The notes below the pieces were generated by a model. The model worked only from the letters and a program-made list of their open reading frames with translations. It did no database searches and had not been told where the DNA came from. From NCBI RefSeq assembly GCF_001663375.1, contig NZ_LCTF01000002.1:1-64000 (forward strand): a stretch of DNA of 64,000 nt, given 5' to 3'. Source of the DNA: Caldivirga sp. MU80 (GTDB taxonomy: Archaea; Thermoproteota; Thermoprotei; Thermoproteales; Thermocladiaceae). Positions 1-64,000 of the stretch are shown piece by piece. The stretch's first letter is position 1. Each line of letters starts with the position of its first letter. Both the position numbers and the translations under genes were made by a program.

Positions 1-904
1 CTGGTGAGACCCCGGGCGGCACCCTCATGTCTAGTTCCAGTTCTGCATAGTCTGGGACCATGTTTATCTTTGATCCGCCCCTAATAACCCCTGGGTTGAA
101 GGAGACTGAGCCTATCACACCCCTTAAGTCGGCTTCACTCAGCCTTAACCCACCCCTTAGGGCACCCTCCAGGTAGACCTTGGCTGAGTTGTTAACCGCC
201 TCCACTAGGTCCTGGGGTAACTTAATCCCCCTATTCACCTCCTCAATGATACCCTGCGCCGCCTCAATAGCCTTAATAAGCCTCATTATTGCGTTATCTC
301 CAAGCACAGGTAGACTACCGTGGGCCGGCCTACCCCTAGCCACAAGCCTAACTTGGCTAAGCCCCTTCTCCGCTATGCAGTACCTACTGAAGCCCGTTGG
401 CTCAGCCACTATGGCCGCGTCACCCATCAGGACATTATCCTTAACCAGGGCCTCAACCCCAGCATGACCCCCAACCTCCTCATCCGCCGTTGCGGAGAAG
501 ACCAGCGTCCCAGAACCCTTGCCCTCAATCACGTGACCCAACTCGGCGAAGACCATCATTATCACGGCTAGGCCACCCTTCATGTCCGTTGAGCCCCTCC
601 CGTAAACCTTACCCTCAATTATTTTCCCCGAAAATGGTGGGTAAGTCCACCGGGATGTGTCGCCAGGTGGAACAACATCAGTGTGCCCATTGAGTATTAG
701 TATTGGTCTACCACTGCCCACCTTAGCCACCAGGTTGGGCTTACCCTTAACGTACTCGTAGATGCTGCTTGAGAAGCCACGCGCACTAAGCCAGTCCCTA
801 ATGAAGCCGACAACCCCAGTCACATCACCAGGCGGGTTAGTGCTGTCTATTTGAACTAGGCGTGAGGTTAACTCGGCCAATTGATCACCCAAATTACCCC
901 GCAT
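1..904 (-). CDS. M20 family metallopeptidase/deacylase (ArgE/DapE-like), C-terminus cut by window edge
   Basis: The reverse strand reads openly from an ATG at 904 to the window edge, giving about 301 residues. It matches the M20 zinc amidohydrolases (ArgE/DapE/carboxypeptidase G2 type). Visible metal-site motifs are GHTD (His74, Asp76), GRGSTDMKGG (Asp107), the catalytic and metal Glu pair in ATADEEVGG (Glu142-143) and a later VAEPTG Glu. These enzymes remove acyl groups from amino acids such as N-acetylornithine or succinyl-diaminopimelate. The true substrate cannot be read from the motifs and no partner arginine or lysine gene is adjacent. The C-terminal part of the catalytic domain lies outside the window. 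Confidence 0.9.
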   Translation of the reverse strand, partial: MRGNLGDQLAELTSRLVQIDSTNPPGDVTGVVGFIRDWLSARGFSSSIYEYVKGKPNLVAKVGSGRPILILNGHTDVVPPGDTSRWTYPPFSGKIIEGKVYGRGSTDMKGGLAVIMMVFAELGHVIEGKGSGTLVFSATADEEVGGHAGVEALVKDNVLMGDAAIVAEPTGFSRYCIAEKGLSQVRLVARGRPAHGSLPVLGDNAIMRLIKAIEAAQGIIEEVNRGIKLPQDLVEAVNNSAKVYLEGALRGGLRLSEADLRGVIGSVSFNPGVIRGGSKINMVPDYAELELDMRVPPGVSP

Positions 905-1018
905 CGTTAAGCTTATTGCACAGTATAATATAAGTTTTTCTTATTTATTTCATTAAATTAATGATCAATTTAATAAAGAGGTAACGCTTAAAAATTTGCT
1001 AAGAATAACTTATTTTTG

Positions 1019-1234
1019 ATGGCCATCAACACCAGGAATGTGATTAAGGTTGTTTTACTAATGCTTGTGCCTTGGATATTCATAGTGTTTGCTGCGCCGC
1101 TTTACAATAAGCCCTACCCTGAGTTGGGTGGTTGGCCATTCCTATGGTGGTACCTCTTCGCCTGGGTCTTTATACAGCCTGTGATAACCTACATAGTGTA
1201 CAGGTTTGTGGATAAGAAGGGTGGTGAGTCATAA
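1019..1234 (+). CDS. Small membrane protein (DUF3311-like) paired with symporter
   Basis: A 71-residue protein with two predicted membrane helices (about residues 9-27 and 42-61) and a charged C-terminus. A TTG lies one codon earlier at 1016, but the ATG at 1019 is preferred. Its stop overlaps the start of the next gene by one base (TAATG), so the two are co-translated. Small two-helix proteins of the DUF3311 type commonly precede sodium:solute symporter genes and probably act as an accessory subunit. The family assignment is from length, topology and context, not from a strong motif. Confidence 0.75.
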   Translation: MAINTRNVIKVVLLMLVPWIFIVFAAPLYNKPYPELGGWPFLWWYLFAWVFIQPVITYIVYRFVDKKGGES

Positions 1235-2697
1235 TGTTCACGGTAATTGACTACACGGTCTTCTTCACCCTAGTCGGCTTAACCGTGGTTGCGGGTTTTT
1301 TGGGCAGTAAGTGGAGGGCGCCCGACTTCAGTAAAATAGCGGAGTGGAGTCTTGGGGGTATGAGGTTCGGCTCCTTCATAGTCTGGTTCCTAATGGGTGC
1401 CGATATTTATACAGCCTATTCGTTAATATCAATACCGGGTGCGGCCTATTCCCTAGGTGGCTTCATACTTTACGCCGTCGTTTACGGTTCAGTGTCTTAC
1501 CCATTCCTCTACATAGTGGCCACTAAGTTCTACAGGATAGCCAAGCGCCGCGGCTACATCACAGCGGGTGATTATGTTAGGGATAGGTTTGATAGTGGCG
1601 TATTGTCGCTGTTAATCTCATTAACAGGTATAATAGCGATGCTGCCTTACATTGCACTTCAAATAGTTGGGATAAGGTACGTGCTTGATGCCATGGGCTT
1701 CCCGGTGATTCCAAGCTTCATAATAGCCTACATAATAGTGGCGTTGTTTGTGGCGTTCAGTGGGTTAAGGGGCCCGGCCTTAAGTTCACTGATTAAGGAT
1801 GCTGTACTATGGGCCGTGATATTAACAGTTGTTGTTGCATTAGGTATACGCTTCAGCGGCTTCGGCCCCATTTTCACTCAACTTGGTCCCTCACACTACC
1901 TGATACCTAGTAAGTTAATGGTGGGTTACATAACGTTGGCCTTTGGAAGTGGGATATCGTGGTTACTCTTCCCTAACCTACTGGTTGGCTTATTAGGCTC
2001 TAAGAGTGAGGATGTTATTAGGAAGAATTCCGTTTTCCTGCCACTTTACCAAGTTTGGCTAGTCTTCCTAGCCATAATGGGCCTAGTCGCCTTAGCTAAG
2101 AACCTAGTGCCAAGCGGTGTATCAAGTCTGGCATTCCCATCAGTGTTGAATGCGTACTTCCCAAGCAGCTTTGTTGCGATTGCATTTGCGGGTATTGTAA
2201 TCGGGAGCATGGTTCCAGCTGGTCTTCAGAGCCTTGGTGCGGCTAATCTCATAACCAGGAACATTTACCTAGATTTCATAAATAGGAGGGCTAATGAGAG
2301 GCAGCAGGTATTTTGGGGTAGGGTAGCCGTGTTTATAATGATAGTGGCATCCCTAATATTTGCCCTAGTCCCAGCCGCAAGTGGCTTAATATTCTATCTA
2401 CTAACCTTCTCATACGCCTGGCTACTGCAAACATTACCCGCAATAATACTCTCAATGTACTGGTATGACTTAGATAAGTATAGCGTGGCCGCTGGATGGG
2501 CTGTGGGTACTGGGTTAGTTACGTATGGTTTAGTCACAGTTAAATTCTCATCATCATTACTGCCATGGTTCTACTACATGTACGTTGGTCTACTAGGTCT
2601 CATAGTTAACCTAGCGGTAATGCTAATTGTTTATGCGGTGGTTAAAGTCCTTAATGTTAAGGTAAGTAGCAGGTTAACACCACAGGAGTTGGTGTAA
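1234..2697 (+). CDS. Sodium:solute symporter (SSS family) permease
   Basis: A 487-residue polytopic membrane protein with about 13 hydrophobic helices, the usual size and topology of the sodium/solute symporter family (PutP/PanF-like). It would use a sodium or proton gradient to import a small organic solute such as an amino acid or carboxylate. The start codon overlaps the stop of the preceding small membrane protein, which supports a two-component transporter. Substrate specificity cannot be predicted; the divergent M20 peptidase next door hints at an acylated amino acid or peptide, but that is inference only. Confidence 0.88.
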   Translation: MFTVIDYTVFFTLVGLTVVAGFLGSKWRAPDFSKIAEWSLGGMRFGSFIVWFLMGADIYTAYSLISIPGAAYSLGGFILYAVVYGSVSYPFLYIVATKFYRIAKRRGYITAGDYVRDRFDSGVLSLLISLTGIIAMLPYIALQIVGIRYVLDAMGFPVIPSFIIAYIIVALFVAFSGLRGPALSSLIKDAVLWAVILTVVVALGIRFSGFGPIFTQLGPSHYLIPSKLMVGYITLAFGSGISWLLFPNLLVGLLGSKSEDVIRKNSVFLPLYQVWLVFLAIMGLVALAKNLVPSGVSSLAFPSVLNAYFPSSFVAIAFAGIVIGSMVPAGLQSLGAANLITRNIYLDFINRRANERQQVFWGRVAVFIMIVASLIFALVPAASGLIFYLLTFSYAWLLQTLPAIILSMYWYDLDKYSVAAGWAVGTGLVTYGLVTVKFSSSLLPWFYYMYVGLLGLIVNLAVMLIVYAVVKVLNVKVSSRLTPQELV

Positions 2698-2869
2698 TTC
2701 TGCCCCACGGTTAAAGCCTTCAAAAGCAAGGCCTTTTCCATTTCCATGCCTAAGATTTCCATCCATACCGCATACATGTTGACTATGTAGGTCTATTTAT
2801 TGAACGTAGTTGGCCAGTTGGCATATTTAGCCTAACATTTATTAGCTACCTCAGGTGACTATACTTGAA

Positions 2870-4657
2870 ATGGGTGGAATATTCGGTCTTGTATCCAATA
2901 TTAGACCCGTGGCACCCGTAATTAGGATTGGCCTAGAAAGGTTAATCCACAGGGGTATTGATGGTGCCGGTGTTGCCACGGTTTACAATGGGGTTATTCA
3001 TGTTAAGAAGGATGCTGGGAAGGTGACTGATGTGCACAGTAGGCTTAATCTAGATGATTTACCGGGCTACGTCGGCATAGGCCACGTTAGGTCAGCCACA
3101 CACGGCAGGCCCGTGTACGAGAACACACACCCAGTCCAGGACTGCACAGGCACCGTGGCCCTCGTCATGGATGGGGTTGTTTCGGATTACGACGAGATTA
3201 GGAAGAGGCTTATGAAGAGGCATAGGTTAGTCTCGAGGACTGATGCTGAAGCCCTAGCCCACATGCTTGAGGATGAGTTAAGCAGCGGTAAGTCAATGGC
3301 TGAGGCCTTATCATCTGTGACCAGGCAGGTTAAGGGGTATTACACGGTAGCCGTGCTTCATAAGGATGAGGAGAGGATCTACGCCTTAAGCATGGGTAAC
3401 CCACTGGTCATAGGGGTTGGTGATGGGGAATACTTCGTGTCCTCGGAGGAGCAGGCCATACCGGTTAAACTGAACTCAGTCTACTTCATGGAGCCCAACC
3501 AACTGGCCGTGGTTAGTAGGGATGGGGTTGTCTTCCTCAACGCCTCAACACTGGGTAGGATTGAACCCACGCCCCAGGTGGCGTCTCAAGTGGTTGTGGA
3601 GGTTGTTAAGGGTTCATTCCCACACTACATGGTTAAGGAGATTTATGAGGAGCCTGAGGTTTTAGCCAGGGCCGTTAACCTACTCCAGAGGGAGTACCTG
3701 AACGATGCAGCTATGATAGTTGCCAAGGCCAGGAACATAATATTCACGGGTTCCGGCACCTCCTACTACGCCTCACTGATAGGTAAGTACTACCTCGAGG
3801 AGTTGGCTGGGGTTAGGGCTGATGCGGTTCCAGCCGGTGAATTCCCCTACATTGGGGCTAGGTATATTGAACCAGGTACGTTGATAATAGCCGTTAGCCA
3901 ATCGGGTGAGTCAACGGACGTCATTAGGGCTATTAGGTGGGCTAAGAGGAAGGGGGCTATAATACTAGGCATTGTTAATAGGCTTGGCTCAGCATTAATG
4001 AGGGAGTCAAACGTCTACCTACCAATGGGTGCAGGGCCTGAGTTAGCTGTGCCAGCCACCAAGTCCTTCGTGGCCTCCGTGGTTATGATGCTTCAACTGG
4101 CCTACGCGGTTAAGGGTAATGTAGCCGAGGCTAGGGAGCTTGTCAATAAGACCATAGGCGTGTTAATAAACCAATTGGATAAGGTTAGGGATGACATCAG
4201 GAAAGTTGCCAAGTCACTTTCCAGCCACGGCAATGCATACGTCATATCAGGAGGCCCTGTTGGTTTACCCATAGCCATGGAGACCGCCCTAAAGCTTAAG
4301 GAGGCTGCTCAAATCCACTCGGAAGCATTCAGCTTCAGGGAGTTTAAACACGGCCCAATAACCCTGGTTTCGAGGGAATTCCCAACAATAGCCATAATGC
4401 CCGGCAACGACATAGACGAGGAGATCGTTAACGTAATCTCCGAGGTGTGGTCAAGGGGAGGGTACACGGTAGTCATAACGCAGAGAGGTAGGGAGGTTAC
4501 GGGTGACCAGGTAATATACGTTGAGAGGGTTGGTAATAGGCTAATGGTGCCACTGGTTTACCCATCGGTCATCCAACTACTGGCCTACGAACTCGGGGTG
4601 GCGAGGGGCGTTGACGTGGATAACCCACACAACTTAAGCAAGGTAGTCACCACTTAA
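2870..4657 (+). CDS. glmS: GlmS-like glucosamine-6-phosphate synthase homologue with inactivated glutaminase domain
   Basis: About 595 residues, as in glutamine:fructose-6-phosphate aminotransferase, with an N-terminal class II glutamine amidotransferase domain (1-230) and two SIS isomerase domains. SIS motifs are intact: GSGTSYYAS, SQSGESTDV, ATKSFVAS, FKHGPITL and the C-terminal NLSKVVT. The glutaminase is abnormal: the protein begins M-G-G-I-F-G, with Gly where Cys must follow Met (codon GGT against TGT), and the oxyanion-hole NG is DG. The RxATHG loop remains (RSATHG). The ATG at 2870 lies about 30 bases after a TATA-like catttatta; an in-frame GTG at 2855 would only add MTILE. It probably works with free ammonia or as an isomerase/deaminase; this is inference. 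Confidence 0.88.
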   Translation: MGGIFGLVSNIRPVAPVIRIGLERLIHRGIDGAGVATVYNGVIHVKKDAGKVTDVHSRLNLDDLPGYVGIGHVRSATHGRPVYENTHPVQDCTGTVALVMDGVVSDYDEIRKRLMKRHRLVSRTDAEALAHMLEDELSSGKSMAEALSSVTRQVKGYYTVAVLHKDEERIYALSMGNPLVIGVGDGEYFVSSEEQAIPVKLNSVYFMEPNQLAVVSRDGVVFLNASTLGRIEPTPQVASQVVVEVVKGSFPHYMVKEIYEEPEVLARAVNLLQREYLNDAAMIVAKARNIIFTGSGTSYYASLIGKYYLEELAGVRADAVPAGEFPYIGARYIEPGTLIIAVSQSGESTDVIRAIRWAKRKGAIILGIVNRLGSALMRESNVYLPMGAGPELAVPATKSFVASVVMMLQLAYAVKGNVAEARELVNKTIGVLINQLDKVRDDIRKVAKSLSSHGNAYVISGGPVGLPIAMETALKLKEAAQIHSEAFSFREFKHGPITLVSREFPTIAIMPGNDIDEEIVNVISEVWSRGGYTVVITQRGREVTGDQVIYVERVGNRLMVPLVYPSVIQLLAYELGVARGVDVDNPHNLSKVVTT

Positions 4658-4712
4658 GGTAACTAGAAGCTTATGGGAAAGTGAAATAAATAACTACACA
4701 TGGGTTGGTGCA

Positions 4713-5192
4713 ATGAAGTGCCCCTACTGGGTTGTTAAGGGTGAGTTGGCTGGCTCCTGCGCACCGAGGGGTGTTAAGGATGTTGAGAACTGGGCTAGGA
4801 TGGGGGTTAAGGCGGTGGTGTCGTTGATGGAGGATTTCGAGTTCGATGAATTGGGGTTCCCCCTCAGCGATTACGTTGATGCGTTAAGGAGGTTCAACAT
4901 CAGGTTCCTGCACGCACCCACCACTGATGGCGAACCCCCACCCAGCGACGTTTTCATGGCCATTTTAAGGTGGATCAGCGATAGGGTTAATGGAGGTGAG
5001 CCCGTCCTAGTCCACTGCAATGCTGGTGTCGGTAGGTCACCCACGGTCATAATAGGTTACCTGATGTATAAGGGGTATAGCCTGAGGGATGCGTATAGGC
5101 TAGTGTCCAGTATTAACGACGAGGTTTCACTCAGCCTAACCCAGGCCCTAGCCCTGGAGAGACTTGAGGAATCCCTGAGAAGGCGAACCTAG
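4713..5192 (+). CDS. Dual-specificity protein phosphatase
   Basis: A 159-residue protein of the cysteine-based dual-specificity phosphatase family. The signature HCxxGxxRS is present as HCNAGVGRS, with nucleophile Cys102 and phosphate-binding Arg108. Asp72 in the TTDGEPP loop is the likely general acid. The length is that of compact archaeal DSPs, with no extra domain. It would remove phosphate from Ser, Thr or Tyr residues in cytosolic proteins. The gene stands alone between glmS and a small MJ1316-type protein. An AT-rich box (aaataaataac) about 30 bases before the ATG is a plausible promoter. Confidence 0.9.
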   Translation: MKCPYWVVKGELAGSCAPRGVKDVENWARMGVKAVVSLMEDFEFDELGFPLSDYVDALRRFNIRFLHAPTTDGEPPPSDVFMAILRWISDRVNGGEPVLVHCNAGVGRSPTVIIGYLMYKGYSLRDAYRLVSSINDEVSLSLTQALALERLEESLRRRT

Positions 5193-5419
5193 CCTACATT
5201 ATCCAAGCAACAAAAATGAATGGCAAGTCTTGCCTTTTATGGCGGGTTGTTCTACTGTGTGGTTCGTAGTAATGGGGTTTTAAATCAACGCTAGGCAGGG
5301 TATTCATTAACCCCACAATAGACGGAGCAACAACCAAACCCAAAGCAAAAACTAACCCGGGGAAGGGGGTCATTAACCTCTGCGGCACGTTTAAAGCCTA
5401 GGAGCCAGAGCATTAGTAA

Positions 5420-5677
5420 GTGGGTAGAAATAGGCTCAGGGATGTCTTCAACAGGATAATCTGGACCAATGCAAGGGATGAGTACGAGGTAGTCATAGTG
5501 TCCAGGGGGGAGCCCGGCAACGTTAAGGTCATACCCCTTAGGGGTTTAATTAGAGCTAGCAGGGATGGCGTAATCATAAGACTTGGAGGGGGTGAATCAT
5601 TCATACCCTACCACAGGGTACTGCTGGTGAGGGGGATTAATGGGGTTGTGGTTTACGAGAAGGGTAAGGGGCATTAA
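5420..5677 (+). CDS. UPF0248/DUF504 (MJ1316-type RNA-end recognition domain) protein
   Basis: An 85-residue protein starting at GTG, closely resembling the UPF0248 family: RDVFNRIIW near the start, then EVVIVSRGEPGNVKVIP, and ESFIPYHRVLLVR near the end. This domain (MJ1316) is proposed to recognise RNA ends, such as cyclic phosphates, and is often fused to or encoded near RNA-repair enzymes. Here it is a single domain protein. Its last bases overlap the convergent stop of the TPR-like gene by four bases. The role in this organism is unknown. Confidence 0.82.
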   Translation: MGRNRLRDVFNRIIWTNARDEYEVVIVSRGEPGNVKVIPLRGLIRASRDGVIIRLGGGESFIPYHRVLLVRGINGVVVYEKGKGH

Positions 5678-6936
5678 CCAGTTAACCAGCTTCTCAACAG
5701 TTCCCTAGCCCCCTTAACCACATCCTCGTTAACCCTAACCCCCATCTCACTTAGTCTCCTCACAAGTTCGCTCGGTTCTAGGGATAGGTCAAGCCCCATT
5801 GCAGCTAGGGCGGCGGCAACCTTAACACCATCAAGCCCACCCGTCCTAGCCAGGGCCTTGACGTTTAGGTACAGTTTAACCCGCCCCTCATCGACGCCTA
5901 GTTCACTGGCCACGCCTCCTAAACCAAGGCTCCTGAGGGCGTTCACTAAGCCATTAAGGTCACCGTACCTCTGCGTCACCAACCAGTCAACGTGGAGAAC
6001 TAGTGCCGTTAGGTACTTCGTGAATAACCTACCTTTATCATCATCATTGTTGGCTAGTTGAAGTGCAGAGCCGTAGGCCACCTCAGCTTCCTCCGCGGCT
6101 TCTGGTATTTCCTGAGCGACGTTAAGTAGCATGTCCCCAGCCTCCTCGTAGTAATCCTGTTCCCCATCCTCAATGGCCTCAATCAACCTAGCCATTGCGG
6201 CGCACCTAGTGACTTCGGTTAAATACCCATCAACCCACCTAGCCGCTGAGGCGCATTGCAGGTAGGTTGACCTAGCCTCATCCAGGTTGCCGTGGGTTAG
6301 GTGATACCTGGCCAGTTCCATTAAGCCGAGCAGCCTAACGTTAACGGCATCGTCAAGTTCCCTTAACTCACTGTAGTGGTTATATGCGGCCGAGAGGTGC
6401 ATCATGGCATCCTCGATTAACCTATACTCAGCCTCATGGTTACCCCTCTCATGCTCAAGTTCAGACGACTTAATGTCAATTAAACCCTCACCAAGCTCAA
6501 TTAGGGCTTTAAGCCTTAGCGAATCCTCGCCCACAGCCACGTTAACCTTACTTCTAAGCAGCTCCACGGCCCTCCCCAACTCCCCATGCTCCATCATTAG
6601 TTCACTCAACCTGATGGCCAACCCAATGCTATTCACGTTAACCGGGTCTATGCCGGCTATCAACGCTATAACCTTGCCACTTGGTTTAATGCTGAGCAGC
6701 AATTCGGCATCGTGTTCACTAAGCCCCTTGCCAATATCTCTAAGCAGGTTTTCAGGTAGCTCGTTTAGGTGCCTAAGCAGTGTGCCTTTACTGGCTGGTA
6801 GCTGCCTAACATCCTTTATGATCCTGCTCCTAATGCACTCAAGGTCCCATAGGCACTCCTCAGCTAACCCCATACCCAGTTGTGGGTTTAGTAGGGGGTT
6901 TAAATAATCATTTACCTGAGTCCCATGCTTAACCAT
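5674..6936 (-). CDS. Helical-repeat (TPR-like) protein of unknown function
   Basis: A 420-residue, almost entirely alpha-helical, soluble protein. The middle part (about 95-330) has repeating helix pairs with Ala, Tyr and Leu at TPR-like spacing. The last 100 residues form another helical unit rich in Leu-Gly. No catalytic motif is seen. It does not match a family I can name and is probably a Thermoproteales-specific scaffold protein. The ATG at 6936 lies about 20-27 bases from an AT-rich element shared with the divergent sugar-nucleotide gene. Confidence 0.7.
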   Translation of the reverse strand: MVKHGTQVNDYLNPLLNPQLGMGLAEECLWDLECIRSRIIKDVRQLPASKGTLLRHLNELPENLLRDIGKGLSEHDAELLLSIKPSGKVIALIAGIDPVNVNSIGLAIRLSELMMEHGELGRAVELLRSKVNVAVGEDSLRLKALIELGEGLIDIKSSELEHERGNHEAEYRLIEDAMMHLSAAYNHYSELRELDDAVNVRLLGLMELARYHLTHGNLDEARSTYLQCASAARWVDGYLTEVTRCAAMARLIEAIEDGEQDYYEEAGDMLLNVAQEIPEAAEEAEVAYGSALQLANNDDDKGRLFTKYLTALVLHVDWLVTQRYGDLNGLVNALRSLGLGGVASELGVDEGRVKLYLNVKALARTGGLDGVKVAAALAAMGLDLSLEPSELVRRLSEMGVRVNEDVVKGARELLRSWLTG

Positions 6937-6954
6937 ATTCTGCGTTATTAAATG

Positions 6955-6962
6955 TTTATTAA
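6955..6962. promoter_or_regulatory. Shared TATA-like element between divergent genes
   Basis: The sequence tttattaa lies about 21-28 bases before the ATG at 6983 on the plus strand and about 19-26 bases before the ATG at 6936 on the minus strand. Both distances suit an archaeal TATA box for leaderless transcripts. One core element could therefore serve both directions. A second AT-rich stretch (6972-6980) is too close to 6983 to serve it. Confidence 0.4.
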
Positions 6963-6982
6963 TCAGAATTCGCTATTTAAGT

Positions 6983-8080
6983 ATGGTTAGCGTGATAATA
7001 CTGGCTGGGGGGTATGCCACTAGGCTTAGGCCACTTACCTTCACCAAGCCTAAGCCCCTACTCCCCATACTGAATAAGGCTGTGATAGATTGGATCCTGG
7101 ACTCCGTCACAGCTATTAAACCAAGCAGCATCTTCCTGTCCGTTAGATACATGAGTGAGCTCATTGAGAAGCACATTAACCATAGGTGGGCTTCATTAAT
7201 GGGTATTATTAACGTTGTTAGGGAGGATAAGCCCCTAGGTGACGGTGGCCCGGTCTCGTACATAGCCAGTAATTATAAGCTTGACGACATCATAGTGGTC
7301 TTCAATGGTGACATATTCACCAGGGTTAACCTGGAGGAGGTTATTAATGAGCATGTTAGCAAGGGCGCCTTAGCCACAATATGCCTAACCCAGGTCAGCG
7401 ACGTATCGCAGTACGGCGTGGTCACGCTGGGTAAGGATAACCTCGTGACTGGTTTCGTTGAGAAGCCTGAACCAGGTAGCGCACCATCAAACCTGATAAA
7501 CGCCGGCATATACGTGTTCAGTAAGGAGGCACTTAGGTACTTTCCAAAGCCTGGCGAATTCGGTAAGTTAGCCCTGGACGTCTTACCCAGGATAATTAAG
7601 GACCGTGGGGCCTATGGGTATGCCTTAAAGGGGTATTGGTATGACATAGGGACTGTGTCATCATACCTGGACGCTAATTTCAGGGCCCTTGACGAGTACT
7701 GTAGGGACTGCCCCATGCCCAATGGTAACGATGTTTCAATAAAGCCACCCGTCTTCATAGGTGAGGGTGTTTCAATAGGGCCTGGGGCTGAGGTGGGGCC
7801 TTACGTGGTTATCCTGCCTAATTCCAAGATTGGCGCCCATAGTAGGATTAAGTACTCGGTTATAATGGACAACACCACGGTTGAGAGGGGGGCTTACGTT
7901 GACCTCGCGGTGCTTGGCTCCGATGTTTTCGTGGGTAGGTGGGCTAGGATTGAGAAGGGGGTTGTTGTGGGTGATGGTAGCTACATCAGCGACCACGTGC
8001 TTATAAACAGGGATTCGATAATAGGCCCCTTCAGGGAGGTTAACCAAAGCGTATATGAGGTTGGCAGGATACTGCTTTAA
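6983..8080 (+). CDS. Sugar-1-phosphate nucleotidylyltransferase (NDP-sugar pyrophosphorylase) with left-handed beta-helix
   Basis: A 365-residue enzyme with the nucleotidyltransferase signature LAGGYATRLRPLTFTKPKPLLP at residues 7-28 and a metal-binding NGD at about 108-110. After residue 245 there are hexapeptide-like repeats typical of a left-handed beta-helix (IGEGVSIGPGAEVGPYVVI and following). It would make a nucleotide-activated sugar from a sugar-1-phosphate and NTP for glycosylation or polysaccharide synthesis. The family includes glucose-1-phosphate thymidylyl/uridylyl and mannose-1-phosphate guanylyl enzymes; substrate is uncertain. It may draw on the amino-sugar pathway of the nearby glmS homologue. 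Confidence 0.88.
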   Translation: MVSVIILAGGYATRLRPLTFTKPKPLLPILNKAVIDWILDSVTAIKPSSIFLSVRYMSELIEKHINHRWASLMGIINVVREDKPLGDGGPVSYIASNYKLDDIIVVFNGDIFTRVNLEEVINEHVSKGALATICLTQVSDVSQYGVVTLGKDNLVTGFVEKPEPGSAPSNLINAGIYVFSKEALRYFPKPGEFGKLALDVLPRIIKDRGAYGYALKGYWYDIGTVSSYLDANFRALDEYCRDCPMPNGNDVSIKPPVFIGEGVSIGPGAEVGPYVVILPNSKIGAHSRIKYSVIMDNTTVERGAYVDLAVLGSDVFVGRWARIEKGVVVGDGSYISDHVLINRDSIIGPFREVNQSVYEVGRILL

Positions 8081-8086
8081 ACAACC

Positions 8087-8368
8087 CTAATGAATGTTCA
8101 GTATAATAGCAACTATAAGCAGAACCCAGCCTATTGCTATTAAAACCCCGAGAACCTTCTTAAAAGCAGACACAAACACCAGCAACAGGTATATAGCCGT
8201 TAATGATACCAACAGAGCTATGGCATTGCCGTAGGTGTTTGCTAGAGTTGGGTTGGCTTTAAACACCGTTTCCTGCAGTATGTATTGAAGTAGGTTAACT
8301 AACCCATTGTAGGCGTAGACGAACAGCTTAAATGCCTCGTTAATTATCACCACCGTGTTTATTGCCAT
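8087..8368 (-). CDS. Small membrane protein, unknown
   Basis: A 93-residue protein. The N-terminal half is amphipathic; the C-terminal half has two strongly hydrophobic segments (about 48-66 and 72-91), so it is likely a two-helix membrane protein. No recognisable family. It ends seven bases from the convergent nucleotidyltransferase gene. Hydrophobic organisation and fit in the gap between flanking genes support it being real. Confidence 0.6.
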   Translation of the reverse strand: MAINTVVIINEAFKLFVYAYNGLVNLLQYILQETVFKANPTLANTYGNAIALLVSLTAIYLLLVFVSAFKKVLGVLIAIGWVLLIVAIILNIH

Positions 8369-8419
8369 AATAACTAGGCATTGCGGCTGCTTAATAAGTA
8401 TTGCATTTAACGCTGAGTA

Positions 8420-9145
8420 CTACTCAATTGTGTATATCACGTCGAGGGTTGCCCCATTAATCCTGTTCTTAACAGTCTTAACCACGTCCCTACTTGCAGC
8501 CACCAGTATTGATACACCCACTAGGCTTGCCCCAGCCTGCCTTATTATGCTAAGGAGGGCATCCACAGTCCTACCTGACCTCACTATGTCATCCACTATT
8601 ATCACCGAGTCCTCCTTAGTCAAGAGTAGTCTAGGTATGTATAGGCTAACCTTCCTGGGGGGTGAGTCAGCCATGTATGCGGCCTCGTAGTGCTGCTCAA
8701 AGCCTGCATCCATGTACTGCTTAGCTATGGTTAAACCAGCGTTTAAGGCGTATGAAGCCGCCATGGCCAGTGGAATGCCGTCTACGGCGGCTGTTAGAAC
8801 CCTGGTTACCCTTAACCCCGAGAAGACCTCAAGTATGTGCCTCTCGTAGAGTTTAAGCACCGTGGGGTTTAGGACTATTGAACTTAGGTCTATGTAATTG
8901 CTGTTAACCTTAATCAGCCTTGAAACGACATTCCTAATGTCTGCCATGGGCCTAAGCGCCTTGACTATATCAGCCGCAGCCTTGGCTGATGGTAAAACCT
9001 CCATGTTGGCGTAGCGGCATAGTGTGGATTCAGGTATCTTAAGCATACTAGCCAATTGCTTAAACGACAGCGAGTAAATGCCCCTAACGGCATTTATGTA
9101 GAATACGGCATCCAACTGCAGATTAATCCTCTCCCTCCTCATCAT
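8420..9145 (-). CDS. HTH-phosphoribosyltransferase transcriptional regulator (PyrE-like, GfcR type)
   Basis: A 241-residue protein with an N-terminal helix-turn-helix (about 12-55, FKQLASMLKIPESTLCRYAN) and a C-terminal type I phosphoribosyltransferase fold. The PRPP loop VIIVDDIVRSGRTVD is clear at about 198-212. Such fusions of HTH and orotate-PRTase-like domains act as archaeal regulators that sense PRPP or nucleotides, for example GfcR in haloarchaea. It is encoded beside the pyrIED operon with the tRNA half between, so pyrimidine or purine control is plausible but inferred. The tandem ATGs at 9145 and 9142 are both possible starts. Confidence 0.85.
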   Translation of the reverse strand: MMRRERINLQLDAVFYINAVRGIYSLSFKQLASMLKIPESTLCRYANMEVLPSAKAAADIVKALRPMADIRNVVSRLIKVNSNYIDLSSIVLNPTVLKLYERHILEVFSGLRVTRVLTAAVDGIPLAMAASYALNAGLTIAKQYMDAGFEQHYEAAYMADSPPRKVSLYIPRLLLTKEDSVIIVDDIVRSGRTVDALLSIIRQAGASLVGVSILVAASRDVVKTVKNRINGATLDVIYTIE

Positions 9146-9202
9146 TAAATCAATTGAATACAGGGATTATTAAACCTAACTGATTCAATGACAACCAATA
9201 AC

Positions 9203-9211
9203 GCTTAAAAA
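9203..9211 (+). promoter_or_regulatory. TATA box of the split-tRNA transcript
   Basis: The sequence gcttaaaaa lies about 25-30 bases before the GG at 9233 that begins the leader of the tRNA half. It resembles a crenarchaeal stable-RNA promoter and shows that the 3' half has its own transcription start. Confidence 0.6.
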
Positions 9212-9232
9212 CTAGGCTAGACGTAGGTTACT

Positions 9233-9302
9233 GGTGGTCGGCGCCGGCTAAGGTGGGCCTTTCGAGCCCGTGACCCGGGTTCAAATCCCGGCCGGGGCAC
9301 CA
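9233..9302 (+). tRNA. 3' half of a split (trans-spliced) tRNA-Glu (anticodon UUC)
   Basis: Bases 9254-9302 form a perfect 3' portion of a tRNA. The anticodon arm TGGGC/GCCCG has loop CTTTCGA, so the anticodon is TTC (Glu). A 4-base variable loop is followed by T-arm CCGGG-TTCAAAT-CCCGG, acceptor strand CCGGGGC, discriminator A and encoded CCA. The 5' acceptor strand should read GCCCCGG followed by a D-arm, but the 26 bases upstream (ttactggtgg...) pair at only about four of seven positions and form no D-arm. Instead there is a GC-rich leader, 9233-9253, directly after a TATA box. This is the layout of 3' half genes joined near nucleotides 25/26 in Caldivirga. No 5' half was found in this window. 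Confidence 0.85.
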
Positions 9303-9338
9303 GGCAAATGGCCCTTCTCCGCATTTCCCTTAATCCCC

Positions 9339-10388
9339 CTAACTAAGTTTACCTCCCGGGTCAGGTATTGGGAACAATTGCCAGGAATCCCTCCTAGGGT
9401 TATTCAACGTGTTTAGTTGTCTTTGTGTAATTAGTTTCCTAAGTTCATTAACCACCCTGTAGACGGATAACGGCCCCTCCATGGCGAAGGCGGTCACCAT
9501 GCCCACCAGGTCAGCCCCTGCCTCTAGGCCCCTTAAGACATCACCTCCGCTCATGAATCCACCTAGGCCTATGATCAACCCGCCATACCCCATGCCTCTG
9601 GTTAATTTAATGAGCCTGGTAACTATTTTAAGCAGTGGCGCCCCACTTACCCCACCGTAGCCCACAGGTAAGTCTGACTTTACCATTATGGTGTTTGCTA
9701 TTGTTAGGCCAAGGGGGTTATGGTTGATTATGGTTTTAAGCACCTTAACCTCATCATTAACGTTGGGCAGTAGGGGTACCTTAACCACCACCTTATCGTG
9801 TCTCTTAAGTAATCTTAGCAGGTTACTGAGTCTCTGGGGTTCGACCCATGATCCGCCGTATGTTGGGCTACTCACGTTAATCTCTATGAAGTCCACGCAG
9901 CCTAGGTAGGGGGTTAGTGAATCAAGCATTATTTTAAACTCTACTTCGCTAAAGCCCGCTAGGCTAATGCCCAGTAGCTTACCCCTGGGCCACCTTGGGC
10001 ACTCGCCATTAAGCACCTCCCTTATGAACCAGAACCCCCTTGACGGAAGCCCCATGGCGTTCACCATGGCCTTTAACCCAGGGTACCTCCTCATCCTCGG
10101 CCTTGGGTTACCCCGCCTTGGCCTAAGGGTTACTGAGCCGATGGTGTGGAAGCCTACGGGTAGGTTGGCCATTAGGCCTACCAGTAGGCCATCCTTATCA
10201 ACGCCAGCCCCAATACCCACTGGAGAGTCGAGAACCCTATTAACCAGCCTAGGCCTATAGGGGAGGTTACCCATTAACTTAGTTAAAACCCTCATCGCAG
10301 CTCTAACTGGGTATGTCCTTAGGATTAGGTTGGATGCATCGTGGGTTAGGTCTGGTGGTAGGTAGGCTAGGGGCTGGTTAAGCAGCAT
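9339..10388 (-). CDS. pyrD: Dihydroorotate dehydrogenase
   Basis: A 349-residue FMN TIM-barrel protein of the dihydroorotate dehydrogenase family, catalysing the fourth step of pyrimidine synthesis. The FMN and substrate loops are visible: VGIGAGVDKDG at about 56-66, GSVTLRPRRGNPRPRMRR at about 84-101, EINVSSPTYGG with a Ser base position at about 170, and the phosphate-binding GLGGFMSGGDVLRGLEAGAD near 270-290. The layout resembles class 2-like or archaeal single-subunit enzymes. Its start overlaps the pyrE stop by 11 bases, so it is the last gene of a pyrI-pyrE-pyrD operon. Confidence 0.9.
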   Translation of the reverse strand: MLLNQPLAYLPPDLTHDASNLILRTYPVRAAMRVLTKLMGNLPYRPRLVNRVLDSPVGIGAGVDKDGLLVGLMANLPVGFHTIGSVTLRPRRGNPRPRMRRYPGLKAMVNAMGLPSRGFWFIREVLNGECPRWPRGKLLGISLAGFSEVEFKIMLDSLTPYLGCVDFIEINVSSPTYGGSWVEPQRLSNLLRLLKRHDKVVVKVPLLPNVNDEVKVLKTIINHNPLGLTIANTIMVKSDLPVGYGGVSGAPLLKIVTRLIKLTRGMGYGGLIIGLGGFMSGGDVLRGLEAGADLVGMVTAFAMEGPLSVYRVVNELRKLITQRQLNTLNNPRRDSWQLFPIPDPGGKLS

Positions 10389-10917
10389 TATTAGTCCCCA
10401 TTGCGCTGAACAGGTCCTTAATCGTCAATATTGACCAAGCCCTATACCCAGCCCTCCTAATGGCTTCAAGCCCACCCTCAAGCCTATCCACTATTACACC
10501 AACCTCAAGCACCCTTAACCCACTGCCCTCAAGCACCTTTATCGAGTCCATTATTGTGCCACCCGTGGTCACTACATCATCTATGAGGAGCACACCTTCT
10601 CCACCCTTAAAGTATCCCTCAACCCTCTTACCCGTGCCATGGCTCTTCTCCGCCTTCCTAACGTATATAACCCCCTTACCCAGCCTGTAGGCTAGCATGG
10701 AGGCCCAGGGTATGCTACCACTCTCAATACCCGCTATCAGGTCAATGGGGCCGCTTACCCTCCTAGCCATCTCCTCGATTATTGGCCCGTAGACCTCTGG
10801 TATGGATATGGCCATCCTCATATCCACGTAATAATTACTCTTCCTCCCACTGGCCAGTGTGAATTCCCCAAACTTAACCACGCCATACTTAACCAGGAGC
10901 CTGACCAGTTCAGTCAT
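10378..10917 (-). CDS. pyrE: Orotate phosphoribosyltransferase
   Basis: A 179-residue type I phosphoribosyltransferase with the classic N-terminal FGEFTLASGRKSNYYVDMR and PRPP loop VLLIDDVVTTGGTI at about 109-122. It joins orotate and PRPP to give OMP. It lies directly between pyrI (stop at 10918, immediately upstream) and pyrD (overlapping start). Length and motifs are normal for archaeal PyrE without a fused OMP decarboxylase. Confidence 0.95.
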   Translation of the reverse strand: MTELVRLLVKYGVVKFGEFTLASGRKSNYYVDMRMAISIPEVYGPIIEEMARRVSGPIDLIAGIESGSIPWASMLAYRLGKGVIYVRKAEKSHGTGKRVEGYFKGGEGVLLIDDVVTTGGTIMDSIKVLEGSGLRVLEVGVIVDRLEGGLEAIRRAGYRAWSILTIKDLFSAMGTNNAA

Positions 10918-11409
10918 TTACCTTTCACCTGCCAATTGCGCGTTGATGTCATCTATGGTTAAGTATGTTCCGCAGTATAGGCACTGCAGGAGTGGTTGAT
11001 CACTGCGGATAACCTTAAACGTGGCCACGGCGTCCTCCCTGGGCTGATTGGTTATGCACCTGGGGTTTCTGCACTTAACAACACCCTTAACTGCGTCAGG
11101 TAGCTTAACCTGGAACTTCTTAATCACTGCGTAATCCTTAATCACGTTTATGGTGGCTGTTGGGGCTATTAGGGATATTAAGTTGAGTTCATCATCACCC
11201 AGCTCCTTACCCTCAATCTTAACTATGTCCTTCCTACCTAGCCTACGGCTCTCAACATTCATGACAAGTGCAATCCTTCCCTCACCGCCCCTTAACCTAA
11301 GAACCCTAAGCACCATTAAGGCCCTCCCAACGGGTATGTGGTCTATGACTATTCCATCCCTAATCTTACTAACTATGAGTTCCTTACCCTTAACCTCAGT
11401 TGACATCAT
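10918..11409 (-). CDS. pyrI: Aspartate carbamoyltransferase regulatory chain
   Basis: A 163-residue protein matching PyrI. It has an N-terminal allosteric nucleotide-binding domain ([18 protein letters not shown] and [12 protein letters not shown]) and a C-terminal zinc domain with four cysteines (CRNPRC ... CLYC). It binds the catalytic PyrB subunit and transmits CTP/ATP control. The gene for PyrB is not in the window, so the usual pyrBI pairing is broken here. It is the first gene of the operon with pyrE and pyrD. The start ATG-ATG at 11409/11406 is ambiguous by one codon. Confidence 0.93.
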
Positions 11410-11504
11410 TATTCTCGAGGGTTGGTGCTAATTAACCTTTCGTTCATTTAACATCGGGTTAAATTAAAAACTATTGAATTATTTTAAGGCTGAGTAAAAG
11501 TGCC

Positions 11505-11849
11505 TTATGCGGTGACTGGATTGCCGGTTATGCCGTACTTCTTCCTCCACTCCTCAAATATCTTCTGCTCCTCAGGGGTTAATTGCCTAGTTATCCTATA
11601 CCAGTCATTCTTAGCCTTAGATTCGGCTGGGGCATCACCACTCTTCCATATGCAGTTCACTGGGCAGACTGGTATGCACTCGAAGTCATCCTTACAGAAG
11701 TCCCATATTAACCTGGCCTTACCGTTCTCATTAAGTTCAAGGGCATTGTAGGGGCATACACTTATGCATGCGCCGCAACCGATGCACGTATCCATATCCA
11801 CAACTACCCTCTGGTACTTGGCCAATTCAGGCCCAGTCACTGTTGACAT
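11505..11849 (-). CDS. Dicluster 4Fe-4S ferredoxin
   Basis: A small acidic iron-sulfur protein of about 114 residues. The first cluster motif CIGCGACISVCPYNAL is complete. The second is formed by CKDDFECIPVCPVNC, with longer spacing as in the long ferredoxins of thermophilic archaea. A C-terminal helical tail follows. The ATG at 11849 is preferred; an in-frame GTG at 11858 is possible. A TATA-like element lies at about 11876-11890. It probably carries electrons for 2-oxoacid oxidoreductases or other ferredoxin-linked enzymes. Confidence 0.9.
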   Translation of the reverse strand: MSTVTGPELAKYQRVVVDMDTCIGCGACISVCPYNALELNENGKARLIWDFCKDDFECIPVCPVNCIWKSGDAPAESKAKNDWYRITRQLTPEEQKIFEEWRKKYGITGNPVTA

Positions 11850-11907
11850 ACCTATCACTCTGGGGGTTGCCTGTGTTCTAAATAATATTTAATCCGTGGA
11901 CTGCAAC

Positions 11908-11919
11908 GTGCAGCTGCAC
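11908..11919. promoter_or_regulatory. 12-bp perfect palindrome upstream of the ferredoxin promoter
   Basis: GTGCAGCTGCAC is a perfect inverted repeat about 20 bases upstream of the AT-rich core promoter of the ferredoxin gene. The position fits an operator for an activator, but no regulator can be assigned and chance is possible. Confidence 0.3.
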
Positions 11920-12085
11920 ATGAAGGTTCACGGTTAATTCACATTTAGCCAACGGAGTGAGACAACCCGTTATAAACCTGTTAACTGGTTTAACCCCATT
12001 AAACGTGGTATCAATAACACCCAGCATAATGTAGCCTAAACTCCACATCGATTATTTTTTAACACATTCCCTATACAACCCTAGC

Positions 12086-12385
12086 TTATAGTAGCACTAC
12101 CTGAATGTACTTATCCCCCTTCCTCTTAACCCTGTACTTGTGTGTTGAACCATCCTTAAGCACGACGAGCTCCCCCCTAATACCCTTCTTAACCGCCCTC
12201 CAGCTTGTTGAGAAGTAGAACTCACCCTCAGCATACTTGGACTTAGCTATTGGGTAAGCCGAATTATTATACACTATTACTCCTGCACTCCACTCAGGCG
12301 CCTTCTTGGCAACCTCCCTAATGTCTAATTCACCACCCTCCCCCTCCTCTTCATCCTCTGAATGTTCCTCGTCCTCAGCCACCAT
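12086..12385 (-). CDS. Small acidic-N-terminus protein, unknown
   Basis: A 99-residue protein with a highly acidic, probably disordered, first 22 residues (runs of Glu and Asp) and a folded basic C-terminal part of about 65 residues rich in beta-type sequence (GVIVYNNSAYPIAK, GELVVLKDGSTHKYRVK). The architecture suggests a small domain with an acidic tail, perhaps binding RNA, DNA or protein. No family recognised. It is a stand-alone gene. Confidence 0.65.
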   Translation of the reverse strand: MVAEDEEHSEDEEEGEGGELDIREVAKKAPEWSAGVIVYNNSAYPIAKSKYAEGEFYFSTSWRAVKKGIRGELVVLKDGSTHKYRVKRKGDKYIQVVLL

Positions 12386-12522
12386 TAAGTCTCAGCCGGC
12401 TTATTTATAACTGTTACTTAAAAGTTACTTTAAGCATGGTGACGGCTGCTGCATTAAACCTCGGTTAACGGTGACTTAACTAGGTGAGAAAGAAATTTAA
12501 CCACAGTACATAGGGGTCAGGC

Positions 12523-12969
12523 ATGAAGCTTAGTGGACAGAAGGCTTGGGGAGGTGAGGTCAATCTAGGTAACCTATGGCAGCTGATAGAGGGTAACACC
12601 TTGACACTGGTCAAGTGTGTCCCGGATACAAGCGATATTAGGCAGATTGGCCCCCAGGAATTTGAGTTTAAGATAATGGTTCAAATGGGACCCGTGAGGG
12701 GTACCTTCAATTCGAGGGTTAAGATAACCAGCATAGATAGAGACACGGGTAAGGTAACCATGACACTCAACTCTAAGGGCCCTGGGGCAGTCATGGATGC
12801 GTCGATAACCGCCATTATAGGTGAATCAGGGGTCACCTACGACGCTGACGTCAAGTTAACTGGGCTATTGGCGGCGGTTGGGGAGAGGATAATTAGGAAT
12901 TACATTGATGGTAAACTTAACGAATTCCTAAACAATCTGGTGAAGCTAGCTAAGACGGGGCAATGTTAA
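12523..12969 (+). CDS. CoxG-like SRPBCC-fold protein
   Basis: A 148-residue protein resembling the CO-dehydrogenase subunit G (CoxG) family, a START/SRPBCC hydrophobic pocket fold. It starts with KLSGQK, has the CVPD element after helix 1, and a C-terminal amphipathic helix. CoxG proteins help anchor or load molybdenum hydroxylases at the membrane, but stand-alone homologues are common in archaea and no cox structural genes are nearby. The function here is therefore unknown. Confidence 0.78.
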   Translation: MKLSGQKAWGGEVNLGNLWQLIEGNTLTLVKCVPDTSDIRQIGPQEFEFKIMVQMGPVRGTFNSRVKITSIDRDTGKVTMTLNSKGPGAVMDASITAIIGESGVTYDADVKLTGLLAAVGERIIRNYIDGKLNEFLNNLVKLAKTGQC

Positions 12970-13243
12970 GACCATTCTTCAACCCCTTAACCTTAAGCTT
13001 ACGGTCTCGTCTATATCACACGCGGTTTTTATGAATTATAGTTATGAGTGAAGACGCTACTTTTCGATATGCAATATCATAATTGCCGCTTCTAGGATAC
13101 CTAATGGTGCTGCTTCATAACTAATAAAATTGCAAATATTTACCCTTTCATGTATAGAATTTTTCTGTAAACATTAATTAAATACTTTTGAAAATAAAAA
13201 TTATTAATTATGTAAGTGTTAAATTCGTGTGAGTGGGTTTGGG
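12970..13243. other. Intergenic gap without recognised gene
   Basis: This AT-rich gap between the CoxG-like gene and the membrane-anchored regulator holds only very short reading frames. No tRNA, repeat or terminator could be supported. Confidence 0.5.
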
Positions 13244-13257
13244 AAAATTTATTAAAT
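13244..13257 (+). promoter_or_regulatory. TATA box of the Thr-rich membrane regulator
   Basis: The AT-rich string aaaatttattaaat is centred about 28 bases before the ATG at 13279, the spacing of a leaderless archaeal transcript. This decides the start: the longer reading from 13216 would place the promoter inside the coding region. Confidence 0.55.
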
Positions 13258-13278
13258 GGCGACTTGATCTTGGTTCTG

Positions 13279-14295
13279 ATGATAGACCTGGTATTGCTTA
13301 TATTGTTTAAGGCTGGTGGATTACCTTTCATTAATTACACAGTCTACTTTCCATTAAATACAACGGTGATTAATGTTAGCCTTCCTGTTGTGCCCATTCC
13401 CGACACTATAGAGGCTGTTAATGACTCAACAGGCGCCCCTATACCCGTTAGCCTATATCCAAACGATACACTGGTTATCTTCGCCTTTGGCGGTGGCTAC
13501 GTGTCAATTATGTATTACGGCAACTACACGTTTAACGGTAAGGTACTCCTCTACTCCTTTAACGTAAGCTCCACTACCAACGTGACCATAGTCTTCCCAC
13601 CGTACGTAATACCATTTAACCTACCCTTAAGCATAGTTAGCTACAGGATCATTAATGGGTCAACGTTGGTGGTTACGCTTCCACCTGGACGCTACACGAT
13701 ACAGTACGCCTACGTACCCAAAGGCCTGTTAACCTCAACGACGACAACCACACCCACAACTACGGCATCCACCACGACCACTACCATGACTACTACATCC
13801 ACAAGCACCAGCACCACCAGCAGCATTACCAGTAGCCCAACCAGTACAGTAACGCAAACGGCAGTGGTGACTTCATCTACGACTTCATCCATAACCACCA
13901 CTAGCCCACAGTCAACATCAACAGTTACGTCAACGGCACCCAGCACCACTTCAACTTCAACCTCAGCCACTAGGCCGCCGCCTGTTAGTAACTCGGTCTC
14001 ACCACTCTACATTACAGTGGCCGTAGCCTTGATAGTGATAGTGTCTGTGGTAGTTATGTTGAGTAGGCGTAGGGCCATTGAGGCTGTTGAAGGACGTAAC
14101 CTCGATGATGTAGATAAGTTGATAATAGCGACCCTTAGACAGTACGGTGGCTCACTGTACCAGTCACAACTGCAGCAGTTGACTAACCTACCTAAGACAA
14201 CCCTCTGGCGCCACGTCATGAAGCTTAGGGATATGGGCATTGTACGCGTGGATAAAGTTAATGGTTTGAATAAGGTCACGTTATTAACACCATAA
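13279..14295 (+). CDS. Membrane-anchored Thr-rich protein with cytoplasmic winged-helix domain
   Basis: A 338-residue protein. A signal/anchor segment (about 1-12) leads into an extracellular beta-rich domain with several NxT/NxS glycosylation sequons, then a Ser/Thr-rich stalk of about 85 residues (roughly 155-240). A single transmembrane helix (LYITVAVALIVIVSVVVML) follows, then a cytoplasmic winged-helix domain (DVDKLIIATLRQYGG ... LPKTTLWRHVMKLRDMG). The layout suggests a surface sensor that acts on DNA directly, or a membrane-tethered regulator. Such proteins recur in crenarchaea without known targets. Confidence 0.8.
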   Translation: MIDLVLLILFKAGGLPFINYTVYFPLNTTVINVSLPVVPIPDTIEAVNDSTGAPIPVSLYPNDTLVIFAFGGGYVSIMYYGNYTFNGKVLLYSFNVSSTTNVTIVFPPYVIPFNLPLSIVSYRIINGSTLVVTLPPGRYTIQYAYVPKGLLTSTTTTTPTTTASTTTTTMTTTSTSTSTTSSITSSPTSTVTQTAVVTSSTTSSITTTSPQSTSTVTSTAPSTTSTSTSATRPPPVSNSVSPLYITVAVALIVIVSVVVMLSRRRAIEAVEGRNLDDVDKLIIATLRQYGGSLYQSQLQQLTNLPKTTLWRHVMKLRDMGIVRVDKVNGLNKVTLLTP

Positions 14296-14481
14296 CCTAC
14301 ATAACTTCAGTGATTTTACCTTTTAAGGTAAGTGAACTTCGAGGCGGCAAACTATCAATGCCACTTGATACCTTTGGTGTTGGATGTGGGTGAGACTAAT
14401 GCCTAGCGGACTCGCATTCGCCACGATGCCGATGGTAATGTCCTAAGCATATACTAACCTGGTGAGGGCTTTAAACCAATA
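14296..14481. other. Gap containing decayed IS-related sequence
   Basis: The interval has no credible gene. Near 14430-14470 it contains gatgccgatgg and gtgagggcttt, which resemble parts of the omega-RNA-like element at 40038-40144 (gatgccgcatctgtgagggcttt). It probably represents an eroded IS200/IS605-type end next to the repeat that follows. Confidence 0.35.
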
Positions 14482-14715
14482 GGAAGCCGTCTCTCTGGAG
14501 GCGGCGGAGGTGTTAAACCTCCACCATCTCCTTCTCGACGGTCGCCCCGAGCCCCCTCACCGTAGTGGCTCCCCAACGGTCACCCGCGGCTCCCAGCCAC
14601 TGCGGACCTCGGAAACCCAGGGGTACGGTTAGGGGTGTTGGAGATGGGTTAATAACCCCATCGCTTTATCACCAATGGTAACAAACCCTACGAATAATCA
14701 TGAAAAACCGAAACT
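14482..14715 (+). repeat. tnpB-less derivative of the IS200/IS605-type element (copy A)
   Basis: The left part (gccgtctctctggaggcggcgg ...) matches the left end of the tnpB element at 36130 and forms a cruciform (GGAGGCGGCGGAGG against CCTCCACCATCTCC). Then comes a GC-rich core with a strong stem, CCGTAGTGGCT (14560-14570) with AGCCACTGCGG (14595-14605), enclosed by CCGAG/CTCGG. The right part (aataatcatgaaaaaccgaaac) matches the right end downstream of tnpB. The transposase-like gene is absent. It is thus a MITE-like remnant, most similar to the copies at 21095 and 28112. Confidence 0.7.
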
Positions 14716-14865
14716 ACCCCTAGGAGCAGTTTTCCTTACCTTAGAGGGTGGTGAGCGGTTAACAAACTCTAAGAATGGGTAGGTTTACTGACTTCACTGC
14801 TCATTACTGTAAACATGTCTTCTATTGAATTAATGCTTTAAGAGTGTGGGGTTTAGAACCTAGTT

Positions 14866-15354
14866 GTGATAATTGAAACCTACGATACCGGTGGTAGGAG
14901 GCTACTAGTTGCTTTCACGGAGTCCAGCGTTGCCTACAGGGATATAACCAACGTGTACAGGTGGTATAGGGGTATATTCATACCTGGTATTGTGGCTGGT
15001 GTGGTTCTCGTAATCGGTTCAATAGCCTACTCCATATTAATGTATCAAAATACGGCGGTACGTTACCCCTATCAGCCTTACTACATACTAATAGGTGGCT
15101 TCGCCGCATCGATAATTATCCTAATTGCGGTGAGGTTAAGTAGGCCTAAGGTTGAGTGGCAGGCAACGGTTATACCAGCCGCCCAGGTGTGGGTCATTAA
15201 CGTCTACTCTAAGAGTGGTATAGTTCACGTGTACAGGTATGGTTCACAGACTCCTGAGTTATCGCTAAAGTTAAGCGGTAAGGACTTGGTAAGGTTACTC
15301 AACTCCCTTGGGGTTGAGCCGTGGGTAAGGAAGGTTACAGTTTATGAGCAGTAG
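14866..15354 (+). CDS. Two-helix membrane protein, unknown
   Basis: A 162-residue protein starting at GTG, with two membrane helices (about 36-58 and 73-92), a short N-terminal beta-rich segment and an 70-residue cytoplasmic C-terminal domain (VEWQATVIPAAQVWVINVYS ...). The shape resembles small bacterial and archaeal proteins that display metabolic or membrane-sensing domains, but no named family is supported. It stands alone, convergent with the dsrMK-like pair. Confidence 0.65.
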   Translation: MIIETYDTGGRRLLVAFTESSVAYRDITNVYRWYRGIFIPGIVAGVVLVIGSIAYSILMYQNTAVRYPYQPYYILIGGFAASIIILIAVRLSRPKVEWQATVIPAAQVWVINVYSKSGIVHVYRYGSQTPELSLKLSGKDLVRLLNSLGVEPWVRKVTVYEQ

Positions 15355-15385
15355 GTTGACGTTAATCAGCTTGATTGTTAACTTT

Positions 15386-17011
15386 TCACTGAAGTGTAAA
15401 ATCTATGTAGGGCTCCTTCAAATCCACCATAGCGTTAACTACTAATTCAGCCAAGCCCCCGTAGTGAATGTTGTATAGTTCAGTGGCCCTGTAGTGGGTT
15501 AATAGGTCCCTTAACTCACCCTTGCAGTTTGAGCAGGGGGCGCAGACGTACTTAGGTATCTTGGGGTCCATGGTGTCTTTGAAGGCTTCGAGTATCTGCT
15601 TAAGCTTCATCCTGGATGCAACCTTAATCCTCCACTCAGGGAAGTTAAGGGAGGTCATTATTGCGAAGCCACTACCACCACCGCAGCAGTAATTATAAAC
15701 CCCATGTGGCTCCATCTCCCTAAACAACGGCGCTACGGCCCTGAGAACCTCCCTCTGGGGCTCCACTATGCCTGCCAGCCTAACTATGTTGCATGGGTCA
15801 TGTAGCGTAACCGGGAAGTTATTCCTGGATGGGTCGAGATTAAGCTTACCACTTTTAACAATATCCCTCAGTATCGGTAGGACACTCTCCCTAGGCACCC
15901 TATCACCACCCTTAAGTAGCCTATCTGCAACAACAAGCAGGGCCTTGGTTGCGTGGCCGCATTCACCGATAACTATCCTTTTAACCTCAAGCTTCCTAGC
16001 AACCTCAACATGCCTCATGACTATCCTGGATAACTGAACATCATCATACCACACCCCATAGTTAACGGCATCATAGCCGAGTAGTTCACTGCTAAGGGTC
16101 CAGCTTAACCCAGCCTCCTCAAATATTATTGCGTAGGCAGCTGGGTTCTCAGGCCATGAAATGTACTCCCCGGCGTTGTGTATGAGCAGTATGTCCGCAC
16201 CCTTCTCATCAACAGGTATCTTAATTCTCCTGCCGAGTTTCTCGTAAATCAAGTCCTCCATGAACTTAACCATGTTCATGAAGGCCTTGGGGCTCATACC
16301 CGTTGATGAACCCGACTTAAGTTGAAGCACAGTACCCTTCTCATGTATGGCGGTGGGTGCTATGCCAAGTTCCTCGCTGAACAGTTTCCTTATCTCATGG
16401 GCTATTAAGCCATTGTCAATGCCGAGTGGGCAGACTTGGACACATCTTCTGCATAAGGTGCACCTGTAGGCTAATTCACCAAGCCTGAGTATAGTGTATG
16501 CGTTTAACTCAATACCGGGGCCCGGCTTTTTGGCTATGTACTTGTTGTAAATCCTCCTCAATACCTCAGCTCTATACGTTGGCCTGTATATATCCTTCCT
16601 CCCACTCGCCATGTATATGGGACATGCCTCTGCGCAGTTTTGGCACTTTGCGCAGTAGTCTAGTGAGAGTAGTAGGGGTTGTAGGAACGTCCAGTTACCC
16701 TCCTTTGAGGTCAATTTTCTTAAACCCTCAAGGAACCTTTTAACCAACTGCTCCTCCTCATCCCTATTCCTCGGCTTCCATGGAACGTCAATGGCCACGT
16801 AACCATCCAGCTCCGTGACGTAGCTCTTCACCCAATCCGATTTAGGCCCCGTCATTGGTGGTTCCATACCTGGTTTATCGTAGGGTGGTGGAAGTGGCAT
16901 TAGGTCGTTAATGGTTAACTTAATTAGCTGATCACTAGGCTTACCCATATCCCTAATCCTCACAATATCCCCCTTCCTCATCAGGAACCACCCATTACGT
17001 TGCCTTCCCAT
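15386..17011 (-). CDS. dsrK: DsrK-like iron-sulfur (HdrD-type) oxidoreductase subunit
   Basis: A 541-residue cytoplasmic iron-sulfur protein. After a basic N-terminus and linker, two 4Fe-4S motifs appear (CAKCQNCAEACP and CTLCRRCVQVCP) followed by two CCG-type regions, the second with CCGGGSGF and a late CAPCSNC. This is the plan of DsrK and HdrD, which bind a noncubane 4Fe-4S cluster that handles disulfides. It overlaps the upstream membrane cytochrome gene by 31 bases. Together they form a DsrMK module moving electrons between quinol and a cytosolic thiol/disulfide carrier, as in dissimilatory sulfur metabolism. DsrC and DsrAB are not in the window. Confidence 0.85.
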   Translation of the reverse strand: MGRQRNGWFLMRKGDIVRIRDMGKPSDQLIKLTINDLMPLPPPYDKPGMEPPMTGPKSDWVKSYVTELDGYVAIDVPWKPRNRDEEEQLVKRFLEGLRKLTSKEGNWTFLQPLLLSLDYCAKCQNCAEACPIYMASGRKDIYRPTYRAEVLRRIYNKYIAKKPGPGIELNAYTILRLGELAYRCTLCRRCVQVCPLGIDNGLIAHEIRKLFSEELGIAPTAIHEKGTVLQLKSGSSTGMSPKAFMNMVKFMEDLIYEKLGRRIKIPVDEKGADILLIHNAGEYISWPENPAAYAIIFEEAGLSWTLSSELLGYDAVNYGVWYDDVQLSRIVMRHVEVARKLEVKRIVIGECGHATKALLVVADRLLKGGDRVPRESVLPILRDIVKSGKLNLDPSRNNFPVTLHDPCNIVRLAGIVEPQREVLRAVAPLFREMEPHGVYNYCCGGGSGFAIMTSLNFPEWRIKVASRMKLKQILEAFKDTMDPKIPKYVCAPCSNCKGELRDLLTHYRATELYNIHYGGLAELVVNAMVDLKEPYIDFTLQ

Positions 17012-17889
17012 GATTCACCATGTTTAATGTGTGTTGCATTCCACGGTAGCCTCAACGCTGTTAAATCCCCTATTTCATCATCAAGTTGACCTAAATTGGG
17101 TTCATCATCCCAAAGAACCTTATGGTACGTGAAGTACTTACCTATGAAGTGTGTTATTTTCGTGAACGGTATATAAGCTATAAGCACCTGGGTAAACACG
17201 ACGTTAACTATTACCGCTGGAGGTAAGTACGGCACTGTTGATGCGCTTACCAGGCTTACCATGAATTCCCTCGCCAGGTTGAAGTATGGGTCATAGGTCC
17301 ATGCAACCATTCCACTGATTAACGGTAACAATACAAGGATGAGGTTAAGGTAATCGGGCCATGTTGTGTAATCCCTCAGCACAGGGTTAATGAGCCTCCT
17401 GGTAAGTAAACCAACACCCCCTATTATCCCTAATACGTCACCAGTACCGCCAATAATTAAGGTAGCGTATAGGAGGAAGGTTGCCCAGGGGCTGCTTGAT
17501 GGTATTGGTACATGCATGTAGGCGATTGTTACGGCTCCCAGGAGTATTAGTAGGAACCACACTAGTATTAGGTATATGCCTAAGTGGAATGAGTACGATA
17601 ATGCCCATAGCCTCCTATTGTTGTTATAAATCCTCTTTATGAAGAGCATCTCCTTAAGCAGCTCCTTAAGTTCACCAATAGTGGAGACTTTACGCCCCCT
17701 ACTCCACCAAGAAGCCTCCTCCAGGTAACCACCGCCATACTCAGCCTTACCTGCTTCATGGGGGACAGGGTAAAGTTCCCATCTAAGGTGTATGGGCATT
17801 GTTGACCACCTCCACCACCTATATGAAATACCGGCGATGAATATTAACAGGGTGATGTAGGATGAAAACTTAAGAAGCTGCGTAATCAT
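16981..17889 (-). CDS. dsrM: DsrM-like membrane cytochrome b subunit
   Basis: A 302-residue membrane protein with about five or six helices of the nitrate-reductase-gamma/DsrM/HdrE type. Candidate heme ligands include the His in YSFHLGIYL and the His residues in FTKITHFIGKYFTYH. It overlaps the DsrK-like gene by 31 bases. It would oxidise or reduce menaquinone and pass electrons to the iron-sulfur subunit. A Shine-Dalgarno-like GGGTGATT lies a few bases before the ATG at 17889, so it may be translated from a longer transcript beginning upstream. Confidence 0.82.
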   Translation of the reverse strand: MITQLLKFSSYITLLIFIAGISYRWWRWSTMPIHLRWELYPVPHEAGKAEYGGGYLEEASWWSRGRKVSTIGELKELLKEMLFIKRIYNNNRRLWALSYSFHLGIYLILVWFLLILLGAVTIAYMHVPIPSSSPWATFLLYATLIIGGTGDVLGIIGGVGLLTRRLINPVLRDYTTWPDYLNLILVLLPLISGMVAWTYDPYFNLAREFMVSLVSASTVPYLPPAVIVNVVFTQVLIAYIPFTKITHFIGKYFTYHKVLWDDEPNLGQLDDEIGDLTALRLPWNATHIKHGESWEGNVMGGS

Positions 17890-17965
17890 GGTTAATCACC
17901 CTAACAGTCTTAGCGCTACCTAGGGCTGCCGCCACGTTCACTTTACTTACTGGGGGTAGGTTCAT
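17870..17965 (-). CDS. Possible 31-residue leader peptide upstream of dsrM-like gene
   Basis: A short frame starts with ATG at 17965, about 25 bases after an AT-rich box (taattattaaaattaa, 17981-17999), and ends with TAA inside the first codons of the dsrM-like gene, overlapping it by 20 bases. The dsrM start has its own Shine-Dalgarno. The peptide (MNLPPVSKVNV...) has no known match. It may be a leader or simply chance. Confidence 0.3.
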   Translation of the reverse strand: MNLPPVSKVNVAAALGSAKTVRVINHDYAAS

Positions 17966-18105
17966 GCGTAGCCCTCATGTTAATTATTAAAATTAATTAT
18001 TTCACTTGAGCCGTGAAATGGTGAAAGGGATGAATGGTGAGAAGTTAAGTGGTAGGTAGTCCTCGTGATGTAGCCTTACACTTGTAGATGCACATTACAG
18101 GTGCA

Positions 18106-19185
18106 TTACACACCATATAGCCTATAGCATGAAATACACTGCTGTGGCGGTAAATATTCGAATGCGTAATCCTCCACAAGGTTCATTAGCTCACCCTCTA
18201 GTAGGCTCCTTCTACTGAACTTAACCCTGAAGTCTATGTAATCCTTACTTAGCCATACATCAATCAAATGCTTATCATTAATGTTACCGAAGCTTACTTT
18301 ACCTAACTTAAAGCACCTGCCCATGAAGCACCTGGGTATTTCATGGCCATTAACTGGGAGGTTCAGGAAGACGCATGGCGACACCTCACCATTCACATTT
18401 ATGAATACGGTCTCTGTTGGCTTCTCTGGGCATTCTATCAATTCCCAGCATGTTAATGAGTAGCTGAAGGCCTTAATGCCAAGCTCCTTAGCCCTCCTCA
18501 TGGCCATGTCCACTATGCGTTTAACATGCTTTGACTCCTCCTCGTAAGGGTCGCTGAAAGCCCTCCATGTAATCATGTTCCTGCTAAGTACATAGGATAG
18601 GTTATCTAAGGTAACTTCCTCAATACCTAGCCCGCTGCAGAGTTCCATGAACTCTGGAAGTTCATGAATATTCATGGGAAGCATTATGAAACTTGCAATG
18701 ACCCTAACATCACTACCCACACTCCTTTTCACAGCTATTAAATCCTTAACGTTCCTTATGATTTTATTAAAATCGCAGCCCCTTCTTATTAAGTCATGAG
18801 TTGCCGCGTGGGCCCCTGCAAATGAAATCGCTATCACGCTGATGCCCCTACTGAGTAGTTTCTCCGCATGGTCCCTATGCAGTAGGGTTGCATTGGTTGT
18901 AAAGCCGAAGTTCACCTTACCAGAGATCTCATTAACCAGGTCCATGAAGTTTGGGTGAAGCATTGGTTCACCCCACCCCTGCAGGTGCATGTACTCTATA
19001 GTCCTGACCTCGAGGGCTTCCTTAATTATTTTATGAAACAACTTAGGGTTCATAAATGTGGATGTCCACCTATCCCTAAGTATCGTCCTTGGGCAGTAAA
19101 CGCAGTTTGCATTACATGAACTTGAGATTTCCACCTGCAGGATTCTTGGGAGTGAAGAATCATGTTTTTTAACTGAAATGGACAC
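18106..19185 (-). CDS. Radical SAM/SPASM-domain protein
   Basis: A 359-residue radical SAM enzyme. The cluster motif CNANCVYC is at about 23-30, followed by GEPMLHPNF (the GGE-like S-adenosylmethionine motif). The C-terminal region contains the cysteines of a SPASM-type auxiliary-cluster domain (NVNGEVSPCVFLNLPV, then CFMGRC, and CISC near the end). Such enzymes modify peptides or cofactors. It is encoded 11 bases from a YeiH-like permease on the same strand and near the DsrMK-like pair. The substrate is unknown. Confidence 0.85.
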   Translation of the reverse strand: MSISVKKHDSSLPRILQVEISSSCNANCVYCPRTILRDRWTSTFMNPKLFHKIIKEALEVRTIEYMHLQGWGEPMLHPNFMDLVNEISGKVNFGFTTNATLLHRDHAEKLLSRGISVIAISFAGAHAATHDLIRRGCDFNKIIRNVKDLIAVKRSVGSDVRVIASFIMLPMNIHELPEFMELCSGLGIEEVTLDNLSYVLSRNMITWRAFSDPYEEESKHVKRIVDMAMRRAKELGIKAFSYSLTCWELIECPEKPTETVFINVNGEVSPCVFLNLPVNGHEIPRCFMGRCFKLGKVSFGNINDKHLIDVWLSKDYIDFRVKFSRRSLLEGELMNLVEDYAFEYLPPQQCISCYRLYGV

Positions 19186-19196
19186 GCATACCTCCC

Positions 19197-20672
19197 CTAC
19201 TTCGGTGGTGGTAGACCTGCGAAGAGGGCTATGGATAAGCCTAGGGCTATTAGTATTATTATAGTCAGGGACACCACGTAGGCCACAATCATGCGCCCAG
19301 CCCCTATCTCCCTAAATGTCCTGAACCTGGTTGTTAAACCTATGGACATGAATGTTAGTGCGAAGAAGAAGTATCTAAATAACTCAGTCTGGGGCGTTAC
19401 ACCGCCTGTCATGAACTTAGCCGCTGTTACTGTACCAACACTGAAGCCAATACCCCAGAGTATTAGCCAGGTCCCTATGTAACCGAGGACGAATTTGGGG
19501 AACCTGAACCATATTTGTATTGCTGGGACTTTCTCACCAGGCTTCCTCTCAACCCTCGTAACCCAAATCACAGCTAGTATGAACGCCCACAGGCCGATCC
19601 ATATATCAATGAACACCTTATTCATAACAGCTGTGCTCATGACCCAGGTCTTATAGGCGGCAAGCCCAGGCTGAGCACTAATTAAGGCATCAGCTAACGC
19701 ACCGCTCGCGGCAGCTGCGCCATCAGTCTTAACGGCAAGCCCCATCCAGGCGCCCGCGGCGTATGGTGCCCACTTTAGGATTGTGGCGGCTATGAATGGT
19801 AGTATGACTAGTTCCACTGCAGCGAATAGCACAATTATAGATGATACGGTTGCTGGGATTATACTTGGGGCACCTATTGCCGCGGCCGTGGCTATTGCGG
19901 CAGATACACCACATATACTGACACCCGACGCCAGTGTTACTGCCCACTTTGTGTCAAGCTTGAATAGTCTACGCGATACTAAGTAGGAAATGGGCCAGTA
20001 TATTAAATAGGCGGCCACTATGGCTATTAAGGACCTCTCCACGAGCGTTACCGCCAGTGACATGTAACTAAGCGATGTGGCGCCCACTAGTGCACCGAGT
20101 AGCACTATGGCTGTCTTTATGTACCACTCAGTCCTTGCACCAGTCTCCAGTACAGTAGGTAGTTTCTTATAGAATACTAAATTGGATATTAAGAGACCAA
20201 TTATTAAGAGGTATATTAATATGCCATCCTTACCCACAGGTATTGACCAGGTGATGTGCAACTTCGCGTATTGGTTAGGGGTTGCATTAAAGTAAGCATA
20301 GCCGAACAACCACCAGAAGCCGAAGGTTAGTATGAACATTATTGTAAAGCCAGCTACAAACCTTCTGACGCTATGCCCCATAGCCTTAGCTGCGGCGGTC
20401 AATATAGCTAAGAGGAATAGATAGAAGAATACTATACTTAGTATTGGATTAAGTCCCACATATGCCTTTGTCATGGTTGACTGCCCAACAACCACCACGC
20501 TCTTCAATGGGTCCATCCATGGGGCATTAACATTTGGAACCCAGCCAAGTAGGTAAACACCGTAGTAGCCTGGTAATGACAGGAAGAATATTAAGAGCCC
20601 TATCCAGAGTGCCCACCAATCCTCCTTCTTCCATAACGAACTCCAGGAGATAGATTTACTCATAGTAATCAT
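19197..20672 (-). CDS. YeiH-type membrane protein (putative sulfate exporter family)
   Basis: A protein of about 491 residues with some 11-13 membrane helices, matching the YeiH/UPF0324 'putative sulfate exporter' family. The conserved core GVSICGVSAAIATAAAIGAP is visible in the middle. A TATA box (TATAAAAG read on the minus strand, 20692-20699) shows that the upstream in-frame TTG at 20720 is not the start; ATG at 20672 or 20663 fits. It shares orientation with the radical SAM gene (11-base gap). Sulfur oxyanion export would suit a sulfur-respiring host, but the transported substrate is not proven for this family. Confidence 0.8.
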   Translation of the reverse strand: MITMSKSISWSSLWKKEDWWALWIGLLIFFLSLPGYYGVYLLGWVPNVNAPWMDPLKSVVVVGQSTMTKAYVGLNPILSIVFFYLFLLAILTAAAKAMGHSVRRFVAGFTIMFILTFGFWWLFGYAYFNATPNQYAKLHITWSIPVGKDGILIYLLIIGLLISNLVFYKKLPTVLETGARTEWYIKTAIVLLGALVGATSLSYMSLAVTLVERSLIAIVAAYLIYWPISYLVSRRLFKLDTKWAVTLASGVSICGVSAAIATAAAIGAPSIIPATVSSIIVLFAAVELVILPFIAATILKWAPYAAGAWMGLAVKTDGAAAASGALADALISAQPGLAAYKTWVMSTAVMNKVFIDIWIGLWAFILAVIWVTRVERKPGEKVPAIQIWFRFPKFVLGYIGTWLILWGIGFSVGTVTAAKFMTGGVTPQTELFRYFFFALTFMSIGLTTRFRTFREIGAGRMIVAYVVSLTIIILIALGLSIALFAGLPPPK

Positions 20673-20691
20673 TTGATGGCTTTCAAGCAGT

Positions 20692-20699
20692 CTTTTATA
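20692..20699 (-). promoter_or_regulatory. TATA box of the YeiH-like/radical SAM unit
   Basis: Read on the minus strand, TATAAAAG is centred about 24 bases before the ATG at 20672 and 33 before the ATG at 20663. This sets the start of the YeiH-like gene. Confidence 0.6.
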
Positions 20700-20720
20700 C
20701 TTTACTTTAGTTAAAAGCAA

Positions 20721-21094
20721 CCTAAGTCAGTCATAAATGAAATTTAAATATTCAACTACATCTATTATTATACTTATATATGTAATATTTCATTTATATA
20801 GTGAAATAATTTTTAACGACAAATTCATTATCACTATGAAAATTCAAGTATTAATAATCTAGGTATTGATTTAAATTGTTGATAACTACTGAATTATCAT
20901 AATTATATTAATACTCATAGTATCATTTATAAGCTTAGCCCAGTCTAGTTTGCAGTAGGTCAGTGTCTGTGAGGTAAGTTTCACAACTGGGTCCTATGAA
21001 ACCATCGGTAGCCATGGATCGTCCAGTGGTAATGCTAAGATCGCATTGAGTGAGGGTTTATTAAGGGGATTATTTCCAAGTTGCTTGGTTATCT
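20721..21094. other. AT-rich gap, no gene recognised
   Basis: The first 200 bases are strongly AT-rich with many TATA-like strings and no coding frame. The last 150 (from about 20940) are mixed sequence running into repeat copy D. No RNA gene could be supported. Confidence 0.5.
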
Positions 21095-21224
21095 TGTTTC
21101 CGAGATCCGTGGGGTTAGGGACCCCCGGCGACGGGTGGGGAGCCGCTGCGGTGAGGGGGCTCGGGGAGACCGCTGGGAAGCAGACAGTGGGAAAGCCATA
21201 AAACCGCCGCCTGCTGAGGGACAG
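21095..21224 (-). repeat. tnpB-less element remnant (copy D)
   Basis: Read on the minus strand this matches copy A: gtccctcagcaggcggcgg at the left end, then ctccccgagccccctcaccgcagcggctcccc, and cggatctcggaaac at the end of the core. The right end is not recognisable. The left-end part (ccataaaaccgcc on the plus strand) supplies a TATA-like box 27 bases before the zinc-protein gene at 21231. Confidence 0.65.
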
Positions 21225-21230
21225 TGAGGT

Positions 21231-21461
21231 ATGAGGTTGTTTAAATGTAGTCTTTGCGGATCTGAGGTACCTTTTAGTGAAGTTGCCTATATTAGAGGTA
21301 GTGTTGTTATTTGCAAGAAGTGCTTCCCAACGTACTACGTCAAAAACTGCACCTTCTTGAGGAGAAGACTTGTCGGTGAGAATCCCCCAGCCTGTTCATT
21401 CTGCCAATATAGGAAGGCATGTGACTCCTACATAGAGTCTCTTAAGGAGTCTACAGGATGA
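21231..21461 (+). CDS. Small zinc-finger-like protein
   Basis: A 76-residue protein with seven cysteines: CSLC near the start, CKKC at about 30, a Cys at 41, and CSFCQYRKAC at about 57-66. It probably binds one or two zinc ions or an iron-sulfur cluster. No named family. The ATG follows directly on repeat copy D, whose end provides the likely TATA box. Cysteine pattern supports a real gene. Confidence 0.6.
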   Translation: MRLFKCSLCGSEVPFSEVAYIRGSVVICKKCFPTYYVKNCTFLRRRLVGENPPACSFCQYRKACDSYIESLKESTG

Positions 21462-21504
21462 GGAGCCTAATCTCCACCTTTTCATATGATACTAGGCTTT
21501 TTCA

Positions 21505-22158
21505 TCATGGCAAGCGTGGTTGGGGGGTTTGTATCCTTACCACGTAGACCTCCACCGTCCTCCTGGGTTTCCTGTGGTGCCTATAGGTGAATGGTATTGT
21601 TAATTTAAATCCAAGCATAACCTCAACATTACAACCACACACCTTGGCCACGTTGATGATGTGGTTCTCGGTGCCGGCCTTATGCACGCTGTACGTAACT
21701 TTAGATAGGCTTAGTGAATTAAGCAGTATCTTAGTGTCAATACCCCTGGGGCCCCATATTCCAAAGGGTGGGTTTTGAAACACCGTGTCCATTGCCCTGG
21801 CTAGGGCCGGCATTGTGAAGTCCATGACCACTATGTCAACTAAACCCAATAGGTTCAGTTCACCAAGATACCTATACGCATCCCTTGCCGCATCCTCATC
21901 AATATCAATGCACAGCACCTGGGTTGAGCCAAGTAGTGCGGCTGCGGCTGAGAACCTGCCTGTACCGCATACTGGGTCAATAATCCTCTTCCCATTAACG
22001 TCACCCCTGAGGTAGGCTAGCCAGACGATATCAGCCACCATGCCGGCGTCTGTTACGTACTGCTCAAGGTTAAGCTTAGGCTTACTATAGCCACCTATAC
22101 CCTGGATTATGATCTCAAGCTCCCTCTTACTACTGACACCATGCCACACCATACCCAT
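21505..22158 (-). CDS. RNA/DNA adenine N6-methyltransferase-like protein (METTL5 type)
   Basis: About 217 residues. SAM-binding motif DPVCGTGRFSAAAALLG, acidic motif CIDIDEDA, and the catalytic NPPFG characterise an N6-adenine methyltransferase. The KLNLEQYVTD segment before motif I matches METTL5-type enzymes, which modify small-subunit rRNA. A longer reading would start inside the galT gene; the ATG at 22158, about 28 bases from a TATA-like cgtattaat, is preferred (22152 also possible). Target is inferred from the family. Confidence 0.85.
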   Translation of the reverse strand: MGMVWHGVSSKRELEIIIQGIGGYSKPKLNLEQYVTDAGMVADIVWLAYLRGDVNGKRIIDPVCGTGRFSAAAALLGSTQVLCIDIDEDAARDAYRYLGELNLLGLVDIVVMDFTMPALARAMDTVFQNPPFGIWGPRGIDTKILLNSLSLSKVTYSVHKAGTENHIINVAKVCGCNVEVMLGFKLTIPFTYRHHRKPRRTVEVYVVRIQTPQPRLP

Positions 22159-22198
22159 TATTACCCATGGGAAGTGCGGAGGGGGATTAATACGAATT

Positions 22199-23182
22199 TT
22201 AAGCGCAGCTACCCATCGGCTTAAGTGACTGTGAAACCTTGCGGCAAGTCTCCTTAAGCTCCCTGGCTTTATCCTCAGGTGATGAGTCGTAGGTGAACGT
22301 CCATAGCCCCCACTCAACCCCAGCAGCATACTTAAGCTTGTTGGCGTCCCTAAGCATTGGGTAGAATTCAACGTGCATGTGGTATGATTCATCGTTCTTA
22401 ACGGGCCCCTGGTGCAGTGCCATTATGTAGGGCATGTCCCTCACAAGTACGTTATCGAGGATTGCCGTTGTTACCCTAAGTGCATCGGCAAGTGTTGTTA
22501 ATTCGCCGTCGCTTAACTGGGTCATCTTCTGCACATGCCTCCTCGGTATTACGTGAACCTCGTAGGGCCACATCGAGTAGTAGGGTTTGATGACGTAGTA
22601 GTCGCTATTGGCGTAGAGGACTCTTTCACTAAGCTTAACCTCCTCCTCAAGTACACTGCACAGTAGGCACTTACCAGTCCTCTTCATGTATCTCCTCATG
22701 TTCCTTAACTCGAGCCTAACCCTAAGCGGTACGTAGGGTAATGCATACATTTGGCTATGTGGGTGCGTTAAGGATACCCCAATCTCCTTACCCTTATTCC
22801 TGAAGAAATAGATGTACCTAATGAAGCTAACCTCCTCAAGCTCCCTCATCTTATCCCTAACACCCCTCAGCACCAGGGTAAGGTCCTCAAGGGGTATTTC
22901 GTGGAGGTCGGATAGGTCGTGCTTAGGGGTCTCCACTATGACGAAGCAGTAGCCCAGGGAGCGCCTGGCCCTAAAACCATCAACCTTATGTGCCTCAGGG
23001 GCGTTGGGGGTCAGCATTGGGAACCTATTGGGCAGTATTAGGAAGCGCCAACCCGTGCCAGTCTCCTCATTACCCTCGTCAAAGGGGCACTGGTTACTGG
23101 GTTGCCATGGCCTAGTCTCCCTAACGCTGGACACCATTACCCACTCCCCTATTAACGGGTTATACCTAAGCTCCATCACCAT
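22199..23182 (-). CDS. galT: Galactose-1-phosphate uridylyltransferase
   Basis: A 327-residue GalT of the HIT superfamily. Characteristic motifs are RYNPLIGEWVMVS at the start, FxNKGxEIGVSLTHPHSQ in the first half with the nucleophile-bearing H-P-H region, and a second HMHVEF. It exchanges UMP between UDP-glucose and galactose-1-phosphate. The galactokinase-like gene is divergent, starting 40 bases away, making a two-gene Leloir unit. Cys pairs (CLLC) suggest a structural zinc. Confidence 0.92.
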   Translation of the reverse strand: MVMELRYNPLIGEWVMVSSVRETRPWQPSNQCPFDEGNEETGTGWRFLILPNRFPMLTPNAPEAHKVDGFRARRSLGYCFVIVETPKHDLSDLHEIPLEDLTLVLRGVRDKMRELEEVSFIRYIYFFRNKGKEIGVSLTHPHSQMYALPYVPLRVRLELRNMRRYMKRTGKCLLCSVLEEEVKLSERVLYANSDYYVIKPYYSMWPYEVHVIPRRHVQKMTQLSDGELTTLADALRVTTAILDNVLVRDMPYIMALHQGPVKNDESYHMHVEFYPMLRDANKLKYAAGVEWGLWTFTYDSSPEDKARELKETCRKVSQSLKPMGSCA

Positions 23183-23222
23183 GTGCTAGTGCTTATTAAG
23201 CGCCCAGTTATATGCATTGTTA

Positions 23223-24308
23223 ATGATAGTCTCATCAGCCCCAGGTAGGGTTGACTTATTTAACACGCACCAGGACTACAAGGGATTGCCTGTGATCCCA
23301 GCCGCCGTGGACCTTAGGACTTACGTTGAGGGTGAGTTAAGGATGGGTAACGTTGTTAAGGTGCGTTCAGTCAACATGGGTGAGGAGGTTGAGTTGAGGG
23401 TTGATGATAAGTTGAGCGTTGGATCATGGAGCAGCTACGTGCTGGCTGCATTAAAGGTACTTTCAATGCACGGCTACTACATAGGCGGCGCCGAGTTAAC
23501 CATCAGGAGTGACGTACCCATTGGTTCAGGGTTAGCCAGCAGTGCGGCATTACTGGTGGCTGTGGTAAACTGGTTTAACAAGGCCTATGGATTAGGGCTG
23601 AGTAGGAGGGATATTGCGGAGTTCGCATATGAGGCGGAGCACAACGTAATGGGTATACCATGTGGTAGGCTTGACCAATACTCCTCATCATACGGGGGTT
23701 TGATAATACTTGAAACTAGGCCACCCTACAGGGTTGAGGAATTGGGGGTTAAGGGGCTTGACTTCATAGTTGTTGATTCAGGCGTTAGGCACAGCACCAT
23801 GAGCGTCCACACCGTTAGGCAGAGGGAGCTTAGGGAGGCCTTAAGCATGCTCAGGGAGTCCATGCCTAGGGAGTACTGGGGTGAGCTTAGTAAGCCCCTT
23901 GAAGAGGTTAACTGGGACTTAATAGCTAATGCGACTAAGGACTACTTAAGCACCCTTGACGATACGCACAGGAAGAGACTTGAATTCACGATACTTATGA
24001 ATGAATCCACGAAGAGGGCAATAGCTGAGTTAAGGAAGGGTGAGCCGGATAGGAGGGTCCTGGGTGAGGTAATGAATGAGCAGCATAGGCTACTAAGGGA
24101 CCTGTACGAGGTCAGTATACCTGAGCTTGAGGAAATTAAGAGGCACCTGGACTCAAACGGCGCCCTTGGGTCTAAGATAAGTGGCGCTGGGATGGGTGGT
24201 TCAATGGTTGCGTTGGCTGAGAGTAGGGAGGACGCTAAGAGGATTGTTGAATCCATTAAGGGTAGGTGGAGGGCTTGGGTAGTATCCATTGATCAAGGCG
24301 TATCCTAA
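23223..24308 (+). CDS. galK: Galactokinase-like GHMP kinase
   Basis: A protein of about 361 residues of the GHMP kinase family. Motif 1 is APGRVDLFNTHQDYKG near the N-terminus, motif 2 is VPIGSGLASSAALL at about 99-112, and motif 3 is SGAGMGGSMVAL near the end. Motif 1 has NTHQDY where galactokinases usually have GEHTDY, so the sugar specificity could differ. The divergent galT supports galactose phosphorylation. Start ATG at 23223 is preferred over the upstream TTG, with a TATA-like cttattaag about 28 bases before. Confidence 0.85.
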   Translation: MIVSSAPGRVDLFNTHQDYKGLPVIPAAVDLRTYVEGELRMGNVVKVRSVNMGEEVELRVDDKLSVGSWSSYVLAALKVLSMHGYYIGGAELTIRSDVPIGSGLASSAALLVAVVNWFNKAYGLGLSRRDIAEFAYEAEHNVMGIPCGRLDQYSSSYGGLIILETRPPYRVEELGVKGLDFIVVDSGVRHSTMSVHTVRQRELREALSMLRESMPREYWGELSKPLEEVNWDLIANATKDYLSTLDDTHRKRLEFTILMNESTKRAIAELRKGEPDRRVLGEVMNEQHRLLRDLYEVSIPELEEIKRHLDSNGALGSKISGAGMGGSMVALAESREDAKRIVESIKGRWRAWVVSIDQGVS

Positions 24309-24356
24309 CGCCTACCATTAGGTTTACTTTAAAAGGGGATTTAGGCTGGGTTAGCA

Positions 24357-25730
24357 ATGGCCAATAAGGTTAAGATTGTCGCCACAATTGGCCCTTCATC
24401 GGAAAGGCCCGAGGTGGCCGGTAGGTTAATTAAACTTATCGATGGGGCTAGGGTTAACTTCTCACATGGGGACGTGAGTACTTGGGTGAGTAGGATTGAG
24501 TTAATCAGGAGGGTTAACCCAGATATACCGATACTAGGTGACCTACCTGGCCCGGGGGTTAGAACTGGTGAGATGAGTGACCTAGCCTTTAACAAGGGTG
24601 ACATGCTAACCTTCAGGTTAGCCAATGAGGGCAAGGGCTACGTGCCAGTACCAGTTAGGGAGTTCTTCAACATTGTGGATGAGGGCGACGTGATAGTGAT
24701 GGATGATGGTAGGGTTAAGCTTGAGGTGGTTAACAAGCGTGACGATGAAGTCTCCTTAAAGGCCCTAACCAACGGTATCATTAAGTCCCATAAGTCAATA
24801 ACGGTGATGAATAAGGACTACCCCCTGCCGATACTTGGCGATAGGGATAAGGAGGCCATTAACGTAGCCGCTAAGTACAACCTGGAGTACCTTGGTTTAA
24901 GCCATGTGAGGAGTGTTGAGGATATTGAGAACGTTAGAGACTACCTGAGGAGGATAGGGTACTCGCCAGCCATAGTGGTTAAGGTTGAGACGGCTAGTGC
25001 AGTTAACAGGATTAGGGATATCGCCTGCAGCGCCGACTATGTAATGGTGGCTAGGGGTGACTTGGGCATGGTGTTTAACCTAGAGGAGGTCCCTAAGATA
25101 CAGGAAAAAATAATCATAACCGCTCATTCATGTGGTAAACCGGTTATGGTAGCCACGCAGCTACTTGAATCCATGGTCAACAACCCTGTGCCAACCAGGG
25201 CTGAGGTGGTTGACGTAATGACCAGTGTACTTCAGGGCGTTGACTCACTGCTGCTCACCGATGAAACAACCATGGGTAATTACCCAGTTGAGGCTGTTGA
25301 GTGGCTTAGGAGGATAGTCAGCAATTACGAGGGTCAAGTCGCCCCAGGGCCTAGGGTTGACTTAAACGCCTTTGATGATAGGATGAGGTTCGCCCTGGGG
25401 ATTGCCGGGCTAGCCGACAGCATCAACGCTAAGATAGTTGTCTTCACTAAGAGCGGTTTAACGGCGATAAGGCTATCGAGGTATAGGCCAAGGGTCCAGA
25501 TACTGGCTGGCACACCCAGTGAGACCATTGCCCGTAGGCTTAGGTTACTGTGGGGTGTGGAGTCTAGGGTTGTTAAGGATGATGATTACGATAAAGGTAT
25601 GGTCGACACGCTTAACGCCTACATTAAGGATGGCCTGGTGAACCAAGGGGACTTGGTCATATTGACCTATGGCCTTAGGCCGGATTTAAAGGAGTATGAG
25701 CATGTCATTAAGTTGATTAGGGCACGGTGA
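24357..25730 (+). CDS. pyk: Pyruvate kinase
   Basis: A 457-residue pyruvate kinase. Expected motifs are present: KIVATIGPSS at the start, VNFSHGD, the catalytic region VVKVETASAVN, then ARGDLGMVF and the ATQLLESM helix. It makes pyruvate and ATP in the last step of glycolysis. It stands alone, with TATA-like tactttaaaag about 25-30 bases before the ATG. C-terminal domain is complete. Confidence 0.95.
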   Translation: MANKVKIVATIGPSSERPEVAGRLIKLIDGARVNFSHGDVSTWVSRIELIRRVNPDIPILGDLPGPGVRTGEMSDLAFNKGDMLTFRLANEGKGYVPVPVREFFNIVDEGDVIVMDDGRVKLEVVNKRDDEVSLKALTNGIIKSHKSITVMNKDYPLPILGDRDKEAINVAAKYNLEYLGLSHVRSVEDIENVRDYLRRIGYSPAIVVKVETASAVNRIRDIACSADYVMVARGDLGMVFNLEEVPKIQEKIIITAHSCGKPVMVATQLLESMVNNPVPTRAEVVDVMTSVLQGVDSLLLTDETTMGNYPVEAVEWLRRIVSNYEGQVAPGPRVDLNAFDDRMRFALGIAGLADSINAKIVVFTKSGLTAIRLSRYRPRVQILAGTPSETIARRLRLLWGVESRVVKDDDYDKGMVDTLNAYIKDGLVNQGDLVILTYGLRPDLKEYEHVIKLIRAR

Positions 25731-25804
25731 ACAACACCACAGTGCCACTCTCAGTAATTTTATGAAAAATAACTAATTTAAACACCCTCAGCCTTAGTAG
25801 GTGC

Positions 25805-26227
25805 GTGGTGGATTTAGAGGATATAACAGTTAGGGAGTTGGAGTACCTAAGGGTCATTAATGAGGAGGATTCACCAATATCAATAACATCCCTATCCAGG
25901 AAGTTGGGTAGGTCGGCCTCAAGTGTGTACGAGGAGGTTAACCACCTAATTTCCAAGGGCTTAGTCTGCAAGGGCCCTGAGGGTGTCTACTTAAGTAGTG
26001 ATGGTAAGATGCTCCTTGAGCTCGTTGACAATAGCCACAGGATAATTGAGACCTGGCTAGTTGGCCTTGGGTTTAGCGTTGATGAGGCGTGTAGACTGGC
26101 GTCAAAGATGGAGACCACCATGCCCATTGAGGTCCTCAGGAAGCTTTACGAGAAAATAGGTAAGCCGAGGTCATGCCCCCACGGTAAACCAATAACGTTC
26201 AGCAGTACAGTCATTAACAAGGCTTAA
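25805..26227 (+). CDS. DtxR/MntR-family metal-dependent transcriptional regulator
   Basis: A 140-residue protein. A winged helix (about 8-65, ITSLSRKLGRSASSVYEEVNHLISKGLV) precedes a dimerisation/metal domain with the family residues: SHRIIETWL, DEACRLASKMETTM and the closing CPHGKPI. No SH3-like third domain is present, as in MntR-type and archaeal forms. It would repress iron or manganese uptake genes when metal is bound. No obvious transporter is next to it. Confidence 0.88.
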   Translation: MVDLEDITVRELEYLRVINEEDSPISITSLSRKLGRSASSVYEEVNHLISKGLVCKGPEGVYLSSDGKMLLELVDNSHRIIETWLVGLGFSVDEACRLASKMETTMPIEVLRKLYEKIGKPRSCPHGKPITFSSTVINKA

Positions 26228-26236
26228 TGCAGAGAC

Positions 26237-26716
26237 CTAAGCCCTCCTGGGGGTCCTGGCCCCACAGGCAGTGCAGACGAGCACGTAAATCCTATCCTCC
26301 TTAACTAGGTACGTGTCGATGGAGCCGCAGACTGGGCAAGTTACGTAAAGCCTAATGTACCTCTCGTAAACGGCCTCTAGGGTTCTTGGGGTACGTTCAG
26401 CGTATATGACCAGTGACCCATTTGGATCAACATTGCCCGGCACCGCCAACTCCTTAATGAAGAACCTGGCCATGTGGGTGACGTCCCTGTTCAACCTATC
26501 GGCTATCTCCTTAAAATTCCTTATTATGGTTCTCCTGGGCTCAACCTCAACATTAAGCTTAGGTATCTCCCCCCTCCTCTCAACCCTGGGTGCCACTATC
26601 TTATACGCCCTCTCAAGCAGCTTGAGGTAAAGTGGATCAACGGACATAACCCCGGTTCCACTGGGTCTGCTTATAAAATACTCGTCAACACGGCTCCTTA
26701 ACCACCGCTTAGCCAA
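26237..26716 (-). CDS. Translation initiation factor aIF2 subunit beta
   Basis: A 159-residue aIF2-beta: the core domain ([19 protein letters not shown], then [18 protein letters not shown]) and C-terminal zinc ribbon with CPVC and CTAC. It is part of the heterotrimer that delivers initiator tRNA. Its TTG start at 26716 overlaps the Kae1 stop by 19 bases, so the two are co-transcribed. Confidence 0.95.
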
Positions 26717-27687
26717 GGTATTGGAACCTCGTCAAGCCTCCACCTCTGCCTAATTACACTATCCTCGATGCTAACCCTCACCCCACTCCTGTAGGCTAGT
26801 AAACCAGTCCACGCAATCATCGCCCCATTGTCACCTGCATACTCTGGAGGAACAACATGCAGGATGACTGAGTACTCAGAGGCCACCGTCTCCATTATAC
26901 CCCTTAGGATTGGGCTCCTAGCCACGCCACCCGCCAACACCAATTCCCTCTTACCCAGCAGTGCTAAAGCCCTCTCGGTCACCTCGGCAAGCATGTAGTA
27001 GGCCGTGTTAACTATAGATAGGCAAACATCCTCAACTCTCCTCCCCTCCTTAACAAGCCTCACAGCGGCCGTGTATAAGCCGGCAAAGGACATGTCCTGC
27101 CCCTTGACGGTGTAGGGTAGCTCAAGCATGACCTTACCCCTCCTGGCACACTCCTCAAGGTGAGGAACACCTGGGTTTGGTAAGCCTAGGAACCTGGCGA
27201 ACATGTCTAGGCAGTTACCCACGGATATGTCCATGGTTTCACCAAACACCCTATACCTACCCCCCGAGTAGGCGGTCACCATGGTGTGCCCACCCGAAAC
27301 CAGGAGGACTAGGGGATCCCTAGCCCCCGTGGCCATTTTAGCCACCTCAATGTGGGCAACCCCATGGTGGACCGGTACCAGGGGCTTGTTAAACCTAGCC
27401 GATATGAACCTAGCCACAGTGGCCCCAACCCTGAGGGCTGGACCAAGGCCAGGGCCCTGTGAAAAGGCGACTGCGTCAATGTCGCTTAACCTAACCCCAG
27501 CCTTATCTAGCGCCCTATTGAGTAAACTAGACACGACTAGTATATGGTGGTCAGCGGCCTCCCTGGGGTGAATCCCAGAGCCCTGAGGGGGTGTGTACGT
27601 GTCGTTCTCGTTAGCCAATACGCCGTGTTCATCAACTATGCCTATCCCTATCGTGTGGGCTGTGGACTCAATACCTAGGATTATCAC
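26698..27687 (-). CDS. kae1: Kae1, tRNA threonylcarbamoyladenosine (t6A) synthesis protein
   Basis: A 329-residue ASKHA-fold protein. Diagnostic motifs: [13 protein letters not shown] at the N-terminus, [10 protein letters not shown] with the two metal-binding His, SGGHTMV, and [10 protein letters not shown]. Kae1 is the catalytic subunit of KEOPS, which installs t6A37 on tRNA. Here no Bud32 kinase domain is fused at the C-terminus. It overlaps the aIF2-beta gene. Confidence 0.95.
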
Positions 27688-27853
27688 CAGGATTAACCAT
27701 CTCTGCGCGCTATTTAACGCTTACCCAACTAAATTTAACCACCACTGCTTCAAGGCAGGTAAAGGTTCGTAAACGTTTATTAAGGTTCAATGGGTGACGT
27801 GCTATTGACCATGGAGCCAAGGGTGTTTAGCTAATCTAAGGATGGCGTTGACG

Positions 27854-28069
27854 TTACCTACCCCTACCAGTTGCCCTCTGCCTGGGGGCCTGGCCCTCGA
27901 ATATCGTGTAGCCGCATTTACCGCAGTGCCACCTGGGCACGGGTTCCCTGTGGTAAGCCATAACGGAGCCGCACCTGGGGCATAGCCTCCTATTGAACCT
28001 AAACACACCCTTCTCCATGTCGATTATGTACCATGTGTGCGCCCTAGCCTTAACCGATGCCTTACCCAT
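27854..28069 (-). CDS. rps27ae: Ribosomal protein eS27-like/S27ae (zinc ribbon)
   Basis: A 71-residue basic ribosomal protein S27ae: a basic N-terminus, then CPRCGSVM and CGKCGYTIFE, which bind zinc. The usual neighbouring rps24 is not seen. A TATA-like box (ctttttaaaga, about 28089-28099) precedes it. Confidence 0.92.
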   Translation of the reverse strand: MGKASVKARAHTWYIIDMEKGVFRFNRRLCPRCGSVMAYHREPVPRWHCGKCGYTIFEGQAPRQRATGRGR

Positions 28070-28111
28070 GGTTAACTTGGTTCAGTTCCCTTTTTAAAGA
28101 TAGCTGGATCA

Positions 28112-28320
28112 ACACCGTTTCTCAGTAGGTGGTGGTTTACGTTCACCGCCATCTACCTCTCAACGGTCGCCAGGGACTTCCCAGCCACTACGGATCTCGG
28201 AAACCCAGGGCAACCAATCAAAGGTATTAAGGCTAGTTTTATAAATTTTATAAATCTAACCAGGGATTTAGCAGTCAACGAAAAATAAACACCACAAACA
28301 ATCATGAAAACCGAAACACC
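28112..28320 (+). repeat. tnpB-less derivative of the IS200/IS605-type element (copy B)
   Basis: The left end (accgtttctcagtaggtggtgg) and the following cruciform match copies A and C. The core ends with agccactacggatctcggaaacccaggg, close to copy A. The right end (aataaacaccacaaacaatcatgaaaaccg) matches the 3' end of tnpB and downstream sequence at 37563-37592, so copy B is an internal deletion of a tnpB-bearing element. The PhoU gene promoter begins just beyond the right end. Confidence 0.72.
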
Positions 28321-28363
28321 CCAAGTTAAGCAATATTTATAGGTGTAACCCAGTGCCCACCAC

Positions 28364-29371
28364 GTGAAGAACCCCATTGAGGTTAGGAAGATTCAGATGG
28401 CTGGGAAGTCATCCCTAGCCGTGACCATACCCAAGAGGTGGGCTGAGGTACTTGGCATCAGTGCCGGTAATCCTGTTTACCTGGAGTTCAGGGGTTATGA
28501 GGTAGCTATTTTACCCGCCTTAATGGTTCATGAGATTGAGGTCCAGAGGATAATTGAGGTTAAGCCTAATGAAACCTCGGACTCGGTGATTAGGAGGGTA
28601 ATCAGCGCATTTATCAAAGGTGCGCAGATAATTAGGGTTAAGTTCCTTAATGGCACCAATAAGGAGCTCATTGATGAGGTTACCAGGGAGATAAGTGTAC
28701 GTGTGCCTATAGTTGAAACCATAAGCCACGGTAATGGGGAGATTAAGGTTACTGTACTGTCACCCACCAGTAGTATGCCCATTAAAAGCTTCATAAGTAG
28801 GATGAGTAACGTGGTCTCAGGTATGTTTAAGGACGCTTTGAGCTTGATTAAAATGAACCCTGAGGAGAGGTTAAGCATAGCTAGAGATATAATGGACAGG
28901 GATTACGACGTTGACAGGAACTACATGCTTATACACAGGTTGATAAACATGGCCGTGAACGGGGTGATAAACATCAGGAGCATTGAAATTGACGATAGGT
29001 CGGAGCTCCTATCCTGCCTACTCGTCTCGAAGTCGCTGGAGAGGTCAGGTGACCACTCTTGGAGGGTCGCCCAGTGGATGCTTGAGGTAGGTGCCGTTAA
29101 TGTTGACGTAGCTGACACAATACTTAAGCTGGGGGATGAGGTAAGTAATCTCCATAAATCCGCAGTGTTAGCCTTCCTAAGCAAGGATGTTGATAAGGCG
29201 CAGGAGGTCTTGGACATGAGAAATGAGGTCACTAATGCGAGGGTTAAGGTTAATAACCTGCTTAAGCTACACGGCATAAGTGGGCCATTAAACTTGGTCA
29301 TAGAGTCCATAGGTAGGTTAGCCGCCTACGCCTACGACATAGCTGAAATAACCCTAGACACCTACCTCTAA
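28364..29371 (+). CDS. PhoU-like regulator with N-terminal AbrB-type domain
   Basis: A 335-residue protein starting at GTG. The first 50 residues (MAGKSSLAVTIPKRWAEVLGISAGNPV) form a SpoVT-AbrB swapped-hairpin domain. The rest is two PhoU helical bundles, with acidic residues for metal binding. This AbrB-PhoU arrangement is common in archaea and is linked to phosphate control. It does not lie beside a Pst transporter here. TATA-like atatttatagg occurs about 28332-28342. Confidence 0.85.
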   Translation: MKNPIEVRKIQMAGKSSLAVTIPKRWAEVLGISAGNPVYLEFRGYEVAILPALMVHEIEVQRIIEVKPNETSDSVIRRVISAFIKGAQIIRVKFLNGTNKELIDEVTREISVRVPIVETISHGNGEIKVTVLSPTSSMPIKSFISRMSNVVSGMFKDALSLIKMNPEERLSIARDIMDRDYDVDRNYMLIHRLINMAVNGVINIRSIEIDDRSELLSCLLVSKSLERSGDHSWRVAQWMLEVGAVNVDVADTILKLGDEVSNLHKSAVLAFLSKDVDKAQEVLDMRNEVTNARVKVNNLLKLHGISGPLNLVIESIGRLAAYAYDIAEITLDTYL

Positions 29372-29458
29372 CCCGGCCTGAAGCATGGGATTAATTGATA
29401 AGCCACTGGTGTTGGGTTATATTTGCCTAAAGTTTAAAAGTTAGGCCTATTAAGGTTC

Positions 29459-30601
29459 ATGATGTCGAGCCTATTCGACAATATTAAGCCCCTTACCATT
29501 GGGCAGGAGAGGCTCATCAACGTGCTTAAGGATGACAGCAACGAGGTGGTCGGTGTCTTTGGCCCCACTGGGACAGGTAAGAGCTTCATAACCGTTATCT
29601 ACGGCATATCGGCTGTGCTTGGCGGCAAGTTTAAGAGGTTGATAATAGCCAGGCCGCTCATAGATATAACCAGCGGTAGGTTGGAGTCACCTGAGGAGTT
29701 GGGTGACTTATACTACAGGGTTGCTGGCCAGTACCTCTACGACATAATGGGCGACATGGTGCCTAGGGATGATATGGAGAAGATGCTTAGGGATGGTAAG
29801 GTGATTGTTACTGATGTGAACTACCTGAGGGGTAGGACATTCGATGAATCCCTAATACTCCTAGATGATGCCCAACACGCACCACCTGAAAACGCCGCTG
29901 AGGTACTCATGAGGATGGGTAGGAACGCCAGGTTGATAATTGCGGGTGACCCAATACTACAAAGACCATTGGGTATTGAGAAGGATGGGGCAACATTGAT
30001 GAGGGAGGTTTTGCTTAACGAGGAGAGGGCTATGGTGGTTGACCTGGGTTTGAAGGACATAGTTAGGCCGGGGGCTAAGAGGGGGCTTAAGCTGATGTTT
30101 GAGCTTAGGTTGAGGAAGAGGAGCCTAAGTGATGAGGAGAGGAAACTGGTGGACACAATAAGGGTGCATGCGCCGGACGCCGACGTGGTCACCGTGGCCA
30201 GCTTTAGGGATATTAAGGAGAGCCTTGAAATTAAGTCTGAAAACGCCCCAGACGCCCTGATAGTGGCTAAGGAGGGTTACCTAGGTAGGGTTGTGGGTAA
30301 GGGTGGTGAGAGGATTAAGGCCATTGAGAATGACTCAGGCTTCAGGTTAATAAGAACAGTTGAAATGAGCCTAGACTTCAGGCAGTGGATACGCACAATG
30401 CACCCTGTGGGTTGGATAACCAAGCACATAGTTGACGTGGACTTTGCGGGGCCTGAACTACAGGTGATGCTGAGGAAGGAGATGGGGGCCTTCGTAGGCC
30501 CTAGGGGGGTTTACATTAGGCTACTTGATAGGGCATTTAAGAGGCTACTCAACATAGGGGTTAGGGCCATTGAAGAGGGGCAGCCCTCCGAATCCAAGTA
30601 A
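29459..30601 (+). CDS. PhoH-like ATPase with KH-type RNA-binding domain
   Basis: A 380-residue protein. The P-loop ATPase part has Walker A GPTGTGKSF at about 36-44, Walker B LILLDDAQ at about 134-141 and the sensor AGDPILQRP, as in PhoH. The C-terminal third contains a KH-type GxxG element (VGKGGERIKAIE) for RNA binding. PhoH proteins are thought to be RNA helicases or nucleases. It begins 88 bases after the PhoU-like gene and shares its direction. Confidence 0.85.
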   Translation: MMSSLFDNIKPLTIGQERLINVLKDDSNEVVGVFGPTGTGKSFITVIYGISAVLGGKFKRLIIARPLIDITSGRLESPEELGDLYYRVAGQYLYDIMGDMVPRDDMEKMLRDGKVIVTDVNYLRGRTFDESLILLDDAQHAPPENAAEVLMRMGRNARLIIAGDPILQRPLGIEKDGATLMREVLLNEERAMVVDLGLKDIVRPGAKRGLKLMFELRLRKRSLSDEERKLVDTIRVHAPDADVVTVASFRDIKESLEIKSENAPDALIVAKEGYLGRVVGKGGERIKAIENDSGFRLIRTVEMSLDFRQWIRTMHPVGWITKHIVDVDFAGPELQVMLRKEMGAFVGPRGVYIRLLDRAFKRLLNIGVRAIEEGQPSESK

Positions 30602-30679
30602 TTACCGCAAATTCGTCTATTGCCGTATAAATATTCTGCAGTTGAAAAAGTTTATCTACCCAAGCGCCAAGTCCCCCTC

Positions 30680-31120
30680 ATGTCGATTAAGGTATCCCAA
30701 CTCATAAGAGGAGGTGTGATAACGGTTGACGCATCAGCCACGATAAGGGACGCCGCCAGGGTAATGGCCAATAACAACATCGGCCTCTTGGTGGTTATGG
30801 ATCGTGGAAGGATGGTTGGCGTGGTGAGTGAAAGGGATGTGGTTAGGGCTGTGGCTAGGGGTATTGATTTAAGCGAACCAGTGATAAATATATCAACCAG
30901 GGAGGTGATAACTGTTGGCGTCAGCGCCTCGCTTTACGAGGCAGCTGACCTAATGCATAAGTCAAACATAAGGCACTTAGTCGTTGTTGATGAGTCAAGA
31001 AATCCAGTGGGCGTATTGTCAGTTAGGGATATTGTCGGTGAGGTTGCCAGGTTAAGAACCTTAGCCGAGCAGGGTGCATCAGGCACCATTGAGGAACAGC
31101 CCATACCCCACACTGATTAG
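30680..31120 (+). CDS. Tandem CBS-domain protein
   Basis: A protein of about 146 residues made of two CBS domains (about 1-60 and 65-125), each with the ATIRDAARVMA-like helix and GVVSERDVVRA-like ending, forming one adenosyl-ligand-binding Bateman module. A short acidic C-terminal tail follows. An AT-rich box (gaaaaagtttatc, near 30645-30657) about 25-30 bases before the ATG at 30680 indicates the start; a TTG 60 bases upstream would include this promoter. Energy-sensing or partner regulation is inferred. Confidence 0.85.
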   Translation: MSIKVSQLIRGGVITVDASATIRDAARVMANNNIGLLVVMDRGRMVGVVSERDVVRAVARGIDLSEPVINISTREVITVGVSASLYEAADLMHKSNIRHLVVVDESRNPVGVLSVRDIVGEVARLRTLAEQGASGTIEEQPIPHTD

Positions 31121-31189
31121 CACTCTTCATTAAGCCCTTAAAACCAATGCACGACTTAAAGTTTATAAAACCAAGGCATCCGACGCCCT

Positions 31190-31642
31190 GTGCCGCATAG
31201 GTCTAGGCATAAGCGTGGCAGTAGTGGATCAACTAGGCCAGCCACTAAGACCATACCGCCATGGCTAAGCTACTTCCCGGAGGACGTGGAGAGGCTTGTT
31301 GTTGAACTTGCTAGGAGGGGCTTTACACCGTCAATGATAGGTGTCATTCTTAGGGACCAGTACGGTATCCCCCTCGTTAAGGTTGTCACCAACAAGAGGA
31401 TTACTGAGATACTGAGTGAGAATGGACTTAAGCCTCAGATACCGGAGGACCTAATGGCGCTTATTAGGAGGGCTGTAAACATTAGGAGGCACCTTGAGGA
31501 GCACCCCAAGGATGCTTCAGCCAAGAAGGGCCTGATATTAACTGAGTCTAAGATACATAGGTTAATAAAGTACTACAAGAGGACTGGTGTACTCCCCCAG
31601 GACTTCACCTATAGCCCAGAGAGGTTTGCCATGGCGACATAG
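31190..31642 (+). CDS. rps15: Ribosomal protein uS15
   Basis: A 150-residue archaeal/eukaryotic type uS15 (eukaryotic S13): the N-terminal extension with [14 protein letters not shown] and [21 protein letters not shown], and the S15 core ([17 protein letters not shown]). GTG start, with TATA-like agtttataaaa centred about 28 bases upstream. Confidence 0.97.
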
Positions 31643-31706
31643 GCGGTTTTTAACTTAATCCCTTACGGTGCTAACATTTAAAAGGGTGACCCTTGAAAGT
31701 TAGGGT

Positions 31707-32741
31707 ATGCGTTACGTTAAGCTTGGTTGGTCTGGGGTTAAGGTTTCTCAAATATGCCTTGGTACATGGCACCTCCCCCCATTAAGGGAGAAGGATGAGT
31801 ACGGAGTGTATAAGGTTGATGTTGAGGAAACGAGGAGGATTGTTAAGAGGGCCATTGACCTCGGGATAAACTTCATAGATACGGCTAACGTCTACCACGG
31901 TACAATGTCTGGACCAGACTACATCCATGCTGGCAATGCTGAAAGGATCCTTAGTGACATTCTCAAGGGTTATGATAGGGAATCCCTTGTAATAGCCACC
32001 AAGGTTAGGTGGAGGATGGCTCCTTGGCCTAATGGTGAGGGGTTGTCGAGGAAGCACATTAGGTGGCAGATCAAGGAGTCACTGAAGAGGCTTGGCTTGG
32101 ATTACGTTGATTTATACCAGATACATGCACCAGATCCAGATACGCCTAAGATTGAGACCCTTAGGACACTTAATCAACTGGTGGAGCAGGGCCTTGTTAA
32201 TTATATTGGTGAGAGTAATCACCCAGCTCATGACATTGTTGAGTTCATGGAGTTAGCCGAGAGGCACAACCTAGAACCCTTCACAACAATGCAGGAACCT
32301 TACAATTACATTGAGAGACAGATTGAGAGGGATAAGATACCCGTAGCAAAAAGATACGGAATGGCAATACTAGCCTACATACCCCTGGCACAGGGTGTGT
32401 TAACTGGGAAGTACGTGGACTTTGAGAATAAGACCTGGAGGATCCCTGAAATGTCTAGGGCCGACTACATAGAGGGTATGAGGCGTAGGTACTTTAACGA
32501 TAGGAACCTTAAGATGCTCATAGAGTTCCACGAGGTGGCTAGGGAGTTGGGGGTAAGTGACGCACAGTTGGCACTAGCCTGGATGCTTAAGAGGGGTGAG
32601 GATCTTGGGGTGACGATAATACCGATAATAGGCGCCACCAGCGTCAAGCAGCTTGAGGATGACTTAGAGAGCTTGAACGTTAACATCAGCGGTGACGTTA
32701 TGAAGAGACTTGAGGATATATATAAGAATTACACCCAATGA
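31707..32741 (+). CDS. Aldo/keto reductase family oxidoreductase
   Basis: A 344-residue TIM-barrel aldo/keto reductase. Typical residues: LGTWHLPP at the start, GINFIDTANVYHG with Asp and Tyr of the active site at about 56-62, KRLGLDYVDLYQIHAPD, and the cofactor end motif IIPIIGATSVKQLEDDL. It would reduce carbonyls with NADPH; the substrate is unknown. It is one of the MocA-like group by length. Confidence 0.9.
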   Translation: MRYVKLGWSGVKVSQICLGTWHLPPLREKDEYGVYKVDVEETRRIVKRAIDLGINFIDTANVYHGTMSGPDYIHAGNAERILSDILKGYDRESLVIATKVRWRMAPWPNGEGLSRKHIRWQIKESLKRLGLDYVDLYQIHAPDPDTPKIETLRTLNQLVEQGLVNYIGESNHPAHDIVEFMELAERHNLEPFTTMQEPYNYIERQIERDKIPVAKRYGMAILAYIPLAQGVLTGKYVDFENKTWRIPEMSRADYIEGMRRRYFNDRNLKMLIEFHEVARELGVSDAQLALAWMLKRGEDLGVTIIPIIGATSVKQLEDDLESLNVNISGDVMKRLEDIYKNYTQ

Positions 32742-32791
32742 CGTTCAGCCATGGGTGAAACCGTTTAAAGACCACCCTAATTAACCCAGTT

Positions 32792-32947
32792 ATGAGCATT
32801 TCAAGTAAGGTTAGGGAGCTTGCCAACAGTATGCTTGAGGAGTCTAAGAAGCAGGTTTTAGCTAAGGTTCAGGATGCTAAGGGTAGGATCACTGAGTACA
32901 TAGAGTCCAAGAGGAGGGAGCTTCTGAAGTTGGCTGAGGGTAGTTAG
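32792..32947 (+). CDS. 51-residue coiled-coil protein
   Basis: A 51-residue frame from ATG to TAG, entirely helical and charged (KVRELANSMLEESKKQVLAK ...), with heptad-like Leu/Val/Ile spacing. It resembles the N-terminal stalk helix of archaeal ATP synthase E/H subunits, but it is too short to assign. A TATA-like gtttaaaga lies about 24-30 bases before the ATG, consistent with its own transcription. The next gene (folE) begins 58 bases later. Confidence 0.6.
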   Translation: MSISSKVRELANSMLEESKKQVLAKVQDAKGRITEYIESKRRELLKLAEGS

Positions 32948-33004
32948 GCACGCTCTCCCAACGTTGATTGGTTTTTAAAGGGGTGCAGGCTGCGGCTTGT
33001 TGCT

Positions 33005-33571
33005 ATGGTGGTTGATAAGCAGTTGATTAAGCAGGCTGTCAGGCAGATACTGCTGGCCATTGGTGAGGATCCTGATAGGGAGGGGTTGAGGAGGACTCCC
33101 GACAGGGTTGCCAATATGCTTGAGGAGTTGACAAGTGGACGGGAGGATAATGTACAGTACACGCTGTTCGAGGGGTCAAGCAACATGGTTATTGTAGCTG
33201 GGGTAAGGTTCTCAACACTGTGTGAACACCACCTACTACCAATGTTTGGCCTAGCCCACGTGGCCTACGTGCCTAAGGATCATGTGATTGGGGCGAGTAA
33301 GATACCTAGATTAATCATTAAGTACTCCAAGATGCTTCAACTCCAGGAGAGGTTCACTAGGCAGGTAATGGATGAGATATCAAGGGCCACTGGATCAATG
33401 GATGTCATGGTCCTCACTGAGGCTTACCACACCTGCATGATGGTTAGGGGTGTTAAGGTTCCCTCACCCTTGGTCTCAATAGCGTATAAAGGTAAGTTTA
33501 ATGACCAATCCCTAAGGATGGAGTTCCTGGAGTACATAAGGCCCTTTAGGCTTAATAAACTGACGATATAA
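33005..33571 (+). CDS. folE: GTP cyclohydrolase I (FolE type)
   Basis: A 188-residue type I GTP cyclohydrolase. The zinc and catalytic motif STLCEHHLLPMFG and the later AYHTCMMVRGV are both complete, with ASKIPRL for GTP binding. It converts GTP to dihydroneopterin triphosphate. Many archaea use the unrelated MptA instead, so this bacterial/eukaryal-type gene is notable. It is near the pteridine-reductase-like and FolB-FolK genes, suggesting a folate or pterin pathway. Confidence 0.95.
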   Translation: MVVDKQLIKQAVRQILLAIGEDPDREGLRRTPDRVANMLEELTSGREDNVQYTLFEGSSNMVIVAGVRFSTLCEHHLLPMFGLAHVAYVPKDHVIGASKIPRLIIKYSKMLQLQERFTRQVMDEISRATGSMDVMVLTEAYHTCMMVRGVKVPSPLVSIAYKGKFNDQSLRMEFLEYIRPFRLNKLTI

Positions 33572-33636
33572 AGCGGCATATGTTTGGTTGAAACCGAGTA
33601 AAATATTTAATATCCAGCAGCACCCTTATCGACACA

Positions 33637-34479
33637 ATGATTAACGACTACTTGAGGTTGATGAAGCCGCATGTGATATGGCTGCTAGTCCTCTCAGCGA
33701 TAGTGGGTTACATAGCCGCAGCCCCCTCAATAAACCTAGTTAAATTAGTAGAGTTAACCGTGGTTGGCTTCCTATCCACGGGGGGTTCAGCGGCGTTCAA
33801 CATGTACTATGAGAGGGATATTGACAGCTTGATGACAAGGACCATGAGACGCCCAATACCCAGTGGTAGGGTGAACCCGCAGGGCGCATTGTCATTCTCC
33901 ATGGCCATTAGCCTAGTTGGCTTTACACTATCCTACGTGTGGCTTGGTGTATGGGTAACGTTAATGGTGGCTTTAGGTTGGTTCTTCTACGTGGTGCTCT
34001 ACACAATCATGCTTAAGAGGAGGACCTGGCTAAACATAGTTATAGGGGGCTTCGCTGGGAATGCAGCCTTACTTTCAGGTTGGGTGATGGCTAAGCCAAT
34101 TGATACTGAGGCTATCCTACTGTCAATGGTGATATACCTCTGGATCCCAGCCCACATATGGTCATTAGCCTACTACGCAAGGGATGACTACAGGAGGGCT
34201 AATGTACCAATGCTACCTGCCGTAGTTAGTGAGGAGGTGAGCGTCAGGGTTATATCAATACTTAACCTAGCTTCAATAGTATACATGCTTATTCTTTATT
34301 ACGTATACATAAATAGCGTAATGGGCTATGCGTTAATCGCACCAGCAGCCCTAGCCGGTGTGGTAATAACAATTAGGGCCCTTGTTAAGCCAACTAACAG
34401 TAACTTCAGGACCATGTTTAAGACCTCGAGTCCAATCCTACTACTATTCCTAGTGGCAGTCATAATATCAAGAATTTAA
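33637..34479 (+). CDS. ctaB: Heme O synthase (protoheme IX farnesyltransferase)
   Basis: A 280-residue UbiA-family prenyltransferase with about nine membrane helices. Conserved CtaB motifs are NMYYERDIDSLMTRTMRRP (the first Asp-rich metal site) and YYARDDYRRANVPMLP (the second). It transfers farnesyl to heme B to give heme O for heme-copper oxidases. No oxidase genes are nearby. Promoter-like aaaatatttaata lies about 30 bases upstream. Confidence 0.92.
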   Translation: MINDYLRLMKPHVIWLLVLSAIVGYIAAAPSINLVKLVELTVVGFLSTGGSAAFNMYYERDIDSLMTRTMRRPIPSGRVNPQGALSFSMAISLVGFTLSYVWLGVWVTLMVALGWFFYVVLYTIMLKRRTWLNIVIGGFAGNAALLSGWVMAKPIDTEAILLSMVIYLWIPAHIWSLAYYARDDYRRANVPMLPAVVSEEVSVRVISILNLASIVYMLILYYVYINSVMGYALIAPAALAGVVITIRALVKPTNSNFRTMFKTSSPILLLFLVAVIISRI

Positions 34480-34505
34480 GTAAAATGAACGTGAATGATT
34501 TAATT

Positions 34506-35501
34506 TTAATAACCGGCCTCAATGTACTTGTCCAGCAGCCTAATCCTCTTAGCTGGGTGTGGGTGATCTGAGAAGGCCTCCTCGAGTATTGACGGCTTAT
34601 AATTCCTCCAATACTCAATCAGCTCATCAACATCAGACTCCGGTATCTCCTTCCAATCCTTAGGTAGTGGTGAGAAGAATAGCATGTGGCTTAGGTTTGA
34701 ACCGGCATTCCTCCTTATCACCTTACCGATCCTGGGATCCACGCTGAGGTATATTTTAGCCAAGGCCCTCTGCAGGTTCCTGGCAGCCCCCGGTATTGTT
34801 ATCGCAGAGTTAATGTCCGCATAGGCCTCCCTCATCCTGTTTAGGGCTAGTAGGAATAGGTTGAACAGGAAGCTTACGGCCAGTAATCCTAAGCCTATTA
34901 GCATCAACACTACCGGTGAATCGGATCCACGCCCCTCACCCCACCACGAGCCCCATAGCCCACTGAACCATAGGCTATAACCCAGCCAGTATATTAAGGC
35001 TGGTATTAGGCCTATGAACATCAGAAACTCGACATCCCTATGCCTCAAGTGGCCTAGCTCATGGCCAAGCACTGCCTTTATCTCATCCTTGTTCAGTATC
35101 TTAAGGAGCGGCGTGGTTATGGCAACCCTCTTACCGGCTATTGGGCTACCGTAGGCGAAGGCGTTTGGAAATGGCGCATCCGCTATGTAAACCTTAGGCG
35201 TCTTAATCCCATTAGCCTCGGCAACTTCGTTAACAATGTCCACTAGCCAACCGTACCTAGGGTCATCTGGGCTAACCTCCCTGGCGTGGTACATGGCGTT
35301 TATTATGTATGGTCCGAAGAGCCATTGGAGTATGTTTATGAAGAGTATGAATATTAAAATGCCCGTTATAGCGTACACCGTAAGCATTGTTGGACCATAC
35401 AGAAGCGCCAACACGCCCAAGGCCAACGCTAAGCCAAGTCCAACTATCACCATGGCTACGCCAGCCATTGTTAACCTAAGCTTAACCAACTCCCAATCCA
35501 T
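34506..35501 (-). CDS. htpX: HtpX-like membrane zinc metalloprotease (M48)
   Basis: A 331-residue M48 peptidase with two N-terminal membrane helices, the zinc motif HELGHLRHRD at about 143-152 and the third ligand Glu in the later AYADINSA region, with two more helices in between. HtpX-type proteases degrade damaged membrane proteins. It is convergent with ctaB. Confidence 0.9.
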   Translation of the reverse strand: MDWELVKLRLTMAGVAMVIVGLGLALALGVLALLYGPTMLTVYAITGILIFILFINILQWLFGPYIINAMYHAREVSPDDPRYGWLVDIVNEVAEANGIKTPKVYIADAPFPNAFAYGSPIAGKRVAITTPLLKILNKDEIKAVLGHELGHLRHRDVEFLMFIGLIPALIYWLGYSLWFSGLWGSWWGEGRGSDSPVVLMLIGLGLLAVSFLFNLFLLALNRMREAYADINSAITIPGAARNLQRALAKIYLSVDPRIGKVIRRNAGSNLSHMLFFSPLPKDWKEIPESDVDELIEYWRNYKPSILEEAFSDHPHPAKRIRLLDKYIEAGY

Positions 35502-35678
35502 GACGGCAACTTAAGCTTTAACTCTTATAAACCTTTCTCACATCAGGTAATTATCTTAGTGTAGGGGATGGTTGATTCATCATGCGTGTATCTGCCTTAA
35601 ATTCGCTCATGCTAATTTAACTTAACCATTTAATTAACATTAAAATAAAGTATTTAGGGCGTCTTAAATCAGTCAGCC

Positions 35679-36129
35679 ATGGTTGACTCAATAGGGGGTA
35701 AAATAGCCCTAGTTACAGGTGGTTCAAGTAGGATAGGTAGGGTCATATGTAGGCGCCTAGCCAAGGAGGGGGTTAACGTGGTGGTTCACTATAATTCATC
35801 AATGGATGAGGCGTTGAAACTTAGGGATGAGTTGATTAGGCTGGGTGTTAAGGCATGGGCCATTAGGGCTGACTTGGCTAGGCCCAGTGAGGTAATGGGC
35901 CTGGTTGATGAGGCCTTTAGACAGGCTGGTGAGGTAAATTACCTGGTGAATAACGCCTCAGTGTTCCCCAGAGTTAGCATCAGGAACGTTAACTTCGATG
36001 ACTTAAACCTGGTCACACAGGTTAACGCCTGGGCACCACTAATACTTAGTCTCAGGTTCTCGCAGATGGTTAAGGAGGGTAAGATAGTTAACGTCATTGA
36101 CTCAATAGTTGATGGGTACAACTTTGAGA
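35679..36129 (+). pseudogene. 5' part of a pteridine-reductase-like SDR gene, interrupted by an IS element
   Basis: The N-terminal 150 residues of a short-chain dehydrogenase with TGGSSRIGRVICRRLAKEG, VVVHYNSS and NNASVFPR, hallmarks of pteridine reductase/FolM-type SDRs. Reading ends a few codons into the left end of the TnpB element. The Y-x-x-x-K catalytic segment that should follow IVNVIDSIVDGYNFE is not present on either side of the insertion. TATA-like aataaagtattta sits about 25-35 bases before the ATG. The reductase would act in pterin/folate metabolism if intact. Confidence 0.85.
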
Positions 36130-36190
36130 GATGCCGTCTCTCCGGAGGCGGTGGTTAACCCACCGTCTCCTTCTCGGCGGCTTTTTCGTG

Positions 36191-36269
36191 GATGCCGCCT
36201 CCAGCTGCGGGAGTGGTTGCCGCTAGTTGCCTAGTGGTTCACACCACTCCCCTCGCCGAAGGCGGCATC
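36191..36269 (+). ncRNA. Structured hairpin inside the TnpB element
   Basis: GATGCCGCCT (36191-36200) pairs with AGGCGGCATC (36260-36269), and inside it GGAGTGGT (36210-36217) pairs with ACCACTCC (36243-36250). Both stems are perfect. The equivalent position in copy A also has a strong stem of different sequence, so structure rather than sequence seems kept. It could be a transposition end structure or an RNA; transcription is not shown. Confidence 0.4.
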
Positions 36270-36326
36270 GAGATCCCCCTCGCCAAGCTCATCGGGTTCA
36301 CTTATGCAATTAGTTACTGCAGAAAA

Positions 36327-36335
36327 CTTTATAAG
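36327..36335 (+). promoter_or_regulatory. TATA box of the TnpB element operon
   Basis: ctttataag lies 32-40 bases before the ATG at 36367, in the right range for the promoter of the AbrB-like small gene and tnpB. Confidence 0.55.
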
Positions 36336-36366
36336 TTTTTCTGTATTTTTTGGTCTTGGTGTACAT

Positions 36367-36513
36367 ATGCCTGAGGAGTATGTGTTTCATGCTAGGGTGT
36401 CGAAGACTAGCCACGGCCTCCTCTGCATTTACATACCCAAGGAGTTGAGCGTGAGGATGAGGCATCTTCATGGGAGGCAGGTGGTTATCCGTGTTACAGT
36501 CCCAGACAGGTAA
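36367..36513 (+). CDS. 48-residue AbrB-like protein encoded ahead of tnpB
   Basis: The peptide (EEYVFHARVSKTSHGLLCIYIPKELSVRM ...) resembles a SpoVT-AbrB swapped-hairpin DNA-binding domain: LLCIYIPKEL matches the core strand-helix. It ends five bases before the GTG used for tnpB. It could control element expression or act with TnpB; function is inferred from fold-like sequence only. Confidence 0.6.
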   Translation: MPEEYVFHARVSKTSHGLLCIYIPKELSVRMRHLHGRQVVIRVTVPDR

Positions 36514-36517
36514 CGTT

Positions 36518-37567
36518 GTGGATGCATTCGCAATGGTGAATTACGTTACCATTACTGGCAAGCTCCACCCGGCCTCAGGCGAGGACTACATGCGCCTAGT
36601 GAGACTGGCATGGGACTTCAAAAATGCTGTCCGAATAACCACTAGGATGATTGCTAAGGGGGTGGGAAGAAGCAATATTCTTAAGGAGCTTAGGGGAGTG
36701 CTGAACAAGGCATACGCCGACTCAGCGTATAAGCTAGCCAAGGCGATGGTTGAGGGGTGCTTATTCAACGGTTGCAATCCACTGCATATAGAGGTGAGGA
36801 GGCCCTTCATTGTTAGTGAGGGTGAGTCTTCAAGGCTTGGGAACAGAAACGTGAGGCTGGAGGACACGAACATAGTCAAGGTCAAGTACCCATACGATGG
36901 CTCATGGATAACGCTACGGGCTGAATTCGGGGAGAGGTACCTACCACTACTCAGGGAGTTAGCGGAGCTTGCTAGGCGGAAGAAGGTGAGTTATGGGGCT
37001 AGGATAGTCTTTAGGGAAGGCAGCATATACCTGCACTTATCAATCCCGATAAAGCTCTACCTCAAGTACTTCAAGAGGGGTGAAGCCAAGGGAGGGCTGG
37101 TGGCTGGCTTCGACATTAACAGCGATAGGGTGAACCTGGTAATCATTGATAGGTATGGGAGGATAGTGGACACTAGGACTGCGTGGTTCACCGAGGCGGT
37201 CTCACACGGTTTTTCGAGGAATAGGGCTAGGGCTTTGAGGCTCGGTGCATTGGCGAAACTGTTGAAGTACTGCTACACGCATAGCGTTGGCGTAGTAGTG
37301 TTTGAAAACCTCTCACTGATTAAGAGGAGGAGGTATACGAGGAGTAAGACGGGTAATAGGAAGATAACACTCTTCGCCAAGAGGCAACTAATACAGTACG
37401 GCGTAGTAATGGCGCTGAAGTACGGGTTCAAAGTCATCCTCACCAACCCAAGGGGAACAACAAACTCCAAGGAACACAGCGAAGTAATGAAAAAATACGG
37501 ATTGGATAGACACACAGCATCAGCATACCTAACAGCCCTAAGAGGACTCACCCACCAACAGAAATAA
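36518..37567 (+). CDS. tnpB: TnpB-type RuvC-like nuclease/transposase (IS605 OrfB family)
   Basis: A protein of about 349 residues. RuvC-like catalytic residues are in order: Asp in GFDINSDRVNLVIID (about 199), Glu in VVVFENLSLI (about 263) and Asp in GLDRHTASAYLTAL (about 330). The zinc-finger cysteines that normally lie between the second and third motifs are absent; LTNPRGTTNSKEHSEV occupies their place. GTG 36518, five bases after the upstream stop, is the likely start (ATG 36533 is an alternative; ATG 36470 would overlap the small gene). TnpB proteins are RNA-guided nucleases that keep the element in the genome. Confidence 0.85.
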   Translation: MDAFAMVNYVTITGKLHPASGEDYMRLVRLAWDFKNAVRITTRMIAKGVGRSNILKELRGVLNKAYADSAYKLAKAMVEGCLFNGCNPLHIEVRRPFIVSEGESSRLGNRNVRLEDTNIVKVKYPYDGSWITLRAEFGERYLPLLRELAELARRKKVSYGARIVFREGSIYLHLSIPIKLYLKYFKRGEAKGGLVAGFDINSDRVNLVIIDRYGRIVDTRTAWFTEAVSHGFSRNRARALRLGALAKLLKYCYTHSVGVVVFENLSLIKRRRYTRSKTGNRKITLFAKRQLIQYGVVMALKYGFKVILTNPRGTTNSKEHSEVMKKYGLDRHTASAYLTALRGLTHQQK

Positions 37568-37600
37568 ACACCACAAATGATTATGAAAACCAAAACAACT

Positions 37601-37840
37601 CCACAACCCCCAGGTATAACGGTTAACGCCGTTGCCCCTGGCATAATACTACCCGCAGCCGATGAGGATGAGGGTAAGGTTAACTTAATGGTTAACCAAG
37701 TACCCCTAAGGAGGCGCGGTACGCCTGAGGATGTGGCTGAGGCCGTAGTGTTTCTCCTTAAGAGTAGCTACATAACTGGCCAGGTGATTTACGTGGGTGG
37801 TGGCGAACACCTTAAGCCAAGGGTGGTTTACGATGAGTAG
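37601..37840 (+). pseudogene. 3' part of the interrupted pteridine-reductase-like SDR gene
   Basis: The remainder of the SDR: PGITVNAVAPGIILPA, then LRRRGTPEDVAEAVVFLLKSSYITGQVIYVGGGEHLKP. Coding resumes near 37606. About 25-35 residues between the two parts, including the catalytic YxxxK, are missing, so loss of DNA accompanied or followed the insertion. The 3' end overlaps the folB-folK start (ATGAGTAG), so that gene was probably translated by coupling to the SDR. Confidence 0.85.
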
Positions 37841-38744
37841 CAGCTTATTTAAAATAAGCATTAGGGGGCTTAAGGTTAAGACCATTATAGGTGTTAAGCC
37901 TAGTGAAAGGGTTAAACAGCAGGAGGTAGTCATAGACGTTGACCTCTGGGCTGACTTAAGCAGGGGGGTTGCGGGTGACTCCATTGAGTGCACAGTGGAT
38001 TACAAGGTTATTAAGGATGAGTTAATATCATACGTGGGTAACGTTGACTTCAAGCTAATTGAGACCCTAGCCGACAGGGTGGCTAAGGTTTGCCTACAGG
38101 ACCACAGGGTGAGGATGGTTAGGGTTAGGGTTGAGAAGCCAGGCGCCTTAACCGGGGCTGAGGCGGCCAGTGTTGAGGTTGTTAGAAGCAGAGCTAGTAG
38201 GCTTGCGGATGCCTTCATAGCGGTTGGCTCAAATATAGACCCAGGCCAAAACGTTAAGAGGGCCATAGTCAGGCTTGTTAATGAATTCGGCCCCCTGGAG
38301 GTTTCTACGGTCTACCTAACGGAGCCAATACCCGAGGGCCAGCCACCCTACTACAACTGCGTCGTTAGGGTCAAAACGGCCCTAAGCCCCCTCAGCGTCA
38401 AGAAGATCCTGAGGGGCATTGAGGATGAGCTTGGGAGGGTCAGGTCCAGCGACAAGTATGCCCCAAGGACAATAGACCTGGATTTAATAGTCTACGGAAA
38501 CCTCGTGATTAAAAACAGTGAATTAACAATACCAGACCCGGAGATAGCTAACAGGCCCTTTCTAGCAATACCACTATTCGAATTAGAACCAGACCTGGTT
38601 ATACCCGGTTTAAACAAGTCCATTAGGGAGTTGGTTAAGGGAATTAGTAATGTGGGCATGAAGCCGCTACCCGAATACACTAGGGAGTTGAGGAAAATAG
38701 CCATGCATGCTAATCCACAGCAGGATAAATGCACCACAGCTTAA
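37833..38744 (+). CDS. folBK: FolB-FolK fusion: dihydroneopterin aldolase and HPPK
   Basis: About 303 residues. The first 120 are a dihydroneopterin aldolase (GLKVKTIIGVKPSERVKQQEVVIDVDLW, then YKVIKDE and FKLIETLADRVAK, with the Lys/Glu/Tyr pattern of FolB). From about 125 the sequence is 6-hydroxymethyl-dihydropterin pyrophosphokinase: AVGSNIDPG, VYLTEPIPEGQPPYYNCVV, RTIDLDLIVYG and NRPFLAIPL. The fusion supplies two successive folate steps. The ATG at 37833 overlaps the SDR stop. Removing the SDR by insertion may affect its translation. Confidence 0.9.
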   Translation: MSSSLFKISIRGLKVKTIIGVKPSERVKQQEVVIDVDLWADLSRGVAGDSIECTVDYKVIKDELISYVGNVDFKLIETLADRVAKVCLQDHRVRMVRVRVEKPGALTGAEAASVEVVRSRASRLADAFIAVGSNIDPGQNVKRAIVRLVNEFGPLEVSTVYLTEPIPEGQPPYYNCVVRVKTALSPLSVKKILRGIEDELGRVRSSDKYAPRTIDLDLIVYGNLVIKNSELTIPDPEIANRPFLAIPLFELEPDLVIPGLNKSIRELVKGISNVGMKPLPEYTRELRKIAMHANPQQDKCTTA

Positions 38745-38784
38745 GGTACAGGGTTAAAGCTATAATAACAGAGTTAACTAGCCT

Positions 38785-38830
38785 GACCTCTCTCCGCCTT
38801 GAAGGGCGAGGCTTAACCATTATGTCATGC
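38785..38830 (-). repeat. IS-end-like hairpin remnant (left flank of accessory island)
   Basis: Read on the minus strand: ataatggttaagcctcgccctt followed by caaggcgg, making a hairpin. The first 22 bases are shared with the copy at 42962-42997 on the plus strand, so the two form an inverted pair about 4.2 kb apart. The hairpin style is that of IS200/IS605 ends. Confidence 0.6.
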
Positions 38831-39952
38831 CCCACGTACCGAGTATATCCTGTCGTTACCTGGGCCACAGTAGATGACGGCTGGTTCAGGCTCAATGCGT
38901 TCACCAGTGGCTGGGTCTGTTGTGTGCGCTTCAAATAATTCCCTAGCCGTTAATTGCCTATACACAATCTTACCCTCACTCATGTTAACCACGTAGCCCC
39001 TCAACTCCTTAACTGGAAGCCCGGTGAGGTCATCAATCTCCCTCCTGAAGGACCTTAGGATAATGCTCAACACATTACTTAACCTAGCCGACTCCACGAA
39101 CCACCTGTAAAACTCGGGCCATAGGTACGGGTTTGCGCCATACACAATCTCACTCGGCCCTATTCTCGTCATATCCCACTTAATCGCCTCCCAATCACCA
39201 GCCTTCTCCAGCCCCATGTCCATAGCCATTACGACTCCATCATCGAGGTCCCTCCAGGTGCTTGGCCTAGCTAATTTAGGGCCCGTTACTGTCAGTATTG
39301 CCGTCTCAATGACGTGGGACTCCAGCTCGGAAAGAAGCTTCGACAAGCCATCAACCTTGCCAGTCCAGCTACTTCTTTCACTCCTCGCCTTATTAACGAG
39401 GTTGTAAATCTCCCTGGACTCCTTCCTCACAGTCCTCTTAAAGAACTCTATTAATTCGTCAAATGTACCCTCGAACTCGTCTAGGTACTTGTGAGCGCCG
39501 ATCTCCGCCTTGAAGATGAAGTGGTACCTATCTCCCCATAGGCGGAATCTGTCATACTCCAGTATTGAGAATGGGACGTAAACCCCAAGGGACTTCGCAT
39601 ACTCCCTAACCGCCCTCTCTATCCTACCTATCTCTTCACTTAACTTCCTTCTCCTCCTTAATTCCCTCAGTAACTCCCTCCTAAAGACCTCCAGTTGCCC
39701 CGGCTGCGCCTCCTTGAGGAATCTCAGGACGTCCTCAGCATCAAAACTAACCTCCCTACCTCTCCCAATGTAGATCGACTCCTCCGGAATAACAACCTCC
39801 CCCCTCCTAGCCTCCTCAACAGTCTCCTCAAGCCTATCCCTCACCTGCGCCACCAAGTCCCCATTCTCATCTAACTCTATACCAATTAAGTCGAGAACAT
39901 AATCCACGTACCACTTAATCCTCCTCAAATCCCCGGCATCACGCCCCGGCAT
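38825..39952 (-). CDS. Charged helical protein, unknown
   Basis: A 375-residue highly charged, mostly helical protein. Coiled-coil-like stretches occur at about 86-130 (REVSFDAEDVLRFLKEAQPG ... RRELLRELRRRRK) and about 175-225. A later part has aromatic and Gly/Pro elements (GPSEIVYGANPYLWPEF). No known family or catalytic motif recognised. Its stop lies in the repeat at 38785-38830, so its 3' end may have been altered by the IS remnant. It is the first gene of the accessory island. Confidence 0.6.
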   Translation of the reverse strand: MPGRDAGDLRRIKWYVDYVLDLIGIELDENGDLVAQVRDRLEETVEEARRGEVVIPEESIYIGRGREVSFDAEDVLRFLKEAQPGQLEVFRRELLRELRRRRKLSEEIGRIERAVREYAKSLGVYVPFSILEYDRFRLWGDRYHFIFKAEIGAHKYLDEFEGTFDELIEFFKRTVRKESREIYNLVNKARSERSSWTGKVDGLSKLLSELESHVIETAILTVTGPKLARPSTWRDLDDGVVMAMDMGLEKAGDWEAIKWDMTRIGPSEIVYGANPYLWPEFYRWFVESARLSNVLSIILRSFRREIDDLTGLPVKELRGYVVNMSEGKIVYRQLTARELFEAHTTDPATGERIEPEPAVIYCGPGNDRIYSVRGA

Positions 39953-40037
39953 CTAAATTAAAAGTACTAACTAAGGCCTTAATAAACCATTGTCCTAGCG
40001 TACTAGATTCATCATGGCGACTTATTAAATTTTAGCA

Positions 40038-40144
40038 TGACGGCGGGGACTGAGCAGTGATGCCGCATCTGTGAGGGCTTTGAAGGAATGAGCGGTAGTC
40101 TCAGAGGGTGCAGAAACCCGCCTCCTCAGGGCGGGGAGCCGTCA
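40038..40144 (+). ncRNA. Orphan omega-RNA-like element (IS200/IS605 right-end type)
   Basis: A 107-base structure closed by TGACGGC (40038-40044) and GCCGTCA (40138-40144). It contains gatgccgcatctgtgagggctttg, gcggtagtctcagagg, and the terminal hairpin CCCGCC (40117-40122)/GGCGGG, then gggagccgtcaa. This ending resembles the 3' scaffold of TnpB guide RNAs in IS200/IS605-type elements. No tnpB lies next to it. Sequence 3' of gtcaac, where a guide would begin, is the promoter of the HEPN gene. Activity is not shown. Confidence 0.55.
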
Positions 40145-40151
40145 ACAAGAA

Positions 40152-40161
40152 CCTTTATAGG
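40152..40161 (+). promoter_or_regulatory. TATA box of the HEPN-MNT pair
   Basis: cctttatagg lies about 24-32 bases before the ATG at 40184 and starts only eight bases after the omega-RNA-like element ends. Confidence 0.55.
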
Positions 40162-40183
40162 GGTTGCATTACCCGTATTGTTA

Positions 40184-40597
40184 ATGACGCAGCCGCTTGA
40201 TTGCGATGAGTACAGTAGGTGGATTAGGCAGGCGGAATACACTTTAAGGTCCATAGATGCGGACATGAATTCAAGTAATTACTCATGGGTATGCTTTAAG
40301 GCTCAGCAGACAGCTGAGTTAGCGCTTAAGGCATTATTAAGGGCCATGGGTAAGCCAGCCTATGGCCATAACCTGGTGGCTTTATTCAACGACCTAGTTA
40401 ATTACTGCAGTAATGTGAGCGATAGGTTAAGGTTTTGCGTTGGTTATCTCGATAAGATGTACGTAACACCACGCTACCCAGATGCCTTCGTTGAGGGTGT
40501 GCCCTTTGAAAGGTACACGAGGGAGGAGGCCGTGGAAGCCTCAAATTGCGCTGGGCTAATCGTGAATTGGGTAAGGGGGTGTTCACCATGTCGTTAG
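40184..40597 (+). CDS. HEPN-domain toxin candidate
   Basis: A 137-residue HEPN protein: WIRQAEYTLRSIDADMNSSNYSWVCFKAQQTAELALKALL, typical of the family paired with minimal nucleotidyltransferases. HEPN-MNT toxins are RNases or other RNA-acting proteins in type VII-like toxin-antitoxin pairs; the R-x4-6-H motif is not obvious here. A longer reading from 40088 would run through the omega-RNA-like element; the TATA box supports ATG 40184. It overlaps the MNT gene by 10 bases. Confidence 0.85.
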   Translation: MTQPLDCDEYSRWIRQAEYTLRSIDADMNSSNYSWVCFKAQQTAELALKALLRAMGKPAYGHNLVALFNDLVNYCSNVSDRLRFCVGYLDKMYVTPRYPDAFVEGVPFERYTREEAVEASNCAGLIVNWVRGCSPCR

Positions 40598-40962
40598 ATG
40601 AGGTAATTAGGGAGAGGGCCGTTGAACGGGAGCGCGTCATCAGGGGGCTGCGTATTTACGCAGATAGATTGAGGATTAGGCTTGGTGGGTTAACAATGAT
40701 ACTCTATGGTTCATACGCCAGAGGGGACTTTAATCTATGGAGCGATGTAGACGTGCTCATAATATCTGAATACTTTAGGGGGAGGAATTTCGTAACCAGG
40801 TGTATAATCCTTGATGATGCACCACCGAGACTTGAACCAATATGTTGGACACCTGAGGAAGCCGTCAAGGCATTGACCAAGCCCTGGTGGTGTGAAGCCC
40901 TTAAGCACCACGTAGTCATCGTGGATGATTATGGGGTAACTAGGTTGTTAAAAGCACACTAG
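40588..40962 (+). CDS. Minimal nucleotidyltransferase (MNT) antitoxin candidate
   Basis: A 124-residue minimal nucleotidyltransferase: LYGSYARGDFNLWSDVDVLII contains the GSxxxGxxxxxSDxD active site. In known HEPN-MNT systems the MNT neutralises the HEPN toxin by adding AMP or by binding. Start ATG 40588 overlaps the HEPN gene end. Confidence 0.87.
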   Translation: MSLDEVIRERAVERERVIRGLRIYADRLRIRLGGLTMILYGSYARGDFNLWSDVDVLIISEYFRGRNFVTRCIILDDAPPRLEPICWTPEEAVKALTKPWWCEALKHHVVIVDDYGVTRLLKAH

Positions 40963-41476
40963 GTTATAGCGACTACCCGTAGTCTTCGTAATGCCGTTGA
41001 ATTGATAATGATAAGGAGCAGTAAACCTAGCCCCTTCAGGGTGGGGAAGGGGTCAAATAATACCCCCTCAGCTATCACTACCGGCATTCTACAATTATCC
41101 TCCTGGGTAATCATCTTCATGGGCTTTCTAACTTTTACTCAATTTCCCTAACTAAGTAATCAACCTGACTTTACCCGCGGCTAAAGCCGATCACTAAGAC
41201 ACCGCCAACGTTAGGTTCTTAGCAGTACTCACCAAGGTGCCGGAGGATAATGCAGTTATTATTAGGGGATTTACGGAAAAGGCTGAGAGGAAAGTGGGGA
41301 AGGGTAGAAATGAAAGTCTAGAGGAAGGATGAAGTAGGAGCCGTAGACCTAGGAGTTTCCCACCCAGCGGTGTTTATTGGTACTTTATTGAGACTTAATG
41401 ATTACCACCTAGTGGGAAACGTGACCCTTGCTTACCGCAGTAACTTATTAAAATTAACACGTAATGCTTTAATTGT
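40963..41476. other. Intergenic stretch with IS-end hairpin and possible tnpB debris
   Basis: Contains a hairpin CCCCTTcagggtggggAAGGGG at about 41031-41052 followed by gtcaaa, like the gggagccgtcaa end of the element at 40038. Further on, at about 41332-41380, a frame reads EVGAVDLGVSHPAVFIG, which resembles the RuvC-I region of TnpB. No intact gene is seen. TATA-like attaaaatt lies near 41447-41455. Confidence 0.4.
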
Positions 41477-41620
41477 ATGAGTAGGGTTAAGGTTGGTAGG
41501 ATTAGGCATAGGTACTTCGCCTACGTGGGCAGGATAAGGGTGGTTACTGGTGGCGGTGAGACTAAGACTAAGGATAAAGGTGAGGGAGAGGGTTACGGAG
41601 GAGGTAGCACTACTCAATAG
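41477..41620 (+). CDS. Small basic 47-residue frame overlapping the next gene
   Basis: ATG at 41477 has a TATA-like box about 25 bases upstream. The frame (MSRVKVGRIRHRYFAYVGRIR ...) runs into a Gly/Glu-rich ending after the GTG of the next gene. It may be a real small partner, or the N-terminus of the next protein moved out of frame by a small insertion or deletion; a frame change near 41550 would join FAYVGRIRVVTGG to VRLRLRIKVRERV. Confidence 0.4.
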   Translation: MSRVKVGRIRHRYFAYVGRIRVVTGGGETKTKDKGEGEGYGGGSTTQ

Positions 41621-41966
41621 CGGCTTTGAAGCCCCAACCCCACAGTTGCTAATACCAATAAGTACAGCTAAGGCTCTCGAGCTGTGGCCCCCAACTGGTG
41701 AGTCTAAGGAATTAATCGTGGATACGGCAGGCGGTCCGTTGAGGGTTTGGTTTTACCCACGAATAGCCCTCGTCAAGGTCATTACCAGTGATGCAGAGTC
41801 TAGGGAGGTCCTCACGGACCTGTTGGTATCGCCACTAGCCGATGAACCGCTGATAAGCGATATGTTGGCTGAGGAGTTGGAAATCGTAGTTGAATCCTTT
41901 GGTAGGGGGCTATGGAGATTCAGGAGCGAGGCGCCAGGTAAGTTGAGACCCTCGGAGAGGCGCTAA
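41550..41966 (+). CDS. Degenerate retropepsin-like protein
   Basis: A 138-residue, mostly beta protein starting at GTG. ALLNSGFEAPTPQLLIP has NSG where clan AA aspartic proteases have DTG/DSG; LVSPLADEPLISDMLAEELEIVV follows the second-half pattern of that fold. It may be a catalytically dead relative of the next gene. It overlaps the 47-residue frame upstream and is followed by the intact retropepsin-like gene at 41998. Confidence 0.6.
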   Translation: MAVRLRLRIKVRERVTEEVALLNSGFEAPTPQLLIPISTAKALELWPPTGESKELIVDTAGGPLRVWFYPRIALVKVITSDAESREVLTDLLVSPLADEPLISDMLAEELEIVVESFGRGLWRFRSEAPGKLRPSERR

Positions 41967-41997
41967 AGCTATATTGTGCTTAAGCGTAAACAGTTGC

Positions 41998-42354
41998 GTG
42001 GGTTTAACCAGGGTTAAGGTGTTGGTTATAAACCCGGAGTCGGGTGCTAATGCCGAGGTTGAGTTAATAGTCGATACTGGGTCGATCTTCACCTGGATTG
42101 ATGGGAGGGTGCTTGATGGTATTGGCATAAGGCCTAGGAGGGTTAGGTCGTTTAGGACGATCGATGGTAAGGTTGTGAGTAGGAGGGTTGGCGTGGCCGT
42201 CATTAGGTATGGGGAGTACGAGGGCGATGTCGAGGTTGTATTTGCCGAGGATGGCGATGCCCAAGTACTCGGGGTGACGGCTCTCGAGACCCTGGGACTG
42301 GAGGTGGATCCATTAACGGGTACGCTGAAGTATGTAGGACATTTAACAGTTTAA
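41998..42354 (+). CDS. Retropepsin-like aspartic protease (clan AA)
   Basis: About 118 residues from GTG 41998 (TTG 41974 is also in frame). The motif AEVELIVDTGSIFTWID contains the D-T-G-S catalytic site, and QVLGVTALETLGLEVDP is the flap-to-C-terminal element of single-domain retropepsins. It would act as a homodimer. Partner and substrate are unknown. Two genes of the same fold, one with DTG and one without, are adjacent. Confidence 0.72.
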   Translation: MGLTRVKVLVINPESGANAEVELIVDTGSIFTWIDGRVLDGIGIRPRRVRSFRTIDGKVVSRRVGVAVIRYGEYEGDVEVVFAEDGDAQVLGVTALETLGLEVDPLTGTLKYVGHLTV

Positions 42355-42474
42355 GCTAAGGGTATGTGCCGAGTTGTTTCGTACAATGCCCTACCTTTGT
42401 TAATTCATAGGTGTTTACGCATGGTGGTCATTGTTAATTCCGGGTGAAATACCGTAGCCAACATGGCATTCTCC

Positions 42475-42899
42475 TAAGCTGCAACTATGATCTCCTTAAC
42501 CCTCGGGTGCCTAAGCTTCATGAGGGGATTTACATCCCTAAGCTCTAACCATCGCGGGCGCCCTTATGAACATGGTCCTCAAAGTGCCAACTGCATCAAC
42601 GTTGACATTCACCTTGAAGGAGTCCCCTTGCTTACCGAAGGCATTCCCACACGGTTATATCCATAACACCAAGTATTGGTTGCCTCACCAACCACGGAGT
42701 CCCTATCCTTAGCTATGAATATGACGCCGGCGTAGGTGCCAAACGTTAGTAATCCATCAATGATACGTCCCCTCAAGGCATTGAGTAGCTTAGCCCTATT
42801 AACCAATGAACCTATTGTCGTTAATTCACTAGGTATTACCATTGCCCTTACATCACTCAATTGTTTAATCCTCCCCACCCTAACTACATTAACGGTCAA
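42475..42899 (-). pseudogene. Decayed gene, fragment of unknown family
   Basis: The minus strand reads MTVNVVRVGRIKQLSDVRAM ... TTIGSLVNRAKLLNALRGRIIDGLLTFGTYAGVIFIAKDRDSVVG without stops from 42899 to 42609. Related coding continues in shifted frames further on (VNVDAVGTLRTMFIRAPAMV, then LRDVNPLMKLRHPRVKEIIVAA to about 42478). At least two frame changes break it, so it is probably a decaying gene. Family not recognised. Confidence 0.4.
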
Positions 42900-42961
42900 C
42901 CCTATTCCTTACATCTTTAATAAAAGAAATAAGGCAGAGTATGGTCACGGTATGTCTATCC

Positions 42962-42997
42962 GACAATAATGGTTAAGCCTCGCCCTTAAGGGCGGGG
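42962..42997 (+). repeat. IS-end-like hairpin remnant (right flank of accessory island)
   Basis: ataatggttaagcctcgcccttaagggcgggg: GCCCTTAAGGGC is a perfect hairpin/palindrome. It shares 22 bases with the copy at 38785-38830 in the opposite orientation. Confidence 0.6.
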
Positions 42998-43277
42998 TTG
43001 CACCAATACGTGGGATGGGCTCATAAACCCCAGCTCCGTTGAATTATTCAATAACCCTCAAAGAGGGAGTAACAATTAAGACCCCCAAGGTGAAAACCCA
43101 CCCCTTTAGGCGGGGAGGGGTCATTTACTGAGAGTAATCCTTAATAATGCCTTTAAGTTTGGTTAGTCATATGAGTAGTGGCGTTCTTGGTCTGTCCCTG
43201 GTTCACTGGTCTATTTATTCAACGGTTTTTGATTTACCCTCAGAGTACTAAGTAGACTTGTTGGTCTGGGTTACTCG
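42998..43277. other. Intergenic gap with another IS-type hairpin
   Basis: At 43098-43122, ccacccctttaggcggggaggggtca forms a hairpin like those at 40117 and 41031, ending in ggggtca. The remainder has no gene. Together with the pair at 38785/42962 this marks repeated IS200/IS605-type activity. Confidence 0.45.
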
Positions 43278-43736
43278 GTGGGTAGGGCTCAGTTTGTTGG
43301 TGGTGACGTGGTTGTTGAGTACCTCGTTGATGAGGCTATGAATAATGTTGTTGCGAAGAGGAGGTTTGAGAATGATACTATTAGGGTCCTGTATGACGGT
43401 GGTAGGAGGGCTATTGGTGTCATGGGTGGTAGTAAGGATTCCTTAACAGTGGGTCTTGCCGAGCTTTACAGGGCGTTGAATGAGTCTAAGGTGCCTGAGC
43501 CCCAAGTTACGGAACTCCTAGTGAGTTATACGGATAGACTTACGGTATGTCCCGATAGGAGCATCGAGTTTGGAAACTTCAAGCTCCAGCAGAGGGGCTA
43601 TAGTGACGGCAATTATTGCGGGCCTTGCCTGGGCTATCATTTATTACTTCGCAGTATTGCAATTACCATGGTAGTACACCGAATTCATCAAAGTTATGGA
43701 CGAACTTCATTGGAACTTAGCTATTGCCATATATAA
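43278..43736 (+). CDS. Unknown protein, probably decaying
   Basis: A 152-residue frame from GTG. The first 110 residues look like a real soluble protein (VVEYLVDEAMNNVVAKRRFENDTIRVLYDGGRRAIG ...), but from about 43605 another frame (ending at 43672 and 43845) codes much better for membrane helices. So the last third is probably not the natural end. Family not recognised. It is likely part of the same decaying redox locus. Confidence 0.4.
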   Translation: MGRAQFVGGDVVVEYLVDEAMNNVVAKRRFENDTIRVLYDGGRRAIGVMGGSKDSLTVGLAELYRALNESKVPEPQVTELLVSYTDRLTVCPDRSIEFGNFKLQQRGYSDGNYCGPCLGYHLLLRSIAITMVVHRIHQSYGRTSLELSYCHI

Positions 43737-43845
43737 CCTAATCGTATGGGATTATGCCATAGGTACCCTGTATTGTATATTAACAATAATAATGGGGCTT
43801 TGCTGGTCGTACTGGGTCCTGGGGGTACCTCGCAGTTTTTGGTAG
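43603..43845 (+). pseudogene. Membrane-protein fragment with in-frame TAG
   Basis: Starting at GTG 43603 one frame reads MTAIIAGLAWAIIYYFAVLQ and then TAG at 43672-43674, followed in the same frame by YTEFIKVMDELHWNLAIAI and another membrane segment to a stop at 43843-43845. Both parts are membrane-helix sequences of one protein, so the TAG looks like an inactivating mutation. It precedes a broken cytochrome b. Confidence 0.45.
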
Positions 43846-43867
43846 GGAGGCAGGGCTTTGGGTTAAG

Positions 43868-44594
43868 TTGAAGAGGGTCGGGTCACCAATGATTAAGAGG
43901 TGGAATCCGTGGCAAAGGGCTCAGCACATATTGGTGTTCATTACATTCGCCATCTGCGACTTCACGGGCTTCGTGACTTGGCTCGATATGAACCCATTAT
44001 GGAGGCAGGTGTACATAGAAAGCTTGGTGAGTTTTAGCGGGTCTCTGCCGTACTTCCTATGGCCATCATTCAGCGGTCCCTATCAATTAATCCTATATTC
44101 ACATAATTTCTGAAATAATAATGGGCTTCATCATGTTGTTGCGCTTTGGTTATTATGGAGCTGGGGTAATAGTTGACAAGATCAGGGGCTACAGCGTTCG
44201 GGAGAAATGGTTCCTTCTGCAAATATTCTCGCTGGTCTTTGTTAAGTACATGTTGCATAGGTCCATATGGTTAATCAATCCCAAGCATCCATTGCCAGAG
44301 TGGGTTCATAAGTACGACTCAGAGGAGCTGTTTGAGTACTGGGGCGAGTTTGCCGGTAGTATCATCATAAGTGTTACCGGCGTATTAATGGCGTTTTGGA
44401 GCCCATCAGTTGATGCCGACTTGGCGTTTATATTTCATACTAGGGAGGCGATACTTGCAGTTATGTTTTTGCTACTAGTCCACATGGCGTATACGCATCT
44501 CAGCCCAATAATATTCCCATATAACGAGGTATTCCACAGCGGTAAGAGCAGCTTGACGTGGTTAAGGAGCACTCAAGGTGGTACGAGCAATTAA
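43868..44594 (+). pseudogene. Broken cytochrome b gene (formate dehydrogenase gamma/hydrogenase cytochrome type)
   Basis: Two frames, 43868-44113 and 44121-44594, together make a di-heme membrane cytochrome: KRWNPWQRAQHILVFITFAICDFTGF (first heme His), then GAGVIVDKIRGYSVREKWF, HKYDSEELFEYWGEFAG and FIFHTREAILAVMFLLLVHMAYTHL (His ligands). The frame changes near 44110. A stop at 44113 and an upstream disrupted region indicate decay. An intact version would pass electrons from a hydrogenase or sulfur enzyme to quinone. It lies directly upstream of the hyp genes. Confidence 0.65.
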
Positions 44595-44736
44595 AGAGGG
44601 AAGGCGTTGTGAAGGAGGATGAGTCAAAGTAAACCTGGTTGTTGAGAATTCACGTTTTAAAACCCTGTTATTATCGCTATTTATTATCACTATGAATAAT
44701 AAAAAAGTATTTTAACACGGTTCATATAAGCATGGT

Positions 44737-46029
44737 GTGGTTAATCAATTAACTAATAACCAAGCACGCCTAAACGGCGTCTGTCTTCCTCAACAGAGTA
44801 TTGATTGTTGGAATTGCCCCGTGATTAAGGATAGGATTAACGTGGCTGAGTTAATCTTCAGGAGGAACATTGCCATAACCAGGAGACTGAGGGAGTACAT
44901 ATTCAAGTTCTCCGATATACTAAGACGGAGCTATGGTGAGGATTACGTGTTCAAGATAATGGACTTCTGCGGTACCCATGAGTGGACTATAGTTCACTTT
45001 GGCATTAGATCCCTAGTACCCAACAATGTGGAGCTTGTGGCAGGACCTGGTTGTCCTGTATGCGTCACTCCATCATACTACATAGAGCAGACGATTAAGT
45101 TAGCGCTGGAGGGCGTGGTTGTGTATACGTATGGCGATGTGTTTAGGTTACCGGCTCTTAAGCCCGTAAATGACGCCCGCAGCCTTGCAGAGGCTAAGGC
45201 ATTGGGTGCCGATGTTAGGATAGTGCATAGCATAGTCCATGCAGCCATTGACGCTGGGAAACATGGTAAGGATTCCGTGTTCGTGGGAATAGGCTTTGAA
45301 ACCGTTGCGCCTGGTTACGCAGAAGCTGCGTTAAAGAACCTACTGCCGAGCAATCTTAAGTTAATGAGCCTGGTAAAACTAACGCCACCTGCTGCCTTCT
45401 ATTCACTCGACATACTTAGAGAGAAGCCCAATGATTGCCCCGTCATGGGCGTCATAGCACCAGGCCATGTCTCAACAATAATAGGTGGCAAGGCCTGGAC
45501 ACCGATAGTTGAGAACTACGGTATACCAGTGGTTGTGGCTGGTTTTGAACCTAACGATGTTTTGATGGCAATAGCGGAGATCCTTAGGCAATTGGCTAGG
45601 AATGATATTAGGGTGGTTATTGAGTACACAAGGGCTGTGAAATGGGAAGGCGATGTGAAGGCTCAATCCTCAATTAGGACCGTGTTCGAGACCGTGGACT
45701 CAGCATGGAGGGGTATTGGTTATATACCCAAGAGCGGCTTAGCCCTTAGGCCCATGTTTAGTAAATTCGATGCATTTGAGTACTTCGGTATAAAGGACTT
45801 AACGCCTGAAGAGTGGAGATACGACTTACCACCTGGTTGTAAGTGTGCCGAGGTCACCCTGGGTAAGGCTAAGCCGACGGATTGCCCACTGTTCATGAAG
45901 CAGTGCACATCAGATCACCCAGTTGGACCATGCATGGTCTCCATGGAGGGTGCCTGCGCCGTTTGGGCTAGGTTTGGTGGGGGTGGTTTATCGATGGAGA
46001 TAGCTAAAGACCTAGGCTTGGTGATGTGA
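44737..46029 (+). CDS. hypD: Hydrogenase maturation protein HypD
   Basis: A 430-residue HypD. Signature elements are present: MDFCGTHEWTI near residue 75 with the conserved Cys, AGPGCPVCVTP, GFETVAPG, and the C-terminal cysteine-rich cluster region (PPGCKCAEVTLG ... CPLFMKQC ... GPCMVSMEGAC). With HypC it builds the Fe(CN)2CO unit of [NiFe] hydrogenase. GTG start, with an AT-rich TATA-like box near 44700-44714. It leads the operon hypD-hypC-hypF-hypE. Confidence 0.95.
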   Translation: MVNQLTNNQARLNGVCLPQQSIDCWNCPVIKDRINVAELIFRRNIAITRRLREYIFKFSDILRRSYGEDYVFKIMDFCGTHEWTIVHFGIRSLVPNNVELVAGPGCPVCVTPSYYIEQTIKLALEGVVVYTYGDVFRLPALKPVNDARSLAEAKALGADVRIVHSIVHAAIDAGKHGKDSVFVGIGFETVAPGYAEAALKNLLPSNLKLMSLVKLTPPAAFYSLDILREKPNDCPVMGVIAPGHVSTIIGGKAWTPIVENYGIPVVVAGFEPNDVLMAIAEILRQLARNDIRVVIEYTRAVKWEGDVKAQSSIRTVFETVDSAWRGIGYIPKSGLALRPMFSKFDAFEYFGIKDLTPEEWRYDLPPGCKCAEVTLGKAKPTDCPLFMKQCTSDHPVGPCMVSMEGACAVWARFGGGGLSMEIAKDLGLVM

Positions 46030-46030
46030 C

Positions 46031-46384
46031 ATGTGTTGGGCTGTACCTGCCGTGGTCCTAGACATAGATGAAAAGAACTCCTTAGCCTACGTTGATATAG
46101 GCGACGGTATACCTAGGCCGGTGGTTATTGGTATAGCCAACGAGAGGGTGAACAGGGGTGACTTGGTCATGGTACATGCAGGCGTGATAATAACGAGGCT
46201 TGACCTAGATGCTATTAACCAATTCATTGAGGAGAAGAAGGAGTTAGCTAGGGAGTTGGCACTTATGGCTGGTGATGACCCTGAGAAGGCCGTTAGGGAG
46301 GTTGAGGAGGAGTTCGATAAGATATTTGAGATAGCCAGGAGGGCTAGGGAAGGAGAGAGGGGTGTTGTTAGGGAGATGTGGTGA
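46031..46384 (+). CDS. hypC: Hydrogenase maturation chaperone HypC
   Basis: A 117-residue HypC. The N-terminal MCWAVPA has the essential Cys2, followed by VGxGIxRPVxI-type strands and GDLVMVHAGVIIT. A C-terminal helical extension of about 35 charged residues is longer than in most HypC proteins. It starts one base after the hypD stop and overlaps the hypF start by 7 bases. Confidence 0.95.
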   Translation: MCWAVPAVVLDIDEKNSLAYVDIGDGIPRPVVIGIANERVNRGDLVMVHAGVIITRLDLDAINQFIEEKKELARELALMAGDDPEKAVREVEEEFDKIFEIARRAREGERGVVREMW

Positions 46385-47760
46385 GCGTGAGTTACATAGC
46401 TAAGAACATAAGGGTTGTGGGTATAGTACAGGGAGTTGGTTTCAGGCCATACGTTAAGTTATTGGCCGATAAATACGGGATCAAGGGTTTCGTTAGGAAC
46501 CTCGGCGGTGGTGAGGTTGAGATACACATCGAGGGTCCGGGGGACTCCGTAAATTCCTTCATAAACGAGTTCCTCACGAGCAGGCCCAGCGCCATATACA
46601 TTGAGGAGTATGAAATAACGGAGGCCAAACCCCTGGGGTATGGTGACTTCAAGATACTTGAGAGTAGGGTTGAGAGGAGCGCCATATCCATGATACCGCC
46701 TGACATGGCGATATGCGAGGACTGCCTCAGGGAGATTCTGGATAACAATAACCCCAGGAGGTATAGGTACCTATTCAACTCCTGCAGCTTCTGTGGACCT
46801 CGCTTCGCGGTGATTAAAGCATTACCATACGATAGGCACAATACCTCATGGAGTAGCTTTAGGATGTGCCCACATTGTGAGCGTGAGTACTGGGAGCCAG
46901 AGGTAGGTGGTATTAGGAGGTATTATTACCAGGGGTTGTCCTGCAAATACTGCGGTCCAGGGGTTAGATTACTAAGTATTGATGGTGAGCCCATAGGTAC
47001 TAGGGATATTATTCACGATACAGCGAAACTCATTGATGAGGGCTACATAGTGGCTGTTAAGGGTGTTGGTGGTTACCACATAGCTGCCCTAGCCTCATTG
47101 GACGATGTGGTACTTAAATTAAGAAGGCGAAAGAAGAGGCCGACACAGCCATTCGCGGTAATGGCGCTTGACCTAGATATTGCAGGGAGGCTCGTCGAAT
47201 TGAATGATAGTGCTAAGGATTTATTGAAATCGTCGCAAAGACCCATAGTCCTCCTACCTAAGAAGCCTGATACGCCAGTTTCAAAATACGTATCCCCAAA
47301 CCTGGATAAGGAAGGCGTATTCCTACCTTACACTGCACTCCATTACCTACTGCTCAGCGAGGTTGAAGATCACTTCCTAATAATGACCAGCGGTAATGTC
47401 CACGGGCACCCCATGTGCGCAAGCATCAATTGCGTGATGAATAAGTTGAGGGGGGTTGTTGATTACGTACTTGATCATGACCTGGAAATTGCGCATAGGG
47501 TCGATGACAGTGTTGTTAGGTTCACGGGGGATAAGGTCGTGATTCTCAGGAGGTCCAGGGGCTATGCACCAATGTGGGTTAGGATTCGTAGGAGACTGCG
47601 CAGGCCCATTATTGCATTTGGCGCAGACCTGCAGATGGCTGGTGCAGTTGCGGTTGAGGATAAGGTAATCCTCACGCAGTACATAGGTGACCTGGACGAG
47701 TACGAGACCCTTGAGGACCTGGACAGGGAACTTTTGGTTCATGAAGACTTACGGTATTAA
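46378..47760 (+). CDS. hypF: HypF, N-terminal part (acylphosphatase, zinc fingers, YrdC domain)
   Basis: 460 residues: acylphosphatase domain (GIVQGVGFRPYVKLLADKY), two zinc fingers (CEDC ... CSFC and CPHC ... CKYC), and a YrdC-like domain (AVKGVGGYHIAALAS). The C-terminal part carries the start of the Kae1-like carbamoyltransferase domain. The frame closes at 47760, but removing one T of the TTTT at 47732-47735 joins it directly to the next frame and gives a typical full HypF of about 770 residues. So this is a split gene by mutation, sequence error or real frameshifting. Confidence 0.88.
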   Translation: MVSVSYIAKNIRVVGIVQGVGFRPYVKLLADKYGIKGFVRNLGGGEVEIHIEGPGDSVNSFINEFLTSRPSAIYIEEYEITEAKPLGYGDFKILESRVERSAISMIPPDMAICEDCLREILDNNNPRRYRYLFNSCSFCGPRFAVIKALPYDRHNTSWSSFRMCPHCEREYWEPEVGGIRRYYYQGLSCKYCGPGVRLLSIDGEPIGTRDIIHDTAKLIDEGYIVAVKGVGGYHIAALASLDDVVLKLRRRKKRPTQPFAVMALDLDIAGRLVELNDSAKDLLKSSQRPIVLLPKKPDTPVSKYVSPNLDKEGVFLPYTALHYLLLSEVEDHFLIMTSGNVHGHPMCASINCVMNKLRGVVDYVLDHDLEIAHRVDDSVVRFTGDKVVILRRSRGYAPMWVRIRRRLRRPIIAFGADLQMAGAVAVEDKVILTQYIGDLDEYETLEDLDRELLVHEDLRY

Positions 47761-48706
47761 GGACCCATTATTAATGTGCGATGCTAACCCATCATACGCA
47801 TCAACGTGGTTATGCCATAGGTGGGCTGAGAAGTACGGACTGGATTACGTGAGTGTTTATCATCACCACGCGCATGCGTTGGCCACGGCTGCTGAGTGGG
47901 GCGAAGTTGAGCCTTTCGTTTCAATAGCAATTGACGGTGTGGGCTATGGATCAGATGGCATGGTTTGGGGTGGTGAGGTGCTTATTGTAGATGGCGATGA
48001 TTTCGTGAGATTCGGACACCTTAGGTACGTACCAATGTCAGGCGGTGATTTGGCATCAATGTACCCTGTGAGGATGGTTATCTCCTACCTATCCCAGTTC
48101 CTCAGTGATGGTGAGGTCCTCGATGCCGTGGGTAGGTTGGGCCTCACAACGAAGCTGCCAGGCGGTGAGTTGGAAGTTAGGGTTATTCTTAGGCAGTTAC
48201 GTAATTCATTAATGACGTCAAGCATTGGAAGGTTCCTGGACGCAGTATCGGCATTGCTCGGCTTAAGCACGTACAGGAGTTATGAGGGTGAGCCAGCAAT
48301 AGCTCTCGAAGCCCATGCCAGGGGTGGTTCATACATAGGCAATGGAGTTATTAGGGATGTCGTTGTGAGGGATGGTGGAGCTTACATAGTCGACACAGCG
48401 AGGCTCTTTAGGTGGGCCTATGAGGCTTTGATTAGTGGTGTTAGCACGAAGGATATAGCCTACACGGTTCAGTATGGTGTTGGTAAGGCTTTGGGAGATG
48501 TGGCGTGCATTGCAGCTAGGGAGGTTGGTAACCCAAGGATTTACCTGGCAGGTGGTGCTGCGGTTAATGATTATGTATATGCGGGCATAAACTCGGCAGT
48601 TAACAATTGCGGAGGTACCGTCGTGCTGCCACGTAAGGTGCCGCCTGGCGATGGTGGTATTGCACTAGGTCAAGCCTATTACGCGGCATTTAACAACAAT
48701 ATTTAA
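47741..48706 (+). CDS. hypF: HypF, C-terminal part (Kae1-like carbamoyltransferase domain)
   Basis: The carbamoyltransferase part: CDANPSYASTW, VYHHHAHALATAAEW (metal-binding His), DGVGYGSDGMVWGGE and YLAGGAAVNDYV. ATG 47741 overlaps the N-terminal frame by 20 bases and could serve as a real start if the two halves are separate subunits. The homology extends back past this ATG (ELWFMKTYGIK after removal of one T). HypF makes the carbamoyl donor for the cyanide ligands. Confidence 0.85.
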   Translation: MKTYGIKDPLLMCDANPSYASTWLCHRWAEKYGLDYVSVYHHHAHALATAAEWGEVEPFVSIAIDGVGYGSDGMVWGGEVLIVDGDDFVRFGHLRYVPMSGGDLASMYPVRMVISYLSQFLSDGEVLDAVGRLGLTTKLPGGELEVRVILRQLRNSLMTSSIGRFLDAVSALLGLSTYRSYEGEPAIALEAHARGGSYIGNGVIRDVVVRDGGAYIVDTARLFRWAYEALISGVSTKDIAYTVQYGVGKALGDVACIAAREVGNPRIYLAGGAAVNDYVYAGINSAVNNCGGTVVLPRKVPPGDGGIALGQAYYAAFNNNI

Positions 48707-48726
48707 AATTCGGCACTAAATAATCA

Positions 48727-49788
48727 ATGGACATGGAGTTTGATAAGTACATCAGGCTTGCCCATGGGTCTGGTGGTGTCGAAACCTCGGCAATCCTTGA
48801 AAAATTAATTTTCAGTAGGGTAGAGGAATCGCTTAAGAGAGTTGGTAATGGCGTTGGTATAGACTTCCCAGACGATGCTGCCGCCATACCGCTACCAAGC
48901 GGTGATTACTTAATAGTGACCATAGACGCCTACACCGTAAACCCACCCTTCTTCCCAGGAGGGGATATTGGCGTGCTGGCGGCATCCGGTTCAATAAATG
49001 ATGTACTCATGATGGGCGGAAAACCCTTGGCGATGCTGGACTCGGTGGTTGTTGAGGAGGGATTCCCCATGGATGACCTATCGAAAATCATCGACTCATT
49101 TATAGACATACTTAAAAAAGAGGGTATAGCACTCATTGGTGGTGACTTTAAAGTAATGCCCAAGGGGCAACTGGATAAAATAGTTATTACTACCGTTGGT
49201 ATCGGATTAGCGAAGAAACCCATTGTTGATGTGCCGAGGGTTGGCGATAAAATCATAGTTAGTGATTACGTAGGCGACCATGGCGCGGTGATCCTGGCGT
49301 ACCAATTAGGTAGTGATGTGTCGACAGAGCTCCTTGAGAAGTCAAGGTTGAGGAGCGATGTTAGGCCCTTGACAAAGCTCATGTTACCATTAATCGAAAA
49401 GTATGGTGATTACATACACGCAGCTAGGGACCCGACCAGGGGTGGCCTGTCGATGGTCCTTAATGATTGGGCCAAAGCAAGTAATGCCATAATTGTGGTT
49501 GATGAATCTGCAATACCGGTACGCCCAGAGGTCTCATTCTTCGCAGGTATGCTCGGCATAGACCCCTTATACCTAGCCAGTGAGGGTGTCGCGGTCCTAG
49601 CGGTTGATCCACAGGTAGCGGATGAAGTAATGGCGTATATGCATTCACTGGGCTTTGTTAACGCCAGAATCATCGGTGAGGTTAGGAAGAGTGAGAAGTA
49701 CAGTGGGTATGTCCTTATGAGGACAGTGTCAGGCGGATTTAGAATACTTGAACCGCCAAGAGGTGACTTAGTGCCGAGAATTTGCTAG
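48727..49788 (+). CDS. hypE: Hydrogenase maturation protein HypE
   Basis: A 353-residue PurM-like HypE that dehydrates the thiocarbamate on its C-terminal Cys to cyanide. The C-terminus is the conserved PRIC, with Cys353 last. The N-terminus has the HGSGG motif and FPDDAAAIPL for ATP binding. It starts 20 bases after hypF and ends convergent with the protease gene, overlapping its end by 21 bases. Confidence 0.95.
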   Translation: MDMEFDKYIRLAHGSGGVETSAILEKLIFSRVEESLKRVGNGVGIDFPDDAAAIPLPSGDYLIVTIDAYTVNPPFFPGGDIGVLAASGSINDVLMMGGKPLAMLDSVVVEEGFPMDDLSKIIDSFIDILKKEGIALIGGDFKVMPKGQLDKIVITTVGIGLAKKPIVDVPRVGDKIIVSDYVGDHGAVILAYQLGSDVSTELLEKSRLRSDVRPLTKLMLPLIEKYGDYIHAARDPTRGGLSMVLNDWAKASNAIIVVDESAIPVRPEVSFFAGMLGIDPLYLASEGVAVLAVDPQVADEVMAYMHSLGFVNARIIGEVRKSEKYSGYVLMRTVSGGFRILEPPRGDLVPRIC

Positions 49789-50259
49789 CATATTTTGAGA
49801 AAAATGAACTATTAAATCGAATACTTTATTAGTTATATAGTCAAGCTTTTTCTTTAATTTCTCAGATAAATCACTAGATAACGTTACTAAATCTCTTATT
49901 CCTATACCAATAATTATTATCTCCTTAGGTGGACCTAAATTATACATCTTAGCAATATCTAGTAAATCTCTTAAACTCAATGTATGTGGCGCCTTAATAC
50001 TATTCCCATAGTAACTATTTAAACTTAATATTAGCACCTCGCCCCAAAGTTCATCATTATCGACATACACACTATCAACAATAATCAGTAAATCAACTCC
50101 AATAATTAAATCTAGGAGGTTTATTCCAATCCTTTCAGTTATCACAACTTCTAAACCTAAGGATTCAAGATTCTCCCTTAATCTTTCTCCAACTAAAAGC
50201 CCTATTTTATCCTCTAAAAATAAACTATTTCCCAAAAAAATGACTCTTATCTTTTGCAT
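49768..50259 (-). CDS. [NiFe] hydrogenase maturation protease (HycI/HyaD type)
   Basis: A protein of about 163 residues of the hydrogenase maturation endopeptidase family. The metal-binding Glu/Asp lie in FLGNSLFLEDKIG at the N-terminus, the second Asp in IIVDSVYVD, and the His in the APHTLSLRDLL element. It removes the C-terminal peptide of the large subunit after nickel insertion. ATG 50259 is preferred over a start at 50301, which would overlap the large subunit. The last gene of the hdr-hydrogenase operon. Confidence 0.85.
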   Translation of the reverse strand: MQKIRVIFLGNSLFLEDKIGLLVGERLRENLESLGLEVVITERIGINLLDLIIGVDLLIIVDSVYVDNDELWGEVLILSLNSYYGNSIKAPHTLSLRDLLDIAKMYNLGPPKEIIIIGIGIRDLVTLSSDLSEKLKKKLDYITNKVFDLIVHFSQNMLANSRH

Positions 50260-50285
50260 ATTTTTGAAGAGAAAGAAGATTATTT

Positions 50286-51791
50286 TTAATCGATGTTGCA
50301 CGCTGTGGTAAAATTAGCATCAAGATATTTCTTACCTAAGTAACCACCTTTGGAATCGTAGAACTCTGCAACGAGCTTTAGCCCCCCGGGCCATGCATGT
50401 GTAGCGCATGCAAAGCATGGATCGTAAGCTCTAAATGCAATCTCAACCATATTAAGCATACCCTCTGAAATCTCGGTGCCTCTTACGAACATCTTAGCTG
50501 CTTTGTCAATATCTAAGCTTATCCTTGCGGCGTTGAACTGCGTAGCCACTAGTAAGTTAGCCTTCGTTAAAATACCCCTTTCATCACTCTCATAATGATG
50601 TATTAAGGTTCCTCTTGGTGCCTCGACTGCGCCAATGCCGATTGGCCCCGGTGTTTTAGTTGGTATGTTTAAGACCTCCTTGGATAGTATGTCTGGGTCT
50701 TCGAGTAATTCCTTTATTCTTTCCGCAGAGTAAATCATCTCTATCGCCCTAGCCCAATGCATAGCTAATGTGTAATGCACAGGTTTTTCTCCCATAAATT
50801 TAATCATCTCTTCAAACGCTTCCTGAGCCCTTGGTGTTGGCATAGAGTCTGAAACATTAAGTCTTGCCAACGGTGCTACACAAAGCACACCACTATCTAT
50901 ACCATCCTTAAAGCCGCGCCATCCAATAGTCTTAAAATACGGGAATTTAACGTACGTCCATGGTTCTACGTGTTCGGCAATATAGTTCAGGTAATCATGC
51001 GCATCAAACTTCGCAACTTCACGTCCCTTAGGATCTACAATCCTTATCTTTCCATCATAAAAGTTCAGTCTATTCTTATCATCAACTATACCCATGTAGT
51101 AAGTCTCTTCCCTATAGATATCACTCTTTAGATATTTTGCTACTTCATTATTTGTTTCTATAATTTTCTTAAATACATTCTCTGTCGTAACGGCTAACCA
51201 AAGTGCCTGATCAATAATTTCCTTAAGTTCCTTAACTACATCCTCGCTCAACGGTTTAGAAATACCACCGGGCCTACCGAAAGTTGGATGAACGACCTTA
51301 CCCATTATTTCTTCATTGATTAATCGTAATTTCCTTCTTACGGAAATAATCTTAAGCCCTAAATCGCCAACCTTCTTTAATACACCTAGTATATTTCTTT
51401 CTTCCTTAGGTGCCGTGGGTCCTACAATAAAGTCTGGCCCGGCTAATACGTAGAAGTGTAATGCGTGATCCTCAAGCATGAATATGTTATATACTAACTC
51501 ACGTATTTTCTTAGCCGCAGGCGGTGGTTCGGCATGGAATAAATCATCGAGTGCTTTTGTTGATGCCATGTGATGAGCTGTTGGGCATACACCGCATATC
51601 CTAGGCGTTATAATATTCGCATCCTCTGCCATTCTACCTTCAAGGAATTTCTCGAAACCTCTCAGTTCAGGTATTTGGAGATATGCCTTAATGACATTCT
51701 TGTTTTCGTCAAGCACGACTATGATCTTACCATGGCCCTCGAGTCTTGTTATTGGATCAATAATTATCTTTTCGAACCTTGCTGGCTTCAT
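50286..51791 (-). CDS. [NiFe] hydrogenase large (catalytic) subunit, Mvh/group 3 type
   Basis: A 501-residue large subunit. N-terminal nickel ligands are in RICGVCPTAHH (about 62-72) and C-terminal ones in DPCFACATHAWP (about 455-466). A peptide of about 30 residues after the ATH is the expected cleavage product of the maturation protease. The sequence resembles group 3c, F420-non-reducing (Mvh-like) enzymes. It overlaps the small subunit gene by four bases (ATGA). Works with MvhD and Hdr subunits. Confidence 0.93.
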   Translation of the reverse strand: MKPARFEKIIIDPITRLEGHGKIIVVLDENKNVIKAYLQIPELRGFEKFLEGRMAEDANIITPRICGVCPTAHHMASTKALDDLFHAEPPPAAKKIRELVYNIFMLEDHALHFYVLAGPDFIVGPTAPKEERNILGVLKKVGDLGLKIISVRRKLRLINEEIMGKVVHPTFGRPGGISKPLSEDVVKELKEIIDQALWLAVTTENVFKKIIETNNEVAKYLKSDIYREETYYMGIVDDKNRLNFYDGKIRIVDPKGREVAKFDAHDYLNYIAEHVEPWTYVKFPYFKTIGWRGFKDGIDSGVLCVAPLARLNVSDSMPTPRAQEAFEEMIKFMGEKPVHYTLAMHWARAIEMIYSAERIKELLEDPDILSKEVLNIPTKTPGPIGIGAVEAPRGTLIHHYESDERGILTKANLLVATQFNAARISLDIDKAAKMFVRGTEISEGMLNMVEIAFRAYDPCFACATHAWPGGLKLVAEFYDSKGGYLGKKYLDANFTTACNID

Positions 51792-52774
51792 TTGTGTTCA
51801 CCCCTTTTCAGATTAACTTTTAGTCTTGATGCTGGTAGCGTAAATTTATGGACAAGGCCTGCGGGATCCGGTATACCGTTATCTAAGGCTTTCTTTATCT
51901 CGTTTTCATCATTTAAATCTAAAATGCTTGCTATAAATGAGATTGCCTTAGCCCCATAATCAATGTGCTTATCTAACGGTCCATAACAACCTATACAGGG
52001 TGATCCAACCCTTGGACACTTGGCATTACAGCCACCTCTAGTAACTGGGCCTAGGCAGGGTATTCCCTGCACTAATAAGCACTTGCTTGGATCTATCTTC
52101 GTATTGTAAATTCTTCTGATCTCTTTTATAAGGACTTTATCAGGTTTTGTCTTATTTAGAGGGCATTCCTCACATAAAGCCCTCGTCGAAGCGCCAATCA
52201 CTGACTTCCTTGGGGGTAGATTCCCGCTTAGTAGCGTCTCTAACGCCTTTAAAAATGTCTCTGGGGTTGGTGGGCATCCAGGTATATAATAATCAACATC
52301 GATGACGGCATCGAGAGGTAAAAGCATTGGCAACACCTCGGTTAATTCTATCTCCATACCCTCATTAGTTACGCTTTTAGGCCTTGGCATAACTCCTTTT
52401 TCCTGGAGTGTAGGCACTTCTGAGTAAACTCTAGAAAGTACTTCATTAATGTCGTAAAGGTTCGCAAGTCCTGGTATTCCTCCCCAGGAGGCACAGCTAC
52501 CATAAGCAATAACGATCTTTGATTTCCTTCTGAGAAGCTTCACCATCTCCACGTGCTCCTTCAATCTCACACCACCATTTATAACAGCCACATCGATTGA
52601 TTCGTCAGGTAGTTTCTCAACATCTTCTTTCTTAAAGTCCATGGCTACGGGCCAAAAAACTATTTCCAGGTTACTAATAATGTCTATCTTATCGCTAATA
52701 GCGTCGACTTGTGACTCCTCGCAACCACCGCAGCTTGCGAGCCAGTACAGAGCTACACGTACCTTCGGGCTCAT
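51788..52774 (-). CDS. [NiFe] hydrogenase small subunit (MvhG-like)
   Basis: A 328-residue small subunit. The proximal cluster ligands are in WLASCGGCEESQVDA near the start (CxxC), then GSCASWGG and PGCPPTPE. More cysteines (CEECPLNKT, CLLQGIPCLGPVTRGGCNAKCP, CIGCYGP) bind the medial and distal clusters. No twin-arginine signal is present, so the enzyme is cytosolic. Overlaps its neighbours by 4 bases on each side. Confidence 0.93.
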   Translation of the reverse strand: MSPKVRVALYWLASCGGCEESQVDAISDKIDIISNLEIVFWPVAMDFKKEDVEKLPDESIDVAVINGGVRLKEHVEMVKLLRRKSKIVIAYGSCASWGGIPGLANLYDINEVLSRVYSEVPTLQEKGVMPRPKSVTNEGMEIELTEVLPMLLPLDAVIDVDYYIPGCPPTPETFLKALETLLSGNLPPRKSVIGASTRALCEECPLNKTKPDKVLIKEIRRIYNTKIDPSKCLLVQGIPCLGPVTRGGCNAKCPRVGSPCIGCYGPLDKHIDYGAKAISFIASILDLNDENEIKKALDNGIPDPAGLVHKFTLPASRLKVNLKRGEHK

Positions 52775-53220
52775 TTAACCACCTCTTCCATAATCTTACG
52801 TACATAATCAAGACGTGGCTTTAAAGGACCGAGTTTTCTTAGTTTCTCGACTGTGTCGGTTGTGATTTCAACGAATTTCCTAGCCTCCGAGGCAGATATC
52901 CACTCTAGTCTAAGTCTCTCTGGTTCTATTCCTAGCTGCTCTAATAACTTCCTTAATAATAACATCCTTCTTAATGCTTTGTAATTACCTTCCATGTAAT
53001 GGCAATCACCAGGGTGGCAACCCGACACTATGACACCATCAGCACCCTGCGCAAAGGCCTCCATTATGAACTGCGGATCGACTCTGCCCGAGCACATAAC
53101 CCTAACTATCCTGATGTTATGTGGTGTCTTCATTCTACTGGTGCCGGCTAGGTCCGCGGCAGCGTAGCTGCACCAATTACATGTAAACATCAGTACCTTA
53201 GGTTCGTATTCGCTACTCAT
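52771..53220 (-). CDS. mvhD: MvhD-like electron-transfer subunit
   Basis: A 149-residue MvhD/HdrA-linked [2Fe-2S] protein: FTCNWCSYAAADLAGTSR near the start, then RVMCSGRVDPQFIMEAF, GVIVSGCHPGDCHY and a C-terminal helix. MvhD bridges the hydrogenase and HdrA in methanogens. In QmoB the same domain is fused to HdrA; here it is separate. Overlaps hdrA and hydrogenase genes. Confidence 0.92.
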   Translation of the reverse strand: MSSEYEPKVLMFTCNWCSYAAADLAGTSRMKTPHNIRIVRVMCSGRVDPQFIMEAFAQGADGVIVSGCHPGDCHYMEGNYKALRRMLLLRKLLEQLGIEPERLRLEWISASEARKFVEITTDTVEKLRKLGPLKPRLDYVRKIMEEVVK

Positions 53221-55163
53221 ACTACCACCCCAGCAAAAGCCCTTACCTGTGCTAGAATTTGTTTATCCTTAAAACCGTTATGTTCCATGGCGCCTGATGG
53301 GCATGCGGCAGCGCATGTACCACATCCCATGCATAATAATGGATTAACTGTGGCAACTCTTCTTTCACCTACATACTTAACAGAAATTGCGTTGAACGGG
53401 CACATACCAACGCATATTAAACAGCCGCTACATAGTTCTTCGTCCACCTTCGCTACGAGGGGCTCCCTGAGTATATATTTCTTATTTAATAATAGTGCCA
53501 GTGCTTTGGATGCCGCGGCTGCACCGTGGATCACGCTTTCCATTACCCCCTTAGGACCTGCGGCTGCGCCAGCCAGGAATATGCCTTCAGTGGGGGTCTC
53601 GGCGGGTCTTAGTTTTAGGTGGGCTTCCCTAATGAAGCCATCGGCTGTACGGCTTAATTTAAAGATGCGAACTATCTCACCTGCGTTACTCGGGGTCATG
53701 CCAACGAATAAAACAACTAGGTCTGCGGGTATTACTATGTTTTTATTTATCGTGGCTTCTCTAACATACACCATTATCTTATCGCCCATAACCTCGACTT
53801 TGGGTGGTTCTTCGAACTTAACAAATACGACCCCATTCTCCAGGGCTTTCCAATATAACTCCTCCTCAAAACCATAGGTTCTAATATCCCTATAGAGAAT
53901 GTATATATGAGAATCTGGGTTTTTGCTGAGTATTTTTAATGTGTCGTAAGTTATAGTTGAGCAGCATCTTCTGCTGCATGCATTTGTAGTTTTATTACCA
54001 ATCAACGAGCCAACGCATGATATGAAGACTATGGTCTTAGGAACTTTACCGTCAATAATAAATCTTCCTCCAGTAGGTCCCTCCTCATCTAATAATCTCT
54101 CAAGCTGTAATGATGTTATGACCCTCCTGGTTAAGCCGTAACCAAATTCCCCCTTATCTGGTTCATAAGGTTCATGCCCTACTGCAATTATTATAGCCCC
54201 TACATTTAAATCGATGTATCGCTCCTTTACCGATAAATCTATAGCCTTTACCGGACATGCATCAATGCACTTTCCGCACTTGGTGCATGCATTTTCATCA
54301 ATCACATACTTAGGTGGGTATGCCTCCTTGAACGGCAGGTAGATAGCCTTTCTCATGGTTAGTTTACCTTCATATTCATTAGGTACTTCGATGGGACATG
54401 CCTTTTCGCAATAGCCACATAATGTACAGAGGTCACTTATGTAAGTAGGTCTTTGGCGTATCCTTACCTTAAAGTTACCGACCCCTCCTTCAACCGAAAT
54501 GACTTCGGCATTTGTTAATACTTTAACGTTAGGCATCTCGACTAACTCATCAATCATGGGTTTCACAAATTCCCTACCCCTAATTCCAATGGGGGCTATA
54601 TTGACTAATCGAGTTACGAAGCCGCCTAATACGGGTCTTTTATCAATAATGTATACGGTAAGCCCAGCCCGTGCTAGCGTTAACGCGGCACTTAAGCCAG
54701 CAACACCACTACCTACTACGAGCACGCTATTAACTACCTCAGCCTTTACCTCCTCTAGGGGCTCTAGCTCTTTAACCTTAGCGATAGCCATCCTGACTAA
54801 GTCCTTCGCCTTTTCAGTGGCTAACCTCCTATCCGTGTGCGTCCATGAACAGTGTTCCCTTATGTTAACCATTTCAAATAAATATGGGTTAAGACCCGCC
54901 TCCTTAACGGCGTTTTTAAACGTGACCTCATGCAACGCCGGCGAGCATGCTGCAACAACTACCCCATTAAGCTTAAGGTTTTTGATGTCGTCCTTAATCA
55001 TGTTTTGGCCGGTCTCCGAGCACATGAATGTGTAGTGCCGGGCAACAACCACGCCGGGGATTGATGATGCGTACCTAGCAACCTCCTCCACATCAACTAT
55101 ACCTGCAATATTAGTTCCACAGTGACAGATATACACCCCAATTCTTACATCTTTATCTCTCAT
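53217..55163 (-). CDS. hdrA: HdrA-like flavin/iron-sulfur electron-transfer subunit (full length)
   Basis: A 648-residue HdrA. N-terminal GVYICHCGTNIAG and the Cys-rich TFMCSETGQ; FAD-binding VLVVGSGVAGLSAALTLARAG at about 148-168; four-cysteine clusters in CTLCGYCEKACP, CTKCGKCIDACP, CSGCLICVGMCP and CMGCGTCAAACP at the C-terminus. HdrA is the hub of flavin-based electron bifurcation in methanogens; the same domain forms the first part of QmoB. The next gene, mvhD, is what QmoB contains as its second part. Confidence 0.93.
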   Translation of the reverse strand: MRDKDVRIGVYICHCGTNIAGIVDVEEVARYASSIPGVVVARHYTFMCSETGQNMIKDDIKNLKLNGVVVAACSPALHEVTFKNAVKEAGLNPYLFEMVNIREHCSWTHTDRRLATEKAKDLVRMAIAKVKELEPLEEVKAEVVNSVLVVGSGVAGLSAALTLARAGLTVYIIDKRPVLGGFVTRLVNIAPIGIRGREFVKPMIDELVEMPNVKVLTNAEVISVEGGVGNFKVRIRQRPTYISDLCTLCGYCEKACPIEVPNEYEGKLTMRKAIYLPFKEAYPPKYVIDENACTKCGKCIDACPVKAIDLSVKERYIDLNVGAIIIAVGHEPYEPDKGEFGYGLTRRVITSLQLERLLDEEGPTGGRFIIDGKVPKTIVFISCVGSLIGNKTTNACSRRCCSTITYDTLKILSKNPDSHIYILYRDIRTYGFEEELYWKALENGVVFVKFEEPPKVEVMGDKIMVYVREATINKNIVIPADLVVLFVGMTPSNAGEIVRIFKLSRTADGFIREAHLKLRPAETPTEGIFLAGAAAGPKGVMESVIHGAAAASKALALLLNKKYILREPLVAKVDEELCSGCLICVGMCPFNAISVKYVGERRVATVNPLLCMGCGTCAAACPSGAMEHNGFKDKQILAQVRAFAGVVV

Positions 55164-56503
55164 GACCTCATCACCTCAAATGGAGTTTTTCTCCTGAGAA
55201 CATGCTCAGTAACTCTTGCAGCAGCTGCACTACCCTGAAGTACAGCGTCAGGTATGTCTGTGGGATTTAAAGTAGCACCGATTACGAATATACCATCTAC
55301 GTACGTGGATATGGGATCTCCAGGTCTTGTAATGACCCTCCCATTGCGAACAACACCTAGTCTATTCAGGAAACTTGGTATGTTAGGAACAATACCTAAT
55401 GCAAGTACCACCATGTCAGTCTCCATGGTCTCTATGGTACCGCGCATAACATCCTCATACTTAACAATGAGCTTCTTTTTGCTTGGATCCTCGGTAATAC
55501 CAGCAGTCCTTCCCTTTATAAAGCGTATTCCATATTCATTCTCGGCTCTGTTGTAGAAGTCCTGGAATCCCTTTCCATAAGCCCTTATGTCCATGTATAA
55601 TATGGTAACGTCGACCTTAGGCTCATGCTCCTTAGCTAGGATTGCTTGTTTGATCGATGCCATGCAGCAATACGCCGAACAATAGGGATTTATCTTGTAA
55701 TGCCTCGAACCAACACACTGTATAAACACTATCCTCTCAGGATGCGATCCATCCTTTTTGATTAATGCACCACCAGTTGGTCCTCTAGCATCAAGTATTC
55801 TTTCAAACTCAATATTCGTGTAAACCTCTGGGTATTTACCATACCCATAAATCGACAATTCAGGAAGTCTAGGGTCTATGAACTTATAACCTGTGGCAAC
55901 TATTACGGCGTCTACAGTGAGGTTAAGTATTCTTTCAGTATCATTAAAGTTTATGGCATTGGCGGGACATACCTTCTCGCATATCCCGCATCCCCTCTTA
56001 TAACGTAAGCGCAAGCATATGTTTGGGTCTATCACAGCTTTTTTCGGCACGGCCTGCGGGAATGGGATATATACAGCTGTTCTCGTACTAAGGCCCTCAT
56101 TAAACTCATCAGGTGCGCCAAGCTTACCACGAGCAGTGCACTTCTCAACACACGTCCCACAACCGGTGCATTTATTTGTGTCTACATACCTTGGGCGTTG
56201 CTTTATGGTAAGCTTGAACTTATTTCCATTCTTAATAACATCTACAACCTCCGCAAGGGTTAACAATTCTATATTATCCTTCCTTAACACTTCAGCCATC
56301 TTTGGGGTTAATATACATGATGCACAATCAAGCGTTGGAAATGTCTTGTCCAGTTGGGCCATTCTACCCCCAATACTTGGGCTTCGTTCTATTAAGTATA
56401 CCTTAAATTCGGTATCGGCTAAATCCAATGCTGCTTGAATACCAGCTATACCCCCTCCAACTACCGCCACCTCACCAAGCTTTGCCCCCTCCATAACGCT
56501 CAC
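55160..56503 (-). CDS. Short HdrA homologue (QmoA-like)
   Basis: A 447-residue HdrA/QmoA-like flavoprotein: FAD motif VAVVGGGIAGIQAALDLAD, then GGRMAQLDKTFPTLDCASC, two cluster motifs (CTGCGTCVEKC and CGICEKVCP) and a C-terminal second FAD/NAD segment (GIFVIGATLNPTDIPDAV). It lacks the N-terminal and C-terminal cluster domains of the 648-residue HdrA. QmoA of sulfate reducers has this short form. Two HdrA copies side by side with MvhD therefore resemble a QmoAB arrangement, here linked to a hydrogenase. Confidence 0.88.
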   Translation of the reverse strand: MSVMEGAKLGEVAVVGGGIAGIQAALDLADTEFKVYLIERSPSIGGRMAQLDKTFPTLDCASCILTPKMAEVLRKDNIELLTLAEVVDVIKNGNKFKLTIKQRPRYVDTNKCTGCGTCVEKCTARGKLGAPDEFNEGLSTRTAVYIPFPQAVPKKAVIDPNICLRLRYKRGCGICEKVCPANAINFNDTERILNLTVDAVIVATGYKFIDPRLPELSIYGYGKYPEVYTNIEFERILDARGPTGGALIKKDGSHPERIVFIQCVGSRHYKINPYCSAYCCMASIKQAILAKEHEPKVDVTILYMDIRAYGKGFQDFYNRAENEYGIRFIKGRTAGITEDPSKKKLIVKYEDVMRGTIETMETDMVVLALGIVPNIPSFLNRLGVVRNGRVITRPGDPISTYVDGIFVIGATLNPTDIPDAVLQGSAAAARVTEHVLRRKTPFEVMRS

Positions 56504-56835
56504 CTCTTAAGTAAATAATTTTGTATGATGTAGGTTTTCAATGCATGCATAGTCTCAGCCGGATTCGCACCCTTAGGGCAGTATTCTGAGCACTCACCGC
56601 AATGTAGACATAACAAAATCTCCTTCGAGTTTACTAAATCCTCTTCAAGACCCAGCATTATGTACCTAATGATTTTTCGTGAAAAAGGCACAATACCTAA
56701 CACCTCAGCGATGGGGCAAGCGACCGTACATGTTCCGCAATTAAAGCATTTTATAAAATCGTCAGCACCAAGCTTCTTCATAAAATCCCTTATCTTGGTA
56801 TATATCTCTGGTCTTACCTCTATATGTTTACTCAT
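56500..56835 (-). CDS. hdrC: HdrC-like iron-sulfur subunit
   Basis: A 111-residue protein with two 4Fe-4S motifs, CFNCGTCTVACP and CLHCGECSEYCP, spaced as in HdrC. It normally pairs with HdrB. It is the first gene of the operon; the HdrB-like partner starts 128 bases away on the other strand. Overlaps the next gene by ATGA. Confidence 0.92.
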   Translation of the reverse strand: MSKHIEVRPEIYTKIRDFMKKLGADDFIKCFNCGTCTVACPIAEVLGIVPFSRKIIRYIMLGLEEDLVNSKEILLCLHCGECSEYCPKGANPAETMHALKTYIIQNYLLKR

Positions 56836-56962
56836 ATAACGAACACTCGTCGTGTATTATTTACCTCTAGTCATATAAGCTTTGTTTCCCATGCCATGAA
56901 ATAATATTTACATGAAATAAAATTTATATATTTTAATTTTAATTATCAAGAATCGAGAAACA
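56836..56962. promoter_or_regulatory. Divergent control region of the hdr-hydrogenase operon and the HdrB-like gene
   Basis: The gap contains CATGAAATAA twice as a direct repeat (56895-56904 and 56911-56920, period 16) followed by a TATA-like aatttatatattttaattt before the ATG at 56963. A second AT-rich box (gtattatttac) precedes the hdrC start on the other strand. The direct repeats could be an operator for coordinated control. Confidence 0.45.
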
Positions 56963-57940
56963 ATGGGGAATGTCTCAATAACGCCCGTGGGGGATCTTTT
57001 GGTCCTAATGTCTAAGTTTTTGGATAAAACGAATAATCCACTCGGTCTTACTAAAGAATGCTATGAATGGGAGGATGAGCATATATTTCCGCGAAGAGGT
57101 CCGAGCATTTTGTACACATCATGTTTTTACCAGATGATGCCTTATATGAAAGCGTTTGCTAAGGCTCTTAAGTTACTTGAAGGAATAGAGGGTATTCCTG
57201 TCCCAATTAAATTTATTCTTTATTTAAGTAGTAAAATAAATTTACACGATTTTATACCATTTTTCTTCTTAACTAAGGAAGAATTAGGTAGGTTGAAAAA
57301 CACTGTACCGAAGATATTAAAGAATATAGCGATGATTATTAAGCAGTATGACCCTCAGGTTGCCTATCTCTATGAGGATGAACCATACAGTGGTGCAATT
57401 CTTTATGACTTAGGATTTGAGGAAGCATTTAAGGAATACGCCAGAAAGGTTGCGAATTACTTTAAGTCGTTAGGTATTAAGAGAATTTATACAATAGATC
57501 CCCATACTTACCATGCCCTTAAGTATCTATACCCAAAGTACGTGGATAATTTTGATTTTGAGGTTTTGCATTACCTCGAGATCCTTTCCGAAAAACCAGA
57601 CCTCATTAAAACAAGAGACTCTGAGTTGGAATATGTAATCCACGACTCATGTATTTTGGCTAGATACGCTAACATGTCTGAGACAATAAGGAAAGCGTTG
57701 GATACTATGAAAGTGCGGTATAAAGAACCTATTAAGGCTGGACGAAGAACCAGGTGTTGTGGTGGCCCTATTGAGTCTATAAGTCCAAGTGCCACTAATA
57801 TTCTTTCTGAAAGTAGGATGAAAATGCTGACTGAGGTTTCAAGGAACGTGTTGGTAATGTGTCCAATATGTTATATAAATCTAATGAGTCATGAAAATAA
57901 GTTTGGTGCACGAGTTTTCGACATAGCTGAATTACTTTAA
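56963..57940 (+). CDS. hdrB: CCG-domain HdrB/HdrD-like protein
   Basis: A 325-residue protein. The C-terminal CCG domain is complete: VIHDSCILARY, TRCCGGPIESISPSAT and VMCPICYINL. The N-terminal one is reduced to a single clear Cys (LYTSCFYQM). HdrB uses two CCG domains to bind noncubane clusters that reduce the CoM-CoB disulfide; with one degenerate domain this protein may handle a different disulfide or only one cluster. The sequence is very AT-rich. Confidence 0.8.
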   Translation: MGNVSITPVGDLLVLMSKFLDKTNNPLGLTKECYEWEDEHIFPRRGPSILYTSCFYQMMPYMKAFAKALKLLEGIEGIPVPIKFILYLSSKINLHDFIPFFFLTKEELGRLKNTVPKILKNIAMIIKQYDPQVAYLYEDEPYSGAILYDLGFEEAFKEYARKVANYFKSLGIKRIYTIDPHTYHALKYLYPKYVDNFDFEVLHYLEILSEKPDLIKTRDSELEYVIHDSCILARYANMSETIRKALDTMKVRYKEPIKAGRRTRCCGGPIESISPSATNILSESRMKMLTEVSRNVLVMCPICYINLMSHENKFGARVFDIAELL

Positions 57941-57979
57941 TCTTATAAGGATCTATAAAACCGTAAACGGCGAATTTAT

Positions 57980-58573
57980 ATGGTTAGGCTGGTATATAGT
58001 AGCATGGAAATAGAGCGTAGAGATCTAGCTGGAATTTTTATTAAGTATGATAATAAGAAGATTTGTATAGATATACTAACCGATATAAATTGTGATTATT
58101 TACTTTATACCCATAATCATAGTAATCATGCGCCAAGCGTGGAACTACTCCATGATAGGCATGTAATTTCGCCCTTTTATGGAATTAAAGTACATCCCGG
58201 CGATACCATAAAGCTTAGTTCAAATATTGTAATTGAAATTGTCAACGCTTACAATATTACTAAGATAGTAAATGGTTCGATACCTCACCCTAAGGGTTTT
58301 GGTGTTGGTTACGTAATTAACATTGACGGGAAGGTTCTTTACCACATGGGTGATACGGACCTAATAGAGGAGGTGGCTGTGCTTAGGAATAGAAAGATAA
58401 ATATTCTCTTTGCACCAATAGGCGGTAATACAGTAATGACGCCTGAGGAGGCTGCCGATGCCGTGATGCTCCTTAGACCCACCATCTCAATACCGATACA
58501 CTTCACGGATAGGGGGTTTTTCGTGAAGTTCAGGGATATAGTGCAACCATACACACAGGTAATATTGCTGTAA
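57980..58573 (+). CDS. MBL-fold metal-dependent hydrolase (UPF0173-like)
   Basis: A 197-residue metallo-beta-lactamase fold: YTHNHSNHAP (HxHxxH-type metal site, modified), HMGDTDLIEE and IPIHF for the further ligands. It resembles the UPF0173 hydrolases. No special link to hydrogenase is known. It begins 39 bases after the HdrB-like gene. Confidence 0.78.
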   Translation: MVRLVYSSMEIERRDLAGIFIKYDNKKICIDILTDINCDYLLYTHNHSNHAPSVELLHDRHVISPFYGIKVHPGDTIKLSSNIVIEIVNAYNITKIVNGSIPHPKGFGVGYVINIDGKVLYHMGDTDLIEEVAVLRNRKINILFAPIGGNTVMTPEEAADAVMLLRPTISIPIHFTDRGFFVKFRDIVQPYTQVILL

Positions 58574-58620
58574 TGCCACCGTAATTAAACATTTATAATC
58601 CAGGGATAACTTAATAATCC

Positions 58621-59037
58621 GTGGGTAGAGCTAGGAGGGTATCACTGGCTTTAGATGAGGAGTTATTAAGGACAGTCGACGGCTTAATGGTTAAGCAAGG
58701 CGAGATCAATAGGTCTAGGTTCATAAACTCATTACTTGCCAACGCCCTGGCAGGCATTATAGAGGAGACAACCGGGGGTTACGTACTCTCGCTTGTGGTG
58801 TTGATGTACGACCATGAGCTTGGTGATGTGGAGAAGAACGTGACGGATCTACAGCACGAGTTCAAGGATTTAATTAGGGTCACAACGCACGTCCACGTTG
58901 GTGACAGGGATTGCGTAGAGGTCATACATGCCATGGGCGAGTACGGTAAGGTTCAGGAGCTCGTGAGTAGGCTCTCGGCAATTAAGAAGGGCATTAAGTT
59001 CATGAGGGTAATTAATATACCTCTCAAGACCCAATAA
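58621..59037 (+). CDS. nikR: Nickel-responsive regulator NikR
   Basis: A 138-residue NikR. The N-terminal ribbon-helix-helix (RRVSLALDEELLRTVDGLM ... NRSRFINSLL) precedes the ACT-like nickel domain, with His and Cys ligands in LQHEFKDL ... THVHVGDRDCVEV. GTG start at 58621. It represses nickel uptake when nickel is plentiful; nickel transporter and hydrogenase genes are close by. The acyl-CoA-synthetase-like gene converges, overlapping its last 14 bases. Confidence 0.93.
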   Translation: MGRARRVSLALDEELLRTVDGLMVKQGEINRSRFINSLLANALAGIIEETTGGYVLSLVVLMYDHELGDVEKNVTDLQHEFKDLIRVTTHVHVGDRDCVEVIHAMGEYGKVQELVSRLSAIKKGIKFMRVINIPLKTQ

Positions 59038-60919
59038 GTCCCTTAATAACTGGGTCCTCAACAATACCCCAGAGATGCTGCTTAAGCCTCATCCTTAACT
59101 CATCAACTGGTATGTCTGGCAACTCCCTCGTTATCACAACCCTGCCTGGATCAGCTATGGGACCCACCTCAGCCCTAATGACCCTCCTAACCGTCGTCTC
59201 ATCAACATCACCCTCAATTAGGACAAACGGCACCTCGAACTTCTGCTCATCCAATGAGCCTGCAACCACGACCTTCCGCACGCCTGGGACCTTCCTAAGC
59301 GCGGACTCCAAATCACCTGGGCTAATCCTATAACCATTTATCTTCATTACAGCGTCAGACCTACCCACTGCGTAGATGTTCATGTCGTAATCCATGAGTG
59401 CGTAATCACCAACGTAGTAAACCCCATTAACCCACCTCCTAACGAATTCGATTGGGTACTCAATGGGCATTGCAGGCCATGGAGACCTAGTCACTAAGTA
59501 CCCAACCGTACTCCTTACGCTGTTACCTAGCCCATCAACTACATCAAAATCAAAGCCAGGTATTGGCGGCCCCACCGAACCCGGAACTAGTGGGACGAAG
59601 GTGTAATTAGGTAGGCTACCTGTTACGAATGTGCCAAACTCGGATTGTATGAACATGTGTATTATCGGAACCCTACCACTTAACTTACTCGGTATAGAGT
59701 CTATCGTGGGTACAGTACCCGTGCCCACGTACTCATAAGCCCAACGCCAAACACTAACCTCGAGAGGCTCAGCCGTGGTTAACACAAGCCTCAGCATGTC
59801 AAGGTTATGTGCCCTCAATAACCCAGCGTCCTGCCTAGAGAGTATCCTTAAGGCACCACCTGTCGTTAAGAACACGGTTACGGCATACCTCTCAAGTATC
59901 GACCACCACCTATCCCAATGTGGGTAGTCAGGCCCACCCTCGTAAATCACCACGGTTGATCCAACCATGAACGGACCAAATAGAACGTAGGTTATACCCG
60001 TTATCCAACCTGGCATTACTGTGCATAGGTAGGTGTCACGTGGCCTAAGCCCCATCCACCTCGTCGTTGAGTACGTCTGCGTTAAGTAGCCACCAACTCC
60101 GTGAGTCAACGGCCTACTGCCGTTATCATACCCAGCGTGAATGCCGAATAATGGATCGTTAGCATCATGAACGTAGGCCTCGCCAGGATCCATCGTCGGA
60201 ACCTCGTCTAGGTAATAATCACGTCCTTTAACAAGCCTCACATCAATATTAAGCCTCGGTATTACAACAACCTTTACGTCCAAAGCTAAATCACTCAACG
60301 CCTTATCAACGGTGTCCTTAACCATAATTGGCTTACCCTTCCTTGGAAACGCATCGACAGTAATCAATACCCTGGGCCTCCTATTCATTAATCGCCCCCT
60401 AAGCTCATAGGCGCCGAACCCCGTGAAGACAAATTCAAAGGGCGCGCCAAGTCTCACGGAGGCTAGGGCCGCGGCTATTACCTCGGGAATTGGCGGTGCG
60501 TAGAGCATGACCCAATCATGATCTTTTACCCCTAATCCGCGCAATACCTTCGACATCGAGATGACTAGGTCGTGAAGCTCGCCGTAGGTTAACACCCTGG
60601 CGATCTCCTCCTCACCCTCCCAAATAATTGCAACCTTGTCCCAAACCCACGTATTCCTATGTTTCTCAATGATGTTCCTATACGCACTTAATTTACCACC
60701 GACGAACCACCTCGACTCAGGCCCCTGACCAACAAGTACCTTGTCCCAGGGTCTCTCCCAAATTAATTGCTTAGCCTCCCTGGCCCAAAAGCCCGCTAAA
60801 TCCCTAATACTGTCGCTGTGTATTCTCTTATACTCAGGAAAGCCTATGGCCTTGTACTTCATGGTCGGCGGCACAATCCTACCACCATTAAGTAACTTCT
60901 CGAGTACTTTCTTCATCAC
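59024..60919 (-). CDS. Acetyl-CoA-synthetase-like protein lacking core catalytic motifs
   Basis: A 631-residue member of the acetyl/acetoacetyl-CoA synthetase family: ACS N-terminus (GFWAREAKQLIWERPW, WFVGGKLSAYRNIIEKH), the middle (PGWITGITYVLFGPFMVGSTVVIYEGGPDYPHWDRWW) and the hinge (GRSDAVMKINGYRISPGDLESAL). The phosphate-binding loop, normally YTSGTTGKPKG, is HAGYDNGSRPLTHG (about 261-274), and the end lacks the catalytic Lys motif (LPDIPVDELRMR instead of LPKTRSGKI). It is probably inactive as an adenylating enzyme or has a new role. It lies between nikR and hypA, divergent from hypA. Confidence 0.8.
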   Translation of the reverse strand: MMKKVLEKLLNGGRIVPPTMKYKAIGFPEYKRIHSDSIRDLAGFWAREAKQLIWERPWDKVLVGQGPESRWFVGGKLSAYRNIIEKHRNTWVWDKVAIIWEGEEEIARVLTYGELHDLVISMSKVLRGLGVKDHDWVMLYAPPIPEVIAAALASVRLGAPFEFVFTGFGAYELRGRLMNRRPRVLITVDAFPRKGKPIMVKDTVDKALSDLALDVKVVVIPRLNIDVRLVKGRDYYLDEVPTMDPGEAYVHDANDPLFGIHAGYDNGSRPLTHGVGGYLTQTYSTTRWMGLRPRDTYLCTVMPGWITGITYVLFGPFMVGSTVVIYEGGPDYPHWDRWWSILERYAVTVFLTTGGALRILSRQDAGLLRAHNLDMLRLVLTTAEPLEVSVWRWAYEYVGTGTVPTIDSIPSKLSGRVPIIHMFIQSEFGTFVTGSLPNYTFVPLVPGSVGPPIPGFDFDVVDGLGNSVRSTVGYLVTRSPWPAMPIEYPIEFVRRWVNGVYYVGDYALMDYDMNIYAVGRSDAVMKINGYRISPGDLESALRKVPGVRKVVVAGSLDEQKFEVPFVLIEGDVDETTVRRVIRAEVGPIADPGRVVITRELPDIPVDELRMRLKQHLWGIVEDPVIKGLIGS

Positions 60920-61002
60920 CGTTGAAACGGCACTAGGGTTTAATGAGTATTTTTCACGGAAATGAGTACACTACTTAAATAAGGCTTCCCTGCTTAGTGG
61001 CT

Positions 61003-61419
61003 GTGCATGAGTGGTCGCTTGCGGCAGCCATAGTAGAGAGCGTGGATAGGTGGGCCAGGGATAATAATGTTGATTCAGTAATTAAGGTCGTGGTTGAGAT
61101 CCCGACCATAGCAATGATAGATCTCGAAGTACTTAGAGATGCCTTCAACATGCTCAAGCAGGAATCGAGACTTGTAAATGCCGAGCTGGAGGTTAGGCAG
61201 GTAAGTCCTAGGTTTAGGTGCAGAGCCTGCGGTTACGTGTTCTCCGAGAACGATGTAAATAAACAACTAAAGGAATTAATGGGTGAGTACGGTGAGGAGT
61301 ACCCGCTGCACTTAATGCCCGACCTAGCACCAACACTCCTTAAATGCCCCAGGTGCGGGTCTCACGATATTGAAATGCTGGAGTCCCAGATAAGGGTTGT
61401 TGAGGTGGTTACGAAATGA
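61003..61419 (+). CDS. hypA: Nickel chaperone HypA
   Basis: About 138 residues. The start GTG at 61003 is chosen because it gives MHEWSLA; HypA binds nickel through the N-terminal Met-His. A GTG two codons earlier would add Met-Ala in front and spoil this site. The zinc domain has CRACGYVF and CPRCGSHD with a long insert between, as in archaeal HypA. Overlaps the next gene start by four bases. Confidence 0.93.
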   Translation: MHEWSLAAAIVESVDRWARDNNVDSVIKVVVEIPTIAMIDLEVLRDAFNMLKQESRLVNAELEVRQVSPRFRCRACGYVFSENDVNKQLKELMGEYGEEYPLHLMPDLAPTLLKCPRCGSHDIEMLESQIRVVEVVTK

Positions 61420-62189
61420 GGGTAGAATCAATAAGTACGGAGCCTTTAAGGGAGTTAGCGAGGAAGAGGTTGAGCGGTAAGGTTGTTGTGGCCGTAATGA
61501 GCGGTAAGGGCGGCGTAGGCAAATCAACCATAGCCTCGTTAATAGCAATATTGACGGCGCGGTACGGCGAAACCACGCTCGTTGATTTAGACGTACATGG
61601 CACGTCCATACCCAGGGCCATGGGCGTTCAGGATAGGATGCATGAGGTTAGTAAGGAGGGGATTGAACCAATAAAGGTCCTCGACAACCTAGGTGTCATA
61701 AGCATAAGGGGTATAGTAGGGTCTAAGTACGTAGTACTGCCTGGGGAGCGCGAGGGCAATGTTATGGAGGCTTTACTGGCATTCGCAAACTATGGCGATT
61801 CAAGGTTCGTGATAATCGATATGCCGCCCGGGATGAGCGATGAGTTGCTGGTCCTAGGCAGGGTGACCAGATTCACGCCTATTATAGTCACGACACCATC
61901 AAAGCAATCACTATACGTTGTTGAGGACTTAATAAGGTACTTAATCGATGCCAAGCAACAACCCAGGTACCTCATAGTAAACATGTCCTACATACAACAC
62001 GGCGCAAGTATCATAAGACCCTTCGGGGATGTAGGTATGGCTTACGAACTAGGTAAGAAATACGGTTTAAGCATCATAGAGCTACCCATAGACCCATCGC
62101 TAGAGAACTACATAGGCTCAATAATTAATTACAGGGGAGAGCTATTGAGTAAGCTGGAGCAGATTGTGAGAGCAATCATTGAGAAATGA
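61416..62189 (+). CDS. hypB: MinD/Mrp-type ATPase, probable HypB
   Basis: A 257-residue SIMIBI ATPase: deviant Walker A VMSGKGGVGKSTIAS at about 27-41 and Walker B FVIIDMPPGMSDE. The co-encoded HypA indicates that it is the nickel-inserting HypB, as a MinD/Mrp-type HypB is known in Thermococcus kodakarensis. It is not the GTPase HypB of bacteria. Starts overlapping the hypA stop. Confidence 0.85.
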   Translation: MRVESISTEPLRELARKRLSGKVVVAVMSGKGGVGKSTIASLIAILTARYGETTLVDLDVHGTSIPRAMGVQDRMHEVSKEGIEPIKVLDNLGVISIRGIVGSKYVVLPGEREGNVMEALLAFANYGDSRFVIIDMPPGMSDELLVLGRVTRFTPIIVTTPSKQSLYVVEDLIRYLIDAKQQPRYLIVNMSYIQHGASIIRPFGDVGMAYELGKKYGLSIIELPIDPSLENYIGSIINYRGELLSKLEQIVRAIIEK

Positions 62190-62198
62190 CGCCTTTAA

Positions 62199-62966
62199 TT
62201 ACTCAATCATCGCTATGTAGGGTTTACCTAAGTAACTATGGGTGATTAAAGACACGTAATTACCGAGCTTAAGGTGTGAAATTGCACGGTCCACATCCGT
62301 AAACAATATTGACGCTATAGCATGTATACCAATCCCCTTCAACGCCTTAGGCAGTACGCTCACGCTAGGCCCAGCAACGATGTTGAGGCCCCTGGACATT
62401 CGTAATAATGCATCTAACGTGAAATTGAGCAGCGCCATGCCGGTGATCACATTAACCCTGCACTTAGGCACGAGTAGGAACTCCTCAACCTCTGAATAAG
62501 CATCGCCCCTCATTAATTGGGACTTCTCAAAAACGTAGCACTCAATACCGCGTTTACGTAACTCACGCACCAATGGGTCGAGCCTACCAATAATACAGAC
62601 GGGCCCCTCCGTTATTAAATTCAGAATCCCCTTGTCGAAATTTAGCTCCTTATCGAAGCCCCTATAAATCATTAAGTATTGAGAAATTGCGTTGACGGTG
62701 GCTAACCCGAGGACCCTATTAAGCGTATTTAAATCAATAACCATGTCAACAAGTCTATCGATGCTTGGTGCCTTGACGATCCCAACCCCATGCACTTCCT
62801 CATGGGGTATGTGCGCCATACCCAACGCCTTCCTGCCAAACCGATCCTTAACGACTACGTAAGCCGCCCTGAGGCACACGCAATAATCATCTATAGAAAG
62901 TTCTTCGCCATAAATCTCACCAACCACGCGCTCGGCTATGGTTTGAATAATGGGCTTAAGCATCAC
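62199..62966 (-). CDS. DUF364-type putative heavy-metal chelation protein
   Basis: A 255-residue protein matching the DUF4213/DUF364 family: GMAHIPHEEVHG near 50-60, AISQYLM, the GPVCIIGRLDPL motif and GPSVSVLPKAL near the end. The family is thought to bind heavy metal ions and often accompanies ECF metal transporters. Here it overlaps the ABC ATPase gene by 11 bases, in the same direction, consistent with a role in nickel or cobalt handling. Confidence 0.8.
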   Translation of the reverse strand: MMLKPIIQTIAERVVGEIYGEELSIDDYCVCLRAAYVVVKDRFGRKALGMAHIPHEEVHGVGIVKAPSIDRLVDMVIDLNTLNRVLGLATVNAISQYLMIYRGFDKELNFDKGILNLITEGPVCIIGRLDPLVRELRKRGIECYVFEKSQLMRGDAYSEVEEFLLVPKCRVNVITGMALLNFTLDALLRMSRGLNIVAGPSVSVLPKALKGIGIHAIASILFTDVDRAISHLKLGNYVSLITHSYLGKPYIAMIE

Positions 62967-63717
62967 GTGCGCAATCCCTATTTAACCCCAATAAATCACT
63001 TACATACTCGTCATTGTACGCCTCAGTTACGCTCATGGTCTCGGTTATGCCATTCCGCAAAACAACCACGGACTTTGCAATCGAGAGTAGGCACGGATCA
63101 TGGGTGGCGATTATCAGTGTTTTCGAATTACTTAATAATTGTTTTATTATTGATATTATCCTCCTCGCATGCCTCCTTGAGAGGAATGCCGTCGGTTCGT
63201 CCAGCAGGACGACCTCTGGGTCATGCACCAGGGCTGAGGCTATTGTAACGAGCTTCTTCTCACCATAACTTAACCTGAGGGGGTTTCTATCCAGTAGGTG
63301 CTTTATCCCCAGCAATTCCGAGACCTCAGTGATTCGCCTCCTTATGTAATCCTCGCTAAACCCCATCTGTCTTATTGTGTATGCTAACTCATCATAAACG
63401 GTGAAGTTGAATAATTGGTCGTCCGGGTCTTGAAATACGACACCCATTATACCCCTAACATGCCTTATTTCTTTAAATATATCCATACCATTAAAAAGGA
63501 CCTTGCCCCTCTCGGGCCTTAGTAACCCCGCCATTATCATTAAAAGCGTTGTTTTACCACTGCCATTCTCGCCAACAATGACCGTGAGACCGTTGGTAAT
63601 TTTGAGGTTAACGCCCCTAAGTACGTAATCGCTAAGTCCTGGGTACCTGAACCAGACGTCCACGAGTTCCAGGGCCACGCTTCTCATCGATCCTACAGCA
63701 TCGGTGTTGGTCCCCAT
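62956..63717 (-). CDS. Cobalt/nickel ECF transporter ATPase (CbiO-like)
   Basis: A 253-residue ABC ATPase: Walker A VGENGSGKTTLLM, Q-loop FQDPDDQLF, signature LSYGEKKL and Walker B VVLLDEPTAFLS. The QDPDDQLF and LFN pattern is typical of CbiO/EcfA of metal ECF transporters. Start ATG 63717 overlaps the permease stop by 25 bases; ATG 63687 is an alternative. Confidence 0.9.
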   Translation of the reverse strand: MGTNTDAVGSMRSVALELVDVWFRYPGLSDYVLRGVNLKITNGLTVIVGENGSGKTTLLMIMAGLLRPERGKVLFNGMDIFKEIRHVRGIMGVVFQDPDDQLFNFTVYDELAYTIRQMGFSEDYIRRRITEVSELLGIKHLLDRNPLRLSYGEKKLVTIASALVHDPEVVLLDEPTAFLSRRHARRIISIIKQLLSNSKTLIIATHDPCLLSIAKSVVVLRNGITETMSVTEAYNDEYVSDLLGLNRDCARDA

Positions 63718-64000
63718 GGGATCACCATCAACGTTACATAGATTATGAATGGTGTGAGGATTACCATTAGTATTAGGTAATCACGCTTGCTTAGTGTAAA
63801 TGCATAGGTAGTACTATAGCGTGCACCAGGACTCCTCGCCTCAATAGCCATGCCCAGTCTCTGTGATCTTTCAATTGAGCGCAATATTAAGTCACTAACT
63901 ACGGTAGAGAGGATGCGCCAAGTCTCACTGCGGCTACTCTTAATGAGCCTAACCTCCCTAGCGGCGAGCATCTTCACGGTCTCCCTGGCCATTATGGGTA
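63693..64000 (-). CDS. ECF transporter T component (CbiQ-like), N-terminus outside window
   Basis: The open frame continues past the window edge. The visible C-terminal 102 residues contain the coupling-helix motif with AIEARSPGARYSTTY and a membrane helix (DYLILMVILTPFIIYVTLMVI). CbiQ/EcfT proteins couple the ATPase to a substrate-binding membrane protein such as CbiM or NikM, which would lie further upstream. With NikR close by, nickel is the likely substrate. Confidence 0.85.
   Translation of the reverse strand, partial: PIMARETVKMLAAREVRLIKSSRSETWRILSTVVSDLILRSIERSQRLGMAIEARSPGARYSTTYAFTLSKRDYLILMVILTPFIIYVTLMVIPWGPTPML

What the first reader, a model, noticed from the sequence alone, without database searches (positions are those of the whole stretch)
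9203..9302. Separate gene for the 3' half of tRNA-Glu(UUC)
The tRNA is complete from the anticodon stem to CCA, but the 5' acceptor and D-arm are missing, replaced by a GC-rich leader directly after its own TATA box. This matches trans-spliced tRNA halves, known from Nanoarchaeum equitans and Caldivirga maquilingensis, with the join at about nucleotide 25/26 so that the D-arm comes from another transcript. The leader 9233-9253 should pair with the trailer of the missing 5' half and form a bulge-helix-bulge for the splicing endonuclease.
Basis: partly seen in the sequence, partly recalled or inferred. Interest (0 to 1): 0.88.

Follow-up and report, generated by a model that had tools for sequence, protein, structure and literature searches.

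The report
Trans-spliced split tRNA-Glu(UUC), 3' half
The window holds the back half of a glutamate transfer RNA that has to be joined to a front half made from another gene on a different contig; this oddity is already known from the close relative Caldivirga maquilingensis, and here it is found again, with the matching front half and a compensatory base change between species.

Summary
Window 9253-9302 is tRNA-Glu(UUC) from position 26 to CCA. A 21-nt leader (9232-9252) precedes it, 24 bases after a TATA-like CTTAAAAAC. The predicted 5' half exists in the same genome (G000:C68:26079, minus strand): GCCCCGGTAGTATAGCCCGGTCAAGTAT plus the trailer A-CGGCGCCGACCACCA, whose last 15 nt are the exact reverse complement of 9232-9246. 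Joined at 25/26 the halves give a complete tRNA-Glu(UUC), identical to continuous genes of other genera in the family. No other tRNA-Glu(UUC) was found in the genome.

Both halves are conserved in three further genomes of the genus. One leader/trailer pair changes C-G to U-A on both sides, which supports pairing in trans. Two tRNA splicing endonuclease subunits and RtcB are encoded.

It is not new in kind: split tRNA-Glu(UUC) is published for Caldivirga maquilingensis, which G001 very probably is. This is an ortholog in another Caldivirga genome.

In passing: tRNA-Arg(UCU), continuous in G001, is interrupted here by about 190 bases with its own TATA-like site, a candidate recent split; tRNA-Ala genes split in G001 are continuous here with cis introns.

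The parts
9204..9212 (+). TATA-like element CTTAAAAAC, centred 24 bases upstream of the leader helix
   Evidence: Sequence. A similar TTTAAAAACC or TTTATAAACC lies at about the same place in L046, L047 and L090. Promoter function is inferred.
9232..9246 (+). Leader helix strand TGGTGGTCGGCGCCG, exact 15-nt reverse complement of the 5' half's trailer
   Evidence: duplex -35.2 kcal/mol; one compensatory C-G to U-A pair between species
9247..9252 (+). GCTAAG: 3' strand of the short central helix plus the intron side of the 3' splice-site bulge (relaxed bulge-helix-bulge)
   Evidence: Co-fold of the two halves; the same CTAAG precedes the 3' exon in the cis introns of tRNA-Glu(CUC) at C82 and tRNA-Asp(GUC) of this genome
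9253..9302 (+). 3' exon of tRNA-Glu(UUC), nt 26 to CCA, anticodon 9261-9263
   Evidence: 50 of 50 bases identical to the 3' part of continuous tRNA-Glu(UUC) genes in other genera of the family

Best explanation
The locus is the 3'-half gene of a trans-spliced tRNA-Glu(UUC), and the only source of that tRNA found in the genome. The half is transcribed from its own promoter from about 9232. The 5' half (G000:C68:26079 downward, minus strand) is transcribed from its own TATA-like site. Leader and trailer pair over 15 bp and bring the halves together into a relaxed bulge-helix-bulge. The two-subunit crenarchaeal tRNA splicing endonuclease cuts after U25 in the 5' half and before G26 in the 3' half, and RtcB joins the exons into a normal tRNA-Glu(UUC). 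Shown here: both halves, the complementarity, the compensatory change, no other tRNA-Glu(UUC) found, the identity of the joined product to continuous orthologs, and genes for the enzymes. Inferred: transcription of the halves, cleavage and ligation.
For: 5' half with a trailer that is an exact 15-nt reverse complement of the leader (about 0.004 exact 15-mers expected by chance in the whole genome, and this one abuts a tRNA-Glu 5' half). Co-fold shows helix, 3-nt bulge, 3-bp central helix and a second bulge, -73.3 kcal/mol. Joined sequence is called tRNA-Glu(ttc) by ARAGORN; the half alone is not. Joined sequence is identical to continuous genes in L049, L052 and L054. Both halves found in G001, G002 and G003, and the 5' half in G004. 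Compensatory pair: C-G in G000, U-A in G001-G003. The genome-wide tRNA scan and BLAST with the half give no other UUC copy. Two PF01974 endonuclease genes and RtcB. Split tRNA-Glu(UUC) is reported for C. maquilingensis (PMC4390854).
Against: No RNA data for this organism. The compensatory change is probably a single evolutionary event. The genome is a draft (86 contigs, 94.5% complete, 1.3% contamination), so a complete tRNA-Glu(UUC) could lie in a missing part, though three sister genomes keep the same two halves. The central helix is 3 bp plus an A-A mismatch, not the strict 4 bp.
Confidence: 0.96

Rival explanations
1. A broken tRNA pseudogene or an attachment-site remnant left by an integrated element.
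For: tRNA 3' ends are often integration sites. The bases after CCA differ in every relative, and incomplete tRNA-Asp copies lie at the ends of two contigs of this assembly.
Against: Leader, TATA-like site and exon are conserved in three other genomes, the exon has no damage, a perfectly complementary 5' half exists, and no other copy of this tRNA was found. Pyrimidine genes and a regulator-like gene flank it, with nothing recognised as an integrase among the ORFs of 100 aa or more at 6.5-12.5 kb (read by eye).
Confidence: 0.02
2. An intact tRNA-Glu(UUC) exists in the unassembled 5% of the genome and the two halves are non-essential relics.
For: The assembly is a draft, completeness 94.48%.
Against: G001, a closed 2.08-Mb genome, shows the same two halves, and all its GCCCCGG-type tRNA 5' ends read Glu(CUC), Asp or His apart from the 5' half. 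Relics would not be expected to keep 15-18 bp of leader/trailer pairing.
Confidence: 0.02

Closest known systems
Split tRNA-Glu(UUC) of Caldivirga maquilingensis (Fujishima et al. 2009, as summarised in PMC4390854 and PMC4033280)
   Same: Same tRNA, same genus. G001 (closed, 2,077,567 bp, with one tRNA-Ala 5' half and two tRNA-Ala 3' halves, as published for C. maquilingensis) carries both orthologous halves with the same exons and the same join.
   Different: A different Caldivirga genome; one leader/trailer pair is C-G instead of U-A, and the perfect helix is 15 bp instead of 18. The original paper was not held, so its sequences were not compared directly.
Split tRNA-Glu(UUC)/(CUC) of Nanoarchaeum equitans (Randau et al. 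2005, from PMC4390854)
   Same: Two-gene tRNA with complementary ends, joined by the splicing endonuclease.
   Different: There both tRNA-Glu share one 3' half. Here tRNA-Glu(CUC) is a continuous gene with a cis intron and only UUC is split.
Split tRNA-Asp(GUC) and tRNA-Lys(CUU) of Desulfurococcales (Chan et al. 2011, PMC3218864)
   Same: Crenarchaeal split tRNAs with complementary ends.
   Different: Other tRNAs; their halves lie adjacent or relatively close, whereas here they lie on different contigs.

Membership tests
Archaeal split (trans-spliced) tRNA | 5' and 3' halves encoded at separate loci, each with its own promoter | tested here: met
   C25:9232-9302 and C68:26079 downward, each with a TATA-like element upstream; promoter activity itself not testable here
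Archaeal split (trans-spliced) tRNA | Complementary leader and trailer at the junction | tested here: met
   15 perfect bp here, 15-18 bp in sister species, one compensatory change
Archaeal split (trans-spliced) tRNA | Bulge-helix-bulge motif at the junction | tested here: met
   Relaxed form: 15-bp helix, 3-nt bulge AUA, 3-bp central helix AGU/GCU plus A-A, second bulge
Archaeal split (trans-spliced) tRNA | Joined sequence is a normal, otherwise missing tRNA | tested here: met
Archaeal split (trans-spliced) tRNA | Two-subunit splicing endonuclease and ligase present | tested here: met
   PF01974 at C81 and C83, RtcB at C63
Archaeal split (trans-spliced) tRNA | Joined RNA detected in cells | not testable with these tools
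   No RNA data
Ortholog of the C. maquilingensis split tRNA-Glu(UUC) | Same split position and same upstream context in that species | tested here: met
   G001: both halves, same 25/26 join, conserved upstream sequence. That G001 is C. maquilingensis is inferred from genus, genome size and its split tRNA-Ala set.

The most novel reading that the evidence does not exclude
Within the genus Caldivirga, splitting of tRNA genes is in flux. tRNA-Glu(UUC) is split in every member where both halves could be checked, and in one of them (G003) the 3' half also carries a cis intron. tRNA-Ala is split in G001-G003 but intron-bearing in G000 and apparently G004. tRNA-Arg(UCU) has become split in tandem only in G000, by an insertion with a promoter-like site into the loop of an intron whose flanks resemble one in a genome of another family (G032). 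This would show a split tRNA arising directly from an intron-bearing gene.
Probability: 0.45. Interest if true: 0.6.

Novelty: new member of a known kind. Interest (0 to 1): 0.35.

Why it matters
It shows that the split tRNA-Glu(UUC) is not a quirk of one strain but a trait shared across the genus, with pairing between two distant loci kept by a compensatory change, while other genera of the family keep the same tRNA in one piece. With the variable tRNA-Ala and tRNA-Arg genes, the genus becomes a natural series for the intron-first versus split-first question.

Tried and rejected
Pseudogene or attachment-site remnant: rejected (paired 5' half, conservation). tRNA-Glu genes at C82 and C47 as alternative UUC copies: rejected, both read CUC and have cis introns in the D-arm region, at 25/26 in C82. 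C74/C81/C30 copies are tRNA-Asp(GUC); C68:3632 and C22 are tRNA-His. A second Arg(UCU) 3' part on C9: 97% identical to G032, a genome of another family, so probably a co-binned foreign contig. The genome-contig scan gave one named hit, Caldivirga sp. UBA161. The primary C. maquilingensis paper is not held. A related-loci run with a wrong frame failed and was not needed.

Full report
Observation. The window is contig C25 of a 2.26-Mb archaeal draft genome. At 9253-9302 lies GTGGGCCTTTCGAGCCCGTGACCCGGGTTCAAATCCCGGCCGGGGCACCA, which is tRNA-Glu(UUC) from position 26 through the CCA end. No 5' acceptor strand or D-arm precedes it. Instead there is TGGTGGTCGGCGCCG-GCTAAG (9232-9252), and 24 bases before that a TATA-like CTTAAAAAC (9204-9212). 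ARAGORN sees no tRNA here and Rfam only a marginal, distorted hit.

The missing half. A pattern search of the same genome for tRNA-Asp/Glu-type 5' ends gave six places. Four belong to continuous genes reading Glu(CUC) (C82, C47) or His (C22, C68:3694), and one to tRNA-Asp(GUC) (C74). The sixth, C68:26079 on the minus strand, reads GCCCCGGTAGTATAGCCCGGTCAAGTAT followed by A-CGGCGCCGACCACCA and no 3' half. CGGCGCCGACCACCA is the exact reverse complement of window 9232-9246. About 0.004 such 15-mers are expected by chance in the whole genome, and this one sits exactly at the exon end.

The junction. Co-folding gives acceptor-strand pairing, the 15-bp leader/trailer helix, a 3-nt bulge AUA, a 3-bp central helix and a second bulge, at -73.3 kcal/mol. 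Cutting each bulge after its second base joins U25 to G26 (inference from the known endonuclease rule). The product is 78 nt and ARAGORN calls it tRNA-Glu(ttc). It is identical to continuous tRNA-Glu(UUC) genes in other genera of the family (L049, L052, L054). This fixes the join at 25/26 without ambiguity, because the bases next to the exon differ on both sides.

Conservation and covariation. Three same-genus genomes have both halves and a fourth (67% complete) has the 5' half. G000 and G004 trailers read CGGCGCCGACCACCA; G001-G003 trailers read CGGCGCCGATCACCA. The leaders change to match: TGGTGGTC in G000, TGGTGATC in G001-G003. Perfect pairing is kept at 15, 18, 15 and 16 bp in G000, G001, G002 and G003. 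Pairing the G000 trailer with the G001 leader leaves a mismatch and costs 4.7-6.7 kcal/mol; the reverse combination keeps a G-U pair and costs less. The sequence upstream, toward the regulator-like gene at 8420-9145, is conserved too.

No other copy. The whole-genome tRNA scan and BLAST with the half found no further UUC gene. The genome encodes two tRNA splicing endonuclease subunits, as expected for the broad-specificity heterotetramer of Crenarchaea (PMC6379350; PMC3218864), and RtcB.

What is known. Split tRNA-Glu(UUC) is one of the published split tRNAs of Caldivirga maquilingensis (PMC4390854; see also PMC4033280). G001 is a closed genome of 2,077,567 bp with one tRNA-Ala 5' half and two tRNA-Ala 3' halves, as described for that species, so it is very probably C. 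maquilingensis. The scan of named genomes gave Caldivirga sp. UBA161, at coordinates that fit G002. The window is therefore an ortholog of a known gene in another Caldivirga genome: a new member of a known kind.

Beyond the finding. tRNA-Ala genes that are split in G001-G003 are continuous with cis introns in G000. tRNA-Arg(UCU) is continuous in G001 and G003 and has a cis intron in the anticodon region in G002. In G000 it is interrupted by about 190 bases: 5' part at C2:9750, 3' part ending at 10016, each with a TATA-like site, and with complementary flanks. The flanks resemble the short intron of the same tRNA in G032, a genome of another family. This may be a split in the making or a very long intron; RNA end mapping would decide. 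In G003 the Glu(UUC) 3' half also has an intron of about 21 nt in the anticodon loop, so that tRNA would need both trans- and cis-splicing. In G000, tRNA-Glu(CUC) and tRNA-Asp(GUC) carry near-identical introns at 25/26 that are absent in G001-G003, consistent with the tRNA-intron transposition reported for Thermoproteales (PMC4033280).

Noticed in passing
G000:C2:9750-10016 (L094, L166): tRNA-Arg(UCU) is interrupted in or next to the anticodon stem by about 190 bases containing a TATA-like site; the flanks TCCGCGGGG and CCCCGCGGA are complementary. It is continuous in G001 and G003. Candidate tandem split tRNA, or a very long intron.
   Followed up: partly
L090 (G003:C7, about 11055-11146): The 3' half of split tRNA-Glu(UUC) in G003 also contains an intron of about 21 nt in the anticodon loop, so this tRNA would need trans- and cis-splicing.
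   Followed up: partly
G000:C79:20205, C81:21367 versus G001:C1:392772, 394187, 95910: tRNA-Ala genes are split in G001-G003 but continuous with cis introns in G000 and apparently G004.
   Followed up: partly
G000:C82:417-515 and C74:45-142: tRNA-Glu(CUC) and tRNA-Asp(GUC) carry near-identical introns at 25/26 (GTGGGTTCACCCACCCTAAG, GTGGGTTATCCACCCTAAG), absent in G001-G003: apparent recent intron spread.
   Followed up: partly
G000:C83:79000-79094: 3' half of tRNA-Gly with leader, conserved in G001-G003 (88-93%), matching the split/tri-split tRNA-Gly of C. maquilingensis; the 5' parts were not looked for.
   Followed up: no
G000:C9:9480-9570: Arg(UCU) 3' part without its 5' exon, 97% identical to a genome of another family (G032): probably a co-binned foreign contig, possibly itself a tRNA fragment.
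   Followed up: partly
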